A stretch of DNA of 64,000 nucleotides from Lachnospiraceae bacterium. GTDB lineage: Bacteria > Bacillota > Clostridia > Lachnospirales > Lachnospiraceae. Below are positions 1 through 64,000 of the stretch, piece by piece; position 1 is the stretch's first letter, and the number at the start of each line of letters is the position of its first letter. The notes beneath the pieces were generated by a model. The model saw only the letters and a list, made by a program, of their open reading frames with translations, was not told the origin of the DNA and searched no databases. A program made the translations under genes and the position numbers. The stretch lies in the NCBI GenBank assembly GCA_022794255.1, contig JAAWEL010000036.1:1-64000 (forward strand). The letters are read 5' to 3'.

Positions 1-1
1 C

Positions 2-138
2 CATTTACTTTCAGCCAAATGACGCAGAATGAATTTTCAGTCTGCAAAGCGGCGGAGGGAGGCGATGCGGTGGCATCGTTGACCGACAACAACGCAGCAG
101 ATGGAAATTCAGGCAAGTCATTTGGCGAAATGTAAATG
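2..138. repeat. MITE-like element with 22-bp imperfect terminal inverted repeats
   Basis: Bases 2-23 read CATTTACTTTCAGCCAAATGAC. The reverse complement of bases 117-138 reads CATTTACATTTCGCCAAATGAC, so 19 of 22 positions match. The 137-bp unit between them is GC-richer than its surroundings and shows no convincing ORF. This is the architecture of a small non-autonomous transposable element or a structured intergenic repeat. It lies just downstream of glmM. The target-site duplication cannot be judged because the left flank is cut by the window edge. Confidence 0.45.
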
Positions 139-184
139 AGTCAGCACACTAGTTACAAACACGTTCCAGGGTGGAGCGATTTAC

Positions 185-1555
185 CTACAGCACATGCCCC
201 TGACTCTTCATCACCTGGATCACCTGATCCACGTATTTTTCGCACTGTTCCTCACTGGCAGCCTCCACCATCACCCGTACTAATGGCTCCGTGCCAGACT
301 GACGCAGCAAAATGCGCCCACTGTCTCCTAATTCTTCTGTAACCTTCTTTACCATTTCCTGAACCTTAGAATCATCCTGTGCCAACTGTTTGTCATGAAC
401 CCGGACATTTTTCAGTACCTGAGGGAATATCTCCACCTCTGATGCCAGCTTCCCCAAAGTCTCCTTCTTCTCAAGCATAACCTCCATCACCTTTAAGGAG
501 GTCAAAATTCCGTCACCAGTAGTGGCATGTTTGCTGAAAATAATATGTCCCGACTGCTCACCGCCCAGACAGTTTCCGTATTTTGCCATATTCTCATACA
601 CATACTTATCTCCCACTGCCGTCTTTTCGTAGGAAATCCCTTCCCGATCAAATGCCTTATAAAGGCCGAAATTGGACATGATTGTAGTCACAACCGTATT
701 GTTGACAAGAGCACCATTCTCCCGCATATACTTACCACAGATATACAAAATCTTATCACCGTCAACCACTTCTCCCTTTTCATTGACAGCAATACAGCGG
801 TCCGCATCTCCGTCATAAGCAAAACCAACATCACATCCGTGATCCTTCACAAACTGCTGCAAAACCTCGATATGAGTTGAACCACAATTGGTATTAATAT
901 TTAATCCATTCGGAGTATTATTAATCACATATGTCTCTGCCCCCAAAGCATCAAACACATTTTTTGCAATGGAGGATGCACTGCCATTAGCACAGTCCAG
1001 GGCCACCTTTTTGTTCTTAAAGGAGCGGGTGGCAATGGATATCAAATATCCAATATAGCGGTTTCTTCCTGCCGCATAGTCTACGGTCCGCCCTACTTTA
1101 TCCCGAAGCGCAAAGGGAATCTCCCCGGTCTCACCATCCAGATATTTCTCAATCTCCAGGATCACATCCTCTTCCAGCTTTTCCCCTTTTCCATTAATGA
1201 TTTTGATTCCATTATCATAGTAAGGGTTATGGCTGGCAGAAATCATGATTCCGCAGTCAAATTCTTCTGTGCGCACTACATACGACACACTGGGCGTGGT
1301 GGTCACATGGAGAAGATAGGCATCCGAACCGGAAGCAGTAAGTCCTGCCACCAGCGAATACTCAAACATATAGCTGCTTCTCCTGGTGTCCTTCCCAATA
1401 ACTATGCGGCACCGTCCCTCAGGATTCTGCGGTGTGATCTGACATCTTTTGCCATAATACCAGCCAAGAAACCGACCTACCTGGTAAGCATGCTCAACCG
1501 TCAGATTTACATTGGCTTCCCCGCGGAAACCATCTGTACCAAAATATTTTCCCAT
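185..1555 (-). CDS. glmM: Phosphoglucosamine mutase GlmM
   Basis: Cytoplasmic enzyme converting glucosamine-6-phosphate to glucosamine-1-phosphate, the step feeding UDP-GlcNAc and peptidoglycan synthesis. The alpha-D-phosphohexomutase family is recognised from the phosphoserine loop ISASHNP (active serine near residue 108), the metal loop YDGDADR and the phosphate-binding loop RQSGTEP near the C-terminus. The ORF track starts nine codons earlier, but a GGGAGA ribosome-binding site lies just upstream of the ATG at 1555, giving MGKYFGTDGFRGEAN, the standard GlmM N-terminus. Length is 456 aa, normal for the family. It follows rfbD on the same strand after about 100 bp. A specificity for a related hexose phosphate is possible but less likely. 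Confidence 0.93.
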   Translation of the reverse strand: MGKYFGTDGFRGEANVNLTVEHAYQVGRFLGWYYGKRCQITPQNPEGRCRIVIGKDTRRSSYMFEYSLVAGLTASGSDAYLLHVTTTPSVSYVVRTEEFDCGIMISASHNPYYDNGIKIINGKGEKLEEDVILEIEKYLDGETGEIPFALRDKVGRTVDYAAGRNRYIGYLISIATRSFKNKKVALDCANGSASSIAKNVFDALGAETYVINNTPNGLNINTNCGSTHIEVLQQFVKDHGCDVGFAYDGDADRCIAVNEKGEVVDGDKILYICGKYMRENGALVNNTVVTTIMSNFGLYKAFDREGISYEKTAVGDKYVYENMAKYGNCLGGEQSGHIIFSKHATTGDGILTSLKVMEVMLEKKETLGKLASEVEIFPQVLKNVRVHDKQLAQDDSKVQEMVKKVTEELGDSGRILLRQSGTEPLVRVMVEAASEEQCEKYVDQVIQVMKSQGHVL

Positions 1556-1654
1556 AATTGCTGTCTCCCTTTTATTAATCATGTAGCATCTACTATTTAA
1601 AATATTCTTCTGTTTTCATATCTGCAACTGATAACAGGAATATCTGCTCCCTGG

Positions 1655-2503
1655 TCATACATCAATGGCCTTCAAAAACCGCCCCAGGGCATCTTTCCAA
1701 TCAGGCAGCCGCTCAAATCCTTTCTCCGTCAACTTATCCCGGTTCATCCGACTGTTGGATGGGCGTGTTGCTTTCGCGGCAAACATTTCACTTGTAACCG
1801 GAGTCACCTTCACATTGTCCATGCCTGCCTGGCGGAATATCTCGCAGGCAAACTCATACCAGCTGCACTCCCCTTCATTGGTCGCATGATAACGGCCATA
1901 ATGCTCTGTCTGAATCATGTCAGTCAGGAGGCGCGCCAAATCATAGGTATAGGTAGGGGAACCAACCTGATCATCCACCACACTGACCGCCCCTCTCTCT
2001 TTTCCCAGCCGCAGCATTGTCTTGATAAAATTCTTCCCTGCCACGCCAAACACCCAGGCAATCCGAACGATAAAATACCTATCTAACAGCTCCTCAATCG
2101 CCAGTTCTCCCTCATATTTTGTCTGTCCATACACATTTAATGGAGCCCGCGCATCATCCGGCTCCCAGGGGCGAGTTCCCTTGCCGTCAAAAACATAATC
2201 CGTGCTGATATACATCAGCTTCACCCCTGCCTCCCGACATGCCTCCGCCACATTGCGTGTTCCCTCACCATTGATCCTCCGGCAAAGCTCTACCTGATCT
2301 TCCGCAGCATCTACTGCTGTGTATGCTGCACAGTGGATCACTGCATCTACATTAGCCTTAAAAATCACACGGCGGCATGTCTCAGCATCCGTGACATCCA
2401 TCTCCTCAACATCCACACCAAGACCCTCAAGACCCTGCCGCTTCAGTTCATTCATCAAATCTATGCCAAGTTGTCCTTTCGCCCCGGTCACTAAAACTCT
2501 CAT
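1655..2503 (-). CDS. rfbD: dTDP-4-dehydrorhamnose reductase RfbD
   Basis: Catalyses the last step of dTDP-L-rhamnose synthesis, NAD(P)H-dependent reduction of dTDP-4-keto-L-rhamnose. The 282-aa protein is a short-chain dehydrogenase-like Rossmann enzyme. It has the nucleotide-binding GAKGQLG motif at residues 7-13, the STDYVFDG signature and the catalytic YGQTK (YxxxK) motif. The ATG at 2503 is preceded by AGGAGC at good spacing. It lies 30 bp downstream of rfbB in a minus-strand run rfbA-rfbB-rfbD, so the products probably supply rhamnose to cell-wall polysaccharide. The 3,5-epimerase gene rfbC is not in this window. Confidence 0.93.
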   Translation of the reverse strand: MRVLVTGAKGQLGIDLMNELKRQGLEGLGVDVEEMDVTDAETCRRVIFKANVDAVIHCAAYTAVDAAEDQVELCRRINGEGTRNVAEACREAGVKLMYISTDYVFDGKGTRPWEPDDARAPLNVYGQTKYEGELAIEELLDRYFIVRIAWVFGVAGKNFIKTMLRLGKERGAVSVVDDQVGSPTYTYDLARLLTDMIQTEHYGRYHATNEGECSWYEFACEIFRQAGMDNVKVTPVTSEMFAAKATRPSNSRMNRDKLTEKGFERLPDWKDALGRFLKAIDV

Positions 2504-2533
2504 AACTGCTGCTCCTGTTCTTCCATCAATATC

Positions 2534-3556
2534 CTACAGCCGGTTTCCGTACATCTTCTCAAAATAATTGCTATATTCGCCGCTGATAATATGCTCCCAC
2601 CACTCCCGGTTATCCAGATACCATTGAATAGTCTGTTCGATTCCTGTATCAAAATTATACACCGGCTTCCATCCCAGCTCCTTCTCAAGCTTTGCCGGGT
2701 CAATCGCATAGCGCATGTCATGTCCCGGACGGTCTGTCACATATTTGATGAGACTTTCCGGCTTTTTGAGAGCTCTTAAAATGGTTTTAACCACCTGAAG
2801 ATTCGTGCGCTCATTATGTCCCCCAATATTATATACACATCCATCTGCACCCTTTTGGATAATCAGGTCAATGGCTTGGCAGTGATCCTGCACATGGAGC
2901 CAATCCCTGACATTGGCTCCATTGCCATATACTGGTAATTCCCCGTCAGCAAGCGCCCGGCTGATCATCAGGGGAATCAATTTCTCCGGAAACTGATAAG
3001 GTCCATAATTGTTAGAGCATCGGGATACTGACACCGGGATCCCAAAGGTCCTGTGATATGCCATTACAAACAAATCCGCACTGGCCTTCGAGGAAGAATA
3101 CGGGCTGGAAGTATGCAGCGGCGTCTCTTCTGTAAAAAACAGATCCGGCCGGTCCAGAGGCAAATCCCCATAAACCTCATCTGTAGAAACCTGGTGAAAC
3201 CGTTTAATTCCAAATTCCTTACAGGCATCTAACAGAGTCGTAGTCCCCATCACATTCGTTCGCACAAAAATACCTGGATCCGTAATAGACCGGTCCACAT
3301 GACTTTCCGCCGCAAAATTTACAATTACATCTGGCTTCTCCTTCTCAAACAGTCCAAAAACAAATTCCCGGTCTGCAATGTCCCCTTTCACAAACTTGTA
3401 GTTGGGCCTGTCCTCCACTGGCTTTAAGGTCTCCAGATTCCCTGCATAGGTAAGAACATCCAGATTGATAATCATATCCTCCGGATATTTTTCCACCATA
3501 TAATGTACAAAATTCCCACCGATAAAACCAGCTCCGCCTGTCACAACATACTTCAT
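2534..3556 (-). CDS. rfbB: dTDP-glucose 4,6-dehydratase RfbB
   Basis: Converts dTDP-glucose to dTDP-4-keto-6-deoxyglucose, the second step of dTDP-rhamnose synthesis. It is an extended SDR enzyme with the NAD-binding motif GGAGFIGGNF at the N-terminus and the catalytic YSSSK tyrosine/lysine pair. The ORF track begins 12 codons upstream, but a GAAAGGA ribosome-binding site about ten bases before the ATG at 3556 favours MKYVVTGGAGF as the N-terminus, which agrees with the family. Length is then 340 aa, as expected. The gene sits between rfbA and rfbD with short gaps, so co-transcription is likely. Confidence 0.93.
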   Translation of the reverse strand: MKYVVTGGAGFIGGNFVHYMVEKYPEDMIINLDVLTYAGNLETLKPVEDRPNYKFVKGDIADREFVFGLFEKEKPDVIVNFAAESHVDRSITDPGIFVRTNVMGTTTLLDACKEFGIKRFHQVSTDEVYGDLPLDRPDLFFTEETPLHTSSPYSSSKASADLFVMAYHRTFGIPVSVSRCSNNYGPYQFPEKLIPLMISRALADGELPVYGNGANVRDWLHVQDHCQAIDLIIQKGADGCVYNIGGHNERTNLQVVKTILRALKKPESLIKYVTDRPGHDMRYAIDPAKLEKELGWKPVYNFDTGIEQTIQWYLDNREWWEHIISGEYSNYFEKMYGNRL

Positions 3557-3601
3557 AAATTTCATTTCCTTTCTTCCCAATAGTAGTGGCATAATTCAAA
3601 A

Positions 3602-4495
3602 TTAAAGATTATGAATCCGGTCAATATATTTTCCATCCAGCACGTCCTTTAAGTATTGACCATATTGATTCTTTTTTAAAACTTCATAGGTCTCCAATAC
3701 CTGTTCTGTGCTAATCCACCCGTTCAGCCAGGCAATCTCCTCCAGACATGCAATCTTACGATGTTGATGGGACTCAATCGTTTTAACAAAATTTGTCGCC
3801 TCCACAAGGGATTCATGAGTCCCTGTATCCAGCCAGGTAAAGCCCTGCCCTAACAATGTGACATCCAATTCGCCATTTTCCAAATAAATTCTGTTTAGAT
3901 CTGTGATCTCTAACTCTCCCCTGGCAGAAGGACGAAGATTTTTTGCATATTCCACCACCCGGTTATCGTAAAAATACAAGCCGGTCACACAGTAATTGGA
4001 TTTCGGTTTTTGAGGCTTCTCCTCAATAGAAACTGCTTTTCCATTTTTATCAAACTCCACAATGCCAAAACGCTCCGGATCATCCACATAATATCCGAAT
4101 ATCGTTGCTCCCTTATCTCTGGAAGCCGCCGTGCGGAGACGCTTTTTCAGACCTTGACCGTGAAAAATGTTATCCCCCAAAACCATAGCCACTGGCTCTG
4201 TACCAATAAAATCCGCACCAATAATAAACGCCTGGGCTAAACCGTCCGGACTTGGCTGTATAGCATACTGCAGATTCACGCCAAATTGATGCCCGTCATT
4301 TAAAAGCGCCTCAAACCGAGGCGTATCCTCCGGTGTGGAGATAATCAGAATATCCCGAATACCGGCATTCATCAGTACAGACAATGGGTAATAAATCATT
4401 GGCTTGTCATAAATGGGCAACAATTGTTTTGAAGTAACCTTCGTCAAAGGATAAAGACGCGTGCCGGAACCACCGGCAAGAATAATTCCTTTCAT
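3602..4495 (-). CDS. rfbA: Glucose-1-phosphate thymidylyltransferase RfbA
   Basis: Makes dTDP-glucose from glucose-1-phosphate and dTTP, the committed step to dTDP-rhamnose. The 297-aa protein has the nucleotidyltransferase signature [11 protein letters not shown] at residues 8-18, followed by [17 protein letters not shown]. The family's later metal-binding region VLGDNIFHG and a [10 protein letters not shown] segment are also visible. The ATG at 4495 follows an AGGAGA site. It is the first gene of the minus-strand rfb run and has a recognisable promoter about 100 bp upstream. Length is usual for RmlA/RfbA. Confidence 0.95.
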
Positions 4496-4598
4496 TTGTT
4501 TTCTCCTGTTTTTTGGTCAGTTTTGTCCTGACATCCTTTTTTCTTACGGGCAACAAGCCAAATACCTGCTTTTTTTGCATCTGGCTGTACTTGTCTGT

Positions 4599-4627
4599 AC
4601 TATAACATACTACAAGCCATAATTCAA
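4599..4627 (-). promoter_or_regulatory. Probable sigma-70 promoter for the rfbABD run
   Basis: On the minus strand TTGAAT is followed after exactly 17 bases by TATAGT. It lies about 100 bp upstream of the rfbA start codon. Both boxes are close to consensus. Confidence 0.55.
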
Positions 4628-4651
4628 TTAAGGTTTCTTAAAGTTATTATA

Positions 4652-4675
4652 GGATTTCCCTTTAAAGGAAAATCC
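4652..4675. repeat. 24-bp near-perfect palindrome
   Basis: GGATTTCCCTTTAAAGGAAAATCC differs from its own reverse complement by one mirrored base pair. It lies downstream of the tRNA-Phe gene and upstream of the rfb promoter. It could fold as a hairpin ending the tRNA transcript, although it lacks a strong T-tract, or it could be an operator. Confidence 0.45.
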
Positions 4676-4701
4676 ATACAAAAATTACGACACAAAAAGA
4701 A

Positions 4702-4774
<73 letters not shown>

Positions 4775-4792
4775 ATTTCTGCTACTTTCCAC

Positions 4793-4821
4793 ATCTTACT
4801 CTATAACCCGGAATTTGTCAA
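4793..4821 (-). promoter_or_regulatory. Promoter of tRNA-Phe
   Basis: On the minus strand TTGACA and TAAGAT are separated by 17 bases. The -10 box ends about 18 bases before the mature tRNA 5' end. Confidence 0.7.
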
Positions 4822-4870
4822 TACTGAATCCTTTTCTTTCGCTACTTTTGTAATAATTCTGCCATATGTT

Positions 4871-4929
4871 AATTTGTACGAAAATGTGCTTATACAAACC
4901 AGCTTGCAGTACACATTTTCGTACAAATT
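4871..4929. repeat. Perfect 18-bp inverted repeat with 23-nt spacer
   Basis: AATTTGTACGAAAATGTG at 4871-4888 is the exact reverse complement of 4912-4929. The spacer contains TACAAA, which can also pair with TTTGTA in the left arm, so alternative folds exist. It occupies most of the gene-free stretch between the tRNA-Phe promoter and the zinc-ribbon gene at 5098. No poly-T follows either arm, so it is not a typical terminator. A regulator binding site or a remnant of a mobile repeat are the main alternatives. Confidence 0.7.
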
Positions 4930-5097
4930 GCCGCATTGCTGAATCGTTACCTATCTTGCCGGCTTCTGCCGTTTTTCTTCTCTTCCTTCATTAGTTATTA
5001 AAATTTTATATTAAAGGTGTCATATTTTCCCTTGTTTCCCGTTATATATATGTAAGGGGAAACAGCTGGCAAAGCTGTTACTTTGGAGGTATTTTAA

Positions 5098-5532
5098 ATG
5101 AAAAATCTTTCTGTCTATTATTGTCCGGTTTGCGGAAGATATAGCTATTGCCTTCCTGCAGAAGTTCCCGTCTGTCCTGTATGCAATAAGCCCATGGCTT
5201 TCCTTATTAAGTATACTTCTTTTTGCCGTATGAACAGGGAAGAGCGGGACAAGCTTTTGATCCGCAAGATAATCGCCAATAATCCTTCCGTCACTGAACA
5301 TTTCCTGGCTTTTATGCGTTCTTCTGCCAATGGGGAAGCCGCTACTTTGATAGATTCTCATATACAGCAATTAAAATCTGAAAATAAAAAGTTAAATGAA
5401 ACAATCCAGTGGATGCACCAGACCATATGGGACCTTCTTGCCAAAAATAAAGAGCTGGAATCTCGTCTCAATAACTCCTTACAGAACTCTGTGCAGCCTT
5501 CAAACAATGATACCTCTGCCAAAATCAATTAA
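5098..5532 (+). CDS. Small zinc-ribbon and coiled-coil protein
   Basis: I do not recognise a named family. The 144-aa product begins with two CPVC motifs (residues 9-12 and 26-29, CPVCG and CPVCN) spaced like a rubredoxin-type zinc ribbon. Residues 85-125 are rich in K, E, N, Q and L and read as a coiled coil (LKSENKKLNETI, LAKNKELESRL). There is no signal peptide or membrane segment. The ATG is preceded by GGAGG eleven bases upstream, with a small hairpin (AACAGC-GCTGTT) immediately before it. It is monocistronic and its stop overlaps by four bases the end of the opposing small gene. Function unknown. Confidence 0.7.
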   Translation: MKNLSVYYCPVCGRYSYCLPAEVPVCPVCNKPMAFLIKYTSFCRMNREERDKLLIRKIIANNPSVTEHFLAFMRSSANGEAATLIDSHIQQLKSENKKLNETIQWMHQTIWDLLAKNKELESRLNNSLQNSVQPSNNDTSAKIN

Positions 5533-5720
5533 TTTTGGGAATTTTCTAATACGTACCGGCTGATTAACCGATTCAGGGTTACCTTCATTTGATTTACTGT
5601 GCTCAAAAGGACTTCCTTTTCCTTCTTCAATTCCTTGTTCTCTTCTTCTAATTGCTTTACCATTCTCAAACATCCTTCCCTTTCTTTCCCTGTTTCATTC
5701 CCTATCCTTGCTTCCATCAT
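5529..5720 (-). CDS. Small coiled-coil protein (63 aa)
   Basis: Most of the sequence is charged heptad-like helix (KQLEEENKELKKEKEVL), so a short coiled coil is expected. A good ribosome-binding site (AGGAGATGAGGA) lies directly before the ATG at 5720, which supports it being translated. No conserved domain is recognised and the sequence is too short for a functional call. It converges with the zinc-ribbon gene, which also ends in a coiled coil, and the two stop codons overlap; whether the proteins interact is unknown. Confidence 0.5.
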   Translation of the reverse strand: MMEARIGNETGKEREGCLRMVKQLEEENKELKKEKEVLLSTVNQMKVTLNRLISRYVLENSQN

Positions 5721-6017
5721 TCCTCATCTCCTTTTCATTAATTTCTATGCTTCTGTATTCACTATAAAGCCTTTTTACCCTTTTGAAAAGCGAAATAAAT
5801 CGCATGATTCGACAATATTATTCCTTTTTCTCAAGCGACAAATCACCCTACAACATCTGTCGCCCCTGCTTTACCAGCCTTACTACCACTTGTAATCCGT
5901 CATATCAATTCCATTCGACAAAATCTGCATTTTTTTATGTTTTTTCTTTTGCCCGCAAAATGTTAATAACGTTTTTCTTACAATTCATATAAAATCCTTA
6001 CGATACCTCCAAACCTA
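5721..6017. other. Gene-free AT-rich interval
   Basis: The stretch is T-rich and lies between divergent small genes. The listed ORFs at 5599-5895 and 5783-5992 have no ribosome-binding site and no domain-like composition. I see no RNA gene or repeat here. Confidence 0.5.
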
Positions 6018-6046
6018 TTGCCATCCATATCCACCCTTGTTATAAT
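6018..6046 (+). promoter_or_regulatory. Promoter for the cell-wall-binding-repeat gene
   Basis: TTGCCA is followed after 17 bases by a perfect TATAAT, 30 bp before the start codon of the next gene. Confidence 0.65.
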
Positions 6047-6075
6047 AAAGCCAACAAAGAAAGCAGAGGTGAGCT

Positions 6076-6402
6076 ATGATGAAGCACAAGATAATTCTGG
6101 CCTTGGTTTCAAGCATTACCTGCCTTCTTCTTGGCATATTCCCGTCTTTTGCCGGCGAATGGAAAAAGTCCGAAGAAGATCAGTGGCAATACATTCAGGA
6201 CAACGGGATGCCTGCTGTTGGTTGGCTGGAGTTAGATGGCAAGCGCTACTATATGGATGAGAATGGCAACCGCAAATCAGAGTATTGGCAAAAGGACAGT
6301 GGTGCTTGGTATTATCTCGGTGAAGATGGCGTTTTAGTCACAGATCAATGGGTCGATAACTATTATGTCGGTGAGGATGGAAAGCTTGAAAAGAAGCGGT
6401 AA
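6076..6402 (+). CDS. Secreted protein with choline-binding-type cell-wall repeats
   Basis: The 108-aa product starts with a signal peptide (KHKIILALVSSITCLLLGIFPSFAG, cleavage near residue 27). It continues with tryptophan/tyrosine/glycine repeats of the CW_binding type, such as VGWLELDGKRYYMDENGNRKSEYW and GAWYYLGEDGVLVTDQW. These repeats bind wall polymers in larger surface enzymes. Here they stand alone, so this is either a small wall-associated protein or a minimal binding module without a catalytic domain. AGAGGTGAG precedes the ATG, a good promoter lies upstream and a terminator follows, so it is a single-gene unit. Confidence 0.8.
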   Translation: MMKHKIILALVSSITCLLLGIFPSFAGEWKKSEEDQWQYIQDNGMPAVGWLELDGKRYYMDENGNRKSEYWQKDSGAWYYLGEDGVLVTDQWVDNYYVGEDGKLEKKR

Positions 6403-6422
6403 GAAAAGTTCTGAATACAAAT

Positions 6423-6470
6423 AAAGACAGAGATAGCTTCCTTTATGGGTTTGCTGTCTCTGTCTTTTGT
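6423..6470 (+). terminator. Rho-independent terminator
   Basis: AAAGACAGAGATAGC pairs with GCTGTCTCTGTCTTT (one G-T pair) across a 15-nt loop and is followed by TTTGTT. It ends the transcript of the cell-wall-binding-repeat gene. Confidence 0.8.
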
Positions 6471-6697
6471 TCTATCTGCAAAAATCATACGACAATCGTC
6501 ACATTTTGAATTTCCTGACGTTATTATACATATCTGAGCTTTACAGGCATTTCTTTTTTATGATTCTTATGTTCCGGATTTTGCTTTTTACGCTTTACCC
6601 CTGTTTCAGAACCAAATTCAATGTTTTCATTCAATTACATAATTTTGTTTAGGTCAGCTCAAAACATACAGATTCCATTTAGACAGGAGGACGAATT

Positions 6698-7081
6698 ATG
6701 ATTACAAAAATGGAAGAGGCTATGTATTTCACTGATTGCCATAAGAATCAATATCAGCTTTTCCCTGAAGATATCTTTTATGTGGAAGCCGATAATATTT
6801 ATTCGTGGATCATATGCAAGGGACAAACGATCCGCGTTCCTCACCCCATCATATTGATGCAGGAGCTCCTGCCAGCATATTTTATAAGAATTCACCGCAG
6901 CTTTCTTATCAATCAGTATTTTATTACTGCCATATATAGCCATACGGTTATAATGAGTAATGGTTTCCGTCTCCCCATTCCTAAGAAAAAGTACCAATGG
7001 CTCAAAAAACATCTGGAGACATTTGATTTGAACCACCCAACGGTTGCCTGTGAAGGTACCTCCACCAAACATCCTCTTTGA
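6698..7081 (+). CDS. Stand-alone LytTR DNA-binding regulator
   Basis: The 127-aa protein is essentially one LytTR domain: FPEDIFYVEADNIYSWIIC, a segment leading to FIRIHRSFLINQYFI, and the C-terminal LPIPKKKYQWLKKHL all match its layout. There is no receiver or membrane domain, and no histidine kinase is adjacent. It may sense nothing directly or be controlled by a partner elsewhere. LytTR proteins often control secreted factors or bacteriocins, but the target here is unknown. GGAGG precedes the ATG. The last 80 bp overlap tail-to-tail with the gene on the opposite strand. Confidence 0.8.
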   Translation: MITKMEEAMYFTDCHKNQYQLFPEDIFYVEADNIYSWIICKGQTIRVPHPIILMQELLPAYFIRIHRSFLINQYFITAIYSHTVIMSNGFRLPIPKKKYQWLKKHLETFDLNHPTVACEGTSTKHPL

Positions 7082-8366
7082 GGCAAAATAGTGCCGCCAG
7101 CTTATCTGCTGCTTTGTGGGCAAGCTCTGTTTCTGCCCATTCCTTTCCCATTGCACAATTCTTTTTATCCTTTGATATATTGAAACGATTTTTGTACTGG
7201 CATTGATAATATTCCAGCTTATCTTTCAATAGCTGTATTACATGTTCACACTCCATTTCCCCGGCACAAGCGACCGAGCCCAGTGCCTCTGTCAGGGCAA
7301 ACCGCAGGCCAATAGCAGCCCTGTCCCGAAAATTATCCCGCATCATCAGAATAATCAAACGCTCCAGTTCATCTAACAGATCTATACTTTTAATTTCGGC
7401 AATTACCAATACTGGGTCTGGCTTACCCACAGCCTTTGGCACATGGCTCATCCGTTCCAGATACCGGCAGATACGCTTTGTTCCATCTTTATCCTGCATT
7501 TTTACAAGGCAAATATCCCGAAGCATTTCCTGACCTGTATAATATTCCGCATGATTTCTTAATATCCTTTTCAGTCGTTCGTCCCTGGTATCGGCAAATT
7601 GTGCGATTGTCCAGTAAAACAGTTTTCCATGCAATCCGGGAATAAACTTTTCGCACACCTCTTCCACATCCATAAACCGGCAACAATACTCAGCTGCTGC
7701 CTGCCGCACCCAGGACTTCCATTGACCATTCCTAGCCATTCTGATCATGATATCTTTACATTCTTGGATATCGTGATCAATACAGTAGCGAATATACCGC
7801 CACATTGCACCATTGGTGAGCTTTTCGTTTTTCATATTGTGGCTTTCTCCATCTGCTTCCAAATCCTCTGCATATGGTGTAATTTCCTCTATTGTTGACC
7901 GGATTGCATTAAAAACCATTTGATAAAACCCTGTGAGCGTTTTCTTCTCTTCTTCTGTGATCGGTCTTTTCATAGGATATATCCATGTACCATCCCGAAC
8001 CGTAGCTCCCTCTCCACAATCAGCCGCATATTCTCCAGCCCGCTCTGCTGCCATCATCCATAATGCGTTTTCATCCTCTTTCTGGTTTTCATTCCTTATC
8101 ACCCAGTCATACATTTCCTGCACAGAGGTCTGATACAGTAAATATCTGTGAAACCAAGGAGAATCTAAAACGTTCAAGGCTTTTGTATCCAATGTCTGCC
8201 AAAGGGAGTCTCGTTCTGCTTCCACATATTTTTTCAGGACTCTCTCAAATTTGTCGAACATCCGTCCATCACCAGGAATAAATATCCGACACACCTTATC
8301 TCTTCTTGTATCCTGATATGCAAAATAAATGACAGAAAGCAATATTTTTATTACCACATTTTCCAT
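7002..8366 (-). CDS. Uncharacterised helical protein coupled to aat
   Basis: I do not recognise this 454-aa protein. The ORF track starts 31 codons upstream inside aat. The ATG at 8366 shares one base with the aat stop (TAATG) and has AAGGAGGG at correct distance, so this is the likely start and translation is coupled. The sequence is almost wholly alpha-helical and rich in R, E, L and W, with several helix pairs reminiscent of HEAT-like solenoids (for example DPVLVIAEIKSIDLLDELER). It has no signal peptide, clear catalytic motif or membrane span. The final 80 bp overlap the opposing LytTR gene. The coupling hints at a role alongside Aat, but this is inference only. Confidence 0.7.
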   Translation of the reverse strand: MENVVIKILLSVIYFAYQDTRRDKVCRIFIPGDGRMFDKFERVLKKYVEAERDSLWQTLDTKALNVLDSPWFHRYLLYQTSVQEMYDWVIRNENQKEDENALWMMAAERAGEYAADCGEGATVRDGTWIYPMKRPITEEEKKTLTGFYQMVFNAIRSTIEEITPYAEDLEADGESHNMKNEKLTNGAMWRYIRYCIDHDIQECKDIMIRMARNGQWKSWVRQAAAEYCCRFMDVEEVCEKFIPGLHGKLFYWTIAQFADTRDERLKRILRNHAEYYTGQEMLRDICLVKMQDKDGTKRICRYLERMSHVPKAVGKPDPVLVIAEIKSIDLLDELERLIILMMRDNFRDRAAIGLRFALTEALGSVACAGEMECEHVIQLLKDKLEYYQCQYKNRFNISKDKKNCAMGKEWAETELAHKAADKLAALFCLKEDVWWRYLHRQPLGGSNQMSPDVF

Positions 8367-9016
8367 TAACTGGTGCCCTCCTTGAGAAGTGCCCAATAAC
8401 TTTCCCATTCTACATATTTTCCACCCATTCTTTCCAGATGCTCTGTGTAAAACTGACAATCAATAAAGCAGTAATCCTTTTCTCCCAGAATACCAGCAAG
8501 AGCAATTAATGCCAGCTTTGAACCATTTTCCTTTTCAGAAAACATACTTTCTCCAAAAAAACATTTTCCAATCGCCACCCCATAAAGCCCACCGGCCAAC
8601 TCTCCGTCTGTATAAGCCTCCACACTGACGGCAAACCCTGCCTTAAAAAGAGCAAAGTACGCCTTCTCCATCTCATCACCAATCCATGTACCTTCTTTCC
8701 TTTCCCGCTGCATCCGACAACGGTGCATATTGTCCTGAAAATCCCGGTTCATAGCAATCTGAATGGAATGTTTTTTTATGTATTTTTTCATGGAATGGGA
8801 AATATGGATTTCCTTCGGAAAAATCAGATATCTTTTTCGTGGGCACCACCAGAGAATCTCCTCTCCCGGATTAAACCAGGGGAAAATTCCATTGCTGTAG
8901 GCCAACAAAAGGCGTTGAACACTCAGATCCCCTCCAACTGCCAAAAGCCCGTCCTCCTCTGCCAGCTCCGGTTTAGGAAACCATATATCTTTTTCATCCA
9001 GTCGAAACACCGGCAT
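8366..9016 (-). CDS. aat: Leucyl/phenylalanyl-tRNA--protein transferase Aat
   Basis: Adds Leu or Phe from charged tRNA to proteins with basic N-termini, marking them for ClpS/Clp degradation (N-end rule). Family landmarks are FPKPELAEEDGLLAVGGDL, SNGIFPWFNPGE, WWCPRKR, GLYGVAIGKCFFGESMFS and GSKLALIAL. At 216 aa it is a normal length. The ATG at 9016 follows AGGAG. It forms a coupled pair with the unknown 454-aa protein. Aat is less common in Firmicutes than in Proteobacteria; whether this genome has clpS cannot be seen here. Confidence 0.93.
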   Translation of the reverse strand: MPVFRLDEKDIWFPKPELAEEDGLLAVGGDLSVQRLLLAYSNGIFPWFNPGEEILWWCPRKRYLIFPKEIHISHSMKKYIKKHSIQIAMNRDFQDNMHRCRMQRERKEGTWIGDEMEKAYFALFKAGFAVSVEAYTDGELAGGLYGVAIGKCFFGESMFSEKENGSKLALIALAGILGEKDYCFIDCQFYTEHLERMGGKYVEWESYWALLKEGTS

Positions 9017-9102
9017 AGACCATGCTCCTCTCGTTAATGTCTTAAATAAAAAAATAAAGCCCCGACCCCGCAGTTCGCAGCCTGCAAAATCAGAACTTTA
9101 AA

Positions 9103-9175
9103 TGCGCCCTCAGGGACTCGAACCCTGGACAAATAGATTAAGAGTCTACTGCTCTACCAACTGAGCTAAGGGCGC
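9103..9175 (-). tRNA. tRNA-Lys (CTT)
   Basis: The minus strand folds into a 73-nt cloverleaf. The acceptor GCGCCCT pairs with AGGGCGC, the D arm is GCTCAGTTGGTAGAGC, the anticodon loop CTCTTAA carries anticodon CTT, and the T arm contains GGTTCGAGTCC. The discriminator is A and CCA is not encoded. Confidence 0.95.
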
Positions 9176-9216
9176 TTTCTATGTCCGTGACACATCATCT
9201 CTGTGACACGAACATT

Positions 9217-9245
9217 ATTCTATCGCAAGTAAAAAAAAATGTCAA
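9217..9245 (-). promoter_or_regulatory. Promoter of tRNA-Lys
   Basis: On the minus strand TTGACA and TAGAAT are separated by 17 bases, much of it a T-run. Between the -10 box and the tRNA the sequence GTGACAC occurs twice. Confidence 0.7.
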
Positions 9246-9289
9246 CCCCTTTTTTACAAAATTAGCAACTTTTCGTCTTTTAGGGTTTC

Positions 9290-9601
9290 CTATCCCCGAA
9301 TCATTTTCTCCAATACCTCCTGAGATTGAACTCCGATCACCCGGTTGACCGCCTCACCATTTTTAAACAGAATCAAGGTAGGAATATTCATAACACTGTA
9401 CTTCATGGCAATCTCTTCACAGTCATCCACATTGAGCTTACCAATAACCGCCTCTCCCTCCATCTCATCAGCCAGCTTTTCCACCAGGGGAGCCATCATC
9501 TTGCAGGGACCGCACCAATCGGCATAAAAATCCACCAGAACCGGTTTATCTGCCTTCAAAACCTCAGACTCAAAATTTTCCACAGTGAATTTCTTTTCCA
9601 T
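9290..9601 (-). CDS. trxA: Thioredoxin
   Basis: Small cytoplasmic dithiol protein that reduces disulfides in client enzymes. The 103-aa sequence has the canonical active site WCGPCK at residues 29-34, preceded by the VLVDFYADW strand. It also has the conserved cis-proline loop MNIPTLILFKNG. AAGGAG precedes the ATG at 9601. It sits downstream of a possible 45-aa ORF and trmB on the same strand. Thioredoxin reductase is not adjacent. Confidence 0.95.
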   Translation of the reverse strand: MEKKFTVENFESEVLKADKPVLVDFYADWCGPCKMMAPLVEKLADEMEGEAVIGKLNVDDCEEIAMKYSVMNIPTLILFKNGEAVNRVIGVQSQEVLEKMIRG

Positions 9602-9648
9602 ATGCTTTCGCTCCTTTTCTATTATTTTTTATTATGGTTTGTCTCGCC

Positions 9649-9786
9649 TCACTTACTCTTTCCGCGATTCAAAACCTTTTGTACCTCTTTAAAGCTCTTG
9701 TGCCATTTTAATATCCGGCGGTTTAGATCCTCCTTGTCGCTAGTGGCACTGCGCATGCTTTTGACAAACCTGGTCTTCCAATCCAT
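9649..9786 (-). CDS. Possible 45-aa basic small protein
   Basis: This ORF is too short for the ORF track. It reads MDWKTRFVKSMRSATSDKED followed by a lysine/arginine-rich helix that ends in GKSK. A weak GGTGA lies five bases before the ATG. It fits neatly in the gap between trmB and trxA on the same strand and has an amphipathic, basic composition, so it may be real. No family is recognised and chance cannot be excluded. Confidence 0.4.
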   Translation of the reverse strand: MDWKTRFVKSMRSATSDKEDLNRRILKWHKSFKEVQKVLNRGKSK

Positions 9787-9828
9787 TTTATCACCGCTAA
9801 ATATCTCTTCCTCAACAGTATATGCAGA

Positions 9829-10464
9829 TTACCGGCTGGCTATCAGCTTACAGATCGGATTTCCCATGGAAGAAAATTTCATCTCATATTCCGTCATCAC
9901 ATTGTCATCTGCCTGGCTGCTGTGATGCAGATCTCTGGTAGACCAGTCAATTTTCCAACCTGCCTCCGGGATGGATTCCAATGAATAGGAAAACAACTCC
10001 TGATTGTCCGTCTTAAATTCCACTGTCCCGTTTTCTGTTAAAATCCGGTCGTAAATCTTCATAAATTCTGGAGAAGTAAGACGCCGCTTAGCATGACGGT
10101 CCTTGGGCCAGGGGTCAGAAAAATTCAGATAAATCCGGGCCACTTCCTGAGGAGCAAAAATCTCTGACAGGCTTTTTGCATCTACGCAAAGAAAATAGAG
10201 ATTAGACAATCTCAATTCCTCCTGTTTTTTTATGGCCTTTAATAAAACCGTAGGATACCGCTCGACCCCAAGATAATTGATCTGAGGATTGCGTCTGGCC
10301 AACTCCATAATAAATCGGCCTTTTCCCATGCCCACCTCAATCTGTATAGGATTGTCATTGCCAAACTTCTGGTGAAAATTCCCCTGGTATTTCTCCGGCT
10401 GTCCGATCACATGAGGACTGACAGCAATGGCATCCTCTGACCCCGGAATATGGCGCAGCCTCAT
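9829..10464 (-). CDS. trmB: tRNA (guanine-N7)-methyltransferase TrmB
   Basis: Uses S-adenosylmethionine to methylate G46 of tRNAs. The Rossmann SAM site is seen as IQIEVGMGKGRFI, and the family signature NFSDPWPKDRHAKRRL is intact. The C-terminal TDNQELFSYSLE segment also matches. The ORF track begins at a GTG six codons upstream, but AAAGGAGG lies between that codon and the ATG at 10464, so MRLRHIPGS is the better N-terminus (211 aa). It is likely first in a short minus-strand unit with the 45-aa ORF and trxA. Confidence 0.93.
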   Translation of the reverse strand: MRLRHIPGSEDAIAVSPHVIGQPEKYQGNFHQKFGNDNPIQIEVGMGKGRFIMELARRNPQINYLGVERYPTVLLKAIKKQEELRLSNLYFLCVDAKSLSEIFAPQEVARIYLNFSDPWPKDRHAKRRLTSPEFMKIYDRILTENGTVEFKTDNQELFSYSLESIPEAGWKIDWSTRDLHHSSQADDNVMTEYEMKFSSMGNPICKLIASR

Positions 10465-10666
10465 TTTCATCCTCCTTTTCACTTCAAAATATGACTCATT
10501 TCTTTTTGTCCCCTTTTATTCTATCAAACCTTCCTCTGCTTTGCAAGTAGAGCTATTAATATATAAAGCCAGCAAACTTTCATTTTCCCCGTGCATAATT
10601 GGCAAATATGTAGTATAATATATAACATCATTTGACAAATACCGACAAAATGCGAGGAGGACAACC

Positions 10667-11551
10667 ATGGCAAGTGGCAGCACAAATAACAATTGGGAAA
10701 GGATACAGCTGGGCCTCAAAAATACAGAACGCCTGATTGGACAGAAAGACTACAACTCTGCCATGATAAAGGCTCGTCAGACTATAGAATTTATGGTGCG
10801 GATGCTGTCCGAAAGATCTGGATCCATGAGTGACAGAGATTTGAAGGAAATGATAGACATGCTATATCGCAGCCGGAGAATTACAAAAAACAGCTGTGAC
10901 CATTACCACAAGATCCGCATGATCGGCAACAAAGCTGCTCACGAAGGAGATAACTCTGCCTCCAATGCCACCTTGGCTCTCCAATTGCTTGCTCAGGAGT
11001 TTTCCTCCTTTTCCGAGGAGTACCAGGGACGAAGGCGGAGTTCTCCCCAGAGAGGTTCTTCTCAAAGAAATACCTCCCGCCGTTCTTCTCCGCAAAACCG
11101 CCGCAGAAGATCAGCCAAAAGGAGACGTAGGGCTGTCCCTGCTTATCTTTTCAGGCTTCTTATTCCTGTGGCTGGTATCCTTCTGATTATTTTGATCGTA
11201 TTTTTTGTTATCCGGCTGATAAAGCCCAAATCAGATGAGAAGGAGAGCACCACTTCTGCTGTTTCCACAGAAAGCATCCAGGCGCCGGTGGAAACCTCTT
11301 CTGTCCCAGAGACCACGCAGCCTCCGGAGACCAGCACAGAAGCGCCTCAGGTCGTCTATGTTACCACAGATGTTCTCAATGTCCGCTCTGCGCCAAACAC
11401 AGAAGGCACAAAGCTGGGCAAGCTTAATTCCGGTGTCACAGTTAATTATGTCCGGGCAGAAAATGACGAGTGGGCGGTGATTCTTTACGATGGCCAGGAA
11501 GCTTATGTAGCAAGTCAGTATCTGACCACCCAGACTTCCTCTGCTCAATAA
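10667..11551 (+). CDS. Membrane protein with DUF4145-like domain and extracytoplasmic SH3b domain
   Basis: The 294-aa protein has three parts. Residues 1-125 are a helical cytoplasmic domain resembling DUF4145 (the ARQTIEFMVRML helix and the conserved HKIRMIGNKAAHEG segment). Residues 125-160 are a very basic R/S linker, followed by one membrane span (LLIPVAGILLIILIVFFVI). The outside part is a Ser/Thr/Pro-rich stalk and a bacterial SH3 domain (VVYVTTDVLNVRSAPNTEG), which usually binds peptidoglycan. This links a cytoplasmic module to the wall; what it senses or anchors is unknown. GAGGAGG precedes the ATG and a strong terminator follows. Confidence 0.75.
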   Translation: MASGSTNNNWERIQLGLKNTERLIGQKDYNSAMIKARQTIEFMVRMLSERSGSMSDRDLKEMIDMLYRSRRITKNSCDHYHKIRMIGNKAAHEGDNSASNATLALQLLAQEFSSFSEEYQGRRRSSPQRGSSQRNTSRRSSPQNRRRRSAKRRRRAVPAYLFRLLIPVAGILLIILIVFFVIRLIKPKSDEKESTTSAVSTESIQAPVETSSVPETTQPPETSTEAPQVVYVTTDVLNVRSAPNTEGTKLGKLNSGVTVNYVRAENDEWAVILYDGQEAYVASQYLTTQTSSAQ

Positions 11552-11584
11552 AAGAGTTAAATATTAATTTCTTTCATAGTTAAT

Positions 11585-11636
11585 AAAGCGGAACCTGCTG
11601 AAACTATCCGATTTCTGGAGGGTTCCGCTTTTTTTG
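11585..11636 (+). terminator. Rho-independent terminator
   Basis: AAAGCGGAACC and GGTTCCGCTTT form an 11-bp stem followed by seven T residues. It closes the transcript of the SH3b membrane protein and insulates the V-ATPase operon. Confidence 0.88.
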
Positions 11637-11811
11637 TAGTTTCAAAACAGTAAAATCCGTCAAATTCTCCAAAAGATTGTATTTTTTTCCGCACAATCAC
11701 CAAAACGCCCTAAAATTTTTCCATTTTTTAACGATTTTTTACTATAGTATTTTCCAGTAAAAAGTGTATTATGATAAAGAACAAAAAGGTAAATAAAATA
11801 AGGAGGCAACC

Positions 11812-12123
11812 ATGAACACGGTAATCAAAAAGATCTCTGAGATCGAAGATGCGGCCTCCTCTGTCATGGAAAGTGCTAATATGTCAAAAAAGGCGTTCGC
11901 CGAAAAGATGGAGGAGCGGATCCGTGAATTTGATCAGGATCTGGAGGCCAGCACCAGTCAAGGGATTGAGGAGCTGAGAAAACGCCTAAAGCTTGAGACA
12001 GACCGCAGGCTGGAACAGCAGAAATCTGAGGCAGAGAAGTCTTTGCAGGAAATGGAATACAATTACAAACAGAACTATAATTGGTATATAGAAAAGCTAT
12101 TCCATCTGCTGACAGAGGAGTGA
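11812..12123 (+). CDS. V-type ATPase peripheral stalk subunit G/H
   Basis: First gene of the V-ATPase operon. The 103-aa product is almost entirely a charged coiled coil (KMEERIREFDQDLEAS, RRLEQQKSEAEKSLQEME). This is the expected form of subunit G/H (AhaH, NtpF-like), which pairs with subunit E to form the peripheral stator stalk. There is no membrane span. GGAGG precedes the ATG and subunit C follows after four bases. The assignment rests on composition, size and position, since this subunit diverges quickly. Confidence 0.75.
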   Translation: MNTVIKKISEIEDAASSVMESANMSKKAFAEKMEERIREFDQDLEASTSQGIEELRKRLKLETDRRLEQQKSEAEKSLQEMEYNYKQNYNWYIEKLFHLLTEE

Positions 12124-12127
12124 GATT

Positions 12128-13171
12128 ATGGGACTTATAACATACAGCGGCATTGCCACAAAAATACGTGCCATGGAAAGCCGTCTGTTTACCCCACAGC
12201 AATTTCGGGAGATGGCTGTGTTGGAGGATGTGCGAAGTGCTGCGGATTATCTGAAGCAGCAGCCTGCCTACGCAGATATCTTTACCAGACTTAACGATAA
12301 CCAGCTGCACCGGGGTAATATTGAGTTTCTTTTAACCCGGTCTGAATACCAGGACTTTGCTCGGCTGTATCGGTTTTCTGGTCTTTCCCAGCGCCGATTT
12401 TTGGATCTCTACTTTATGCACTATGAAATCAACATAATCCGGCGTGTATTACACAATGTTATGAGCGGCAAACCAGAAGCCATTGATCTGTCTGATTTCC
12501 AGCAGTTTTTTGACAGACATTCTTCCATTGATCTGGTAAAGTTAGCTCAGGCTGAAAACCTGGGAGAATTTGCTGCAGAGCTAAAGGGTTCTTCTTATGA
12601 CATGCTGTTTTCTCAGTCAGATCCGGAAAGGCCCCTCAGCCTGACCGAATACGAAATACGGCTGGATCTTTTGTATTTCAATACAATGTGGAAGGTTAAG
12701 GATAAAATCCTGACAGGGCAGGAGCGCAAAATCATCCGGCATTGCTTTGGCAGCCGTCTGGATCTTTTGAATATCCAATGGATCTACCGCTCAAAAAAAT
12801 ATTACAGGCTTCCGGCATCAGACATTTATGCACTGCTAATTCCAGTAAAATATAAGCTGCGCACAGAGCAAATTCGCCGGATGGCTGAGGCTCCTTCCCT
12901 GGAAGAATTCTTTTCTCTTCTCTCCGCCACCCATTATGGAAAGCTTCCAGAAGCTCAATGGAGCGGACAGCCGGATGTGGAGGGTATGTACCAACAGATT
13001 CTTAATCGGATCTACAATAGCACCGGGCGCCGGTATCCTTATACCATTGCAGTGATCGATTCTTATTTATATGCCAAAGAGCGGGAAATACGCAGGATTA
13101 TTGCCACAATTGAGGGCATCCGTTATGGTCTGGACCCGGATGCAATCATTGACATGGCAAGTAAGCAGTAG
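12128..13171 (+). CDS. ntpC: V-type ATPase subunit C (d-type)
   Basis: Central-stalk socket protein that couples the D/F rotor shaft to the membrane K ring. The 347-aa helical sequence matches the V_ATPase C/AC39 family in length, in the N-terminal YSGIATKIRAMESRLF segment and in the later LRTEQIRRMAEAPSLEEFF repeat-like segment. There is no membrane span. It starts four bases after subunit H and twelve before subunit I. In many clostridial operons C lies after K and E, so its position before I is a different arrangement. Confidence 0.85.
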   Translation: MGLITYSGIATKIRAMESRLFTPQQFREMAVLEDVRSAADYLKQQPAYADIFTRLNDNQLHRGNIEFLLTRSEYQDFARLYRFSGLSQRRFLDLYFMHYEINIIRRVLHNVMSGKPEAIDLSDFQQFFDRHSSIDLVKLAQAENLGEFAAELKGSSYDMLFSQSDPERPLSLTEYEIRLDLLYFNTMWKVKDKILTGQERKIIRHCFGSRLDLLNIQWIYRSKKYYRLPASDIYALLIPVKYKLRTEQIRRMAEAPSLEEFFSLLSATHYGKLPEAQWSGQPDVEGMYQQILNRIYNSTGRRYPYTIAVIDSYLYAKEREIRRIIATIEGIRYGLDPDAIIDMASKQ

Positions 13172-13183
13172 GAGGTGTAAGTT

Positions 13184-15142
13184 TTGGTAGAAAAAATGAA
13201 ATTCCTAAGCATTACCGGACATAAAGGGGACATTGACCGAGTCATTGACCAGTACCTCTCCCGATATGAGATTCATCTGGAAAATGCTTTGTCAGAATTA
13301 AAAACAGTTCCCAACCTAAAACCATTTACAGAAAACAATCCTTATAAGGAGGAGCTGCTAAAAGCCGAGGAGCTGATCCGAACCTACTTGGGTGGTCCTC
13401 AAGAGAAAAAACCAGTTTCTTCTCATTCGGAACAGGATCAAAAGCTTACTATAGAGAAGGCTGCCAGAACCGTTCAGGCAGTAAATGAAGAGCTTTCAGA
13501 GCTGGCTGCCGAAAAAGAACAGCTGGAAAAAGAACTAGAGGTACTTCGGATATCAGAAAAGCAGATAAACCCCTTTATTGATCTGAATTATGATGTGCGC
13601 TCTATTTTACAATTCAAATATGTGGGCTTTCGTTTTGGGCGTTTTCCTCATGAATATTATAAAAAATTCGTGGATTATGTGTACGATACCATTGATGTAG
13701 TCATGCACAAGTGCCAGGAGGACGAAAAATATGTCTGGGTGGTATATTTTGTCCCTAAAGTAATATCAGACAAAATGGATGCTATTCTGGCATCCCTCCA
13801 TTTTGAGCGGTTTTTCCTGGCAGACGAATACGAGGGAACTCCCACAGAAGCCTCTCAGGCCCTGAAAGAAAAAATTGATGCATTGCTGGCCAAAATTCAG
13901 GAAACGGATCAAAAACTTTCCCAGATCATTCAGGCCCAAAAAACAAGCCTCTTAAACGCATATCAAAAACTGGAGCGCTACTCTACCAATTTTGATGTGC
14001 GGAAGCTGGCCGCCTGTACCAGCCATGAAAGCCACACCTTCTATATTCTGTGTGGCTGGATGGGTGAAGCAGATGCTGCCGCTTTTCAAAAGGAGCTGGA
14101 AAATGATCCGGAAACCTTCTCTTTTATGGAAGATGACCACAACAATATTATGAGCAACCCCCCTACCCGGCTGAAAAACCCCGGCATTTTTAAACCTTTT
14201 GAAATGTTTATCCAAATGTATGGTTTACCGGCCTATGGGGAGATCGATCCCACAATCCTTATGGGTCTGACCTACTCCTTCTTGTTCGGATTTATGTTCG
14301 GAGATGCAGGTCAGGGAATATGTCTTATGGTGGGAGGCTTCCTTTTATACCAGGCAAAGAAGATGGACTTGGCGGCAATTATCTCTTGTTGTGGTTTCTT
14401 CTCCACCATATTCGGCTTTTTGTTTGGCAGCGTTTTTGGCTTTGAAAATGTTATAGAAGCAATCTGGCTCCATCCCAAGAACGCCATGACAAAGCTTCCC
14501 TTTATCGGGAACTTAAACACTGTCTTTGTAGTAGCCATTGCTCTGGGCATGGGGATTGTCCTGTTGACCATGATTCTAAATGTTATCAACAGCCTTCGGT
14601 CTCATGACCCGGAAAAAGCCTATTTCGATACCAACGGAATCGCTGGCATTGTGTTCTATGCTGCCCTGGCTGCCACCGTATTTTTGTACATGACCAATCA
14701 TCCTCTTCCTGCCGCTGCTGTACTGACAGTAATGTTTTTACTCCCACTGCTGGTGATTCTTTTCAAAGAACCGCTGGCCGCTCTGGTGGAAAAAAAGGCA
14801 GAGGTAATGCCAGAGCAAAAGGGTATGTTTTTTGTTCAGGGCTTTTTTGAGCTGTTTGAAGTCTTACTCAGCTACTTCTCTAACACCCTTTCCTTTGTCC
14901 GTGTAGGTGCTTTTGCTGTCAGCCACGCTGCCATGATGGAGGTGGTTTTAATGCTCGCCGGTGTTGAAGCCGGAAGTCCTAATTGGGTAGTTATCATTTT
15001 AGGCAACCTCTTTGTATGTGGCATGGAAGGACTGATTGTAGGTATCCAGGTTCTGCGTCTTGAATATTATGAGCTATTCAGCCGGTTTTACGGCGGTACC
15101 GGACGGGCGTTTAAGCCTTATGGGAAAACAGATATACAATGA
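13184..15142 (+). CDS. ntpI: V-type ATPase subunit I (a-type)
   Basis: Membrane stator subunit carrying the ion half-channels. The 652-aa protein has a long soluble N-terminal coiled-coil domain (residues 1-340). A C-terminal membrane domain follows with about seven spans, beginning YGEIDPTILMGLTYSFLFGFMFGDAGQG, a family hallmark. The conserved SYFSNTLSFVRVGAFAVSHAAM segment carries the essential arginine. The start is a TTG, well placed eight bases after AGGAGG; the in-frame ATG at codon 5 is a weaker choice. A 64-bp gap separates it from subunit K. Confidence 0.93.
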   Translation: MVEKMKFLSITGHKGDIDRVIDQYLSRYEIHLENALSELKTVPNLKPFTENNPYKEELLKAEELIRTYLGGPQEKKPVSSHSEQDQKLTIEKAARTVQAVNEELSELAAEKEQLEKELEVLRISEKQINPFIDLNYDVRSILQFKYVGFRFGRFPHEYYKKFVDYVYDTIDVVMHKCQEDEKYVWVVYFVPKVISDKMDAILASLHFERFFLADEYEGTPTEASQALKEKIDALLAKIQETDQKLSQIIQAQKTSLLNAYQKLERYSTNFDVRKLAACTSHESHTFYILCGWMGEADAAAFQKELENDPETFSFMEDDHNNIMSNPPTRLKNPGIFKPFEMFIQMYGLPAYGEIDPTILMGLTYSFLFGFMFGDAGQGICLMVGGFLLYQAKKMDLAAIISCCGFFSTIFGFLFGSVFGFENVIEAIWLHPKNAMTKLPFIGNLNTVFVVAIALGMGIVLLTMILNVINSLRSHDPEKAYFDTNGIAGIVFYAALAATVFLYMTNHPLPAAAVLTVMFLLPLLVILFKEPLAALVEKKAEVMPEQKGMFFVQGFFELFEVLLSYFSNTLSFVRVGAFAVSHAAMMEVVLMLAGVEAGSPNWVVIILGNLFVCGMEGLIVGIQVLRLEYYELFSRFYGGTGRAFKPYGKTDIQ

Positions 15143-15206
15143 CCTTAACCACAAAAGTAAATTCATATTTTTTATATTAAACATTCATTGAAGGAGGATC
15201 TTTATC

Positions 15207-15644
15207 ATGACCTTATTAACAAAAATCACCTTAACCATTGCTTTGCTGATCAGTATTGCCGTTCCCTTTGGCGCCTTTGCTGCAGGGGAAAAAACCCGCG
15301 GCCGTTATAAAACCGCCCTGGGTGTCAATGCGTTTCTGTTTATGGGAACCCTGCTTGTGGCTGCCGGCCTTATGTTCACTGGAAATGCCTTTGCATCAGA
15401 GACAGCCTCTGCTTCTGCTTCTGCTGGAAGCGCTGTAGGATGGGGCTATCTGGCCGCTGCCCTCTCTACTGGAATGTCCTGTATCGGCGGTGGGATTGCC
15501 GTATCTGCAGCCGCTTCCGCTGCTCTGGGAGCTATCAGCGAGGACGGCTCCATTCTTGGTAAATCCCTCATCTTCGTTGGTCTTGCCGAAGGTGTGTGCC
15601 TTTATGGACTGATCATCTCCTTCATGATCCTCGGTAAGCTGTAA
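15207..15644 (+). CDS. ntpK: V-type ATPase subunit K (c-ring proteolipid)
   Basis: Forms the ion-translocating rotor ring. The 145-aa protein has four predicted spans. The second hairpin (residues about 72-145) is the canonical unit with GISEDGS-like loop AISEDGSILGKSLIF and the ion-binding glutamate in LAEGVCLYG (about residue 128). The first hairpin has no carboxylate. The glutamine and threonine ligands expected in Na+-binding V-type rings are not evident, which tentatively favours protons. The strong GGAGGATC ribosome-binding site suits a subunit needed in many copies. Confidence 0.9.
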   Translation: MTLLTKITLTIALLISIAVPFGAFAAGEKTRGRYKTALGVNAFLFMGTLLVAAGLMFTGNAFASETASASASAGSAVGWGYLAAALSTGMSCIGGGIAVSAAASAALGAISEDGSILGKSLIFVGLAEGVCLYGLIISFMILGKL

Positions 15645-15648
15645 TCTT

Positions 15649-15957
15649 ATGAAAATGTATCTGATCAGTGACAACGTTGACACCTGGACCGGCATGCGCC
15701 TTGCCGGGATCGAAGGTGCGGTTGTCCATGAAAAACAGGAGCTTCAGAGAGAGTTAGATAAAGTCCTGGCCGATAAGGAGATTGGTATTGTTCTTCTGAC
15801 AGAAAAATTCGGCAGGGAATTTCCCGGGTTGATCAATGATGCGAAGCTGAACCATCGGCTCCCTCTTTTTGTGGAAATTCCCGACCGCCACGGGACCGGC
15901 CGCAAGCCGGACTTTATCACCTCTTATGTAAATGAGGCCATTGGATTAAAACTATAG
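15649..15957 (+). CDS. ntpG: V-type ATPase subunit F
   Basis: Small rotor-associated subunit that binds the D shaft and modulates activity. The 102-aa sequence has the family's Rossmann-like pattern: MKMYLISDNVDTWTGMRLAGIEG at the N-terminus, IGIVLLTEKFG in the middle, and LPLFVEIPDRHG. It starts four bases after subunit K and is followed by subunit E. Function is assigned from the match to the ATP-synt_F layout and operon position. Confidence 0.88.
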   Translation: MKMYLISDNVDTWTGMRLAGIEGAVVHEKQELQRELDKVLADKEIGIVLLTEKFGREFPGLINDAKLNHRLPLFVEIPDRHGTGRKPDFITSYVNEAIGLKL

Positions 15958-15980
15958 TTGTAAAGAAAGCAGGTGATTCT

Positions 15981-16565
15981 TTGACCACAGAGGAAAAATT
16001 AAAACATTTTCTGGATACCTGTATGGAGGATGTCCGTACCCGGAGCAGCCGGATGCTGGATGAGTATACTTCTGCTCTAGAACAATCCTTTGAGGATCAC
16101 AAGCGTGATGCCAAGCACCGGGCACAGCTTCAAATCCGCCAGGAGACAGAAAGAATTGAACGAGATATTAACCGGCAGGTTTCTGCCGGCCAGCTTGATA
16201 TCAGACGCGCCTTAGGACGCAGGCAGGAGGAGTTGAAGGAAGAACTGTTTGCCGGGCTGAAAGAACGGCTGAAAGATTATATTAAATCTCCGGAATATAC
16301 GCTGTTTTTAGAGAGACAGATCGAAAATGCCATAGCTCTCGCCGAAGGCCAATCTCTCTCCATCTATCTGGATCCTTCTGATGAGGCTAAAATCAACACT
16401 TTTGCTTCCCGTTACCCGGAGGTGGAATTTAAGATAAGCAGCTATTCCTTTTTAGGCGGAACCCGGGCTGTTATTCCTTCCCACAATATTCTGATTGACA
16501 ATTCTCTTGAGACCAGACTGGCTGAGGAAAAGGAACGCTTTCATTTTGAAAGGAGGGATAACTGA
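15981..16565 (+). CDS. ntpE: V-type ATPase subunit E
   Basis: Peripheral stalk partner of subunit G/H, tying the A3B3 head to the membrane stator. The 194-aa protein has an N-terminal coiled coil rich in R, E and Q and a C-terminal globular part (LGGTRAVIPSHNILIDNSLETRL) typical of vATP-synt_E. The start codon is TTG, with AGGTGAT just upstream. Its TGA overlaps the ATG of subunit A, indicating translational coupling. Confidence 0.87.
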   Translation: MTTEEKLKHFLDTCMEDVRTRSSRMLDEYTSALEQSFEDHKRDAKHRAQLQIRQETERIERDINRQVSAGQLDIRRALGRRQEELKEELFAGLKERLKDYIKSPEYTLFLERQIENAIALAEGQSLSIYLDPSDEAKINTFASRYPEVEFKISSYSFLGGTRAVIPSHNILIDNSLETRLAEEKERFHFERRDN

Positions 16566-18346
16566 TGGCCAATGTCCTTAACGCAAAAACCGGGATCATC
16601 TATGAGATTAACGGCCCCATTGTTCATTTGAAAGAGGATGCGGGATTTATGATGAATGAGATGGTCTATGTGGGAAAGGACCACTTAACCGGAGAGGTGA
16701 TCGGTCTGTCTTCTGACCGCACCACCATCCAGGTTTACGAGGAAACCACCGGTCTTAAGCCTGGCGATACCGTTACCGGAACAGGGGCTCCGGTCTGTGT
16801 AACCCTTGCGCCCGGAATCCTGACAAATATTTTTGACGGTATCGAACGACCTCTTAGCGAGATTGCCAAAACTGGCGGTGCCTACCTAAACCGAGGCGTC
16901 AATGTGGATGCACTGGATGTATCCAAAAAATGGCATACTCATATAACCGTCAAAAAAGGAGACTATGTATCAGGTGGTTCAATCTTTGCAGAAGTGCCGG
17001 AGACTCCTGCCATCATCCACAAAGTTATGATTCCTCCGGATAAAGCAGGTTGTGTGGCAGATGTAGTGCCGGATGGAGAATACACCATCTCCCAGCCGCT
17101 TCTGACCTTGCAGCTGCCGGACGGAAGCCAGGAAAAGCTCACCATGACGCAAAAGTGGCCTATCCGTCAGGCAAGGCCCACAGCCAGACGCTTCGCGGCA
17201 AGCCAGCCCCTTGTAACCGGCCAGCGAATCCTTGACACACTGTTTCCTCTGGCTAAAGGTGGCACTGCCGCCATTCCCGGTGGTTTTGGAACCGGCAAAA
17301 CCATGACTCAGCATCAGATCGCCAAGTGGTCTGACGCCAATATTATTATTTACATCGGCTGCGGTGAGCGGGGCAATGAAATGACACAGGTTTTGGAAGA
17401 ATTCAGCCAGCTGACTGACCCGAAAACCGGCAGGCCCTTAATGGACCGGACCACATTGATTGCCAACACCTCCAACATGCCTGTGGCTGCCCGGGAGGCC
17501 AGTCTTTATTCCGGCCTGACCCTGGCTGAATATTACCGGGATATGGGATACCATGTGGCCATTATGGCTGATTCCACGTCACGCTGGGCTGAGGCGCTGA
17601 GAGAGCTTTCCGGACGTCTGGAGGAGATGCCTGCTGAAGAAGGTTTCCCCGCTTATCTAGCTTCCAAACTTTCTGCCTTCTATGAGCGGGCCGGAATGAT
17701 GGAAAATTTAAACGGGACGGATGGTAGCGTCACCATCATTGGTGCCGTATCCCCCCAGGGCGGTGATTTTTCTGAGCCTGTGACGCAAAATACAAGACGT
17801 TTTGTTCGCTGTTTCTGGGGCCTGGATAAAAGCCTGGCCTATGCCAGGCATTTTCCAGCCATCTCCTGGCTTACCAGCTATTCTGAATATTTAACCGATC
17901 TGGAAACCTGGTATTCGGAACATGTTGACCGGGATTTTGTAGATTACCGCAATCAAATTGTATTCTTGCTATCACAGGAAAGCAGTTTGATGGAAATCGT
18001 AAAGCTGATCGGCAGCGATGTGCTGCCAGATGATCAGAAATTGATTTTGGAAATTGCCAGAGTCATCCGGACCGGATTTTTACAGCAAAATGCTTTCCAC
18101 AAGGACGATACCTGTGTTCCCATGGAAAAGCAGTTTAAGATGATGGATGTTATTTTGTATCTTTATCAGAAATCTCGGTCTCTCATCTCCATGGGTATGC
18201 CTATGTCTGTCCTGAAGGAAGACCCGATTTTCGACAAGGTTGTCGCTATAAAATATGATGTACCCAATGACAGACCAGAGCTGTTGGATGACTACAAAAA
18301 GCAGATTGACCGTTTCTATGATGATGTAATAGAACGGAACGCATAG
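16565..18346 (+). CDS. ntpA: V-type ATPase catalytic subunit A
   Basis: Catalytic ATP-binding subunit of the A3B3 head. The 593-aa protein has the N-terminal barrel, the non-homologous insert (about residues 110-190), and the Walker A P-loop GGFGTGKT within [15 protein letters not shown]. The catalytic GERGNEM segment and the [13 protein letters not shown] motif are intact. Length and motifs are standard for A-type/V-type subunit A. The ATG overlaps the subunit E stop codon by one base, and subunit B follows after 14 bp. Confidence 0.96.
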
Positions 18347-18360
18347 AGGAGGGATCAGAA

Positions 18361-19767
18361 ATGGCAATTGAATATTTAGGTCTCAGTGCGATTCAGGGTC
18401 CCATGGTTGTGCTGGAGGGTGTCCGTGGCGGTGCCTATGATGAAATTGTGGAAATGACAACTGAAACCGGCAAAAAAAAATTGGGACGTATTATCCAGAT
18501 CAGTGGGGACCGGGCCATCATCCAGGTGTTTGAGGGAACGGAGGGGCTGACCTTAAAGGGAGTACACACCCGTTTGACCGGTCATCCCATGGAGCTGGGC
18601 GTATCAGAAGAAATGTTGGGCCGCGCCTTTAATGGCATTGGTATTCCTATTGACGGTCTTGGGGAAATTTTGCCGGAAAAAATGCTGGATGTCAATGGCC
18701 AGCCCTTAAATCCGGTAGCCCGTGAATATCCGAGAAATTATATCCGTACCGGAATCTCTGCCATTGACGGGCTGATGACGCTGATCCGCGGTCAGAAGCT
18801 GCCTATTTTCTCTGGCAGCGGCCTTCCCCACGATCAGCTTGCAGCTCAGATTGTGCAGCAGGCATCTCTGGGCGACAACTCAGATGAGGAGTTTGCCATT
18901 GTGTTTGCTGCTATGGGCGTCAAACATGATGTGGCAGAATTTTTTCGCAGAACCTTCGAGGAGAGCGGCGTCTCCTCCCATGTGGCAATGTTCATCAACC
19001 TTGCCAATGACCCGGTAGTAGAGCGTTTGATTACCCCTAAAGCGGCTCTGACCCTGGCTGAATACCTGGCATTTGAAAAGAATATGCATATCCTGGTAAT
19101 CCTGACCGATATGACCTCCTTTGCTGAGGCCATGCGGGAGGTTTCCTCCTCCAAGGGAGAAATCCCTTCCCGGAAGGGCTTTCCAGGCTACCTGTACAGC
19201 GAACTGGCCGCCTTGTATGAGCGCGCCGGAATTGTCCGTGGTGCAAACGGCTCAGTGACCCAGATTCCGATTCTCACCATGCCGGGAGATGACATCACCC
19301 ACCCCATTCCCGATCTGACTGGCTATATCACAGAGGGACAGATTGTGTTAGATCGAAGTCTTCACGGCCAGTCCATCTATCCGCCTATCAATGTACTGCC
19401 CAGCTTGTCCCGGCTTATGAAGGATGGTATTGGCGAAGGATACACCAGAGCCGATCATCAGTCTGTGGCCAACCAGCTTTTCTCCTGTTATGCCAAAGTA
19501 GGAGATGCCCGGGCCTTAGCCTCTGTAATCGGAGAAGATGAGTTGTCGGCACTGGACAAAAAATATCTGGAATTCGGAAGGGAATTTGAGAAAAGATTTG
19601 TGGGGCAAGACCCCCATGACAATCGGAATATTATTGAGACACTCAAGATCGGCTGGGAGCTTTTGGGCCTTTTGCCAAGAGCAGAGCTGGACCGTATTGA
19701 CACAAAGCTTTTGGATCAGTATTATAAGCCAGCTGAAACAAGCACCTCGCAGCAGGCTTCCAGATAA
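18361..19767 (+). CDS. ntpB: V-type ATPase subunit B
   Basis: Non-catalytic nucleotide-binding subunit of the head. In place of a P-loop it has [14 protein letters not shown], the usual degenerate site of B subunits. The signature [14 protein letters not shown] and the [14 protein letters not shown] segment match. Length is 468 aa. GAGGAGGG precedes the ATG. It lies between subunits A and D in the invariant A-B-D order. Confidence 0.96.
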
Positions 19768-19779
19768 GGAGGATTTTCC

Positions 19780-20397
19780 ATGAATCCCAATACCTTTCCA
19801 ACTAAGGGGAATCTGATTCTAGCTAAAAACTCCCTGGCGCTTGCCACCCAGGGCTATGGGTTAATGGACAAAAAAAGGAATATCCTTCTGCGGGAGCTGA
19901 TGGGGCTCATTGATCAAGCTAAAAGCATCCAGTCAGAGATTGATGCCACCTACACAGAGGCCTATGCGGCTCTCCAGCAAGCAAATATTGAGCTAGGGAT
20001 TCACTGCGTGGAGGAGATGGCTCTGTCTGTACCAGTGGAGGATTCCATCCGCATCAAAACCCGCAGCATTATGGGCACGGAAATTCCCCTAGTTCAGTAT
20101 GAATCAAAGCCCATGGAGCTTTCCTACACCTACTACAACACCCGGGAATCTCTTGATAAAGCCCGCCTGCACTTTGAGCGGGTCAAAGAGCTGACTATCC
20201 GGCTGTCTATGGTGGAAAACTCTGCCTACCGGCTGGCATCCAGCATCCGCAAGACTCAAAAGCGGGCCAATGCCCTGAAAAATATTACCATTCCTACCTA
20301 TCAGGCATTGGTTGCTGATATCACCAATGCCCTGGAGGAAAAAGATCGAGAAGAATTTACTCGTCTTAAGGTGATCAAAAAATCAAAGAGGGGATAG
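19780..20397 (+). CDS. ntpD: V-type ATPase subunit D
   Basis: Central rotor shaft linking the catalytic head to subunits F and C. The 205-aa sequence is two long helices with the N-terminal PTKGNLILAKNSLALATQGYGLMDKKR segment and the C-terminal RTQKRANALKN-like motif (KTQKRANALKNITIPTYQ) conserved in ATP-synt_D. It is the last gene of the operon. Its final 15 bp overlap the end of the convergent PAP2 gene. Confidence 0.93.
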   Translation: MNPNTFPTKGNLILAKNSLALATQGYGLMDKKRNILLRELMGLIDQAKSIQSEIDATYTEAYAALQQANIELGIHCVEEMALSVPVEDSIRIKTRSIMGTEIPLVQYESKPMELSYTYYNTRESLDKARLHFERVKELTIRLSMVENSAYRLASSIRKTQKRANALKNITIPTYQALVADITNALEEKDREEFTRLKVIKKSKRG

Positions 20398-20913
20398 GGG
20401 CGGAAGAAGTTTGCAGGCCAGCCACCCGGAAAACAGCCCGATCAGGATTCCCCCCAAAACATCGCTGGGATAATGTACCCCCACATAAAGCCGGGAAAAT
20501 GCCAGCAGGCCGGCAAGCACCAGCATACTGCCGCCAAATCGCCGCGGCAGCTGCTTCCAGCCGGCAAAGGCTGCAGCAAAAGACGCACAGGCATGTCCAG
20601 ACGGGAAGGAATAGTCTGTTTGCTTTCCGATCAATAGTACCAGGCCATCCATTACTTCATAGGGCCGGATCCTTGCAAATGCAGGTTTGCATATTATATT
20701 GGTAATCAATGCACCAATAAGTAATGCTAAAAGCATAGCGGCTCCGGCTCTTTTTGTTTTACAAAAGCACAAAAGCCCCAATGAAAGAGCAATCCAGAAC
20801 CATCCTGCATCTCCCAAAAAGGTGACCGCTTTCCAGAAAGGGGTCATCCATTCTTGTCTCAGTGACTGAATCCACATCAGGATCCCGCTGTCTAATAACC
20901 ATAGCCATTCCAT
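20383..20913 (-). CDS. PAP2-family membrane phosphatase
   Basis: Six-span membrane phosphatase of 176 aa, acting outside the membrane on a lipid phosphate such as undecaprenyl pyrophosphate. All three PAP2 motifs are intact: KPAFARIRP, PSGH and SRLYVGVHYPSD with the catalytic histidines. AAGGAG precedes the ATG. It follows the TRIC gene on the minus strand with a 39-bp gap, and its 3' end overlaps subunit D of the V-ATPase. Substrate (BacA-type recycling versus phosphatidate or another lipid) cannot be told from sequence. Confidence 0.88.
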   Translation of the reverse strand: MEWLWLLDSGILMWIQSLRQEWMTPFWKAVTFLGDAGWFWIALSLGLLCFCKTKRAGAAMLLALLIGALITNIICKPAFARIRPYEVMDGLVLLIGKQTDYSFPSGHACASFAAAFAGWKQLPRRFGGSMLVLAGLLAFSRLYVGVHYPSDVLGGILIGLFSGWLACKLLPPLSPL

Positions 20914-20952
20914 ATGTACTCTCCTTTCGCTGCCTTGCCAATCACAATCGGT

Positions 20953-21597
20953 CTACATTGCCCTTGGCAGATTCCATCGGTATTTGCGCGCCAGGATGCG
21001 GATTATCACCACCAGAAGCGCACTCATCACCATAGACAAATCATTGCCGATAATCTCTAACAATCCCACATAGCAGACAGCTCCGGCAATCGATGCACAG
21101 GCATATACATGTTTTTTCAGGACAGCCGGTGTCTCCCCAGCCATCATGTCCCGCAGGATTCCTCCTCCCACTCCGGTTATAGTGCCTAAAAATATCATTA
21201 GAAATCGGTATTCTCCCAAACCAGCTTCTATGGCTGTATCAATACCCACTACTGTAAAAGCTCCCAGTCCAATAGCATCTAAAAGGTTCATCACTCTCTC
21301 ATAGATCTCAGATTCCAAAATTTCCATTGTAATCCGGCAGAATCTTACAATAAAAAACAATACCAAAACCGATAAAAAAGCCACCCACACATAAATTGGT
21401 TTTACAAACAAAGTGGGCGGATGAATTCCAATGATCAAATCCCTCAGCATTCCGCCTCCCACTGCTGTAGTCACTCCCAGAACAACGATTCCCAAAAGAT
21501 CTAAATGCTTCCTTATAGCCACCATTCCGCCGGAACAGGCAAAGGCAGCTGTCCCTATCAGCTCTATGGCCAAAAACACCGTAATATTACTAAGCAT
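20953..21597 (-). CDS. TRIC-family (UPF0126) cation channel protein
   Basis: A 214-aa membrane protein with seven predicted spans made of two homologous three-span repeats. Each has a Gly-rich motif: TTAVGGGMLRDLIIG in the first and TGVGGGILRDMMAGE in the second, the hallmark of the UPF0126/TRIC family (YadS/YicG). Prokaryotic TRIC proteins form monovalent cation channels; physiological role in Firmicutes is unclear. The ATG at 21597 follows AGGA. It may be co-transcribed with the PAP2 gene. Confidence 0.87.
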   Translation of the reverse strand: MLSNITVFLAIELIGTAAFACSGGMVAIRKHLDLLGIVVLGVTTAVGGGMLRDLIIGIHPPTLFVKPIYVWVAFLSVLVLFFIVRFCRITMEILESEIYERVMNLLDAIGLGAFTVVGIDTAIEAGLGEYRFLMIFLGTITGVGGGILRDMMAGETPAVLKKHVYACASIAGAVCYVGLLEIIGNDLSMVMSALLVVIIRILARKYRWNLPRAM

Positions 21598-21799
21598 AGC
21601 AGTGTATCCTGCCTCTCTTTTTAGAGGTCTCTCCTTTCAGTAAAGTTGATGGTATACCACACATCCGTGTAATTCATTTCATTATAGCACACTTTTAATA
21701 AGCCTGTTAAGCCATGTATCGTTTTTTCCTGATCCTCTGGACAATTAATCCATAAAGATTTACAATAAAAAGTATACTCAGGAAAGGAAATTTAGCAAT

Positions 21800-22504
21800 A
21801 TGAAAATTTTTCATTTATTTCTCGGTACGCTCTGCTCCTTTGCATTGATGATCACTCTGCTAATCACCTCTGTTGAGGCAGTCACCTACTGGACACCTGG
21901 TTATTATGAGAAAGAATATTCCAAATATAAGGTACTGGAATCCGTATCTATGGAAATGGAGGACCTTTTGGATGTAACCTGGGAAATGATGGCCTATCTG
22001 CGGGGCAACCGGGAAGATTTACATGTTCCCACCACTGTAGCCGGCCAGCCAAGGGAATTTTTTAATGAAAGAGAAATTGCTCACATGGAAGACGTCCGGG
22101 GCCTCTTTCTGGCAGCCATTGCTATCCGGCGCTGTTGTGTCATGGTGATGGCTGTGACAATCCTCCTTCTTGTAACAATCAAAGCCGATTTATGGCAAGT
22201 GCTTCCCCGAACAATTTGCGGGGGAACTATATTATTCTTCGCAATACTAGCGGCTCTGGCGGCCCTGATATCCACAAACTTTACAAAATATTTTGTCATT
22301 TTCCACCAGATATTCTTCAATAATGACCTTTGGCTTTTAGATCCCCGGACCGATTTGCTGATTAACATTGTACCAGAACCATTTTTCATAGACACAGCAG
22401 CAAGAATCGCTATAACCTTCGGCATCAGTGTTCTCGTTGTCTTTGCTGCCTGTGTCACAGGAATTTTCATTAGCCACTCCAAAAAAATCCGAAAAAATTT
22501 GTAA
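21800..22504 (+). CDS. Integral membrane protein, TIGR01906/DUF1461 family
   Basis: The 234-aa protein has one N-terminal span, an extracytoplasmic segment and three further spans. The segment HMEDVRGLFLAAIAIRR, followed by membrane helices, is characteristic of DUF1461 (TIGR01906), common in Lachnospiraceae and streptococci. Its function is not known. AAGGAAA lies upstream of the ATG. The D,D-carboxypeptidase follows on the same strand but has its own promoter. Confidence 0.75.
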   Translation: MKIFHLFLGTLCSFALMITLLITSVEAVTYWTPGYYEKEYSKYKVLESVSMEMEDLLDVTWEMMAYLRGNREDLHVPTTVAGQPREFFNEREIAHMEDVRGLFLAAIAIRRCCVMVMAVTILLLVTIKADLWQVLPRTICGGTILFFAILAALAALISTNFTKYFVIFHQIFFNNDLWLLDPRTDLLINIVPEPFFIDTAARIAITFGISVLVVFAACVTGIFISHSKKIRKNL

Positions 22505-22524
22505 CAAAATTGTAATATTTTTTC

Positions 22525-22553
22525 TTTACTTGTACCGGAATTTGGATTATACT
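22525..22553 (+). promoter_or_regulatory. Promoter of the D,D-carboxypeptidase gene
   Basis: TTTACT and TATACT are separated by 17 bases, about 32 bp before the proposed start codon. Confidence 0.55.
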
Positions 22554-22585
22554 AAAAGACAAGCTACATTTTGGAGAGCATGCCT

Positions 22586-24232
22586 ATGAAAACATTTAGA
22601 AAAGTATTTTCCTTTTTTCTGTGCCTGTCTTTAATGACTGGTATATTTCCCTGGTCTGCCCAGGGGGCTTCTGCCTGGCCGGATGGACCATCCATCTCGG
22701 CAGAGGGTGGTATTTTAATCGATGGTGATTCTGGTGCAATTCTGTACGGGAAAAATATTCATGAGCAATATTTTCCTGCCAGTATTACCAAGATTTTAAC
22801 TGCATTAATTATTATTGAAAATTGCCAGATGGATGAGATCGTTACCTTTTCTCATAACGCAGTATACAATGTGGAAGTCAACAGTAGTAATGCCAATATG
22901 GAGGAGGGAGACCGGATGACTGTCCGGGATTGCCTTTACGCCATGATGCTTCGTTCTGCCAATGAGGCCGCTAATGCCCTTGCTGAGCATGCCGCCAATT
23001 CAACTGAAGCCTTTTCTGCTATTATGAATGCCAAGGCTGCTTCTCTTGGCTGTACGGATTCTCATTTCAGCAACCCCAGTGGTCTTAATGACCCAGATCA
23101 TTACACCTCTGCTCATGATATGGCATTGATCGCCAAAGCGGCGTTTGAGAACGAGACTTTTTCTCAGATCGTCTCTACCCTTTACTATGATCTTCCACCT
23201 ACTAAAAGGAACAAAGAAGGGTTGCGCATCTATCCAGGCCATCAGATGATAAAGAAAAACAGTCCCAATTACTATGCAGGTGTCATAGGTGGCAAGACTG
23301 GCTATACCTCCTTAGCTGGCAATACTCTGGTAACCTGTGCTAAAAGAAATGATTTAAAGCTTATTACCGTGGTGCTCAATGGCCATCAGACCCATTATAC
23401 AGACACCCGTGCTATGTTAAACTTTGGTTTTAGGAATTTTCACTCTGTGGATATCGCTGCAGTAGATGATACCTACACATCGGTGGATAATGATATGACT
23501 ATTGCCGGCCTTCCCATAACGGATCTGTCAGTAATCTATGTCCAGGAAAATCGCCGGATTACCCTTCCTTCCCATGCGGAATTTTCCGATACCACCTCTT
23601 CCATCTCATACGAGCTCCCTCCGGAAGCTCCGGAGCATGCTGCTGCCTATATAAGCTATGAGTATAACGGACATGCCATTGGCTCTACTTATCTGCTTGT
23701 AAACCGGCTGACTTTGGCACCTGTCCCTTCAAAAGATGTTCTTTCTGTGCAGACAGAGGCCTTTTTATCTGAACTGCCTCCAGAAGCAGAACCGGCAATA
23801 CAAGACTTTTCAGCAGATATTTCCGCTGGGCAGGAGAAAAATGAGATTTTTGAAGATATGAACGCTGATAACAGCAGAGTTTCTTCCGAAAATCCTCAGG
23901 CACTTAACGAAATTGCTCCTGCCTCCTCCGAAATTGCTGGCAATGACAGCCGCAATATTCCTCCCACAGCAATACCCGGCAGCAGCGCCATGCCTTCTGA
24001 GGAAACTTCCAGCAAAGGCATCCCCTTTTTTATGCGGGTTATTCTCGGGACTATTTTAGTCTGCATGGGTGCATTTATCACAATATATCTTCTAAAAATG
24101 CGGAGAAAAAAGATATCAGAAGAACGAATGCTCCGTTTCCAGCGGCGCCAACAAAGACTCTTAGATATCGGCATGTCCAATGATGAATTTAATCTGCTCC
24201 TAAAACAAAAACGGATGAGACGAAAAAAATAG
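22586..24232 (+). CDS. D-alanyl-D-alanine carboxypeptidase (S11, DacF-like) with C-terminal anchor
   Basis: Penicillin-binding enzyme that trims the terminal D-Ala of peptidoglycan stem peptides outside the membrane. It has a signal peptide (residues 1-30) and the three active-site motifs: SITK at 66-69, SAN at 124-126 and KTG at 237-239. After the catalytic and beta domains comes a long acidic, Ser/Pro-rich linker (about 390-470), a membrane span (RVILGTILVCMGAFITIYLL) and a basic cytoplasmic tail. The ORF track starts at a TTG, but GGAG nine bases before the ATG at 22586 supports MKTFRKVF. A true membrane span replaces the usual amphipathic anchor. Confidence 0.9.
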   Translation: MKTFRKVFSFFLCLSLMTGIFPWSAQGASAWPDGPSISAEGGILIDGDSGAILYGKNIHEQYFPASITKILTALIIIENCQMDEIVTFSHNAVYNVEVNSSNANMEEGDRMTVRDCLYAMMLRSANEAANALAEHAANSTEAFSAIMNAKAASLGCTDSHFSNPSGLNDPDHYTSAHDMALIAKAAFENETFSQIVSTLYYDLPPTKRNKEGLRIYPGHQMIKKNSPNYYAGVIGGKTGYTSLAGNTLVTCAKRNDLKLITVVLNGHQTHYTDTRAMLNFGFRNFHSVDIAAVDDTYTSVDNDMTIAGLPITDLSVIYVQENRRITLPSHAEFSDTTSSISYELPPEAPEHAAAYISYEYNGHAIGSTYLLVNRLTLAPVPSKDVLSVQTEAFLSELPPEAEPAIQDFSADISAGQEKNEIFEDMNADNSRVSSENPQALNEIAPASSEIAGNDSRNIPPTAIPGSSAMPSEETSSKGIPFFMRVILGTILVCMGAFITIYLLKMRRKKISEERMLRFQRRQQRLLDIGMSNDEFNLLLKQKRMRRKK

Positions 24233-24263
24233 CCAGGCGGTAAAGCCGCTTAGCTATTTTTTT
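24223..24263. terminator. Bidirectional terminator overlapping both stop codons
   Basis: AAAAAAATAGC and GCTATTTTTTT form the outer stem, with GGCGG/CCGC inside. A-run and T-run flank both sides, so it works for either strand. It contains the TAG of the carboxypeptidase and the TAG of the convergent exonuclease. Confidence 0.8.
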
Positions 24264-25248
24264 GTTCCCGTTTTAAACGTTTTCTTTTCTCCCGGCTGCG
24301 CTGAGCCCGTTTTTTGCGAAGCTCTTCCTTGCGGTGGACGATCTTCTGTGCCCCTGTCTCATCTGTCAGTTTCAGTGTTTTAACCACATAAACCTGCAAA
24401 TCATCAATCCGCTTCATGCGGACCTTACCTTTAAGATATCCATGCTCTGGACAAACTGCCAATCCATAATAAATTTTTTGATTCGGGGTAAACCAGCGAA
24501 TCTTTTTGCGCAACATACGTCCGCACTTATAGCATTTCATCTCCGCCACAGACCGTTCCTTCATTGCCTCCTCTTTAGAAGGAAATACTCGCGAAACATA
24601 TTTTGAATAATCAGGAAATATAATTCGAATCTCCTCTTCCTTATTATCCGGAATCCGATAATAGTCAATAGACCGGTAAGGCAAAAGCTGTTCCTCTCCC
24701 AATTCTTCGATCATCTGTCTTAACACCTTACTTGTGTAATAGGCATCATCCAATGCTCGGTGAAAAGAGCGCTCTTCCAAAAGCCCCAGCTCTTCTACTG
24801 CTGCATCCAAAGATGGCTTCACCCCATCTTTATAAAATAATGTATACAATTTTTGGACATCATAATAAAACAGCGGCTTAGGAAAAGGATTCTCCACCCC
24901 AAAATATTTCATGTTCCGCTGCAGCTCCGTAAGATCCATCGATCCCCAAGTACAATAGATACAATCCTGGCCGCACCAGTCTATAAAGCTTCTTGCCGCA
25001 TCAGTGAACTTCTCCCCATGATGCCGCAACTCTCCCATATCCATATGAGTCACCTCAGAGATCGCATAATGCATCTGAGTATATACCTGAGGGCGAATCA
25101 GGCGGTGAAACTCATCGGATATAGAATAATCTTTTTCTAATTTAACCGCCCCAATCTCTATAATCTCAAAAGGAAATTCTTCTATGGAATCTGCCTTTCC
25201 GTGGGCGCTCTGATTCCATTCCAAGTCAAATATAATGTAATTCTTCAT
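24250..25248 (-). CDS. DEDDh 3'-5' exonuclease with C-terminal zinc motif
   Basis: The 332-aa protein has the DEDDh exonuclease signatures: FDLEWN (first Asp and Glu) at residues 8-13, WGSMDLTEL with the next Asp, and FHRALDDA with the catalytic His and last Asp. It resembles the KapD/Exonuc_X-T group. A C-terminal extension has CYKCG and a later CPEHG, probably one zinc site, and ends in a strongly basic tail suited to RNA or DNA binding. No ribosome-binding site is seen before the ATG; instead a TATAAT box lies eight bases upstream, suggesting a leaderless mRNA. Substrate is unknown. Confidence 0.82.
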   Translation of the reverse strand: MKNYIIFDLEWNQSAHGKADSIEEFPFEIIEIGAVKLEKDYSISDEFHRLIRPQVYTQMHYAISEVTHMDMGELRHHGEKFTDAARSFIDWCGQDCIYCTWGSMDLTELQRNMKYFGVENPFPKPLFYYDVQKLYTLFYKDGVKPSLDAAVEELGLLEERSFHRALDDAYYTSKVLRQMIEELGEEQLLPYRSIDYYRIPDNKEEEIRIIFPDYSKYVSRVFPSKEEAMKERSVAEMKCYKCGRMLRKKIRWFTPNQKIYYGLAVCPEHGYLKGKVRMKRIDDLQVYVVKTLKLTDETGAQKIVHRKEELRKKRAQRSREKRKRLKREQKNS

Positions 25249-25256
25249 AATAAGAA

Positions 25257-25285
25257 ATTATAACATAAAGCTTGCTTTTTGAAAA
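25257..25285 (-). promoter_or_regulatory. Promoter giving a possibly leaderless exonuclease mRNA
   Basis: On the minus strand TTTTCA and TATAAT are 17 bases apart. TATAAT ends eight bases before the ATG at 25248, so transcription would begin at or within two bases of the start codon. Confidence 0.5.
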
Positions 25286-25308
25286 CAGGAAGATGCATGG
25301 TTAAATCG

Positions 25309-26496
25309 TTACTTTGTTGCAAAGAAATTTTCCAGGGATAATCTGCTTCCTGATACGGTCCCCTGAACCATCTCCGCTTTACCACCTCCTTTTCCCAAAA
25401 AGGCCTTATGAAACTCTTTTAAAAACTCCCTCATATTCACGTTTTGGCTTCCCAGAATATACTGGTACCCTTTCTCATCATTTCCTATAAAGATTCCACA
25501 GATGCCCGGAAATTCATGCATCCCCGTGTCCACAAAGCGGCGGGCAGCATTTTTGTCTATCTCCTCCTCAAACAAAAGGATATTTTCCGCTTCTGCATTG
25601 TCAGAACCTGACCCCGGCTGCCGACCAGTAAGCTCCTTTCGCTTCAGTTCCAGGTACCGGGTCTCCATGCGGAATAACTTATCCTTTTCCTGCTGCACCT
25701 CCTTCTGCAAGCGTTTTACCGCTTCTGCCACCTCATAAGGCTTTGCAGAAAGCTGATGAGAGATGTCCAAAATATTTTCTTCTTTTATATAATAATCAGC
25801 CAGAGCCCGGAAACCGCAGACCATGGTCACCCGGGTTCCTCCCTTATATTTCGTCCCGTCCACCAGACGAATTATACCAATCTCTCCTGTTAAAACCACA
25901 TGAGGTGCACAACAGGCACAGACATCATATCCGGGAACCGTTACAATACGCACCTGCCCGGCCAGCTCCTTCTTGCTGCGGTAATCCAGCTTCTCAAGCT
26001 CCGCCTTCGATGGATAGTCAACCTGAACCGGAATGTTTGCCACAACCGCTTCATTAGCCTCCTGTTCAATCATCCGAAGCTGCTCCCTTGTAAGGCTCCC
26101 ATTAAAATCCATTGTCACTAGCTCTTTGCCCAGGTGAAAGCCTACATTATTGTATCCAAAATGTCTACTCACAAGCCCGGACACAATGTGCTCACCTGTG
26201 TGCTGCTGCATTTTAGAAAAACGTTCCGAATAATCAATCTGTCCGGAAATCATAGCGCCCTCTTTTAACGGCTCTTTAATGTAGTGTGTTATCACATCTT
26301 CCTTTTCCTGTACATCCTCCACAGTGATTCCTTCCAGAACTCCCGCGTCTGCATATTGCCCTCCACCTTCCGGAAAAAATACGGTCCGGTCTAACACCAC
26401 CCCATAGCTTCCCTGCTTTTCATCCCACTCACAGGAAATCACCTGTGCTGTAAATTCTTTTAAATGACTATCCTGATAATATAATTTTTCTGTCAT
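25309..26496 (-). CDS. Alanyl-tRNA editing protein (AlaX-like, DHHA1-containing)
   Basis: Free-standing homologue of the alanyl-tRNA synthetase editing domain that hydrolyses mischarged Ser- or Gly-tRNA-Ala. The 395-aa protein has the zinc-binding pair HTGEH (around residue 98) and CCAPH (around residue 198). The N-terminal FFPEGGGQYADAG matches the editing-domain barrel. The C-terminal 150 residues form a coiled-coil and DHHA1-type region with GKGGGKAEMVQG near the end, so this is the long AlaX form. AAGGAGG precedes the ATG. Confidence 0.88.
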   Translation of the reverse strand: MTEKLYYQDSHLKEFTAQVISCEWDEKQGSYGVVLDRTVFFPEGGGQYADAGVLEGITVEDVQEKEDVITHYIKEPLKEGAMISGQIDYSERFSKMQQHTGEHIVSGLVSRHFGYNNVGFHLGKELVTMDFNGSLTREQLRMIEQEANEAVVANIPVQVDYPSKAELEKLDYRSKKELAGQVRIVTVPGYDVCACCAPHVVLTGEIGIIRLVDGTKYKGGTRVTMVCGFRALADYYIKEENILDISHQLSAKPYEVAEAVKRLQKEVQQEKDKLFRMETRYLELKRKELTGRQPGSGSDNAEAENILLFEEEIDKNAARRFVDTGMHEFPGICGIFIGNDEKGYQYILGSQNVNMREFLKEFHKAFLGKGGGKAEMVQGTVSGSRLSLENFFATK

Positions 26497-26541
26497 AGTC
26501 TGTATCCTCCTTTATGGGATTATTATATCTGCTGATGTAAA

Positions 26542-26590
26542 TAAAAACAGCCCTATACAGATTTTTTATGTATCTCTGCATAGGGCTGTC
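26542..26590 (-). terminator. Terminator of the TRAP operon
   Basis: On the minus strand ACAGCCCTATGCAGA and TCTGTATAGGGCTGT form a long stem followed by TTTTTATTT, about 45 bp after the dctM stop codon. Confidence 0.85.
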
Positions 26591-26636
26591 CCAATCGCTG
26601 TAAAATTCTCTATTGCCAGGATTACTTCCCGCCCTG

Positions 26637-27926
26637 TTACAGACTGTATCCCAGGGCCAATGGAAGCCATGTTGTCAGAGGCGCCCACAGGCTAATCGCC
26701 AACAGTACGATAATATTGCAGATCAGATAGGGAAGCGCTCCCCTGAATATAGCAATAATTGGCATGCGGTTAATCTTATTACAAGCATTGAGACACATTC
26801 CCACTGGAGGAGTAACCAGCCCGATTGCCAGTCCTGTGATCATCATGGCTCCAAACTGGAGGGCTGAAAAGCCGTAGCTCTGCATGACCGGAAGCATAAT
26901 CGGAGTAAGCAAAAGAATTGCTGGACTTACATCAATAAATGTACCAATCATCAGGATCATTACACAGAATACCAAAGCAATTCCCCAGGCAGGCATATTC
27001 AGGGCAATAAAGAAATTGGCCACAATTTGCGGAACCTTCTGCATGGTCAGCACCCAAGTAAAAATGGTGGTAAAACCAATGATCAGCATAATAGAAGAAG
27101 AGGAAATCAGGGTCTTTTTCAATGCCTCAACCACTGCTTTCCAGGTCAGCTCCTTATAGATAAAAAATCCCACCAAAATGGAGTACAGCACAGCCACACC
27201 AGCACTTTCTGATGCAGTACATACACCAAAAGACACACAAACAATGATAAACACTGGCATCAATAAGGCCGGAATACCAGACAAGATCGCTGATGCAAAT
27301 TCTTTAAATACAAAAGGAGTCTTGGCCGGATGCCAGCCCTTTTTATGACTGATTGCAAACACCACCACCAGCTGCGTCAACCCAATCAGGATTCCCGGTA
27401 CCGCACCAGCCATAAAAAGGGCTCCAACCGATGCGCCAGATATCATGGAATACACAATCATTGGTGTGGATGGAGGAATAATCATACCCATGGTGGAGGA
27501 TGCCACCGTAATACCGGCAGATGCATCCGGCGGATAGCCCAGTTCCTCCATTGCAGGAATCAAAATGCTTCCCAGGGCGGATGTATCTGCCACCGAAGAA
27601 CCAGAAATCCCGCCAAAAATCATGGATGCTACAATATTTACCTCACCAAGTCCACCGTGAAACGGCTTTAACAGCTGCAGACAGAAATTGATGATCCGTT
27701 TTGTAATACCACCTGTATTCATCAACTCACCAGCCAGCATAAAAAGCGGCATGGCGATCATCAGCTCACTGTAAGCGCCATTCCATACCCGCTGGGGCAC
27801 CATGGACAAAAAAGTGGGGGCATTGGTAACAATATATGTGACACAGGAGGCACCGATTGCAAAAGCCAGAGGTACTCCGAGAACTGCAAAGAAGATCAGC
27901 AGCACCAAAAGAATAATCATTGCCAT
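26637..27926 (-). CDS. dctM: TRAP transporter large permease DctM
   Basis: Ion-coupled import channel of a tripartite (TRAP) transporter for an organic acid or sugar acid. The 429-aa protein has about twelve spans and the family signatures PLFMLAGELMNTGGI, GGISGSSVADTSALG and the ASSTMGMIIPPSTPMI loop. It is third in the minus-strand order dctP-dctQ-dctM, with the terminator just downstream. A spaced GGAG precedes the ATG. The substrate is not predictable from the permease. Confidence 0.94.
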   Translation of the reverse strand: MAMIILLVLLIFFAVLGVPLAFAIGASCVTYIVTNAPTFLSMVPQRVWNGAYSELMIAMPLFMLAGELMNTGGITKRIINFCLQLLKPFHGGLGEVNIVASMIFGGISGSSVADTSALGSILIPAMEELGYPPDASAGITVASSTMGMIIPPSTPMIVYSMISGASVGALFMAGAVPGILIGLTQLVVVFAISHKKGWHPAKTPFVFKEFASAILSGIPALLMPVFIIVCVSFGVCTASESAGVAVLYSILVGFFIYKELTWKAVVEALKKTLISSSSIMLIIGFTTIFTWVLTMQKVPQIVANFFIALNMPAWGIALVFCVMILMIGTFIDVSPAILLLTPIMLPVMQSYGFSALQFGAMMITGLAIGLVTPPVGMCLNACNKINRMPIIAIFRGALPYLICNIIVLLAISLWAPLTTWLPLALGYSL

Positions 27927-27952
27927 AACAGATACTCAGCTCCTTTCTCTTC

Positions 27953-28414
27953 TTATGGGTTTTCCTTGGTCAGCGCCTTATTCTTCGGCGCAAAATAGGA
28001 AATGTCAGCAGTTATAAATTCAATAATCTTAATCACAATGCAGACAGCACAGATTGCTCCTGCCATAGGCATAATCCCATACATATACTTCATAGGGATC
28101 TCCATTCCCTGGCTGATCTGCTTTCCCGCTACTCCCACATAGCTGATACCCTGTTTGGTAAATACCAGATCCACTACCAATACAATCAGATAGTTTACCA
28201 CGCTCAGCCACCGCTTGATTGCCGGAGGCACCCGGTCATAAAGAATGTCAATGATCACATGCTCATTTTTCAGCACATTAATTCCCATGCCCCAAAAGGT
28301 AGTAAAAGCAAACAAAGTCACATTAAACTCAGATAGCTCTTTCCAGCTATGGGAAAAGAAGTACCGTGCAATAACAGAAAAAATCACCAGCACCGCCAAC
28401 AACCCCATGGCCAC
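27953..28414 (-). CDS. dctQ: TRAP transporter small permease DctQ (N-terminus probably longer)
   Basis: Four-span small subunit that partners DctM. Seen are FSVIARYFF, the WKELSEFNVTLFAFTTFWGMG segment typical of DctQ, and two C-terminal spans. The ORF track starts at a GTG (28414) with no ribosome-binding site, and the protein then lacks its usual N-terminal cytoplasmic segment. The reading frame stays open upstream to 28520 with sequence IKKWKKIGDKVFQVYFGIGVV. An AGGAAAGGGG site at 28484-28493 points to a start near 28472-28480, where only ATT or ATC is in frame. A rare start codon is the likely explanation; the real gene may be 20-23 codons longer. Confidence 0.88.
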   Translation of the reverse strand: MAMGLLAVLVIFSVIARYFFSHSWKELSEFNVTLFAFTTFWGMGINVLKNEHVIIDILYDRVPPAIKRWLSVVNYLIVLVVDLVFTKQGISYVGVAGKQISQGMEIPMKYMYGIMPMAGAICAVCIVIKIIEFITADISYFAPKNKALTKENP

Positions 28415-28535
28415 TACGCCTATTCCAAAATAAACCTGAAATACCTTATCGCCGATCTTTTTCCACTTTTTGATGACAATCAGCCCCTTTCCTGTACCCT
28501 CCGCTTTGTTAAAGCGGGGCTATGTAATACCCTAT

Positions 28536-28590
28536 CAAAAAGGCTCCCGGAATACATCGGTACTTCCGGTACCATGACTTCCAGGAGCCT
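28536..28590 (-). terminator. Attenuator-like hairpin between dctP and dctQ
   Basis: On the minus strand AGGCTCCTGGAA pairs with TTCCGGGAGCCT around an inner GGTAC/GTACC stem, followed by TTTTTG. It lies about 20 bp after the dctP stop. A leaky terminator here would leave more binding protein than permease. A second small stem (CCGCTTT-AAAGCGG) lies between it and dctQ. Confidence 0.75.
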
Positions 28591-28611
28591 AAGGATCAAT
28601 TCCTTTTTCCC

Positions 28612-29736
28612 TTACTTAGCATTTGCTACGATATCCTGCATCTCCTTCAGCTCATCCGCTGTCATGATGCCCTCTTCTACACACTGGTCATACACAACCT
28701 GTACTGCATCCTGGAACGCCTTCAGCTCTTCCTCGCTGGGCTCATAAACCTCGCAGCCAGCATCAATTACCACCTGCTTTGCTGCTGCCTGGTTCTCATC
28801 GATCAGCTGATCATTGTAGGTTCCCATCTCAGTGGCACATTCAGAAATAATATCCTGGTACTCCTGAGGGAGGCTGTTCCACCATGCAGCGTTTACGTAA
28901 AATGGATCCGGATGGAACTGGTAATTTACCTCTGTAAAGTACTGCTGTACCTCATAGAACTTCATACCCTCTACGTTCACCCATGGATTCTCCTGTCCAT
29001 CTGCAACACCAGTCTTTAAGCCCATATACAAATCAGAATAAGGAATCGTGGTGGTAGTAGCTCCCAGGGCTACGAATGTCTTGTCAATTGTGTTCATACC
29101 ATTGGTACGCATCTTTAAGCCTTGCAGATCCTCTGGCTTTGTGATGGCATGTTTGCTGTTGGAGAACTGTCTCCAGCCGCCTGCATCACACAGATTGATG
29201 ATCACAGTACCTGTCTCTGCTTCTGCCTCTGCACAGACCTTCTTTGCTAAATCGCTTTGCAGCAATGCTGTAACCTGCGCACGATTCTGGGCCAGAAATG
29301 GCAATGTAAACATCAGAAGACGGGGGCTGAAATCAAACTGGCCACCTCTCATCCCCTGTACCGTACCAGCAACTACCTGCTCCAGCATCTCCTTCTCTGT
29401 TCCAAGCTGTCCATTGCCGAACACTTCAACGGTCACATGGCCATTGGTCTTAGCCGCAACATCCTCCGCAAACTTCTCCATAGAAACATAGCGGGGATTC
29501 CCTTCTGGCTGTGCATGTCCTACCATCATGGTAAAATCGCCAAGAGCTGCGAAAGTATCCTCACCAGCTGCTGCCGCCTCAGTCTCACCGCCCTCAGCTG
29601 CCGCAGTAGTATCAGCTGCCGGAGCTGCCGTGGTAGCCTCGGCCTGAGTTGCTGCTGGCTGACTGCCGCCGCCACATGCTGCCAAACTGGATGCCGCTAA
29701 AGCCAGTGTTAAAAACATTGCAATTTTCTTTTTCAT
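28612..29736 (-). CDS. dctP: TRAP transporter substrate-binding lipoprotein DctP
   Basis: Extracellular binding protein that delivers the substrate to DctQM. A lipoprotein signal ends in LAACGGG (lipobox Cys near residue 21), followed by an Ala/Thr/Glu-rich linker. The DctP-family region begins with FTMMVGHAQPEGNPRYVSMEKFA and includes GLKMRTNG, with the arginine that usually contacts a carboxylate, and GVADGQENPW. Length is 374 aa. A GGAGG site precedes the ATG. A carboxylic acid or sugar-acid substrate is expected from the family, not from anything specific here. Confidence 0.93.
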   Translation of the reverse strand: MKKKIAMFLTLALAASSLAACGGGSQPAATQAEATTAAPAADTTAAAEGGETEAAAAGEDTFAALGDFTMMVGHAQPEGNPRYVSMEKFAEDVAAKTNGHVTVEVFGNGQLGTEKEMLEQVVAGTVQGMRGGQFDFSPRLLMFTLPFLAQNRAQVTALLQSDLAKKVCAEAEAETGTVIINLCDAGGWRQFSNSKHAITKPEDLQGLKMRTNGMNTIDKTFVALGATTTTIPYSDLYMGLKTGVADGQENPWVNVEGMKFYEVQQYFTEVNYQFHPDPFYVNAAWWNSLPQEYQDIISECATEMGTYNDQLIDENQAAAKQVVIDAGCEVYEPSEEELKAFQDAVQVVYDQCVEEGIMTADELKEMQDIVANAK

Positions 29737-29825
29737 AAATCCTGATCCTCCTTAAAATAATAAAAATACGCCTCTTACTTATGTACTTATGACACAAGAC
29801 AGCTTAGCATGAACACCGAGCCAAC

Positions 29826-29835
29826 TTGTATACAA
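29826..29835. promoter_or_regulatory. Candidate GntR operator 1 (TTGTATACAA)
   Basis: A perfect 10-bp palindrome TTGTATACAA lies about 90 bp upstream of dctP. Read on the minus strand it continues as TTGTATACAAGT, sharing 11 bases with operator 2. GntR/FCD proteins commonly bind short palindromes with a central GTATAC. Confidence 0.5.
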
Positions 29836-30061
29836 CCATGGTATGATATTACCACAATTTCCCTCTGAAAGCAACTGTTTTTTCCATATTCTCTTATAAT
29901 TCTTTCCTCTTTTTAATTCCAATACATTTATTTTTTCATCTATTTTTCACAATTTAATTCTCTATTTTTATATTAAATATCATTTTTTCTTTCTTTTCTC
30001 TTCTTTTCATCTAATTTTTTAGCAATCACTCACAAAATTGCTGCATTCTTTTCCAGACCCC
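29836..30061. other. T-rich intergenic stretch between dctP and its regulator
   Basis: Roughly 220 bases of strongly T/C-biased sequence with no ORF, no RNA gene and no stem of note. It separates two candidate operators. Confidence 0.5.
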
Positions 30062-30072
30062 TGTATACAAGT
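30062..30072. promoter_or_regulatory. Candidate GntR operator 2 (TGTATACAAGT)
   Basis: TGTATACAAGT repeats in inverse orientation the sequence of operator 1 and lies 27 bp upstream of the -35 box of the GntR gene. Confidence 0.45.
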
Positions 30073-30098
30073 TTTCTCTTTTTCTCTTCTCTATCTAT

Positions 30099-30127
30099 TT
30101 GACAGTTTGTTTTTTTCCTCCTATAAT
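30099..30127 (+). promoter_or_regulatory. Consensus promoter of the GntR regulator
   Basis: TTGACA and TATAAT, both perfect, are separated by 17 bases. It lies about 80 bp before the start codon. Confidence 0.75.
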
Positions 30128-30205
30128 AAAAGCGTAGACTTGCTATACACACAGAGTGGGCCATATCTCTTCTTCTGCCCGTCTCTGTGATGACAGGCAA
30201 GGAGA

Positions 30206-30925
30206 ATGGGGGTGTCACTCTTGGAGACCAGTCTGACTAATGAAGAAATATATTCTGTTCTAGAAAATGAAATTGCCCAATTGAATATCCTTCCAGGAGA
30301 AGTCTTAAGCGAAAATACTCTGTGTCGGCGATTCCACATTTCCCGCACTCCCGCCCGCAGTGTACTACAACGTCTTCAGCAAAATGGCTTTGTGCAGATT
30401 GTTCCTCACAAGGGAACCATTGTCACTTCCATTAACCTAAAACCTGCGAATCAATGGATTTTTCAGCGCCTTGCTGTGGAATGTATGGTTCTCCGTGACT
30501 TCATCAGTATCTGCACCCCCACAGACATTGCCCGAATCCACTATTCTCACGAATTGCTATTAAAGATTACAGACCGTTTGCTTCTTGATCCAGAGCATTT
30601 TAATATCAATGAATTTCTCCATATGGATCTGGCGATGCACAGAATCTGGTTTCAGGCAACGGATAAGCTTTTTTTGTGGGAAAACTTAACCCGCCCCCAG
30701 GCCGATTATTCTCGTTTCATTCGTCTGGATGTTATGAGAGGGCGCAATGTCCCAGATGTTCTAAAAGAGCATAAGGAACTGATCGATATCATTGAAGCAA
30801 AGAATCTTCCTGCCATTGAGCCATTACTAAGGCGCCACCTCTATGGTGGAGTAAGGCGTATGGGCAGCAAGTTGTTTTCAGATGAGTACCAGCGTTATTT
30901 TACATCGGAAAATTGTAATGATTAG
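30206..30925 (+). CDS. GntR-family regulator with FCD ligand domain
   Basis: The 239-aa protein has an N-terminal winged helix (LTNEEIYSVLENEIAQLNILPGEVLSENTL, then RRFHISRTPARSVLQRLQQNGFVQIVPHKGTIV). A helical FCD domain follows, with FLHMDLAMHRIWF, EHKELIDIIEAKN and RRHL supplying the usual metal-binding histidines. It is divergent from dctP and probably controls the TRAP genes in response to the transported acid or a metabolite. AAGGAG sits very close to the ATG, so the GTG two codons later is an alternative start. A terminator follows. Confidence 0.87.
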   Translation: MGVSLLETSLTNEEIYSVLENEIAQLNILPGEVLSENTLCRRFHISRTPARSVLQRLQQNGFVQIVPHKGTIVTSINLKPANQWIFQRLAVECMVLRDFISICTPTDIARIHYSHELLLKITDRLLLDPEHFNINEFLHMDLAMHRIWFQATDKLFLWENLTRPQADYSRFIRLDVMRGRNVPDVLKEHKELIDIIEAKNLPAIEPLLRRHLYGGVRRMGSKLFSDEYQRYFTSENCND

Positions 30926-30990
30926 ATACGGTTATGATTTCGTATCCGTAAGATATAATGTCAGTGAATCTTTTTTAGGCTTTATACAAT

Positions 30991-31034
30991 AGGCTTATGA
31001 GCAGGAATCCTTATCTTCTACTCATAAGCCTTTA
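30991..31034 (+). terminator. Terminator of the GntR gene
   Basis: AGGCTTATGAG and CTCATAAGCCT form a perfect 11-bp stem with a 19-nt loop, followed by TTAAA. The T-run is short but the stem is strong. Confidence 0.7.
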
Positions 31035-31035
31035 A

Positions 31036-31247
31036 ACCCTTATCAATGACTTTATTTCAAATCATATGGTTGGGATTCTATGATATAGCACATATATAGT
31101 GGAAAAACTATTGACAGATTAAAAAGAAAGATTTACGTATAAATAGTGGTTTGAAACCTTTTGTTATTTATTTCTTTAGTTACATATATCGTTTGTTGGC
31201 GATTTAATTCAATCTGACATATAGCTCATAAACGCAGCTGAAAGTTG
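31036..31247. other. Gene-free AT-rich interval
   Basis: No ORF or RNA gene is visible. A TTGACA at about 31112 has no -10 box at a usable distance. Confidence 0.5.
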
Positions 31248-31754
31248 TTATCTAACCTCAAATCCTGATGTTGTTACAGTCTTAAATTCTTGTAAAGAGC
31301 CATACATTTCAAAAACCGAATAATTTCCTTTCAGTCGATATGTGCCTGGTTCTAATCCGCGAAGGTTATAACTAACTATTGTCATTGACAAATCATCATC
31401 AGGATAATCTTCTTTTGACCACTCTACCTTTTTGCGATGAACTTCAGTCCAACCACTACCCTCAGATTTTTGCAATATTACTGTTGTTATAATTTTTTTC
31501 ATTTCTTCATGGCACTGCAAACGTGAGTAGATTCCTAGTGTACGATATCCTTGATCTGAGAGTTCTAATGTTACTGTCGATATTAATTGTCCTCTTGGAG
31601 ACACCTCTATCCCGACAGCTTCCTCATTACTGTATTCTTTTGCTGATATATCCTCTGACAAGTTTCTCACCTGTGCATAAGCTGGCATGATTGACATAAT
31701 TACCATTAATATAGATAAACAAATGACTGAAACTTTTTGAAGGTATCTTTTCAT
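31248..31754 (-). CDS. Secreted protein of unknown function
   Basis: I do not recognise the family. The 168-aa product has a clear signal peptide (MKRYLQKVSVICLSILMVIMSIMPAYA). The mature part looks beta-rich: STVTLELSDQ, TVILQKSEGSGWTEVHRKKVEW, and a last strand YRLKGNYSVFE before EFKTVTTSGFEVR. The ORF track begins 12 codons early, but AAAGGAGGAG lies just before the ATG at 31754. It lies 25 bp after the DUF4367-like membrane protein on the same strand and is probably co-transcribed. Confidence 0.75.
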   Translation of the reverse strand: MKRYLQKVSVICLSILMVIMSIMPAYAQVRNLSEDISAKEYSNEEAVGIEVSPRGQLISTVTLELSDQGYRTLGIYSRLQCHEEMKKIITTVILQKSEGSGWTEVHRKKVEWSKEDYPDDDLSMTIVSYNLRGLEPGTYRLKGNYSVFEMYGSLQEFKTVTTSGFEVR

Positions 31755-31779
31755 TTTCTCCTCCTTTATCCTCTTGTTA

Positions 31780-32628
31780 CTATTTATCAATATATAAATC
31801 CTTCACTATTTCAATAAATTCCGTCTTTTCCATCACTCCTGAAAAATAATAAAATGCCTCTTCCCCTTCTATACATGCACTATATTCAATATCACCATTC
31901 TCTAATTTATTTTCTTCTATTTGAATTTCTTTATTTATCCAATTGTTATAGAGTTTTAAGTAACCATTCCTGTCTGAATCAATCATTGACAATGTTCTTC
32001 TCTCCATTGACTTATCTTCATTTAAAAAAAGTCTTTTTTGTTTATAAATAAATTTAAGGACCGCATGCGTTCCATCTGCTTCTATCCCAGAAAACACCAT
32101 TCCATCTGGCATATATCCCAGCATCATTACTGGTATTCCTAAGTCCTGAGCAATTTGATCATATGCCTTATCCAATTCATCCTTTTTAAACTCTATGGGG
32201 GTATTATACCGAATCAAAGCACTTCCACCACTTTTCCCTGGATACTGGACATAGCGGTACTCACTCTTTGCTACTGAACTTATCCCCCCTATTAAAGCCA
32301 CCCCCAATACAGCCGCTGCCACCACTCCGGCTTTAAAGCTTTTACTCTTATACCTTCTCGTCTTTCCCAGATCACGTCCCTTCTCATACTCCTCCGTTGT
32401 TATCGGCCTTATCCCCTTTGCGTCCAAACGTGCCAGCAAAATATCTGCCTCCAGCTTTGATTTCCGATCCAGCTTGTCCATCTCTTCAGAAGTCATATTC
32501 TGTTTTTCATACTCTAGCTCCTGCTCAGCATCAACCGCCATTTTCAACAAGCTGGCATCATCCATACCAATTGTCTCCTGAAGCCAGGATTCTATGTGAC
32601 TTAATTTCTCGTCATATAAACTTTTCAC
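31780..32628 (-). CDS. Membrane protein with DUF4367-like extracytoplasmic domain
   Basis: The 282-aa protein has a helical cytoplasmic part (residues 1-95), one membrane span (AGVVAAAVLGVALIGGISSVA) and an outer domain. The outer part resembles DUF4367, including the GYMPDGMVFSGIE segment and a closing YYFSGVMEKTEFIEIVKDLY. Such proteins often pair with ECF sigma factors as anti-sigma-like regulators. An ECF sigma gene lies 1.3 kb away on the same strand, with murG between them on the other strand. The start is GTG with GAAAGG seven bases upstream. Function remains inference. Confidence 0.7.
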   Translation of the reverse strand: MKSLYDEKLSHIESWLQETIGMDDASLLKMAVDAEQELEYEKQNMTSEEMDKLDRKSKLEADILLARLDAKGIRPITTEEYEKGRDLGKTRRYKSKSFKAGVVAAAVLGVALIGGISSVAKSEYRYVQYPGKSGGSALIRYNTPIEFKKDELDKAYDQIAQDLGIPVMMLGYMPDGMVFSGIEADGTHAVLKFIYKQKRLFLNEDKSMERRTLSMIDSDRNGYLKLYNNWINKEIQIEENKLENGDIEYSACIEGEEAFYYFSGVMEKTEFIEIVKDLYIDK

Positions 32629-32692
32629 AAGATTGCCTTTCTGTTTTCACAGTTTTTCCAGTTTTACCACCTACTTCTGATCAAATTCAGGG

Positions 32693-32723
32693 TTGACTTT
32701 TTGACGGTTATGGTTACTATAAT
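32693..32723 (+). promoter_or_regulatory. Probable murG promoter
   Basis: TTGACT and TATAAT are separated by 19 bases, slightly long. Downstream, TTATAGTAA at about 32763 is the inverse of TTACTATAA in the -10 region, so the leader could fold back. Confidence 0.4.
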
Positions 32724-32791
32724 ATATAGATCAAATCGTAACAGCAGTAGGTTCTTGACTGTTATAGTAAATCCAAAACGGAGGCACTTTT

Positions 32792-33859
32792 ATGAAAAAA
32801 ATCGTGCTGACCGGCGGCGGGACCGCCGGACACGTCACTCCCAACCTGGCACTTCTGCCATCCCTAAAAGAACGAGGCTATGAGATCCGTTATATCGGCT
32901 CCTACAATGGCATTGAACGAAAGCTGATCGAAAATGCTAAAATTCATTATGACGGCATTTCCTCCGGCAAACTGCGCCGATACTTTGACCTCAAAAATTT
33001 CTCAGACCCGTTTCGCGTTCTGAAGGGCTATGGAGAAGCATTGCGTCTAATCAAAGAATTCCATCCGGATGTGGTTTTCTCTAAAGGTGGTTTTGTAGCA
33101 GTTCCTGTTGTTCTGGCTGCCAGACACTACAAAATCCCCACCATCATCCACGAATCAGATATGACCCCTGGCCTTGCAAACAAGATCTGCATTCCTTCTG
33201 CTGCCAGGGTATGCTGCAATTTCCCGGAAACTCTGTCCTATCTTCCCAAGGAAAAAGCGGTTTTGACAGGCTCTCCCATCCGAAAAGAACTGTTAGAGGG
33301 AGACCGACTTACCGGGCTTAATTATTCCGGGCTTTCTTCCGATCAACCGGTTATCCTTGTTATCGGCGGAAGCCTTGGATCCGTCATTGTCAACAATGCG
33401 GTCCGTAAGCTACTTCCCCAGCTGTTAGAACAATTTCAGATCATACATATCTGCGGTAAAGGCAATCTGGACGAGAGCCTGAACGGGCAGCGCGGATATG
33501 TGCAGTACGAATATGTGGATGCTCCTCTGCGACATTTCTTTGCAGTTGCCGATCTGATTCTGTCCCGGGCAGGCGCTAATTCTATCTGCGAAATCCTAGC
33601 CTTAAGGAAGCCCAATATTCTGGTTCCTCTCTCTGCTGCTGCCAGTCGTGGTGACCAGATCCTTAACGCCCGTTCTTTTGAAAAACAAGGCTTTTCCCGG
33701 GTTTTAGAGGAAGAACAGATGACGGATGAAAACCTTTTCAATGTGATTCAGGATACATTCCGCCGCCGTCATCAGTATATCTCTGCCATGGAACAAAGCA
33801 ATTTAAGCGATGCCGTATCCACGGTTATGGATCTGATCTCCTCCTATGCTGAGGCATGA
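32792..33859 (+). CDS. murG: MurG-type UDP-GlcNAc transferase, solitary gene
   Basis: Transfers GlcNAc from UDP-GlcNAc to lipid I to make lipid II at the inner membrane face. The 355-aa GT28 protein has the N-terminal GGGTAGHVTP loop, the SKGGFVAVPVVLAA segment, the C-terminal sugar-nucleotide loop RAGANSICEILAL and GDQILNA. The usual HEQN in the acceptor-binding loop is HESDMTPGLANK here, a pattern of a divergent MurG branch. It stands alone outside any mur/fts cluster. GGAGG precedes the ATG. A second, canonical murG may exist elsewhere, so this copy's role is not certain. Confidence 0.85.
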   Translation: MKKIVLTGGGTAGHVTPNLALLPSLKERGYEIRYIGSYNGIERKLIENAKIHYDGISSGKLRRYFDLKNFSDPFRVLKGYGEALRLIKEFHPDVVFSKGGFVAVPVVLAARHYKIPTIIHESDMTPGLANKICIPSAARVCCNFPETLSYLPKEKAVLTGSPIRKELLEGDRLTGLNYSGLSSDQPVILVIGGSLGSVIVNNAVRKLLPQLLEQFQIIHICGKGNLDESLNGQRGYVQYEYVDAPLRHFFAVADLILSRAGANSICEILALRKPNILVPLSAAASRGDQILNARSFEKQGFSRVLEEEQMTDENLFNVIQDTFRRRHQYISAMEQSNLSDAVSTVMDLISSYAEA

Positions 33860-33908
33860 CTGAAACATTGGGGCTTATCCAAACTTGTACTATGTGGTTT
33901 AAATAAAA

Positions 33909-34520
33909 TCAGGTTCCCTCTGGAATCCCCTGCGTTTTTCTCATATTTACCATTGGAGAAGTCTTGTTCCTTCCTGTAGGACGATACTTCTCCGGTGCCT
34001 CCGGGCAAAGGCATTTTCTTAAATGATTTCTTCCTCTTGCCAATCTTGCCCTACAAGTATCTGCTCGGACTCCTAAAATCTTACTGACTTCTGTCATTGG
34101 CCTACCTTCAATAACATGCAGCACAAATACGATCAACCATTCTTTTTTCATACTTTTTAATGCTTCCATCACAGCCTCATATTCCTGCCGCTCCAGCAAA
34201 ATACTCAGACTGTCACGACCAAAGCTTTTCTCATTTATCAATGAAGCGTCCTGAATAATTGCCGGATCATAATAAGTAACCGGATGCGATCCCTGACTTC
34301 GATAATAATCGATACATCGATTCTTCATTATTTTCATGAGAGTAGCTCTGACCTTATATTCCGGCCAATCTACTGGATAGTGACTAAAATACGCGGTAAA
34401 TGTCTCTTGCACCAAATCGTCAATCTCATCTGTCGGAATACCTTTATTCTTCGCAATAAGACGAATCAGTGACACATGAGCCGTATAAACGGCGCGAAAT
34501 TGATCTTCTTTTGACTTCAT
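33909..34520 (-). CDS. ECF-type sigma-70 family factor
   Basis: The 203-aa protein has sigma region 2 (DEIDDLVQETFTAYF, then MKIMKNRCIDYYR) and region 4 (MTEVSKILGVRADTCRARLARGRNHLRKCL). It lacks regions 1 and 3, as expected for an ECF factor. The last 30 residues form a basic tail beyond region 4. GGAG lies upstream of the ATG at 34520. It follows the HIT gene after 34 bp, so it may be read from the rhomboid-HIT unit. It converges with murG. Its possible anti-sigma partner is the DUF4367-like protein nearby, but they are not adjacent. Confidence 0.82.
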   Translation of the reverse strand: MKSKEDQFRAVYTAHVSLIRLIAKNKGIPTDEIDDLVQETFTAYFSHYPVDWPEYKVRATLMKIMKNRCIDYYRSQGSHPVTYYDPAIIQDASLINEKSFGRDSLSILLERQEYEAVMEALKSMKKEWLIVFVLHVIEGRPMTEVSKILGVRADTCRARLARGRNHLRKCLCPEAPEKYRPTGRNKTSPMVNMRKTQGIPEGT

Positions 34521-34554
34521 TCTCTATGCGTTCTCCTATTCCCATATTCCAACC

Positions 34555-34971
34555 CTACAATCCCTTTTTTATCATTTCTGCAATTTTCTCCAGTTCCTTT
34601 GGCTCTTCTTCTCCCGGAGTCCAACTTACCATAACCGGGCCACCCTCATATCGCGGAATTACATGTACATGAAGATGAAATACCGTTTGCCCGGCACTAG
34701 CCCCATTATTCTGCACCACATTAAAACCATTGGCTCCTAGTTTCTCTTTCATTGCCATGCCGATCTTTCCTGCTAATGGAAGAATTTTTGCCATTGTTGC
34801 AGGATCTGCTTCACAAAGATCCTTAAAATGTTCTTTAGGAAGAATCAATGCATGTCCCCTCGATGCCGGCCCCAAATCAAGAATCACCCGAAAAATCTCA
34901 TCCTCATAAACAGTTGCTGATGGAATTTCACCATTAGCAATCTTACAAAAAATGCAATTTCCATCCCTCAT
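34555..34971 (-). CDS. HIT-family nucleotide hydrolase
   Basis: The 138-aa protein is a Hint-type HIT enzyme that cleaves nucleoside phosphoramidates or dinucleotides. It has CIFCKIANGEIPS with a CxxC pair at the N-terminus, the GHALILPKEHF segment and the histidine triad FHLHVHVIPRY with catalytic His in the middle. AAGGAGG precedes the ATG. It lies 18 bp after the rhomboid gene on the same strand. Cytoplasmic. Confidence 0.92.
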   Translation of the reverse strand: MRDGNCIFCKIANGEIPSATVYEDEIFRVILDLGPASRGHALILPKEHFKDLCEADPATMAKILPLAGKIGMAMKEKLGANGFNVVQNNGASAGQTVFHLHVHVIPRYEGGPVMVSWTPGEEEPKELEKIAEMIKKGL

Positions 34972-34989
34972 AACCGTAACCTCCTTCTA

Positions 34990-35604
34990 TTATATTTCCC
35001 AAAAGTTTTGCTTTGGTGTTGGTTTGCGGTATAAAACTGCTGCCAGAACAATCCCTGTTATCAGTCCCGCCACATGAGCCACACTATCCACACCTTCACT
35101 GGTAAATCCAAAATAAAGGGAAAATATAATCATTATTATCAATTGTTTGGTGCTCAGATCCTCTAATCGTCCCCGATTAATTGTCACAATATAAAAGAGT
35201 CCCCCGATCACCCCAAAAATTGCTCCGGATGCTCCGGCTCCAACAGCCTGTACAGAACTTTGCAGCTCCGCAAACATGGACACCACATTTGCCCCTATCC
35301 CGCACAGAAGATAAAAAATCAGATATTTTATGCTTCCCAATGCCCGCTCCATATTATCTCCTAATATAAATAAGAGCAACATATTATTTGTAATATGGTG
35401 AATTCCAAAATGCATAAATATAGATGTCAGCAAACGATAAAATTCTTTTTCTTCTATAACAAGTGCTGGAAACATTGCCCCATGCTGCAGCATAAACAAG
35501 GTGTCCTCGCTGGAGCCTACTGTTTCCAAATACAAAAAATACAAAATATTCAGAGCTATCAATGTACTATTAACCCATGCCTTTTTCCTGTCACTCCATT
35601 TCAC
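34990..35604 (-). CDS. Rhomboid-family intramembrane serine protease
   Basis: Six-span membrane protease. The catalytic serine is in GAGASGAIFGVIGG and the partner histidine in SVAHVAGLITG. The MHFGIHHITNNMLLLFILG loop with the conserved HxxxN is intact. The ORF track starts 24 codons upstream, but a GGAG site eight bases before the GTG at 35604 gives MKWSDRKKAWVNSTLIALN, a normal N-terminus (204 aa). A TTGACA box sits in the discarded part. Substrates are unknown; neighbours downstream are HIT and an ECF sigma factor. Confidence 0.88.
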   Translation of the reverse strand: MKWSDRKKAWVNSTLIALNILYFLYLETVGSSEDTLFMLQHGAMFPALVIEEKEFYRLLTSIFMHFGIHHITNNMLLLFILGDNMERALGSIKYLIFYLLCGIGANVVSMFAELQSSVQAVGAGASGAIFGVIGGLFYIVTINRGRLEDLSTKQLIIMIIFSLYFGFTSEGVDSVAHVAGLITGIVLAAVLYRKPTPKQNFWEI

Positions 35605-35793
35605 TCCATCATCTCCAATTTCCGATGATAATCTTATAATATCGATTTTTGTCAAACTTTTCCGATATTTTATCACTATATTCTCAACAAATAAGACATT
35701 ATATCATCCCACTGATTCCACACTTCATCATTTATACTCATAATACCTGGAATATGTTTAAAAGTCAACAATGCCAAAGTTATTCCTCTCTCC

Positions 35794-37071
35794 TCATTCA
35801 AAGCGGTAGCGATAACACGCTATACAGATCTCATCTCCTGTGTTAAGCTTTGCTTCCTCATTATTTTCCAGCAAGCGCCCGCAAAGCTTCGTGCCATTCG
35901 TTGAATTCAGATCCTTTATCCGGTAAGTATCCCCATCCTGATCAATTCGCAGATGCAGCCGGCTAACCGTATCCCGCTCCAACTGAAAATCTACCAGACT
36001 TTCCTGTTTTCCTATTACAAACGGATAATATAATATAGGAATGTCTTGTTCTTTTGGATTCAGCGCTCTTAATATTCTTTGACGTTTGTTATCAGAAAAA
36101 TCAGCCAGCAGTTGAGTTCCCGGTCCTGCAGATGGTGTGTCCTTCTTCTGTTCATCATCCATGTCAATGATCTCCCTCTGCCACAGCTTTCCCCCCTTTC
36201 CAAAATCTCTTTCCTCCTCTTCGCTGTCCTGGAACATCATCTCCCAGGGTGGCCGTATTGGCAGATCTTTCTCCTTGCTATTTCTCAAAAAATATCCTCC
36301 GCTCCAATCCTTCCATTTTTGTTTCCATGAAGCTCTCTTCCCTGGTGTTTTTTCCTGCTCTTTTGTACTTAAATAGCTTTCTTCTCTCTGTCGTTTGTCT
36401 GGATTCTTTCTTTGATTTCCAGAAATATTTAACCGCTTTTTTCCTGTTTCTTCATATTGTTTATAAACATCTGGCTCATCAGATATCTCTTGCCCTGATA
36501 TATCATCCTTTTTCTTCTCTTTATCATTTGTCTTTCCCTGCTGTAAAAGACGCCCCAAATCCTCCATCCCATAATTTTCTTTTCTAGTCTCCTGATATAG
36601 GCCATAGGCCAATACCACACTTTCCTTATCTTGATGATCAACGCTTCCCAGCAAATACTCTAATAATTTACTGAAATCTTCTGGAAAATTTCTCTCTATG
36701 CCCGGAACAAAACATAACCAAACACGGAATGTATCCGGATCCACATATAAATACTGAGGCTCCAGCAAAATTCTCTCCTCCATCAGAAGATATCGTTCCG
36801 CCCGTTCCAGTACTCCAAAGATCCCAATAACCAGCCTTCGTATTTCCTCTGCCTGAATATTTCGGTTTTCCAATATTCTGGACAATGGTTGTCGTGACGT
36901 AATCTCATAATAGAATCTCACTCCGCTATCCATTTGCCGGAGCTGGAACCGCAAAACGCCCTCAATCGAATTCCTTGACATCATCTGGCTTTCATACCCC
37001 TGCCATGTCAATTCCTCTGGATCTATAATCAGATAATTATGTTTAAACTCCCTCCGATAACTAATTTTCAT
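35794..37071 (-). CDS. FHA-domain protein of the Tad locus (DUF6382-like N-terminus)
   Basis: The 425-aa protein begins with a globular domain (residues 1-170) resembling DUF6382, found with FHA domains in Lachnospiraceae. A long charged low-complexity linker (about 170-330) follows. The C-terminal FHA domain (about 345-425) has VIGKQESLVDF, RDTVSRLHLRI and LNSTNGTKLCG, all the phosphothreonine-binding residues. This links the pilus locus to Ser/Thr kinase signalling, perhaps through TadZ or the ATPase. It is the last gene of the minus-strand Tad run, 21 bp after a TadE-like gene. Confidence 0.8.
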   Translation of the reverse strand: MKISYRREFKHNYLIIDPEELTWQGYESQMMSRNSIEGVLRFQLRQMDSGVRFYYEITSRQPLSRILENRNIQAEEIRRLVIGIFGVLERAERYLLMEERILLEPQYLYVDPDTFRVWLCFVPGIERNFPEDFSKLLEYLLGSVDHQDKESVVLAYGLYQETRKENYGMEDLGRLLQQGKTNDKEKKKDDISGQEISDEPDVYKQYEETGKKRLNISGNQRKNPDKRQREESYLSTKEQEKTPGKRASWKQKWKDWSGGYFLRNSKEKDLPIRPPWEMMFQDSEEEERDFGKGGKLWQREIIDMDDEQKKDTPSAGPGTQLLADFSDNKRQRILRALNPKEQDIPILYYPFVIGKQESLVDFQLERDTVSRLHLRIDQDGDTYRIKDLNSTNGTKLCGRLLENNEEAKLNTGDEICIACYRYRFE

Positions 37072-37092
37072 TTTTCTGCCATACCTTCCCCT

Positions 37093-37452
37093 TTATTCTG
37101 CCAAGCTCCACATTCTCAGAGAATTTTCCGGTCTGAATATCGGCACTGTAAGCTCTAATCCCCAACGGATTCCCTGAGACCGTCTTATAATTTCCTGCTC
37201 ATCCTTATTTTCGATCTGGTGACGCGCTCTCTCTACCTCCTCATGCAAAACAAATTTTCCCACAGTCTCTCCTCGGACATGGAAGGCCTGATTTAACAGA
37301 ATCATTATAACAAAGAAAATAATTGCCATCACACCTGCCGCCTCAACCGTATAGCTGGCGATCACTTCTTTCTTTAGACCATTTTTCAATACCCCGAAAA
37401 AAATATGTACTGCGTGAAAACAGCGATAAAACATCCTTTTTATATGAAACAC
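37093..37452 (-). CDS. Small TadE-like pseudopilin
   Basis: The 119-aa protein has a basic N-terminus and one membrane helix in SYTVEAAGVMAIIFFVIMILLNQAF, where the glutamate preceded by SYTV matches TadE-type prepilin sequences. A short outer domain follows. The start is GTG, with AGGA six bases upstream inside GAGGAAGGAG. It follows the small prepilin peptidase gene after nine bases and may be its substrate. A minor pilin or assembly protein is the likely role. Confidence 0.65.
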   Translation of the reverse strand: MFHIKRMFYRCFHAVHIFFGVLKNGLKKEVIASYTVEAAGVMAIIFFVIMILLNQAFHVRGETVGKFVLHEEVERARHQIENKDEQEIIRRSQGIRWGLELTVPIFRPENSLRMWSLAE

Positions 37453-37461
37453 ACTCCTTCC

Positions 37462-37920
37462 TCATATTCCGGTTCCTTGTGCTATTGTCAGTAAAATCCC
37501 AGGGATCGCTGCAAATGGTAAAAAAGGCACGGTTATTTTTCCAATATTCGTTCCTTTATGAATCCAGTTCCATGTAAACAGGGCCAATCCATATATTCCA
37601 CACAATATAATTCCCATACACAGCATAAAAAAATTTTCCCAAAAGCTCATCATTAAGCCACTTACCACAAAAAAATATCCATCTCCCATTCCAATGCTGC
37701 CCTCGCATATCCTTCCAAAAAGCAAGAGCGCGACTCCCAGACAGACACTTTGCACATGGCTTTTCCACATAAAATCACTTCCAAGAACAATCCACAGATA
37801 TCCATTAATGCCCAATGCCAATATACCAAACAACGCAAAAACCCATACTTTTACTTTCTTGCAATGCAGATCCTGCATTGCAGACACCAACAAAAATGCC
37901 AGAAATAACCCTTTTCTCAT
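37462..37920 (-). CDS. Prepilin peptidase, A24 family (second copy in locus)
   Basis: Membrane aspartyl protease of 152 aa with about five spans that cleaves prepilin leaders. The two catalytic aspartates are visible: AMQDLHCKKV (Asp17) and GSIGMGDGYFF, the GxGD motif. It lacks the N-methylation domain of long PilD enzymes, as usual for TadV/CpaA types. It lies between two TadE-like genes, unlike the other copy at the locus start, so the two may process different substrates. Confidence 0.82.
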   Translation of the reverse strand: MRKGLFLAFLLVSAMQDLHCKKVKVWVFALFGILALGINGYLWIVLGSDFMWKSHVQSVCLGVALLLFGRICEGSIGMGDGYFFVVSGLMMSFWENFFMLCMGIILCGIYGLALFTWNWIHKGTNIGKITVPFLPFAAIPGILLTIAQGTGI

Positions 37921-37978
37921 TTTCTTCCTATCTTCTCTCTCGTCTTTACAGCCATTCGCATAAAGACCAATTGATTAC

Positions 37979-38896
37979 TCATCTTCCGCAGTAAGAACAC
38001 GCACCCAGATGTTCCACCTCTGACAGTTTTACTGCCCGTGCAAATGCCACAATTGCCCTGCAGCTTTTCCCGGAATGATAGCTACTACCACTCGGCATAA
38101 TAAATACCACTCTCCCGGCATTTTTCCCGCAGACTGAACAGGGATAATATTTTCCTCCGCTATCATTGCGCATGTTTCCCACCTGTTCCTTAGACACAGA
38201 AGTTAATTGGTTTGCCAGATAGTGACATTCTCTGCTTCTGTGATAGCGAGTACTGTTTTTTCCCACATAGACAACCGGATCCTCCTCTTTTTGGCCTCCT
38301 TCTCCTTTGCTGTAGTCTTTTCCTTCCCTTCCAACCCACGCCCTTCGTCTGCACCGGGCCGTCCTCTCTAATGCAGGTATTCCAAGCACCGGAAATGGCA
38401 GATGGATCTCATAGTCTAAAACCAGGTCAATGCTTTCCCCATCCTCTAAAACTTGAGAACGAGCCATGGTAATATGTCTTACTGCATTTGTATCCACATA
38501 CTCCCCGATCCTGGCCTGTGCATATCCCTGTGCTGCACCAGATATCAGGTGCCGACAAAACTCTTTCGCAAAGTCTCCTGCCCCTGGTATCGCAAATATC
38601 TTTCCTTTATCCTGCGCATCTTTCACATACGCATATTGGCTGAAATCCTCCCCCATCATTTCCAGTGCTGCCTGCATCCGCCGCTCCGTGTTCATAACCT
38701 TCATAGGAAGAATCAGGCAAACCGAAGCAAAAATAAATAAAGTGAGACACATCACAGCCTCCAAAGTCAGGGAAGCCGGGACAGACAGGAATGTCTTTTT
38801 GCCATGACAAGCCTTTCCTGTATGTATTTTGAATTCATTTAGGATTCGTACCTGGAGAGTCACGATTTTTTTATTTTTTGTCCTGGAAAAAGACAT
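37979..38896 (-). CDS. TadE-like protein with two C-terminal Cys/His repeats
   Basis: The 305-aa protein has a basic N-terminus, then VPASLTLEAVMCLTLFIFASVCLIL, a TadE-like transmembrane prepilin segment, and an outer region. After a charged linker come two related units. The first has RYHRSRECHYL and PCSVCGK; the second has SYHSGKSCRAI and ACSYCGR. The pattern YHxxxxC...CxxCG resembles motifs found at the C-terminus of some secreted nucleases and wall proteins and may bind zinc or form disulfides. A start at the ATG 22 bp after the previous gene is used. I know of no Tad protein described with this tail. Confidence 0.7.
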   Translation of the reverse strand: MSFSRTKNKKIVTLQVRILNEFKIHTGKACHGKKTFLSVPASLTLEAVMCLTLFIFASVCLILPMKVMNTERRMQAALEMMGEDFSQYAYVKDAQDKGKIFAIPGAGDFAKEFCRHLISGAAQGYAQARIGEYVDTNAVRHITMARSQVLEDGESIDLVLDYEIHLPFPVLGIPALERTARCRRRAWVGREGKDYSKGEGGQKEEDPVVYVGKNSTRYHRSRECHYLANQLTSVSKEQVGNMRNDSGGKYYPCSVCGKNAGRVVFIMPSGSSYHSGKSCRAIVAFARAVKLSEVEHLGACSYCGR

Positions 38897-38917
38897 TCCT
38901 GTCTGCCCCCTTCTTCA

Positions 38918-40864
38918 TTAATAGCTGCGCTCGATTGCCACTTCCATAGGGTAACAATGGTCTTTCCTTCCAGCAATTCTCTCCACAAATCCCAAAGAAA
39001 AAAACACATGCTTCCCCACCAAACTTCCCTGAATCTTTGCCTGGTAAATTCCGCGGCGCATCCGGAAACTGCTCTGCCTCCGGCAAATATTCATCTGAAT
39101 CATATCCATCATACGGTATTCCTGACACACAATCTCATCCATAAACAACAATATCTTTAACCAGGAAAGATAACCCAGTCCATCTTCCCCACCACCTGTT
39201 TCGCTCCTTCCTTCTCGCCCCATAGCCAGTAACTGTTCCAAATCTAAGGTCCAGTGTTCGGATTTTTTAAAAATCACCACTTGTTTTCCCGCCAACAAGC
39301 CCCGAATATCCATCAAAGACTCGCCCAAAGCCCACACAGACATCACAAAAAAGGCTGTAAGAAAAACCAACGGAGAAAATCCGGTCACTCCAGTGATTGC
39401 CATTGCCAGCTTTTGAGCCTCCTGCCGTTTTTGTCCATCTCCCATAATGTGAAGCAGGTTTAAGCCTTCCCGAATGGCAAGAAGCCGTTTTACTGCACAG
39501 ACAAGATTTTCCTCATCAGCACTTTTCCCTCCGATCAGATATTCTATCTCATAAGATAAACCACCTGTGCCTTTTACTCCCACATTCTGATTGTATTCCT
39601 CTTCTATGAGGAAATACCGAAAAAATTTTCCACAATATTCATTAATAAGTAAATGATCCAACAAAGTGCCTTCCTCTGTTCTTCCTGTACAAATCTCACT
39701 ACCAGAGGGAAGCTCTGTATTCTCTAAAATTCCCTCCGAAACAGCTTTCCCGTCTGGCAGCACCAGATCTAAAAGTCCGGAATTATACAAACTTTCCACT
39801 TGCTTTAGCCAGTTTTCTGTTTTTTTGTCCTTGACCCCATGGGAAAAAGACAAGAGGCGAATGGAAAGCTGTTGAAAATGATATTTTACTGGTGACCATA
39901 GGGCATCTAAATCCGGCCCATCATCTTCATCATCATCGCTTTCCCACTCTCTGATAATTCTTTCGACCTCCAGCGCTTCTTCTATCACGGATTCTACCAG
40001 GGCTATCTGGGCATATGACTGCTCCTCTAAGGCTTCTATCTCTCTACGGCGTTTTCCATCCTGATCTACATAGGCCTCAAACTGATATATCTCCGTCTCC
40101 AGCTGTCTTTCTGCCAGACTGCTGCAATCCTCTTTCTTCTCCTCAAAAAATGATCTGCTTTGTCCCAGTTTTTGGGCCAGAACATCTGCCTGTTTTGAAT
40201 AGGTTTTTACCAGTCCAGGCATCCGTTTAAACTCCCGGATCAGCTCTGTAGCTGTACGGCAAAATCCGGATCCATCATATCTGTGAAGCTGTAAAAGCGC
40301 TTCCTGTTTCTTGTCCATCTGCGTTCTTTGACTTTCACTGATATTTTCCAGAGCTTTTTCCAGCTTTAATGCATCCTTTGCATGTCCCCGGTAAACCTCT
40401 GCCACATCCTTGACTGCCTCTGCCTGCTGCCCATCCTCCTTAAGCTTATCCACTGTGTCTGCATCAAAATCCATGTCCCATACTCCATATTTCATATAAT
40501 CCAAAATCTCTTTTTCCAGATAAGCTCCTCCATCATCTGTAGCTCCCAGCCATTCCTCCACTTTTACCTTTTGAATCTCCATGGGATACCAACCTTCCTT
40601 TTCCAGATAAGGTTTTATAAAACCGGAAAAATCAGCTTCCAGCTCCTCTTCTCTCTCATATTCCACAAACAGCAAGCGATAGGAATCCCAGAGCTGACGG
40701 TGATACTGGCTGAATACAGAATCCATTGCTGAAGCCGCACTTGTCTGCAGATACCATCGTGCTCCCGCTGTACGGGCCGATTCCAAAAGTCCGCAAAGAA
40801 GCGCAAATATGCACATCATTACCATGCTGATAAAGATCGTTACCTGTCCTTTTAGTACTTTCAC
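38918..40864 (-). CDS. DUF5702/TadG-like surface protein of the Tad locus
   Basis: The 648-aa protein begins GQVTIFISMVMMCIFALLCGLLESARTAG, a TadG-type membrane helix near the N-terminus, followed by WYLQTSAASAMDSVFSQYHRQLWDSYRLLF. These match the DUF5702 family of Lachnospiraceae Tad loci. The middle (about 150-330) is a long coiled coil, and a hydrophobic segment near 490 (FSPLVFLTAFFVMSVWALGE) is probably a second membrane span. It is likely a minor pilin or an anchoring protein outside the membrane. The start is GTG with AGGAGG seven bases upstream. Confidence 0.75.
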   Translation of the reverse strand: MKVLKGQVTIFISMVMMCIFALLCGLLESARTAGARWYLQTSAASAMDSVFSQYHRQLWDSYRLLFVEYEREEELEADFSGFIKPYLEKEGWYPMEIQKVKVEEWLGATDDGGAYLEKEILDYMKYGVWDMDFDADTVDKLKEDGQQAEAVKDVAEVYRGHAKDALKLEKALENISESQRTQMDKKQEALLQLHRYDGSGFCRTATELIREFKRMPGLVKTYSKQADVLAQKLGQSRSFFEEKKEDCSSLAERQLETEIYQFEAYVDQDGKRRREIEALEEQSYAQIALVESVIEEALEVERIIREWESDDDEDDGPDLDALWSPVKYHFQQLSIRLLSFSHGVKDKKTENWLKQVESLYNSGLLDLVLPDGKAVSEGILENTELPSGSEICTGRTEEGTLLDHLLINEYCGKFFRYFLIEEEYNQNVGVKGTGGLSYEIEYLIGGKSADEENLVCAVKRLLAIREGLNLLHIMGDGQKRQEAQKLAMAITGVTGFSPLVFLTAFFVMSVWALGESLMDIRGLLAGKQVVIFKKSEHWTLDLEQLLAMGREGRSETGGGEDGLGYLSWLKILLFMDEIVCQEYRMMDMIQMNICRRQSSFRMRRGIYQAKIQGSLVGKHVFFSLGFVERIAGRKDHCYPMEVAIERSY

Positions 40865-40929
40865 ATCTACGCCTCCTTTACGCCTCTTTCCATAATCGTC
40901 ACAGTTCCTTAAGCATTTGCAGGCAATGC

Positions 40930-41118
40930 TTAATATACTTCCTTGGATTGACTGTTAATCTCTTTAAAGATATCTTCCAGCAACTTATTGATTTGTCCTT
41001 TAAAAATAATAACCAGCCCAATCAACACCACCAGAATCAACACTACTTCAATAACACCAACCCCATCCTCTTCTCTCAAAAATTCCAGTATCTCCTCGTT
41101 TAAGCTTCTCTTTTTCAC
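40930..41118 (-). CDS. flp: Flp type IVb pilin
   Basis: Main pilus subunit. The 62-aa prepilin has an 18-residue charged leader, then the cleavage motif EDG/VGVIEVVL with glutamate at +5, and a single hydrophobic helix (LILVVLIGLVIIF), the exact plan of Flp1-type pilins. A short charged C-terminus remains outside. The start is GTG ten bases after AAGGAG. It lies between tadC and the DUF5702 gene. Only one Flp gene is present. Confidence 0.9.
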   Translation of the reverse strand: MKKRSLNEEILEFLREEDGVGVIEVVLILVVLIGLVIIFKGQINKLLEDIFKEINSQSKEVY

Positions 41119-41143
41119 TTTTACAATTCTCCTTTCCTTTTTT

Positions 41144-42361
41144 CTATCCCATTGTCATCATTGCTGGTACCATGATCATCACCATCACAATGCCCAACAT
41201 CAAAAACAATGGCAGCAAAAGCTTTGTCCCTGCCTCCTCGCCTAAGCGGCGAGCCAGGTTTTTCCGTTGTTCCAGGGCATCTGCCATCTCTGTCTGCAAG
41301 ATCGCCCTCATATTTTTTGTTCCTGACTTCCGGTTCTGTTCCAGCAATCCACTTAATTTCAAATATGGTTGCAATCTGCATCTTCTGCCAAATTCTCGGT
41401 AAGCCTCTCCCTCGGACATGCCCCCCTGCATCTGATAATAGGTTCTGCTCATCTCCTCATAAGCAGCCCGTTTTTGCTGCTTTTTTTGTTTCCTCCCTGT
41501 CTCATAATCCCACACCATTTTCTCCCAGGCATTGCGGACTGTCAGACCTGCACCAGTCAAAACCATAAGCTTAGACAAAACGTCCGAATAATCCAATAAA
41601 AGCTCCCTCTCCCGTTTCTGGTTTTCCTGCCTTATCTGGCTTTGCTGCCTTGCTGTCAGCAAAACTGCCAGAAGGATTCCCAACAAAATAACCGGCTCAT
41701 ACCCAGAATTTTCCTCGGTCCAATAGCTTAGCTTCCTTCCCTGAAAGCTTTCCGGCAGACTTATCCAAGGTTCTTCTTTTTGTTCCTCATCTCTCTGCCG
41801 CAGTACCATGAGAAACTCTGCAATTCTTCTTTCCTCCTCATTTTGTATTGGAGGAAGCACTCTCACCGGAAATTCATAACTTTGCTTAAAAGCTCCGGCC
41901 GAAAGTTCCACAGACAAAATAACAAACAGCTCCTTTTCAGCCTCCTTCAAAAGCTTTCCGGATGGAGCCAGTATCTCTGAATCAGAGGAATACCACCGCA
42001 ACCGCACCCCTCCATCTATCTGAGATGGCAGTGACAAATCACTTCTGACCTCCATCAATGATGGATTCTCTCCCAAAATCTGCTCTCCCATCTGTTCCAT
42101 GATTTTCTCAAAAACTTCTTCCGCCTCCTTAGCCGTATAAATTTGTGGTTTTACCGGAACAGTCACTGCTACTGGCTCATCCCCCAGCCCACCCACCCAC
42201 ACCTGATATTCTCTCTCCTCACCTCCATGGCTTTCTCTGTTAATACGCATATCCGGCGATATAATACTCTGCCCAGTGTCTGTCAGCCTGAGTGTCCCAT
42301 AAAGTACAATGCTTCCAATAACACAAACCAGAGGAATAAACCATTGTTTTTTGCCTTTCAT
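41144..42361 (-). CDS. tadC: TadC-type inner membrane platform with extracytoplasmic N-terminal domain
   Basis: The C-terminal 190 residues form a T2SS-F domain with LLLDYSDVLSKLMVLTGAGLTVRNAW, the helical LKLSGLLEQNRKSGT segment and closing spans, typical of TadC. Unusually, residues 1-200 are an added region: a first membrane span (FIPLVCVIGSIVLYGTL), then an outside domain with VRLRWYSSDSEILAPSGKLL, a pattern of atrophied bacterial Ig-like domains, before the second span near residue 225. Standard TadC proteins are about 300 aa. The ATG at 42361 follows GAGGTG close to the tadB stop. Confidence 0.85.
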   Translation of the reverse strand: MKGKKQWFIPLVCVIGSIVLYGTLRLTDTGQSIISPDMRINRESHGGEEREYQVWVGGLGDEPVAVTVPVKPQIYTAKEAEEVFEKIMEQMGEQILGENPSLMEVRSDLSLPSQIDGGVRLRWYSSDSEILAPSGKLLKEAEKELFVILSVELSAGAFKQSYEFPVRVLPPIQNEEERRIAEFLMVLRQRDEEQKEEPWISLPESFQGRKLSYWTEENSGYEPVILLGILLAVLLTARQQSQIRQENQKRERELLLDYSDVLSKLMVLTGAGLTVRNAWEKMVWDYETGRKQKKQQKRAAYEEMSRTYYQMQGGMSEGEAYREFGRRCRLQPYLKLSGLLEQNRKSGTKNMRAILQTEMADALEQRKNLARRLGEEAGTKLLLPLFLMLGIVMVMIMVPAMMTMG

Positions 42362-42367
42362 TCTGTC

Positions 42368-43237
42368 CTACACCTCTATCTCCAATATCTTTTTTGCCGT
42401 CACATAAGAAATCAGATACATCACCAAGCATATGCTCATCAATATCCGCCCCATACCGGTACCATACATCTGTCCGAAAAAACCTGGAGATGAGCTTTCC
42501 ACATAAAAGACTATAAAAAACGGAATCATGTTCATAATCTTCTGTTCAAACTGTCGGGATGCTGTCATGGTAAGAATCTCTTCCCTTACCTGCATCTTAT
42601 CCCGGATTATCTCTGCCGTGTGCCTCATAATACTTCCCAGATCCCCGCTGCTGCGTTTTGCCACAGAAAACACCTCGGCAAAGCTTTGCACATCCTCCAG
42701 TCCGCTTCTCCTGGCAAAATCCTCTAAGACCTTTTCCACAGGGCGATTGGTCCGAATCTGCTGTACCATAAATGCATATTCCTGAACAATCATTCCATCT
42801 CTTCCATATAGCATAGACAGCTCCTCCACGCTTACCGACAATGCATTTTCTATAGAAAATCCTGCACTGAGAGAAGCTGCAATAATCATCATGCTCTCTT
42901 TGAACTGGACCGCTAGCTCCTTTTTCCTCTGCCGGATCCTCTTGCGTCTCTCTGTCGCAGCCCCTACAAGCGCCAGAGGGCTTATCCACAAAAACACCTT
43001 TATACTCCGGTAAAAGGTAAAGGATATCAGCATACATACCCCGGCCCCCTTTCCTATTCCCAGAGCAAATTCCCACAGCTTCAGCCTGTAGCAGTCATAC
43101 CGGATAGCCGGCTGCCTTAAGTTTTCCCACTGCCTGAAGGGAACCGATTCTTTTAAGCTGCCCCCGGACTGTTTTCCCGCCTCCTGGCTCTTCCTCAAAC
43201 CGGAAGAGCGGGTTAAGCCGTATCTCTCCCTCCTCAT
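42368..43237 (-). CDS. tadB: TadB-type inner membrane platform protein
   Basis: Partner of TadC in the pilus motor platform. The 289-aa protein has two N-terminal spans, a T2SS-F domain (ELAVQFKESMMIIAASLSAGFSIENAL, FAEVFSVAKRSSGDLGSIMRHTAEI) and two C-terminal spans. The ATG at 43237 has GGAGGTGGG at correct distance but lies inside tadA, so the two reading frames overlap by 143 bp. The family-like part starts only at YDCYRLKLWEFALG, beyond the tadA stop. Either the first 45 or so residues are a real extension or a non-standard start lies further down. Confidence 0.87.
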   Translation of the reverse strand: MRRERYGLTRSSGLRKSQEAGKQSGGSLKESVPFRQWENLRQPAIRYDCYRLKLWEFALGIGKGAGVCMLISFTFYRSIKVFLWISPLALVGAATERRKRIRQRKKELAVQFKESMMIIAASLSAGFSIENALSVSVEELSMLYGRDGMIVQEYAFMVQQIRTNRPVEKVLEDFARRSGLEDVQSFAEVFSVAKRSSGDLGSIMRHTAEIIRDKMQVREEILTMTASRQFEQKIMNMIPFFIVFYVESSSPGFFGQMYGTGMGRILMSICLVMYLISYVTAKKILEIEV

Positions 43238-44312
43238 AATTTCCCACCTCCACAATCTCCAACACCCGCCTGCTTCTGTCCCGCAGCCTTCCCAAATGTA
43301 CCAGAATATCAATGGCAGAGGCAATCTGACTACGCACTGCGGGAAGAGGCAGATCTGCCCCCATCAGTGCCATAGTCTCCAGCCTGGATAACATATCCTT
43401 AGGGCTGTTCCCATGACCCGTGGAAAGACTCCCCGCATGCCCGGTGTTTAATGCCTGCAGCATATCAAGACACTCCTTTCCCCGCACTTCCCCCACCACA
43501 ATCCTGTCAGGCCTCATCCTCAAGGATGCACGAATCAAATCACTGATCTCAATTGCTCCTTCCCCCTCTCCATTGGCATTGCGAGTCTCCATCCGTACCA
43601 GATTAGGAATCTGACGAATCTGCAGCTCCGCCGAATCCTCTATTGTTATGATCCGTTCTGTCTCAGGAATAAAACCAGACATGGCATTTAAAAATGTGGT
43701 TTTCCCAGAACCGGTCCCACCGCTGATAAACAGGTTATACCCAGATCTAACCAGTTTTTCTAAAAACTCTGCCACCTCCTTGGTCAGAGAATTGAGTGTT
43801 ATCAACCTCTCTGCTGTGATTGGTTCAGGAAATTTTCGTATTGTGACTACCGGACCGTCCAAAGCTATAGGAGGAAGCACCACATGGACCCGGGCACCAT
43901 TTTCCAGCCGGGCATCTGCAATCGGATGAGACACATTGACTGACCGGTTAATACGGCTCACTATCTGCTGAATCATATCCTCCAACTGCTCTTCCCGCTC
44001 AAATCCGTGGTTCCACTGGCTGATAGTCCCCTTCTTTTCCACAAATATATGATCTTTGCCATTTACCATAATCTCTGTCACATCCGGGTCATCCACCAAC
44101 TCCTGGAGAATATCCAAACGCCGGAATGCATCATAAAGCCGGGTTCTGAACTCTAACCGCTTCTTTAGAGGAAGGTAGTTATCTTTTGCTGCTTCCTGAA
44201 TCACCCTGTTAATACATTGGTTCAGCTCTTCCTCCTCAATCCGGTTCCAGCTCTGCAGCTCTGCCCGTATCTGCTCCTTTAGCTGTTCCAAAATACTGCT
44301 TTCCTCCCTCAT
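43095..44312 (-). CDS. tadA: TadA/CpaF-family pilus assembly ATPase
   Basis: Hexameric ATPase that powers pilin extrusion. The 405-aa protein has the N-terminal region FRRLDILQELVDDPDVTEIMVNG, the Walker A motif GGTGSGKTTFLNA, the Asp/Walker B region RIVVGEVRGKECLDML and LNTGHAGSLSTGHGNSP. The C-terminus is complete. The ATG overlaps the tadZ stop as ATGA. It follows tadZ and precedes tadB, the conserved Tad order. Confidence 0.95.
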   Translation of the reverse strand: MREESSILEQLKEQIRAELQSWNRIEEEELNQCINRVIQEAAKDNYLPLKKRLEFRTRLYDAFRRLDILQELVDDPDVTEIMVNGKDHIFVEKKGTISQWNHGFEREEQLEDMIQQIVSRINRSVNVSHPIADARLENGARVHVVLPPIALDGPVVTIRKFPEPITAERLITLNSLTKEVAEFLEKLVRSGYNLFISGGTGSGKTTFLNAMSGFIPETERIITIEDSAELQIRQIPNLVRMETRNANGEGEGAIEISDLIRASLRMRPDRIVVGEVRGKECLDMLQALNTGHAGSLSTGHGNSPKDMLSRLETMALMGADLPLPAVRSQIASAIDILVHLGRLRDRSRRVLEIVEVGNYEEGEIRLNPLFRFEEEPGGGKTVRGQLKRIGSLQAVGKLKAAGYPV

Positions 44313-45316
44313 CTTTTACCTCCCTCCTGCCCTTTCAACAGATTTCTGATAAAATCCCCCATTTCTCCCCATAGCAGTTGTTCAAGATAAGTCTCTGTCT
44401 GCCATACCGCACCAGGACGGGGAAGCTTTAAAATACGTACTCTCTCCCACAGATACGGCCGTCCTGACCTTATCAAATATTCTTTCCATTCTTCCATCTT
44501 AGCAGTTGAAACACAGTCCTCCTTTGCAGGGGTATAAATCACATTACACAATTCCAGAAGTGGTTCCATCCCTCTTCCCAAATGGCCTATATCCACCACA
44601 ATCACATCATAGACTCCTTCCGCCGCAATCTGGCCAATGAGACCGGCCAACTCACCTCCTTGTATCTCTGCCAAATCCTCCCCATAAGCTACTGGTGGAA
44701 TGTAGTCAAGACCTCCCCAGTTATGGACCACCGCGCCTAGCCCCATGCGGGTATACGTTCCTTGCCGATATTCATAGATCAAATCAGAAAGACTTGTTTC
44801 ATGGATGATCCCCATCAGCCTTGATAATCCGGAATATTCCTCAAGGCTCAAAAATAATGTCCGTGATTCTCTTGCAAAAATCTGTCCCAGCGTGAGAGAA
44901 AAACCAGTCTTGCCACATCGATTTACAGGAGAATAGACTCCCATCACCACACTTTTTATTCCAACTGCCACCGGGGGAATTTTCTCCGGCTGTACCTGAT
45001 AGCATGCCATCACCTCCCGCAGCACCGCATCAGATGCCTGATATTTGTAGATGACCGGCAAATCCTCTCCCGAAATCTCCCGGCTCTCACTAAGCCTTAT
45101 GATTTGAGCGACCTTTATCTGAGAAAGGTGACCTTTATCAACCTCATCTCCTATCAGCAGCAACTCCAATGGCTGTTCCTTTGCGAAAGCCTCCATCCGT
45201 GTAATGCTGTTAAAAGCTACCACTGTAAAGGGAATCTGCTCCCTCTGATTGGCAAAGTCCGCAAAGCGGTCTGCATAAAATGGATCCACATCGTAGACCC
45301 CCATAATCCGTTTCAT
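44309..45316 (-). CDS. tadZ: TadZ/CpaE-like pilus localisation protein
   Basis: MinD-like ATPase that positions the Tad machinery at the membrane. Residues 1-125 form a receiver-like domain without an obvious phosphorylation aspartate. The ATPase part begins GVYSPVNRCGKTGFSLTLG, a deviant P-loop as in TadZ, and continues with VYDVIVVDIGHLG. The ORF track starts 36 codons early, but GAGGAG four bases before the ATG at 45316 gives MKRIMGVYDVDPFYADRF (335 aa). It overlaps tadA by four bases. Confidence 0.85.
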   Translation of the reverse strand: MKRIMGVYDVDPFYADRFADFANQREQIPFTVVAFNSITRMEAFAKEQPLELLLIGDEVDKGHLSQIKVAQIIRLSESREISGEDLPVIYKYQASDAVLREVMACYQVQPEKIPPVAVGIKSVVMGVYSPVNRCGKTGFSLTLGQIFARESRTLFLSLEEYSGLSRLMGIIHETSLSDLIYEYRQGTYTRMGLGAVVHNWGGLDYIPPVAYGEDLAEIQGGELAGLIGQIAAEGVYDVIVVDIGHLGRGMEPLLELCNVIYTPAKEDCVSTAKMEEWKEYLIRSGRPYLWERVRILKLPRPGAVWQTETYLEQLLWGEMGDFIRNLLKGQEGGKR

Positions 45317-45360
45317 AAATCTCCTCTCTGTCACCACACAATCTAGCCCCTCAAAAATGG

Positions 45361-45873
45361 CTATATCTTCATGGCAGCGGCCCCAGAAATAATCAAATAT
45401 AAATAAGTTCCTGCAGCCATGCATGGTGCCATCGGTATGGTATTTTGAAATTCCTTTACTCTATCTTTGCAATATTTCTTTGTTCTCCCTGTCCGAAACA
45501 TCTGCATGAAATATACAGAAAGATAAATAAGACGTGTTTTTAGACCTTTACCGTGTCCAAGACAGCACAGCGACCAGAATGCTCCGATCAACATTCCTGT
45601 AAAAATTGCTTCCAATCCCCCATCCATGCCCAAATATCCGGCAATCACAGCCATCAGCTTTCCGTCACCAGCGCCCATCATCCCCATTCGAAATAATAGA
45701 AATGCAAAAATCATCACAACCAGCGCTGCCTGCAAAAACACTTCGCCCCGACACCAGATTCCAGCCACCGATCCGGCTATAAGCCACCAGTTCCATATCT
45801 TTCCCTCTGACACATCTGTCCAGGCAGCTCCTGCCAAAATCAGGCACAATAATCCTGTCTCTATCCCTTTCAC
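45361..45873 (-). CDS. Prepilin peptidase, A24 family (TadV/CpaA-like)
   Basis: First gene of the Tad run. The 170-aa membrane protein has the catalytic aspartates in AAWTDVSEGKIWN (Asp20) and MGAGDGKLM (GxGD). It likely cleaves the Flp leader, since this position next to tadZ is usual for TadV. The GTG start given by the ORF track directly abuts GGAG with no spacing; an in-frame ATA four codons later or a TTG further on are alternatives, so the exact N-terminus is unsettled. Confidence 0.85.
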   Translation of the reverse strand: MKGIETGLLCLILAGAAWTDVSEGKIWNWWLIAGSVAGIWCRGEVFLQAALVVMIFAFLLFRMGMMGAGDGKLMAVIAGYLGMDGGLEAIFTGMLIGAFWSLCCLGHGKGLKTRLIYLSVYFMQMFRTGRTKKYCKDRVKEFQNTIPMAPCMAAGTYLYLIISGAAAMKI

Positions 45874-45896
45874 CTCCTTTTTTACAAAACACTCCT

Positions 45897-45924
45897 ATCC
45901 TACTACTCTCATCAAAACCATCAA
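45897..45924 (-). promoter_or_regulatory. Possible promoter of the Tad locus
   Basis: On the minus strand TTGATG and TAGGAT are 16 bases apart, about 25 bp upstream of the first Tad gene. The boxes are only moderate matches. Confidence 0.35.
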
Positions 45925-46008
45925 AAATGAAAACCTGCTGAATCAGCTTCAGATGCCCTAACCATCCTGGACAAAACTTGTAAGGGCAATCGGCAAAAAC
46001 AGAATCCT

Positions 46009-46027
46009 GGTACTCGGAATGAGTACC
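46009..46027. repeat. Short hairpin GGTACTC-GAGTACC
   Basis: A 7-bp inverted repeat with a 5-nt loop in the gene-free stretch between the Tad locus and the ArsR gene. The plus-strand side is followed by TTTTCTTT, so a weak terminator is possible. The rest of 45925-46159 holds nothing I can support. Confidence 0.35.
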
Positions 46028-46159
46028 GATTTTCTTTATTATGCATATTTGTCTAGGATTTGTCAATACCCTTTTCTAATGTATACAATAAACTTATATT
46101 TTTTCTGCTTCTTTTATATGTTTTTCCCAAAAGATTTCCTTGCTCTTGCTTATTTTTAG

Positions 46160-46188
46160 TTGACGTTCTTATTGTTTAGTGGTAGAAT
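46160..46188 (+). promoter_or_regulatory. Promoter of the ArsR-family gene
   Basis: TTGACG and TAGAAT are separated by 17 bases, 37 bp before the start codon. Confidence 0.65.
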
Positions 46189-46195
46189 GTATTCA

Positions 46196-46211
46196 GTTTA
46201 AATTTTTAAAC
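46196..46211. promoter_or_regulatory. Candidate ArsR operator palindrome
   Basis: GTTTAAATTTTTAAAC is a 7-bp perfect inverted repeat with a 2-nt centre. It covers the expected transcription start between the -10 box and the ribosome-binding site, a typical place for self-repression. Confidence 0.45.
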
Positions 46212-46224
46212 CAAGGAGGGGCTT

Positions 46225-46575
46225 ATGGCAGAATGCAAAAAACCGGCCAATGGCAGGCATCTGGAAGCCTATTTCCACGAGTGTATGCCTCTTTTTATTG
46301 CACTGGGCGATGAGATGCGTTTGAACATTATTGAGGTTTTGAGCCACGCTGCCCGAAGCGGCAACAGGAACGGGCTGAATGTCAATGAGATTACACGCCA
46401 GGTCAGCCTTTCCCGACCTGCCATCTCCCACCACTTAAAGATCCTCAAGGATTCCGGCCTTGTGCAGGTCAGAGAATCCGGCACCTCCAACTATTATCGG
46501 CTGACGCTGCGTGAATCCACCCAACGTCTGATGGCACTGGGCTATATGGTGGAGGAGGTTCTTGACCCGGAATAA
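46225..46575 (+). CDS. ArsR-family winged-helix regulator
   Basis: The 116-aa protein has the ArsR fold: FIALGDEMRLNIIEVL, a recognition helix region LNVNEITRQVSLSRPAISHHLKILKDSGLVQV, and a wing with SGTSNYYRL. The classical ELCVCDL metal-binding motif is absent, so it is unlikely to be an arsenic or cadmium sensor of that type; the few cysteine and histidine residues near the N-terminus (HECMP) leave another metal or redox signal possible. GGAGG precedes the ATG. Its regulon is unknown; neighbours are a DUF2508-like gene and glgB. Confidence 0.87.
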   Translation: MAECKKPANGRHLEAYFHECMPLFIALGDEMRLNIIEVLSHAARSGNRNGLNVNEITRQVSLSRPAISHHLKILKDSGLVQVRESGTSNYYRLTLRESTQRLMALGYMVEEVLDPE

Positions 46576-46705
46576 TGCCATTATCATGACATTTTTTCAC
46601 AATCTCTGCATAACTTTCCATTTTCAGAAAATACTTATACTATGTTTCAGGAGCAATGTCCGCTACATTGATCCCAAATATATGGAAGAGCAAGGAGATG
46701 GAAAT

Positions 46706-46930
46706 ATGAAAGCAGGACTTTCTTTTAAGCGGCAATACACGATACCGCCGGAAAACCAGGAACTGATCGATGAAATTGATCGAACAAAGAATAAGATCGA
46801 ATCCGCCCGGAACCATTTTGAACAAGTGGTAGACCCCACGCTGATTGATTGTTATATCTATGAGCTGAAGGCAGCGCAGCTTCGGTATCAGTTTCTTCTC
46901 AGGCGCTTCAAGCTGTTAGAAGAGCTCTGA
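46706..46930 (+). CDS. Small DUF2508-like protein
   Basis: The 74-aa protein has ENQELIDEIDRTKNKIESARNHFEQVVDPTLIDCYIYELKAAQLRYQFLLRR, which fits the DUF2508 (YaaL-like) pattern of two helices with a Tyr/Leu-rich second half. Function unknown. The ORF track starts 48 codons upstream in a region without coding character; AAGGAG eight bases before the ATG at 46706 marks the likely start. It lies between the ArsR gene and glgB. Confidence 0.65.
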   Translation: MKAGLSFKRQYTIPPENQELIDEIDRTKNKIESARNHFEQVVDPTLIDCYIYELKAAQLRYQFLLRRFKLLEEL

Positions 46931-46951
46931 ATCACTATTGTTGAAAAACGG

Positions 46952-47047
46952 ATGGATAACTCCATCATCCCCATCCAGGACGGCAGACTTTTCATTACAT
47001 TACCAGGCAACGAGGGGGTTGTCCTGAAAATCAGGGAGGATAAATAA
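46952..47047 (+). pseudogene. Short fragment resembling the C-terminus of a GH13 amylase
   Basis: The 31-codon reading frame ends GRLFITLPGNEGVVLKIREDK and stops two bases before the glgB start. The pattern DGxLxxxLPxxxxVVLKI is what closes many alpha-amylase C-terminal beta domains. There is no ribosome-binding site for its ATG and no catalytic domain upstream, so it is more likely a leftover of a lost amylase gene than a working peptide. The glgB ribosome-binding site lies within its last codons. Confidence 0.35.
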
Positions 47048-47048
47048 T

Positions 47049-48968
47049 ATGGCTGGCAAAGAAACCAAAAAACGGGTCGGCACTGGTATCATCAGCGAGA
47101 TGGACCGGTATCTCTTCGGCAACGGAACCCACTATGAAATCTACGAAAAACTTGGCGCCCATCCTGTAACCTACAGGGGAAAAAAGGGATTCTATTTTGC
47201 GGTCTGGGCGCCCCACGCTGCTCAGGTCAGTGTAGTGGGGGATTTTAACCGCTGGGACCCTAAAGCAAATCCTATGAAGGTGTTGGATACTTCTGGCATT
47301 TATGAATGCTTTGTCCCGTCTTTAGAATGTGGTGAACTATACAAATTTGCCCTCACCACTCAGGAAGGCAAGGTTCTCTACAAAGCTGACCCATATGCGT
47401 TTCACGCAGAATTTCGTCCTGGAACCGCATCTATCACCAGTGATATTACCGGCTTTAAGTGGGGCGATGAAACCTGGATAAAAAAAAGGGAGACGCGGGT
47501 TCACGAGGAATCTCCCATGAGTATTTACGAAGTACATCTAGGCTCATGGAAGAAAAAAGACCGCCCGGAAAAAGAAGGCTATTATACCTACAGGGAAGCA
47601 GCTCATGAGCTTGCCGAATACGTAAAGGAAATGGGCTATACCCATGTGGAATTGATGGGTATTGCCGAACACCCCTTTGACGGCTCCTGGGGATATCAGG
47701 TGACCGGCTATTATGCCCCCACCTCCCGTTATGGAGGCCCTGATGATTTCATGTATTTCATCAATTATCTACATAAGAAGGGAATTGGTGTGATCTTAGA
47801 CTGGGTGCCGGCTCATTTTCCAAAGGATGCTCACGGGTTGGCTGACTTTGACGGTAAGCCTCTCTACGAGTATGCGGATTCCCGCAAAGGGGAGCATCCT
47901 GACTGGGGCACCAAAGTATTTGACTACGAAAAACATGAGGTTGCCAACTTCCTGATTGCCAATGCTCTTTTCTGGATCAAGGAGTTCCATGTGGATGGTC
48001 TGCGGGTGGATGCGGTTGCCTCCATGCTGTATCTGGACTATGGGCGCAAGGACGGCCAGTGGGTTGCCAACAAATATGGCGACAACAAGAATCTGGAGGC
48101 AATTGAGTTCTTCCGCCATCTAAACAGCATTGTCAAGACCCGTGGGCAGGGGGCCATGGTTATTGCTGAGGAATCTACCGCCTGGCCATCCGTCACCCGG
48201 GATGCAAAGGAAAATGGACTGGGCTTCACCTTCAAATGGAACATGGGCTGGATGCATGATTTTCTGGAATACATGAAGCTGGATCCCTATTTCCGCAAGT
48301 ATAATCACAACAAGATGACTTTTGGGCTGACCTATTTTACCAGCGAGAATTTTATCTTGGTTCTCTCCCACGATGAGGTTGTCCATTTAAAGTGTTCTAT
48401 GATCAACAAAATGCCCGGATATCAGACAGACAAATTTGCCAATCTGAAGGTAGGCTACACCTTTATGTTCGGCCATCCAGGCAAAAAGCTTCTTTTTATG
48501 GGGCAGGATTTTGGCCAGCTCCACGAGTGGGATGAGAAGGTAAGCTTAGACTGGTATCTGACTCAGGAGGAGGAACACAAAAATCTCCAGGCTTATGTCC
48601 GGGACCTTCTCCATATTTATCAGAAATATCCGGCTATGTATGAGGCAGATGAAGATTGGGACGGCTTCCAGTGGATCAATGCCAATGATGGGGACCGCAG
48701 TATTTTCAGCTTTATGCGCCGGGCCAAGGATCATAAGAAAAATCTGCTGTTTGTCTGTAACTTTACTCCAGTGGAACGCCCCGAGTACCGGCTAGGCGTA
48801 CCTAAAAAAGGCAATTACACGTTACTTTTGGACAATAAGCACGGCATGTACCAACCTTCAGAAAAACCGCTGGTGCTGCGTGCTGTCAAGCAGGAATGTG
48901 ATGGCCAGCCTTACTCGGTCAGCCTTCCCCTTTCTGCCTACGGAACTGCTATCCTTCGCTTCACTTAA
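47049..48968 (+). CDS. glgB: 1,4-alpha-glucan branching enzyme GlgB
   Basis: Introduces alpha-1,6 branches into glycogen. The 639-aa protein has a CBM48 domain (GFYFAVWAPHAAQVSVVGDFNRWD), then a GH13 catalytic barrel with nucleophile Asp in DGLRVDAVASMLY, acid/base Glu in MVIAEESTAWP and transition-state Asp in LSHDEVVH. A C-terminal beta domain completes it. GGGAGG precedes the ATG. Other glycogen genes are not in the window, so this copy is separated from a glg operon. Confidence 0.95.
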   Translation: MAGKETKKRVGTGIISEMDRYLFGNGTHYEIYEKLGAHPVTYRGKKGFYFAVWAPHAAQVSVVGDFNRWDPKANPMKVLDTSGIYECFVPSLECGELYKFALTTQEGKVLYKADPYAFHAEFRPGTASITSDITGFKWGDETWIKKRETRVHEESPMSIYEVHLGSWKKKDRPEKEGYYTYREAAHELAEYVKEMGYTHVELMGIAEHPFDGSWGYQVTGYYAPTSRYGGPDDFMYFINYLHKKGIGVILDWVPAHFPKDAHGLADFDGKPLYEYADSRKGEHPDWGTKVFDYEKHEVANFLIANALFWIKEFHVDGLRVDAVASMLYLDYGRKDGQWVANKYGDNKNLEAIEFFRHLNSIVKTRGQGAMVIAEESTAWPSVTRDAKENGLGFTFKWNMGWMHDFLEYMKLDPYFRKYNHNKMTFGLTYFTSENFILVLSHDEVVHLKCSMINKMPGYQTDKFANLKVGYTFMFGHPGKKLLFMGQDFGQLHEWDEKVSLDWYLTQEEEHKNLQAYVRDLLHIYQKYPAMYEADEDWDGFQWINANDGDRSIFSFMRRAKDHKKNLLFVCNFTPVERPEYRLGVPKKGNYTLLLDNKHGMYQPSEKPLVLRAVKQECDGQPYSVSLPLSAYGTAILRFT

Positions 48969-49031
48969 GCCAATCTGAAAAACATACCAATTGCAGGCTC
49001 AGATTTTGTTAAAAATTTATCAAAAAAAAGA

Positions 49032-49060
49032 GTGACATTCCAGCAGGTTTGTAGTAAAAT
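49032..49060 (+). promoter_or_regulatory. Promoter of the APH-fold kinase gene
   Basis: GTGACA and TAAAAT are separated by 17 bases, about 57 bp before the start codon. Confidence 0.5.
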
Positions 49061-49116
49061 AAAAATTGATCGGCCATTGGTTTTAATCAGCGACAATAAA
49101 GGAAGGAGAGTTACGT

Positions 49117-49869
49117 ATGGCAAGAGAGTTAGTATCCAAAAATGCGACCAAAAGTGTCTATCGTGATGGTGACAAGGCCATTAAATCTTTCTGCAAGGGG
49201 TTCCCGAAAGCAGAGGTTTTAAATGAGGCCCTGATCAGTGCAAGGATTGAAGAGATCGGTGGAATCAACATTCCCACCACTCTGGCTGTTTCCGTAGACG
49301 AAGATGGATGCTGGTCCATTACCAAAGACTTCATTGACGGCAAAACCCTCAAACAGCTGATGGATGAGAATCCTGACAAGCTGGATGAGTACATGGAGCA
49401 GATGGTTGACTTACAGTTGACAATTCATTCCAAGGTCTGCCCCTTACTGAACAAGTTAAAAGACAAGATGATCCGGCAGATTTCTGATGCAGAAGGATTA
49501 AACTCCGTCAACCGCTACGATCTCCTGACAAGACTGGACGGTATGCCCAAACATGTAAAGCTGTGTCATGGAGATTTCCAGCCTGACAACATCATTGTAA
49601 AAGATGACGGAACTTTGTTCGTTCTGGACTGGGTTCATGCGACTCAGGGCAATGCCAGCGCTGATGCTGCCCGTACTTATCTTCTTCTGTGTCTGGAGGA
49701 TCAGGCCAGAGCAGACAAGTACATGGAGCTGTTCTGCGAAAAGACAGACACAGACCGGCGTTATGTGCAGCAGTGGTTGCCTTTAGTAGCTGCCGCTCAG
49801 CTTACGAAACACCGCCCGGAGGAAGCCGAGCTTCTTCACAAATGGGTTGATATTTGCGATTATCAATAA
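49117..49869 (+). CDS. Aminoglycoside phosphotransferase-fold kinase, unknown substrate
   Basis: The 250-aa protein has the APH/choline kinase active site: catalytic loop LCHGDFQPDNIIV and metal-binding VLDWVHATQGNASADAARTYLL. It resembles the TIGR02172 group of small APH-like kinases found in clostridia. These are usually not resistance enzymes; substrate is unknown. GGAAGGAG lies upstream of the ATG. The gene has its own promoter and terminator. Confidence 0.8.
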   Translation: MARELVSKNATKSVYRDGDKAIKSFCKGFPKAEVLNEALISARIEEIGGINIPTTLAVSVDEDGCWSITKDFIDGKTLKQLMDENPDKLDEYMEQMVDLQLTIHSKVCPLLNKLKDKMIRQISDAEGLNSVNRYDLLTRLDGMPKHVKLCHGDFQPDNIIVKDDGTLFVLDWVHATQGNASADAARTYLLLCLEDQARADKYMELFCEKTDTDRRYVQQWLPLVAAAQLTKHRPEEAELLHKWVDICDYQ

Positions 49870-49883
49870 GCCGATTTTTTTAC

Positions 49884-49919
49884 AAAAAGGGTCTTGTCGA
49901 TTGCGGCAAGACCTTTTTT
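49884..49919 (+). terminator. Rho-independent terminator
   Basis: AAAAAGGGTCTTG and CAAGACCTTTTTT form a stem around a short loop, followed by the T-run. It ends the APH-like kinase transcript. Confidence 0.85.
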
Positions 49920-50014
49920 GGTGTATACTGTTTCCATAGACTTACCAAAATGACCGTTTAAGTCTGTCTGAAACAATTATGATGTTTTACATAAGCAGAA
50001 AAAGGAGTGAGGCT

Positions 50015-50710
50015 ATGCAGACAATTTTAGTATGTGATGATGACAAAGAAATCGTAGATGCAATTGATATATACCTGACTGGTGAGGGGTATCAAGTGAT
50101 CAAGGCCTATGATGGTTACGAGGCCCTGGAAATCATGGAACAGCAGCCGGTAGATCTGTTGATCGTGGATGTAATGATGCCTGGTTTAGACGGGATCCGT
50201 ACCACCTTAAAGATTCGTGAGACCAGCAGCATCCCCATCATCATCCTCTCTGCCAAATCAGAAGATACAGACAAAATCCTGGGGTTGAATATTGGGGCAG
50301 ATGATTATCTGTCCAAGCCCTTTAGTCCCCTAGAGCTGGTGGCCCGGGTCAAATCTCAGCTTCGCCGCTATACTCAGCTGGGCAATATCAGCCAGCAGGC
50401 TGGCGAGCAGGTCTATAAATGTGGCGGATTGTCTATCAATGATGACACCAAGGAAGTGTGGGTTGACGATTCCCCCATTAAGCTGACCCCTATTGAATAC
50501 AATATTCTGCTTCTTCTGGTTAAAAATGCAGGAAAAGTTTTTTCCATTGATGAAATCTACGAACAGATCTGGAATGAGGAAGCCATTGGCGCAGACAATA
50601 CCGTGGCTGTCCACATTCGCCACATCCGTGAGAAGATCGAGATCAACCCCAGAGAGCCCCGGTATTTGAAGGTTGTGTGGGGTGTAGGCTACAAAATTGA
50701 GAAACAGTAG
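50015..50710 (+). CDS. OmpR/PhoB-family response regulator
   Basis: The 231-aa protein has a receiver domain with the acidic pocket DDD at residues 7-9, the phosphorylation Asp in LLIVDVMMPGLDG and the Lys in LSKPFSP. A winged-helix effector follows (LTPIEYNILLLLVKN, VAVHIRHIREKIE, VVWGVGYKIE). The ORF track starts 12 codons upstream; AAGGAG seven bases before the ATG at 50015 favours MQTILVCDDD. The cognate histidine kinase follows after nine bases. Confidence 0.93.
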   Translation: MQTILVCDDDKEIVDAIDIYLTGEGYQVIKAYDGYEALEIMEQQPVDLLIVDVMMPGLDGIRTTLKIRETSSIPIIILSAKSEDTDKILGLNIGADDYLSKPFSPLELVARVKSQLRRYTQLGNISQQAGEQVYKCGGLSINDDTKEVWVDDSPIKLTPIEYNILLLLVKNAGKVFSIDEIYEQIWNEEAIGADNTVAVHIRHIREKIEINPREPRYLKVVWGVGYKIEKQ

Positions 50711-50719
50711 GAATTTGCC

Positions 50720-53020
50720 ATGAAGTTAAAGAAATATTCCTTACAGCTCAAAAAAAATATTGTGGTTTTTCTTCATTTGATTTTCCTGGCTCTGGCTATC
50801 AGTGGAATAAGCATTATGTATTTGAACACAGAGCCTGGTTCCGGCTTGTCCTGGCTTCAGAATCGCTCTTATGAAGATTCTCCTCAGTTTATGACCCAGT
50901 TTCAAAAGGATCTGGACAGTATTTTCAAGTATATCTCCTACCGGGATGTTTTTGAGGAGGAAGGTGCTTTGGATCTGTCCAGCCAGATGTTCTCCGTCAC
51001 AAGGGGGGACGGACCGGAGATTATCTATACTCTGGAGGAGGTTCTCCGCTATGCACGGAGCCAGGGCTTTTATTTAAACAACAATTTTGATGTGGTCAGC
51101 GATCCCCTGGTCTACAACAATGCCTCCTCTGCCAGAGATTACCGGATCAACTGGCGGGCCTATATGACAGACCAGCAGATTACGGAACCAGGTGATGCCT
51201 ACACTTCTCTTTTGGAATTGTCCCGAGAAGTTCTGACCTGCCTGGGATACTACTACAAGGTTCACTACCGGATGATTGATAACCCATCAAACCTGTATTT
51301 CCGTATCCAGTATTATGGTGGACCGGATGAAGTCTATCTATATACCAACAGCCCCGGCTCTTCCTTAGAACAACTAAAGTCCATAGGTCCTTTCTGCTAT
51401 CTGGATGACGAATCTGCTATTGTGGAAACCACGCTTCCGGAGCTTCCGGCCAATATGGCCTTTTCCATGGAAAGGAATAATTTCTATGATGCAGAGCACT
51501 ATTATGTATTGGCAGCAGTGGATAGGAGCTATTCTGCGAATGATATCTACGCGGAAAATGCACGGCTCTATCAGCATTTGCATCAACAGGTTTTAGAGGG
51601 GATTCTGGCCATGATCCTGGGGATCCTTGGATGTGTAATCACCCTATTTTATTTGGTTCTTGTGTCTGGATATGAGGATAATGACCATACTGTTTGTGTT
51701 CTTTCCGGAATAGATGAGATTTATACGGAATGCTTTATTGTCCTGGCAGGTGTTTTCACCTTGTTTGCCATATTCTTGGGTGAAAAATTCGGTCACCGGA
51801 TTCTTCATCTCCTGGTAGCGATAGATTCCTGGGATTACGCAGAGCGAATGATGTCCATGGTTATCATCTATGGATGCATGGTGATTGCCCTGTTCAGCCT
51901 TCTCCGCCGTTACCGGTGCCGCCAGCTTTGGACGAACAGCCTGGTATATCATATATGGCAGACGATTGACCAGTATTTTATATACCGTTCTTTTAGCTAC
52001 CGCCTGATCTGTCTCTTTCTGGCTTTTGTATTGATGCAGATGTGCGGCACTGGCCTGATTTTATTTTCGATTTTTCACTGGTCGTCTCCCTATGCCAAAG
52101 TGGCTATGCTGACTTTACTGCCTGCTTTGCTCACGATTGATTATCAAACCTTCTACCGGATGTTTTTGTCCTCTCGCCAGGAGGATAAAATCGCGGAAGC
52201 CATTGAAAAGATTGCTGGTGGGGATACCTCCTACCAGATGGAGCTGGAAGGCTTATCTGGAAAAGAACTGGAAATCGCCCGAATGATTAACCGTATCGGT
52301 ACTGGCTTAGAACACGCTCTTCAGGAGAAGGTCAAAAGTGAGCGTTTAAAAGCAGATCTCATCACTAATGTGTCCCATGATTTAAAGACCCCTCTGACCT
52401 CCATCATCAACTATGTGGATCTGATCAAACGGCAGCACATCCAGAATGAAACAGTGGCAGAGTATTTGAATATCCTGGAACAAAAATCTCAGCGCCTCAA
52501 AACGCTGACAGAGGATCTTCTGGAAGCATCCAAAGCAAGCTCTGGTACTCTCAAGCTGGATATGACAAAATTGGACTTAGTGGAAATGATCTGGCAGACG
52601 AATGGTGAGTTTGAAGAAAAATATACTGAGAGAAGTTTGGAGCTGGTTCCCCGGCTTCCTAACCACAGCGTGATTATCCAAGCAGACGGGCGGCATCTGT
52701 GGAGAGTTCTGGAAAATTTATACAACAATGCCTATAAGTATGCCATGGAGCACAGCCGTGTATTTGCTGAGATCAGCTGTGAGGATGGCTACGCATATTT
52801 CACTATTAAAAATGTTTCTGAGCATCCCCTCAATGTCAGCTCTGAGGATCTGACCGAACGATTTGTCCGGGGAGATGTATCCCGAACTACTGAGGGCAGC
52901 GGGCTGGGATTATCTATTGCCCAAAGCCTTACAAAGCTGCAGGGCGGGACTTTTGATATTCTAGTGGATGGAGACCTTTATAAAGCACGAATAGGCTTTG
53001 CCATTGTAAATGAGGATTAA
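50720..53020 (+). CDS. Membrane sensor histidine kinase
   Basis: Kinase partner of the upstream regulator. The 766-aa protein has one N-terminal span, a long extracytoplasmic sensor domain (about 35-290), then a group of about five or six spans (290-490). The kinase core follows: HisKA with H-box NVSHDLKTPLTSIINY, N-box LYNNAYKYA and G-box EGSGLGLSIAQS. The polytopic membrane part plus large outer domain suggests sensing of an envelope signal. It is followed by a bidirectional terminator shared with the NlpC/P60 gene. Confidence 0.92.
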   Translation: MKLKKYSLQLKKNIVVFLHLIFLALAISGISIMYLNTEPGSGLSWLQNRSYEDSPQFMTQFQKDLDSIFKYISYRDVFEEEGALDLSSQMFSVTRGDGPEIIYTLEEVLRYARSQGFYLNNNFDVVSDPLVYNNASSARDYRINWRAYMTDQQITEPGDAYTSLLELSREVLTCLGYYYKVHYRMIDNPSNLYFRIQYYGGPDEVYLYTNSPGSSLEQLKSIGPFCYLDDESAIVETTLPELPANMAFSMERNNFYDAEHYYVLAAVDRSYSANDIYAENARLYQHLHQQVLEGILAMILGILGCVITLFYLVLVSGYEDNDHTVCVLSGIDEIYTECFIVLAGVFTLFAIFLGEKFGHRILHLLVAIDSWDYAERMMSMVIIYGCMVIALFSLLRRYRCRQLWTNSLVYHIWQTIDQYFIYRSFSYRLICLFLAFVLMQMCGTGLILFSIFHWSSPYAKVAMLTLLPALLTIDYQTFYRMFLSSRQEDKIAEAIEKIAGGDTSYQMELEGLSGKELEIARMINRIGTGLEHALQEKVKSERLKADLITNVSHDLKTPLTSIINYVDLIKRQHIQNETVAEYLNILEQKSQRLKTLTEDLLEASKASSGTLKLDMTKLDLVEMIWQTNGEFEEKYTERSLELVPRLPNHSVIIQADGRHLWRVLENLYNNAYKYAMEHSRVFAEISCEDGYAYFTIKNVSEHPLNVSSEDLTERFVRGDVSRTTEGSGLGLSIAQSLTKLQGGTFDILVDGDLYKARIGFAIVNED

Positions 53021-53048
53021 AAAACAGGAGCTGGCGACTCCTGTTTTT
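53019..53048. terminator. Bidirectional terminator
   Basis: AAAACAGGAG and CTCCTGTTTT form a perfect 10-bp stem with a 7-nt loop and A/T-runs on both sides. It lies between the convergent kinase and NlpC/P60 genes. Confidence 0.85.
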
Positions 53049-53065
53049 ACTATCTGTTTTTATGT

Positions 53066-54724
53066 TTATCCGAAGATACGCCAGCCACAGATAAAATTCC
53101 TTTGCCACCAGGAACTAAGGGAACGATGCACCACTCTTCCATTACTGGAGGATGCGTCTACCACCGTCCCTCCCTCAGCCACAATCCCCACATGGCCACT
53201 GACTACAATAATGTCGCCTGCCCGAAGATTGGAATAACTGGTAATCTTGGTATACCGCCCCACGCTCCGCCATCCGGAGGAGGTGATGTAACTTTGCCGG
53301 ACCCCAACCTGATTTAAACACCAATATACAAAGCCTGAGCAGTCAAAGGAGCCAGGGCCTTTTGCTCCCCACACATAGGGAGAACCCAGTTTGGATTTTG
53401 CTACAGAGATCAGAGAGCTTGCACTTCCACTGGCGCTGCCGGTACTTGGAACGCTGCTTCCTCCGGAAGAAGTGCTACCACCGCCTCCAGATGTCTGTGT
53501 ACGGCTGCTGGAGGAACTGCTGGTTGTCTGCCTGGGCGCATTGGCAGGCGCCTTTTTTGCACTTCCACTGGTCAGCATTGTCATGGTCTGAGCGCCTACT
53601 GCTCCGTCCACAGACAAATTATTGGTTCTCTGGAACAGCTTCACCGCATTTTCCGTCACCTCTCCATAATATCCGGTCACATTGGCGGCATTGATATATC
53701 CCAGCTTGCTCAGCATGTTTTGAACCTTGGATATGGTATCACCGCTATCCCCGATCCGCAGTCCGTTGGGTACTGCCATATCACTGTTAAGCGCCATACG
53801 GGTGGATGGCCCTAAGTATCCGTCTACCACCTGGTCATTCCTGGACTGAAACTGTTTTACCGCCATGACTGTATCATTTCCATAATTTCCATCTGGCTCT
53901 GATGTCATATAGCCCAAAAGCTTCAGCCGTTTTTGGGCGGCTAACACTACCTCACTGGTCTCTCCAAAGGAGAGCATATTAGGTTTTACCTCCTCGCTGT
54001 AGAGTAGGTTCATGGTTTTTCTTCCTACCTTGCCATCCTGATCCAGCTCATTGACCTCCTGCATCTTTTTCACAGCGATTTCTGTGCTGTCGCCAAAATG
54101 GCCTGTCACCAGATCTGCCGTTGCCAGATAGCCCAGCTCATAAAGGCGCTGCTGGATCCGGCTGATATCATCCCCGTCATCATCTTTCTGAGCAGCATAA
54201 TATTTAGCATCCGGCGAAAGAATCGCCTTTAAGGTATTTGGCCCTACCACCCCGTCCTGGGCCAGCTTATTCTGCCTTTGATAAACCTTTACTGCATTTA
54301 TAGTCACATCCCCATACAGGTCTGTAGGCTCATCTGTGTCCATAAACCCCAGCATCATCAGCCTCTCCTGAAGCTGTGTCACAATCGGATGTCTCATTCC
54401 GTGACGCAGATAATCTGGAATAGGGTCTGTAAACTCTGCTTCAACCCCCTCCACCGAGGGGAGGATCGGGCCATCTGGCGTCAGAGCCATAACTGTCTCG
54501 TCTGCCTGTGTGGGAGTAAGGGTTTCATCCTCCAACACTAACTGCGGAATCGTAGCCTTGGTCTCCTCCACCTGCTTTTGGTCACAGCTGGCTAGGACAA
54601 TCGCCAGGCCTATGGTAATAGCCATTACTCCTGCACGCCTTCCATACCACCTGTTATTGGGTGCTGAAATCCTTTTTTCAGCAATTCCTTGTCTCTTGTC
54701 AAACTCTGTCAAAATTCCACCCAT
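53066..54724 (-). CDS. Lipoprotein-like NlpC/P60 hydrolase with four peptidoglycan-binding repeats
   Basis: The 552-aa protein has an N-terminal membrane signal (AGVMAITIGLAIVLASC) with a possible lipobox Cys. Four PG_binding_1 repeats follow (about 110-165, 185-245, 255-315, 330-390), each with the LGY/LGF...AVKxxQ pattern, for example YGDVTINAVKVYQRQN. After a Ser/Gly/Thr-rich linker comes an NlpC/P60 domain with catalytic Cys in GSFDCSGFVYW and His in VVSGHVGIVAEGG. It cleaves peptidoglycan stem peptides outside the cell. A TTG at 54712 with GGTGG before it is an alternative start. Confidence 0.88.
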   Translation of the reverse strand: MGGILTEFDKRQGIAEKRISAPNNRWYGRRAGVMAITIGLAIVLASCDQKQVEETKATIPQLVLEDETLTPTQADETVMALTPDGPILPSVEGVEAEFTDPIPDYLRHGMRHPIVTQLQERLMMLGFMDTDEPTDLYGDVTINAVKVYQRQNKLAQDGVVGPNTLKAILSPDAKYYAAQKDDDGDDISRIQQRLYELGYLATADLVTGHFGDSTEIAVKKMQEVNELDQDGKVGRKTMNLLYSEEVKPNMLSFGETSEVVLAAQKRLKLLGYMTSEPDGNYGNDTVMAVKQFQSRNDQVVDGYLGPSTRMALNSDMAVPNGLRIGDSGDTISKVQNMLSKLGYINAANVTGYYGEVTENAVKLFQRTNNLSVDGAVGAQTMTMLTSGSAKKAPANAPRQTTSSSSSSRTQTSGGGGSTSSGGSSVPSTGSASGSASSLISVAKSKLGSPYVWGAKGPGSFDCSGFVYWCLNQVGVRQSYITSSGWRSVGRYTKITSYSNLRAGDIIVVSGHVGIVAEGGTVVDASSSNGRVVHRSLSSWWQRNFICGWRIFG

Positions 54725-54909
54725 CCTTTCTTGCTGTCACTTCTGTCGAATACTGTCTATTCTAGCACATCTTCCTGTCAGATTACAACAGTAAAAATCC
54801 CCAGTGGAAAATACATTTTTTTCTCCGTTGTGTCATAAATTTCCATTCACCATCATACAATAATAATAAAGTTATAAAATCGTTACCGTAGACATAAGGA
54901 GAGGAAAAA

Positions 54910-55587
54910 ATGGACAAGACACGTTATTCCATATCGGAAGCCGGCAAGCTGGTGGGCGTGGAATCTCATGTTCTTCGCTATTGGGAGGACGAGCTTCAGC
55001 TTGATATACCACGAAATGGAAAAAGCCATCGCTACTACACGGAATTACATATCCGCTTGTTTCAGAAGATAAAGGAATTAAAGGAAAAAGGATACCAGCT
55101 AAAAGCCATTGAACAGGTATTAAAAAAAATGATCGATGGCAGTGAAGAAATCAATGCAGATCAGGTATTGGAACAAAATGCGGTAAATATTCTAAGAGAG
55201 GGAAGTGCAGAGGACGAGATGGAAGGTGTGGCTAATTTAAAGACAGTGCAAAAACAGGAAAATACACCCGCTGCTGTTAATCAGGAAAAAATGGAACAGT
55301 TTCAGCAAATTATGAACCAGATTATCGGGCGGGCAGTGGGACAAGCAATTCAGGAAAACAATGAGATCCTAAGCGATGAAATCAGCCGTCAGGTCAATGA
55401 TAAGATGATACAGGAACTGGAATATATGATGCGGGTCAATGATGAGCGGGCGGAGGAACGTTTTAAGGCCTTGGATGAGACACTTCGCGCTTATCAAAAG
55501 GAAAGTAAAGGAAAGGCAGAGGCTGCTGCCACCAAACTGCCCTTTTTCAAGAGAAAGAAATTTGGAAGGAGTGGAAAAAAATTATAA
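54910..55587 (+). CDS. MerR-type DNA-binding protein with long coiled coil
   Basis: The 225-aa protein has an N-terminal MerR winged helix (YSISEAGKLVGVESHVLRYWEDELQLDIPRNGKSHRYYTE). An extended helical region (about 75-205) and a basic tail (KLPFFKRKKFGRSGKK) follow, with no ligand-binding pocket. This layout is closer to chromosome-anchoring proteins such as RacA than to metal- or drug-sensing MerR proteins, though RacA identity is not claimed. GGAGAGG precedes the ATG. It is monocistronic, with a terminator. Confidence 0.75.
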   Translation: MDKTRYSISEAGKLVGVESHVLRYWEDELQLDIPRNGKSHRYYTELHIRLFQKIKELKEKGYQLKAIEQVLKKMIDGSEEINADQVLEQNAVNILREGSAEDEMEGVANLKTVQKQENTPAAVNQEKMEQFQQIMNQIIGRAVGQAIQENNEILSDEISRQVNDKMIQELEYMMRVNDERAEERFKALDETLRAYQKESKGKAEAAATKLPFFKRKKFGRSGKKL

Positions 55588-55611
55588 TTCCAGTTTCAGC
55601 CAAATGGCAGT

Positions 55612-55648
55612 AAAAACGGCGGATCCTTAAAGGATCCCCTCCGTTTTT
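55612..55648. terminator. Terminator between MerR-like gene and dnaB
   Basis: AAAAACGG and CCGTTTTT pair around an inner GGATCC/GGATCC stem. The structure has A and T runs on both sides and serves the MerR-like gene and possibly the convergent dnaB. Confidence 0.8.
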
Positions 55649-55665
55649 GCTGTTATGCTCTTTTT

Positions 55666-56997
55666 CTATCTTGCCAGATTAACAAATTTTGTATATTCAG
55701 GCTGCCACAAAAGATTGATCGTCCCAATCGGACCATTTCTCTGTTTGGCAATGATGACCTCCGCAATATTTGGTGTCTCTGTGTCTTTATTATAATAATC
55801 ATCCCTGTACAAGAACATAACTACATCCGCATCCTGCTCAATCGCCCCTGATTCTCTCAGATCAGAGAGCATTGGGCGGTGATCCTGTCTGGTCTCACAG
55901 GCCCGGCTCAGCTGAGACAGGGCGATCACCGGAGCATTCATCTCCCTGGCTAAAGCCTTTAGAGAACGGGATATTTCGGAGATCTCCTGCTGCCGGTTAT
56001 CGCTGGCACGGCCACTTCCGGACATCAGCTGAAGGTAGTCAATGATAACCATACTCAGGCCATATTCCAGCTTCATTTTTCTGCACTTGGAGCGAAGCTC
56101 TGTAATGGAAATACCTGGTGTGTCATCAATCATCAACTTGGAATTTCCGATAATGCCGATTCCCTCTACTACTGCATCCCAGTCAGCGTCTGTCAGATTA
56201 CCAGTCCGCAGCTTTTGAGAATCCACATTGGATTCCATGGCAAGCATACGGTTTACCAGCTGCTCTTTGGACATCTCAAGGCTGAAAATCATACAGGGCT
56301 GCCCCCTCCGCACTGCCACATGATCCACTAAATTTAACACAAAAGCCGTCTTTCCCATAGATGGGCGGGCCGCTATCAGCACCAGATCCGAGGGCTGCAT
56401 ACCGGAAGTCTTGTAGTCCAAATCTATAAATCCTGTGGGAATACCAGTCACAGAACCTGGATTTCTGGATGCAATCTCAATTTTCTCCAGCACATTTAAG
56501 GCTACCTGTCGGATGGGAACCAACTCTGAGGAGTCCCGGCTTTGAAGCAGATTAAACACGGACTTTTCCGTATCTGCCAGAATCTGCTCCAGCGGCGCCT
56601 TCCCGGCATAGCAGGTATTGGCAATCTCCTCTGTCACCCGGATCAACCGCCTGAGCACAGCTTTCTCCCGCACAATATTGGCATAAGATTTGGCATTTGT
56701 GGAGGTGAAAACCATAGTCATAAGATCCCTGACAAAATCCAGGCTGCTGACCTCTGGTGGCACATCCTTTTCTTTCAGCCGGTTCTGCAAGGTTACCAAA
56801 TCAACTGGCCTTCCCTCATTGAACAGCTCTACCATAGCCTCAAACATAACTCCATGGGCCTTCTGATAAAAATCCTCCATTGACAAGACCTCTGAGGCAG
56901 CAATAATCGCATCCTTGTCCATCAGCATGGAACCAATCAGCGATTGCTCCGCCTCAATGCTGTGGGGAAGTACTCTTTTCATTAAAGCTTCATCCAT
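55666..56997 (-). CDS. dnaB: Replicative DNA helicase DnaB
   Basis: Hexameric helicase that unwinds DNA at the replication fork. The 443-aa protein has the N-terminal primase-binding domain (PHSIEAEQSLIGSMLMDKDAI), then the RecA-like motor with Walker A in AARPSMGKTAF, Walker B in MVIIDYLQLMSG, and the C-terminal ESGAIEQDADVVMFLYRDDYY. There is no intein. It is the last gene of gdpP-rplI-dnaB, a gene order also found in Bacillus. Confidence 0.96.
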   Translation of the reverse strand: MDEALMKRVLPHSIEAEQSLIGSMLMDKDAIIAASEVLSMEDFYQKAHGVMFEAMVELFNEGRPVDLVTLQNRLKEKDVPPEVSSLDFVRDLMTMVFTSTNAKSYANIVREKAVLRRLIRVTEEIANTCYAGKAPLEQILADTEKSVFNLLQSRDSSELVPIRQVALNVLEKIEIASRNPGSVTGIPTGFIDLDYKTSGMQPSDLVLIAARPSMGKTAFVLNLVDHVAVRRGQPCMIFSLEMSKEQLVNRMLAMESNVDSQKLRTGNLTDADWDAVVEGIGIIGNSKLMIDDTPGISITELRSKCRKMKLEYGLSMVIIDYLQLMSGSGRASDNRQQEISEISRSLKALAREMNAPVIALSQLSRACETRQDHRPMLSDLRESGAIEQDADVVMFLYRDDYYNKDTETPNIAEVIIAKQRNGPIGTINLLWQPEYTKFVNLAR

Positions 56998-57080
56998 GTT
57001 CCTTCCTGTTCCTTTCTTTTGCCTGAGAAATCTGCGGTCTGGCTATCTTTCTGCTTTGCCTGTCCGCTGCCTCTGTAACA

Positions 57081-57101
57081 GAAAGCCCCGCTATGCGGGG
57101 C
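57081..57101 (-). terminator. Intercistronic hairpin between rplI and dnaB
   Basis: On the minus strand GCCCCGC and GCGGGGC form a 7-bp GC stem with a 3-nt loop, followed by TTTCT. It starts about six bases after the rplI stop. A partial terminator would give more L9 than helicase. Confidence 0.65.
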
Positions 57102-57107
57102 CCCTTT

Positions 57108-57554
57108 TTAAGCTTCTACAATCTTTACTGCCAATTTTGCCGTTACATCTCTGTGCAGCTTTATAGGAACCTGATGTGTTCCAAAGGTTTTTAATGGCTC
57201 CGGAAGAACCATTTTTTTCTTATCAATCTCCAGCTGAAGCTGATCCGCAGCTGCTGCACTGATCTCTTTGCTGGAAATCGAGCCAAAGGCTTTTCCGTTC
57301 TCTCCCGCCTTCATGGACAGTGTAACACAAAGCTGCCCGATCTTCTCTGCCAGCTCTTTAGCGGCAGCCAGCTGCTCTGATGCAATCTTCTCCTCATTGG
57401 CCTTTTGCAGCTTCAAGTCATTGAGATTTTTGGCAGTAGCCTCCACTCCCAGCTTTTTAGGCAGAATAAAATTGCGGGCGTAGCCATCATTTACCTTAAC
57501 AATCTGACCCTTTTTCCCCAGAGATTTAACATCCTCCAACAGTACGATTTCCAT
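57108..57554 (-). CDS. rplI: 50S ribosomal protein L9
   Basis: Structural protein of the large ribosomal subunit. The 148-aa sequence has the L9 N-terminal domain ([31 protein letters not shown]), the long connecting helix (about 42-75) and the C-terminal domain ending in [12 protein letters not shown]. The ATG overlaps the gdpP stop codon by one base (TAATG), so translation is coupled. Confidence 0.97.
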
Positions 57555-59593
57555 TATGATATATCTCCTTTCAATAACATATTATCTATAACCTCTTTCA
57601 CCCGGCCTTTGGCCTCTTCTATGGTAGCGCCCTCCAGCTGCGCCCCGGCAATCGTCCGGTGACCACCGCCTCCTAACTGCTCCATCATCACCTGAACATT
57701 GACCTCATCAATGGAGCGGGCACTGACATAAATCTTCTCATGGTACATGGTCAGCACAATGGATGCCTTGATACCCTTGATATCCAAAAGCTCATTGGCA
57801 GCCTGAGCTCCCACAATTGTAGGGCTTTGAAGGCCTTCTGCCGGACAAATACCAATAGAAAAAGCATCCCGATAGACCTCTGCCGAGGTAATCGCTGAAG
57901 CTCTGGCCTTGTACTCAGCCATATCATCCCGAAACAACTTACGCACCCGGGTTACATCTGCTCCGTTGCGCCTTAAATATGCCGCAGCTTCAAACGTCCG
58001 CACACCAGTCTGATTGGTGAAATTCAATGTGTCAATAACTATACCAGCATACATAGCATCTGCCTCTGCTGACTTAATCTTGATGTCATCCGCAATGTAC
58101 TGTAATACCTCTGCTACCATCTCACAGGCAGAGGATGCATAAGGCTCCACATAGGAAAGTACTGCATTCGTAATCACTTCGCTACTCTGCCGGTGATGAT
58201 CCAGTACCACAATGGTCTTTACCATATGGAGAAGCTCTGGTGCATCCGTTATGCTGGGACGATTTACATCCACCACCACCAGCATGGTATTATTATCTAC
58301 CAGTTCAGCTGCCTGAACACCATTTAGAAATAAATCCTCTGGATATTCCGGATTATTAAGGAAACGATCCATCATAGGCTGAACCGATGTGGTCACCTCA
58401 TTGATCACAATATGGGATTTTTTGTTTAGTGAGGTGGCAATCCGATAGATTCCGATGGCTGAACCAAAGGAATCAATATCTCCCAGCTTATGTCCCATGA
58501 TCAACAGCCGATCTTTTGTTTCTATCAGTTCCCGCAATGCATGGGCCTTGACACGGGCTTTGACGCGGGTTGCCTTTTCTAACTGCTGGGATTTACCACC
58601 ATAGTACTGGATCTTGCCGCCATCCTTAACCACAGCCTGGTCTCCGCCCCGGCCTAAAGCCATATCGATGGCGATGCGGGCATACTCGTAGTTCTGGCTG
58701 TAGCTTTCTCCGTCCATTCCGATGCCAATGCTTAAGGTTACCGCCATCTCATTGCCAATGTTTACTGCCTTTACATCTTCCAGAATGCCGAACCGCTCTT
58801 CTTGTATCTGCTCCATGTGTTTCTGTTTGATCATGAAGAAATACTTGTCTTTTTCGATCTTTTTTACAACCCCGTCCATTACACCGATGTATTTGTTGAT
58901 TTTTCGATCAATAAGGGCTGTCAGAAGAGAGCGGCGAACCTCTTCCACACTTTCCAAAGCTTCTTCATAATTGTCCAGATAAATCAGGCCGGCCACCATT
59001 TTTTCATCTGTGATCTCCTGTCGGTATTGAAGAATCTCCGTCTCATCAAACAAATAAACTGCCAGCATTTTCTGGTTATCTGAAACAATTGCATTCTCGT
59101 CCTCATTGTCTCCAGCCACATAGACCGGACGGATATCGATGCGGAATTTACGGCTTTGGTATGTGGTGTGAATCTGGGCCGCTTCCTCTGCAGACAAATC
59201 TGCTTTTGTGACCTCCGGAAAAATGGTGAGAAGATTCCTCCATGTGGCTTTCTTTTCTGCTAAAATTTCCTGAAAGGCATCATTGAGCCATAAAAGGCGA
59301 CCTTCCTCATCTGCCAGACCGTAGGGAACAGCCATCTCTGACAAAAGCTGTTTTTGAATCCAGGCATACTCGGCGGAAAATTCCACCAGACCTTTTAAGA
59401 CATATCTTCTGCGGTACAGGTATATCCAGGAAGCGATTGCAATATAACATAAGGTGAACGGAAATAATACCAGACCACCGGCCTTGCTTACGGCTGTTAC
59501 TCCTATGTTTCCAAAAATCAGAAACAGGGAGAGAAGAAGCGGCCAGGTGAGATATTGCCTTAATTGGCCTCTTACTTTTACTGTTTCTTTCAT
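57554..59593 (-). CDS. gdpP: Cyclic-di-AMP phosphodiesterase GdpP
   Basis: Membrane enzyme that degrades c-di-AMP. The 679-aa protein has two N-terminal spans (about 15-60), a PAS-like domain, a degenerate GGDEF domain ([29 protein letters not shown]), and DHH-DHHA1 catalytic domains with [20 protein letters not shown] and VVLDHHRQ metal ligands. The C-terminal [12 protein letters not shown] motif is intact. The ORF track begins 20 codons upstream, but AAGGAG before the ATG at 59593 supports MKETVKVRG. It heads the gdpP-rplI-dnaB run. Confidence 0.94.
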
Positions 59594-59826
59594 TATATCT
59601 GTCTCCTTGTGGGTGGAGCGCCTGTTTCCTGGCACAACCACCTGAATATTCATTCTCAGTGCTCATGTATAATAGATTATAGCAGGAAATCTGCTTTGTA
59701 ACAACCATTAGTTTTGTGGTACAGGTCTCTTATGGCATTAGCCATTGTTTTTTCCTTCAACTTATTATACAATATTAATTCATGACACATCGTTTCATAC
59801 ATACCAGATTTGGAGGCAGCTATATT

Positions 59827-60984
59827 ATGATTAAAAAGGAAATATCTGAAATCAAACGACTGTTTACCCCTTCAGCCTGTTCCATAACCAGAATCTGCGG
59901 CTGTTATGTAGATGGGGAGAAAAATAAAAAAACGGAATTAAAGGAGGCTTTTCTATCTCTGCCTGAGGAGGACATGTTTAAGTATTTTGAAATACTCCGA
60001 AAGGCTCTATCCGGGACTCTGGGGAAAAACCTGGTGAATCTTGATTTTCCACTGGATACGGAAATGGAAGGAGGCACTCAGGAATTTCTGCTTCAGCTTC
60101 GCAACAGCCGGCTTCTGGATGATGCACTGCTGGAAACCTTTTATGACCGGATTATTGAAGCCTATGAGTATGTCGGAAATTACCTGATTTTACTTATTCA
60201 TGATGCCTATGATATTCCCGGCAAAACCTCAGATGGCCTGAATATGGAAGATGCCTCGGATGAAGTATACAGCTATATTCTTTGTTGTATCTGTCCGGTG
60301 GATTTATCAAAGCCAGGCCTCAGTTATAACGAGTTGGAAAATATCTTCCAGAACCGGACCCGGGACTGGGTGGTAGGGATGCCGGAACTGGGCTTTCTTT
60401 TTCCTGCTTTCAATGATCGCTCCTCAGACATTCACAGCACCTTGTACTATTCAAAAAATGTCAATAACCTTCACGACTCCTTTATCGAACAGCTTCTGGG
60501 ATGTCCCCTTCCTCTGACGGCAGATTTTCAAAAGGAAACCTTCCAGGCTATCATTGAGGAAACTTTGGGGGATGCCTGCGATTATGAAACAGTAAAAACC
60601 ATTCATGAGAATTTAAATGAGATGCTGGAGGAATATAAGGATGCGCCAGAGCCGCTGACGCTGGACAAGTATCAGGTTAAAAACCTTCTGGAAAACAGTG
60701 GGGTAGAGGAAGAACAGCTACAGGATTTTGACAGGAATTTTGATGAGGCGGCAGGAGAAAAGGCTTCTATCTTCGCGGGAAATATTGCCAATTCCCGGGC
60801 TTTCGAGGTCAAGACCCCGGATGTTATCATCAAGGTCAATCCGGAGCGGATGGATCTGGTTGAAAACCGCCTGATTGATGGTCGTCCCTGTCTGGTGATT
60901 GCCATTGACGGCGGAGTGGAGGTCAATGGAATCGAGGTAAAGAATACAATTGGCGCAGCACCAGATCTCCCTCTGATTTCTTAA
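59827..60984 (+). CDS. DUF4317-family protein
   Basis: The 385-aa cytoplasmic protein begins MIKKEISEIKRLFTPSACSITRICGCYVDGEK, matching DUF4317, a family common in Lachnospiraceae and of unknown function. No membrane span, signal peptide or catalytic motif stands out; the middle contains a Cys pair (YILCCICPVD). The ORF track starts 15 codons upstream, but GGAGG ten bases before the ATG at 59827 fixes this start. It is divergent from gdpP and appears monocistronic. Confidence 0.75.
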   Translation: MIKKEISEIKRLFTPSACSITRICGCYVDGEKNKKTELKEAFLSLPEEDMFKYFEILRKALSGTLGKNLVNLDFPLDTEMEGGTQEFLLQLRNSRLLDDALLETFYDRIIEAYEYVGNYLILLIHDAYDIPGKTSDGLNMEDASDEVYSYILCCICPVDLSKPGLSYNELENIFQNRTRDWVVGMPELGFLFPAFNDRSSDIHSTLYYSKNVNNLHDSFIEQLLGCPLPLTADFQKETFQAIIEETLGDACDYETVKTIHENLNEMLEEYKDAPEPLTLDKYQVKNLLENSGVEEEQLQDFDRNFDEAAGEKASIFAGNIANSRAFEVKTPDVIIKVNPERMDLVENRLIDGRPCLVIAIDGGVEVNGIEVKNTIGAAPDLPLIS

Positions 60985-61142
60985 TCCCGCCAAGGAAACC
61001 ATGGCAAGATATGTATTCCTCTATCATTCTATTTTTCACAAAAATTATGTAACCATTTAGACTTGATTTTATGACGATCCTGCTTTAAAATAAACCTTAA
61101 TAGGATTTAGGAAATTCTGACAGCAAATAAGGAGGCCGCCGT

Positions 61143-61514
61143 ATGCGCAAACGTATTTTAGTAGTGGATGATGATGCAATGAATTTGAAGAGGACGCAGA
61201 TGATCCTGGAGAAATTTTATAATGTTCTTCTGGCAGAGTCAGGAAGAGAAGCTCTTGATAAAATTAAATATGAGAAAATCGATTTGATTCTTCTTGATAT
61301 AGCTATGCCGATCATGGATGGACTGGAAACGTTTAAACGCATGAAAGACTCCTCTGTGAATATTCCTGTTATTTTTTTGACAGCCTCTGGATATGAGGAT
61401 GACGTGCGGACTGCCATTAGCCTGGGTGCTGCCAATTACTTAAAAAAGCCGTTTTTCCCAAAAGAGCTGCTTAAAAGAGTTGCACTAGGATTGGAGGAGC
61501 AAGAAGAACAATGA
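61143..61514 (+). CDS. Single-domain response regulator (CheY-like)
   Basis: The 123-aa protein is one receiver domain with the acidic cluster VVDDDAMN, phosphorylation Asp in LILLDIAMPIMDG, Thr in FLTASG and Lys in LKKPFFP. There is no output domain. Its TGA overlaps the ATG of the following hybrid kinase (ATGA), so the two are translationally coupled and probably act in one phosphorelay. AAGGAGG precedes the ATG. Confidence 0.92.
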   Translation: MRKRILVVDDDAMNLKRTQMILEKFYNVLLAESGREALDKIKYEKIDLILLDIAMPIMDGLETFKRMKDSSVNIPVIFLTASGYEDDVRTAISLGAANYLKKPFFPKELLKRVALGLEEQEEQ

Positions 61515-64000
61515 GAACAAGAGGTCAGACAAGTATACATCTGCTTCTGGCCAGTATTGTCACTATGTTTGGTGTAATGCTGATTGTGATCATAATAGCC
61601 TTGTCGTGGGAACCCTGGATGGTTCCGGTGATTTTAATCGGCAATACCCTTGTATGGTGCCTTCACATAGGAAGGGCTGGTTCAGATACATTCTATGAAA
61701 ATTTGTGTTTTGGACTGCTGATGGTTGGTTTTTTCTTTTTTGGAGTACATAAAATTACACTTTTTGATATCCCCGCTGTGGCTTGTATGATTATTCTTGT
61801 TTTTTCCATGTTTCACAAAAAGCGGCTGTTATATATGACAGCCGCCTTGTATGTGTTGGAATTGATGTATCATCTTTTTATTCTGCATACCATTACCTTT
61901 GACATGGGGACACAGAATATTGTACGCCTGGGCCTTGGCGCCACTGTAGTGGCAGGGGCAATGGCAATTGCAATATACCGGATAAAAAGAAGATTGGAAG
62001 CAAAGAGAAAATTTGACAGTACAGTTAAAGAGCTGGAAACTGCAGGCCGGCAGAATGCCGAATTTTTGTCCAATGTGTCTCATGAGCTCAGAACTCCGAT
62101 TAATATGGTCCTTGGAATCAGTGAGGTAATATTGGAAAAGGGCATTTCCCCTGAAATCCGGGCAGATATGCATTCTATACAGTTAGCCGGCAAACGTCTG
62201 TCCAATCTGATCAGTAATATGCTGGACTACACAGAAATTGTGGAGGGGACACTGACTCCGGCAAAGGAGCCTTACAGAATCACTTCTGTGCTTAATGATA
62301 TCATCACCATGACTGCCATGCAAAGCAGCAAACAGCAGTTGGAGATGGTATTTGATCTGGATCCAAAGATGCCGTCTGTTCTGATTGGAGATATGGAAAA
62401 AATCTCCCATGTTCTTAAAATTCTTCTGGAAAATTCCATTAAGTTTACAGAAGAAGGCGGTATTGACGTTTGCATTGAGTTTCGTCCGGAAAGCTATGGA
62501 ATCAATTTGATCATAGATATTTGCGATACGGGAATCGGTATGACAGCTTCTCAAATCACTCAGATGTGTGACGATTTTTATCAGGCAGATTCCGGAAGCA
62601 ACCGTTTCGCAGGCGGACTTGGACTTGGGCTCCCCATTGCCCGGGGTCTGCTTCATGCCATGGGCGGGTTTATGCACTTTAGCAGCAGTGAGCAGCAGGG
62701 TCTGAAGGTTCAGATCACAATTCCACAGGGAGTAGCTGACTATACACCATCCATGATACTTTCCCATCCGGAAAGTCTTTGTATCGCATGTTATTTCCGG
62801 CCGGAAAAATACAGCAGCGATGAAGTCAGAAGATATTATGACAAAATGATCTTTCATATGGTAAAGGGACTTGGCATTGAAGGATATCAGGCTCATAATT
62901 TTGACGGGCTGCTAAAGATTCATAACAGCCATACTCTGACCCATGTATTTATCACGCAAAGCGAATATGAAGAGAATATTCCCTACTATGAAGAGCTTGC
63001 TGATACGTTGCAGGTAGTTGTAATTGCAGAACGTGAATTTTTGCTGAACAAAAACAGCAGACTTTTGGTGATTCACAAACCGTTCTCTGCTCTTTCTGTC
63101 GTAAATCTGCTCAATGGCGAGGTAAATGCGAATGGCTTTGAAGAAGCACAGGCCGCAGGGCGCAAGCCTTTTTCCTGTGAAGGGGTCCGGGTTCTGGCTG
63201 TCGATGATGAAGAGATGAATCTTGTAGTGGCCAAAGGTGTTTTGGGCAGTTATGGAATACAGGTGGATACCTGCCTAAGCGGGCGAGAAGCGGTGGAGCG
63301 TTGTGCTAACACTTCTTATGATATTGTTTTCCTGGATCATATGATGCCAGGTTTTGACGGTGTGGAAACCCTAAAACAAATTCGTGAGATCAAAAACGGC
63401 ATTTATCAGGAACTGCCAATTATCGCTTTGACCGCAAATACGATCAGCGGTGCAAGAGAAATGTTTAGAAATGAAGGCTTCACAGAATTTATACCAAAAC
63501 CGATTGAACGTGCTGTTCTTGAGCGCGTGCTGCGCAAAGTACTGCCAGGGCACCAGGTTCAATATGACGAAGCACCTGTGAGCTGTGAGGATCTTCCAAA
63601 AAGGGCGGCTTCCCCTTCCATCCCTTCTTCTCTGAATGGTGCAAAGAAGCAAAAAAAGAAGAAAAAGAAGAAATTCCAGAAAGAGAATATTCCTAAGGAT
63701 GTTTTACCCGAAACAAGTGTTCCGGATAAGAATTATCAGGAACAGGAAAACATACAAGAGACAAAAATTCCCGAGAGCTCTTCTTCACAGGAAAGCTTGC
63801 CGGAGACAGAAATTTCTGAGAGTATTTCTCCACAGGAAAGCTTACCAAAAGCAGAAATCTCTGAGGGCTTTTTGCCAGAAGAACCCGTTTTAGAGGCAGA
63901 AAGTTCCAAGAGCTATTCATCAACTGACAGCTATACAGATCAAGAAGAGGAGGACACCGATGATTCTCCCATTCCATATCCTTACCTTGTCCGTATTGGT
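61511..64000 (+). CDS. Hybrid sensor histidine kinase, truncated by the window end
   Basis: This frame stays open from the ATG at 61511 to the window end (830 codons) and is missing from the ORF track. Residues 1-160 hold about five membrane spans with no large outer domain. HisKA follows with the phosphorylated His in NVSHELRTPIN (residue 191), then HATPase_c with GGLGLGLPIA. A receiver-like stretch (about 415-540) lacks a clear acceptor Asp. A true receiver (about 559-680) has DDEEMN and acceptor Asp609 in FLDHMMPGFDG. A lysine run (KKQKKKKKKK) and an acidic Ser/Glu repeat region (QESLPETEISES, QESLPKAEISEG) come next. An Hpt domain may follow beyond the window. Confidence 0.9.
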   Translation, partial: MRTRGQTSIHLLLASIVTMFGVMLIVIIIALSWEPWMVPVILIGNTLVWCLHIGRAGSDTFYENLCFGLLMVGFFFFGVHKITLFDIPAVACMIILVFSMFHKKRLLYMTAALYVLELMYHLFILHTITFDMGTQNIVRLGLGATVVAGAMAIAIYRIKRRLEAKRKFDSTVKELETAGRQNAEFLSNVSHELRTPINMVLGISEVILEKGISPEIRADMHSIQLAGKRLSNLISNMLDYTEIVEGTLTPAKEPYRITSVLNDIITMTAMQSSKQQLEMVFDLDPKMPSVLIGDMEKISHVLKILLENSIKFTEEGGIDVCIEFRPESYGINLIIDICDTGIGMTASQITQMCDDFYQADSGSNRFAGGLGLGLPIARGLLHAMGGFMHFSSSEQQGLKVQITIPQGVADYTPSMILSHPESLCIACYFRPEKYSSDEVRRYYDKMIFHMVKGLGIEGYQAHNFDGLLKIHNSHTLTHVFITQSEYEENIPYYEELADTLQVVVIAEREFLLNKNSRLLVIHKPFSALSVVNLLNGEVNANGFEEAQAAGRKPFSCEGVRVLAVDDEEMNLVVAKGVLGSYGIQVDTCLSGREAVERCANTSYDIVFLDHMMPGFDGVETLKQIREIKNGIYQELPIIALTANTISGAREMFRNEGFTEFIPKPIERAVLERVLRKVLPGHQVQYDEAPVSCEDLPKRAASPSIPSSLNGAKKQKKKKKKKFQKENIPKDVLPETSVPDKNYQEQENIQETKIPESSSSQESLPETEISESISPQESLPKAEISEGFLPEEPVLEAESSKSYSSTDSYTDQEEEDTDDSPIPYPYLVRIG

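What the first reader, a model, noticed from the sequence alone, without database searches (positions are those of the whole stretch)
37979..38896. TadE-like protein ending in two YHxxxxC...CxxCG repeats
The repeat pair at the end of a membrane-anchored pseudopilin resembles motifs seen at the tail of some secreted nucleases. Outside the membrane it could bind metal, form disulfides or recognise a surface ligand at the pilus tip. I know of no described Tad protein with this arrangement.
Basis: partly seen in the sequence, partly recalled or inferred. Interest (0 to 1): 0.55.

Follow-up and report, generated by a model that had tools for sequence, protein, structure and literature searches.

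The report
Pilus-tip protein with paired zinc modules
A gut bacterium's pilus (probably a Lachnospiraceae) carries a small tip subunit ending in two copies of a probable zinc-binding module also found on the tails of secreted DNA-cutting enzymes; almost every genus of its bacterial family keeps this pair, which suggests, but does not prove, that these pili grip DNA or a similar charged polymer outside the cell.

Summary
The gene (37979-38896, minus strand, 305 aa) is the TadE-type minor pilin of a complete Tad/Flp operon and ends in two tandem modules, YHx4C..CxxC (residues 208-257 and 263-305). The modules are not peculiar to this genome: 143 of 150 sampled genera of the same family have a match, 96 of 99 orthologues read in full keep both, and each of the eight putative ligands is kept in at least 97 of 99. 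No Pfam or NCBIfam model describes the fusion. The module is homologous to tails of secreted Bacillota proteins (thermonucleases, ComEC-like metallo-beta-lactamase-fold proteins, a non-specific endonuclease, copper-amine-oxidase-N proteins), and through a chain of profile matches to the zinc domain of the DNA-repair protein Ada, with Ada's methyl-accepting cysteine replaced by histidine. Best reading: a modular Tad tip pilin whose zinc modules bind a ligand, most likely DNA or another polyanion. Architecture is well shown; zinc, tip position and DNA binding are inferred and untested. New variant of a known kind (modular minor pilin).

The parts
37979..38896 (-). TadE-type minor pilin with tandem zinc modules (P0001, 305 aa)
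38699..38773 (-). start of the mature pilin: predicted prepilin cleavage A41|S42, E46 at +5, hydrophobic alpha1 helix (model: one helix over residues 40-96)
   Evidence: E+5 in 99/99; G or A at -1 in 97/99
38126..38275 (-). module 1 (residues 208-257), ligands H219 C224 C253 C256; has its own conserved RNxxGxKY segment
37982..38110 (-). module 2 (residues 263-305), ligands H274 C279 C300 C303
38918..40864 (-). DUF5702 (PF18960) protein directly upstream, read here as TadG-like minor pilin (inference from its N-terminus and position)
   Evidence: upstream of the gene in 33/33 orthologous loci
40930..41118 (-). Flp-type major pilin, 62 aa, GTG start, processing site EDG|VGVIE
41144..42361 (-). 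TadC-like platform protein
   Evidence: (T2SSF, sub-threshold), operon position
42368..43324 (-). TadB-like platform protein (true start is probably internal to the listed ORF)
   Evidence: T2SSF 1.3e-7
43095..44312 (-). TadA/CpaF-type ATPase
   Evidence: T2SSE 1.1e-53
44309..45424 (-). TadZ-like protein
   Evidence: operon position and sequence, no family search run
45361..45873 (-). A24-type prepilin peptidase 1 (TadV/CpaA-like)
   Evidence: sequence, no family search run
37462..37920 (-). A24-type prepilin peptidase 2, directly downstream
   Evidence: PF01478 1.8e-4, below the curated cut-off
37093..37452 (-). small TadE/F-like minor pilin (SYTVEAA)
   Evidence: sequence; conserved in position in several relatives
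35794..37071 (-). DUF6382-FHA protein ending the operon
   Evidence: DUF6382 1e-57, FHA 3.6e-13

Best explanation
P0001 is a modular Tad minor pilin. A class III signal peptide is cut by one of the two A24 peptidases, and the long helix plus small beta sheet packs with the TadG-like (DUF5702) and TadF-like proteins into the initiating, hence distal, complex of an Flp pilus. A flexible linker (about residues 189-207) then displays two copies of an extracellular Ada-superfamily module, each holding one structural Zn(II) through His and three Cys. The pair works as the ligand-binding head of the pilus, most likely gripping DNA or another phosphate-rich polyanion, as the same module probably does on secreted nucleases and ComEC-like proteins. 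Shown here: operon, architecture, conservation, homology to the nuclease tails. Inferred: zinc (about 0.8), tip location (about 0.7), DNA or polyanion ligand (about 0.4), use in DNA uptake (about 0.25).
For: Complete Tad operon with flp; all 7 same-type loci with enough flank carry tadA, tadB, tadC and flp, and DUF5702 lies upstream in 33/33 loci. Match in 143/150 genera; eight ligand positions kept in 97-99 of 99. AF2 (34-sequence alignment): helix 40-96, three strands at 139-185, low-confidence linker 189-201, two compact modules. Homology chain by hhalign: modules to nuclease tails 98%; nuclease tails to an FHxxxC variant 97.7%; that variant to canonical Ada 97.5%. Members of that variant pass the PF02805 curated cut-off; the four best PDB hits of the single-module profile are all Ada (E about 0.25, not significant alone). 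Of 41 carriers, 13 have SNase, 9 Lactamase_B (the five scanned against NCBIfam are best matched by the ComEC MBL part), 1 Endonuclea_NS_2, 2 TadE. Modules are net positive (+4.3 per pair on average; pilin body -0.9). A Tad tip with TadE/F/G and exposed variable domains is published for Myxococcus (PMC12075869), and Tad-dependent DNA uptake for Micrococcus luteus (PMC4322843).
Against: No metal, DNA binding or localisation was measured. Foldseek found nothing significant in PDB or BFVD. Modules do not match Ada directly (2.7-3.5%), only through intermediates. Carriers were sampled by searches with a profile built partly from nuclease tails and with PF02805, so 23/41 is not an unbiased rate; 6/41 are Cu_amine_oxidN1 proteins and four are similar membrane proteins with no DNA link. 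ComEC is in all 16 genomes tested, with or without the module, so it does not discriminate. This genome also has a separate PilT/pilin cluster that could serve uptake.
Confidence: 0.45

Rival explanations
1. Tip adhesin for a cell-wall or host polymer (teichoic acid, mucin, glycan) rather than DNA: the zinc modules are a general surface-binding head.
For: The same module sits on secreted proteins with no nuclease domain (6/41 Cu_amine_oxidN1; a hydrophobic-repeat protein, L058). Known modular pilins carry adhesin modules such as lectin and vWA (PilB/PilC of S. sanguinis, as summarised in PMC12075869). A positive charge suits any polyanion.
Against: More than half of the sampled carriers are DNA-acting or ComEC-like enzymes, and the distant relative Ada is a DNA-binding protein (established knowledge).
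Confidence: 0.3
2. Structural role only: the zinc modules stabilise the tip complex or mediate subunit contacts, with no outside ligand.
For: Near-absolute conservation of ligands over a whole family is what a structural site would also show; the protein always travels with the same partners.
Against: A second Tad type in the same family has TadE-like proteins that lack the modules (L132, L139); module number varies (one in L076/L081, two in this family); the same module is used on unrelated enzymes.
Confidence: 0.18
3. Disulfide-stabilised or redox module rather than a metal site.
For: Extracellular cysteines can form disulfides; six Cys per protein could pair.
Against: Single-copy relatives have three Cys plus an invariant His, an odd number; no other conserved Cys in the protein; CxxC spacing and His/Cys pattern follow the Ada zinc site. 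The host is probably an anaerobe (inference).
Confidence: 0.07

Closest known systems
TadE/TadF/TadG minor pilins and the Kil 'Tip' complexes of Myxococcus (PMC12075869)
   Same: Class III signal, pilin-like body, encoded beside a TadG-like and a small TadE/F-like protein in a tad operon; minor pilins that expose variable domains at the tip
   Different: There the C-terminal modular domain is described on the large TadG/KilN subunit; here it is on the TadE-like one and is a tandem zinc module
CpaL of Caulobacter (PMC12607857) and the bimodular pilin PilB of Streptococcus sanguinis (PMC8179133)
   Same: Pilin-like module fused to a functional C-terminal module; CpaL's G/A-X4-F/E processing site matches [G/A]|SxTxE here
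   Different: Their modules are vWA domains; neither is an Ada-like zinc module
Ada metal-binding domain (PF02805; N-Ada10, PDB 1adn, 1zgw, 1u8b)
   Same: Four metal ligands in the same order and the G[YF]xPC-x2-C end of the nuclease-type modules; linked through the FHxxxC intermediates
   Different: First Cys, the methyl acceptor in Ada, is His here, so methyl-phosphotriester repair is not expected; direct profile match not significant
C-terminal YH-x3-C...GYxPCxxC tails of secreted thermonucleases and ComEC-like MBL proteins of Bacillota
   Same: Same module by profile (98%); also found singly on the TadE proteins L076 and L081
   Different: Module 1 has a family-specific RNxxGxKY segment; two copies in tandem on a pilin
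NCBIfam 'sunset' domain NF051437
   Same: Sub-threshold match to the FHxxxC tail of L094 (5.1e-5), so possibly a related domain
   Different: Only 1 of 34 tandem modules gives even a weak hit (0.26) and none of the 20 single modules does

Membership tests
Tad/Flp pilus system | flp pilin, tadA ATPase, tadB/tadC platform and a prepilin peptidase in one operon | tested here: met
   the peptidase match is below Pfam's cut-off
TadE minor pilin (PF07811) | Match to the curated model | tested here: inconclusive
   P0001 itself no match; 9 of 34 orthologues match at E <= 0.1, best 2.6e-6; two of 41 module carriers match, best 6.1e-8
TadE minor pilin (PF07811) | Class III signal with Glu at +5 and a long N-terminal helix | tested here: met
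   (E in 99/99, G/A at -1 in 97/99)
TadE minor pilin (PF07811) | Processing by the prepilin peptidase and incorporation into the pilus | not testable with these tools
   needs protein experiments
Ada metal-binding domain (PF02805) | Match to the curated model | tested here: not met
   P0001 and tandem modules no hit; own genome no hit over cut-off. Single-module tails reach only 2e-4 to 0.05, below cut-off
Ada metal-binding domain (PF02805) | Homology through intermediates | tested here: met
   98.0 / 97.7 / 97.5% along the chain; FHxxxC variants above cut-off
Ada metal-binding domain (PF02805) | Four Cys ligands including the methyl-accepting Cys | tested here: not met
   His replaces the first Cys in the modules
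Extracellular module of secreted nucleases (YH-C-CxxC tail) | YH-x3-4-C, about 18-36 residues, C-x2-C at the C-terminus of an exported protein | tested here: met
Zinc-binding protein | Bound metal | not testable with these tools
   ligand pattern only

The most novel reading that the evidence does not exclude
The Tad pilus of this family (probably Lachnospiraceae) is a DNA-capture pilus, with a receptor evolved by putting Ada-derived zinc modules, otherwise used by secreted nucleases and ComEC-like proteins, on the tip pilin. That would be a DNA-binding solution distinct from the ComGD/ComGF tip patch of Com pili (PMC12153270), in gut bacteria whose natural competence is, as far as I know, hardly explored.
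Probability: 0.25. Interest if true: 0.85.

Novelty: new variant of a known kind. Interest (0 to 1): 0.55.

Why it matters
A near-universal, uncharacterised pilus subunit in a large family of bacteria has an identifiable functional head, so the ligand of these Tad pili becomes testable with one purified fragment. If the ligand is DNA, it gives these bacteria a candidate DNA receptor; if it is a wall or mucus polymer, it gives a colonisation factor. It also recognises an extracellular branch of the Ada zinc superfamily that current domain libraries do not model.

Tried and rejected
Classical zinc-finger hits to the repeats: local CxxCGK matches covering only the end of module 1, rejected. Pygopus PHD hit (E 0.006): spans the end of module 1 and module 2, rejected as chance. 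Foldseek of the tandem and full models: nothing significant; a few Ada-named viral proteins among non-significant hits, not used as evidence. ComEC co-occurrence as a test of DNA uptake: present in all 16 genomes, uninformative. PilB-type ATPase as a replacement of Tad: very strong T2SSE hits in 4 of 7 genomes scored as lacking the gene and 1 of 9 having it, too few to use. Phages and plasmids: 3 phage and 2 plasmid records match a single module; the full protein has no plasmid match. Literature searches for Tad pili in this group, for 'sunset domain', for the Ada domain on extracellular nucleases and for DUF5702/DUF6382 found nothing that describes the fusion.

Full report
OBSERVATION. The reading frame exists exactly at 37979-38896, on the minus strand. 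It codes for 305 residues: a long leader, the prepilin-like sequence A41|SLTLEAVMC, a pilin-like body, and two tandem modules at the C-terminus, Y218H219-x4-C224...C253SVCG and Y273H274-x4-C279...C300SYCG. Pfam and NCBIfam give no match at E <= 1.

CONSERVATION. A search of 150 genomes of the same family, one genus each, found a match in 143. In 34 aligned proteins the invariant positions include all eight H/C residues. In 99 orthologues read in full, 96 show both modules by pattern; H219, C224 and C256 are in 99/99, C253, H274, C300 and C303 in 98/99, C279 in 97/99, and the +5 Glu in 99/99. Of the three exceptions by pattern, L162 is cut by a stop codon (one search lists 1 TAG for G030), L163 (G062) has lost one Cys in each module, and L159 only has I for Y before the first His. 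Of the seven genomes without a hit, five also lack DUF5702, one (G068, L131) has both modules in degenerate form, and one (G007, L132) has only a different Tad type whose TadE-like protein lacks modules. That second type also exists beside the first in G117 (L139). Several of the seven are incomplete drafts.

OPERON. On the minus strand from 45873 down to 35794: A24 peptidase, TadZ-like, TadA (T2SSE 1.1e-53), TadB, TadC, Flp (41118-40930, EDG|VGVIEVV), DUF5702, the gene itself, a second A24 peptidase, a small TadE/F-like protein, DUF6382-FHA. DUF5702 is upstream in 33/33 loci and all seven same-type loci with enough flank (L031-L034, L133, L134, L138) hold tadA, tadB, tadC and flp. Outgroup families carry a TadE protein with one module (L076 in G357, L081 in G430) or two degenerate ones (G444) in Tad-like loci, so the fusion is probably older than the family; one module was probably duplicated (inference).

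WHAT THE MODULE IS. Profiles of module 1 and module 2 match each other (98.7%) and the tails of secreted Bacillota proteins (98.0% each). Those tails match a second variant, FHxxxC...GYxPCKxC (97.7%), members of which pass the Ada_Zn_binding cut-off of Pfam and match canonical Ada (97.5%). Both variants occur on adjacent genes in L077. The modules do not match Ada directly. In the chain, the methyl-accepting Cys of Ada's [YF]CRxSC is a His. That leaves one His and three Cys per module, a plausible structural zinc site and an awkward number for disulfides. Zinc itself is inferred.

CARRIERS. Of 41 carriers outside the family, 13 have SNase, 9 Lactamase_B, 1 Endonuclea_NS_2, 6 Cu_amine_oxidN1 and 2 TadE (one protein can count under more than one domain). 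Five of the Lactamase_B proteins (L064, L072, L084, L094, L096) were scanned against NCBIfam, and all five are best matched by the C-terminal MBL part of ComEC/Rec2, below its cut-off. The sample is biased: the profile A3 was built from earlier hits that included nuclease tails, and part of the set came from PF02805 itself.

STRUCTURE. AlphaFold2 with 34 sequences gives a helix over residues 40-96, further helices to 133, three strands between 139 and 185, a low-confidence linker at 189-201, then two small modules (mean pLDDT 87.6 for the tandem alone and 80.9 for the full protein). This is the lollipop-plus-module layout described for CpaL (PMC12607857). Foldseek found no significant relative, so the Ada link rests on sequence profiles.

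MECHANISM. In Myxococcus, TadE/F/G-like minor pilins form interchangeable tips with exposed domains (PMC12075869). By analogy P0001, DUF5702 (TadG-like by position and N-terminus, inference) and the small TadE/F-like protein form the tip, and the zinc modules are its exposed head. The DNA reading rests on the company the module keeps, on its net positive charge (+4.3 per pair on average, against -0.9 for the pilin body; the spread is wide, SD 2.4-3.0 per module), and on Ada being a DNA-binding protein (established knowledge). Tad-dependent DNA uptake is known in Micrococcus luteus (PMC4322843) and reported for Liberibacter (PMC8513845, title). Against it: ComEC is in all 16 genomes tested regardless, and this genome has another PilT/pilin cluster. 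A wall or mucus polymer remains a serious alternative ligand.

VERDICT. Real, conserved, not described by Pfam or NCBIfam or in the papers searched; a new variant of modular Tad minor pilin. The bacterial family is unnamed in the tools; Lachnospiraceae is my inference from gene content and relatives (the NCBI lineages of two relatives are unclassified).

Noticed in passing
L130 7517-12704 (own genome, contig C54 about 21.5-26.7 kb): Separate type IV pilus-like cluster: T2SSF platform, four small pilin-like ORFs, a PilT-type ATPase and a secreted transglutaminase-like protein; no PilB-type ATPase was seen in this genome.
   Followed up: partly
L132 and L139: A second Tad type in the same family, with longer DUF5702-like proteins and TadE-like proteins without modules; L139 also has a PP2C phosphatase, a Ser/Thr kinase-like gene and FHA proteins beside it.
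   Followed up: partly
L163 (G062): The only read-through orthologue that lost a ligand Cys, and it lost one in each module (C253G, C279S), as if both sites were given up together.
   Followed up: no
window 37462-37920 and 45361-45873: The operon carries two A24-type prepilin peptidases, one at each end of the pilin genes; a second one directly after the gene is seen in many relatives.
   Followed up: no
L094, protein residues 416-453: The FHxxxC tail gives a sub-threshold match to NCBIfam's 'sunset' domain, which also has models for variants of ribosomal proteins; the relation of sunset, Ada and this module deserves a look.
   Followed up: partly
L108 1354-2518 (G200): Two adjacent genes, a small lipoprotein-like ORF and a thermonuclease, both end in the Ada-like module.
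   Followed up: no
MT836647.1, PQ571303.1, MT839113.1: Three phage records, one a Ruminococcus gnavus phage, encode a stretch matching a single module; PHROG 14556 ends in one too.
   Followed up: no
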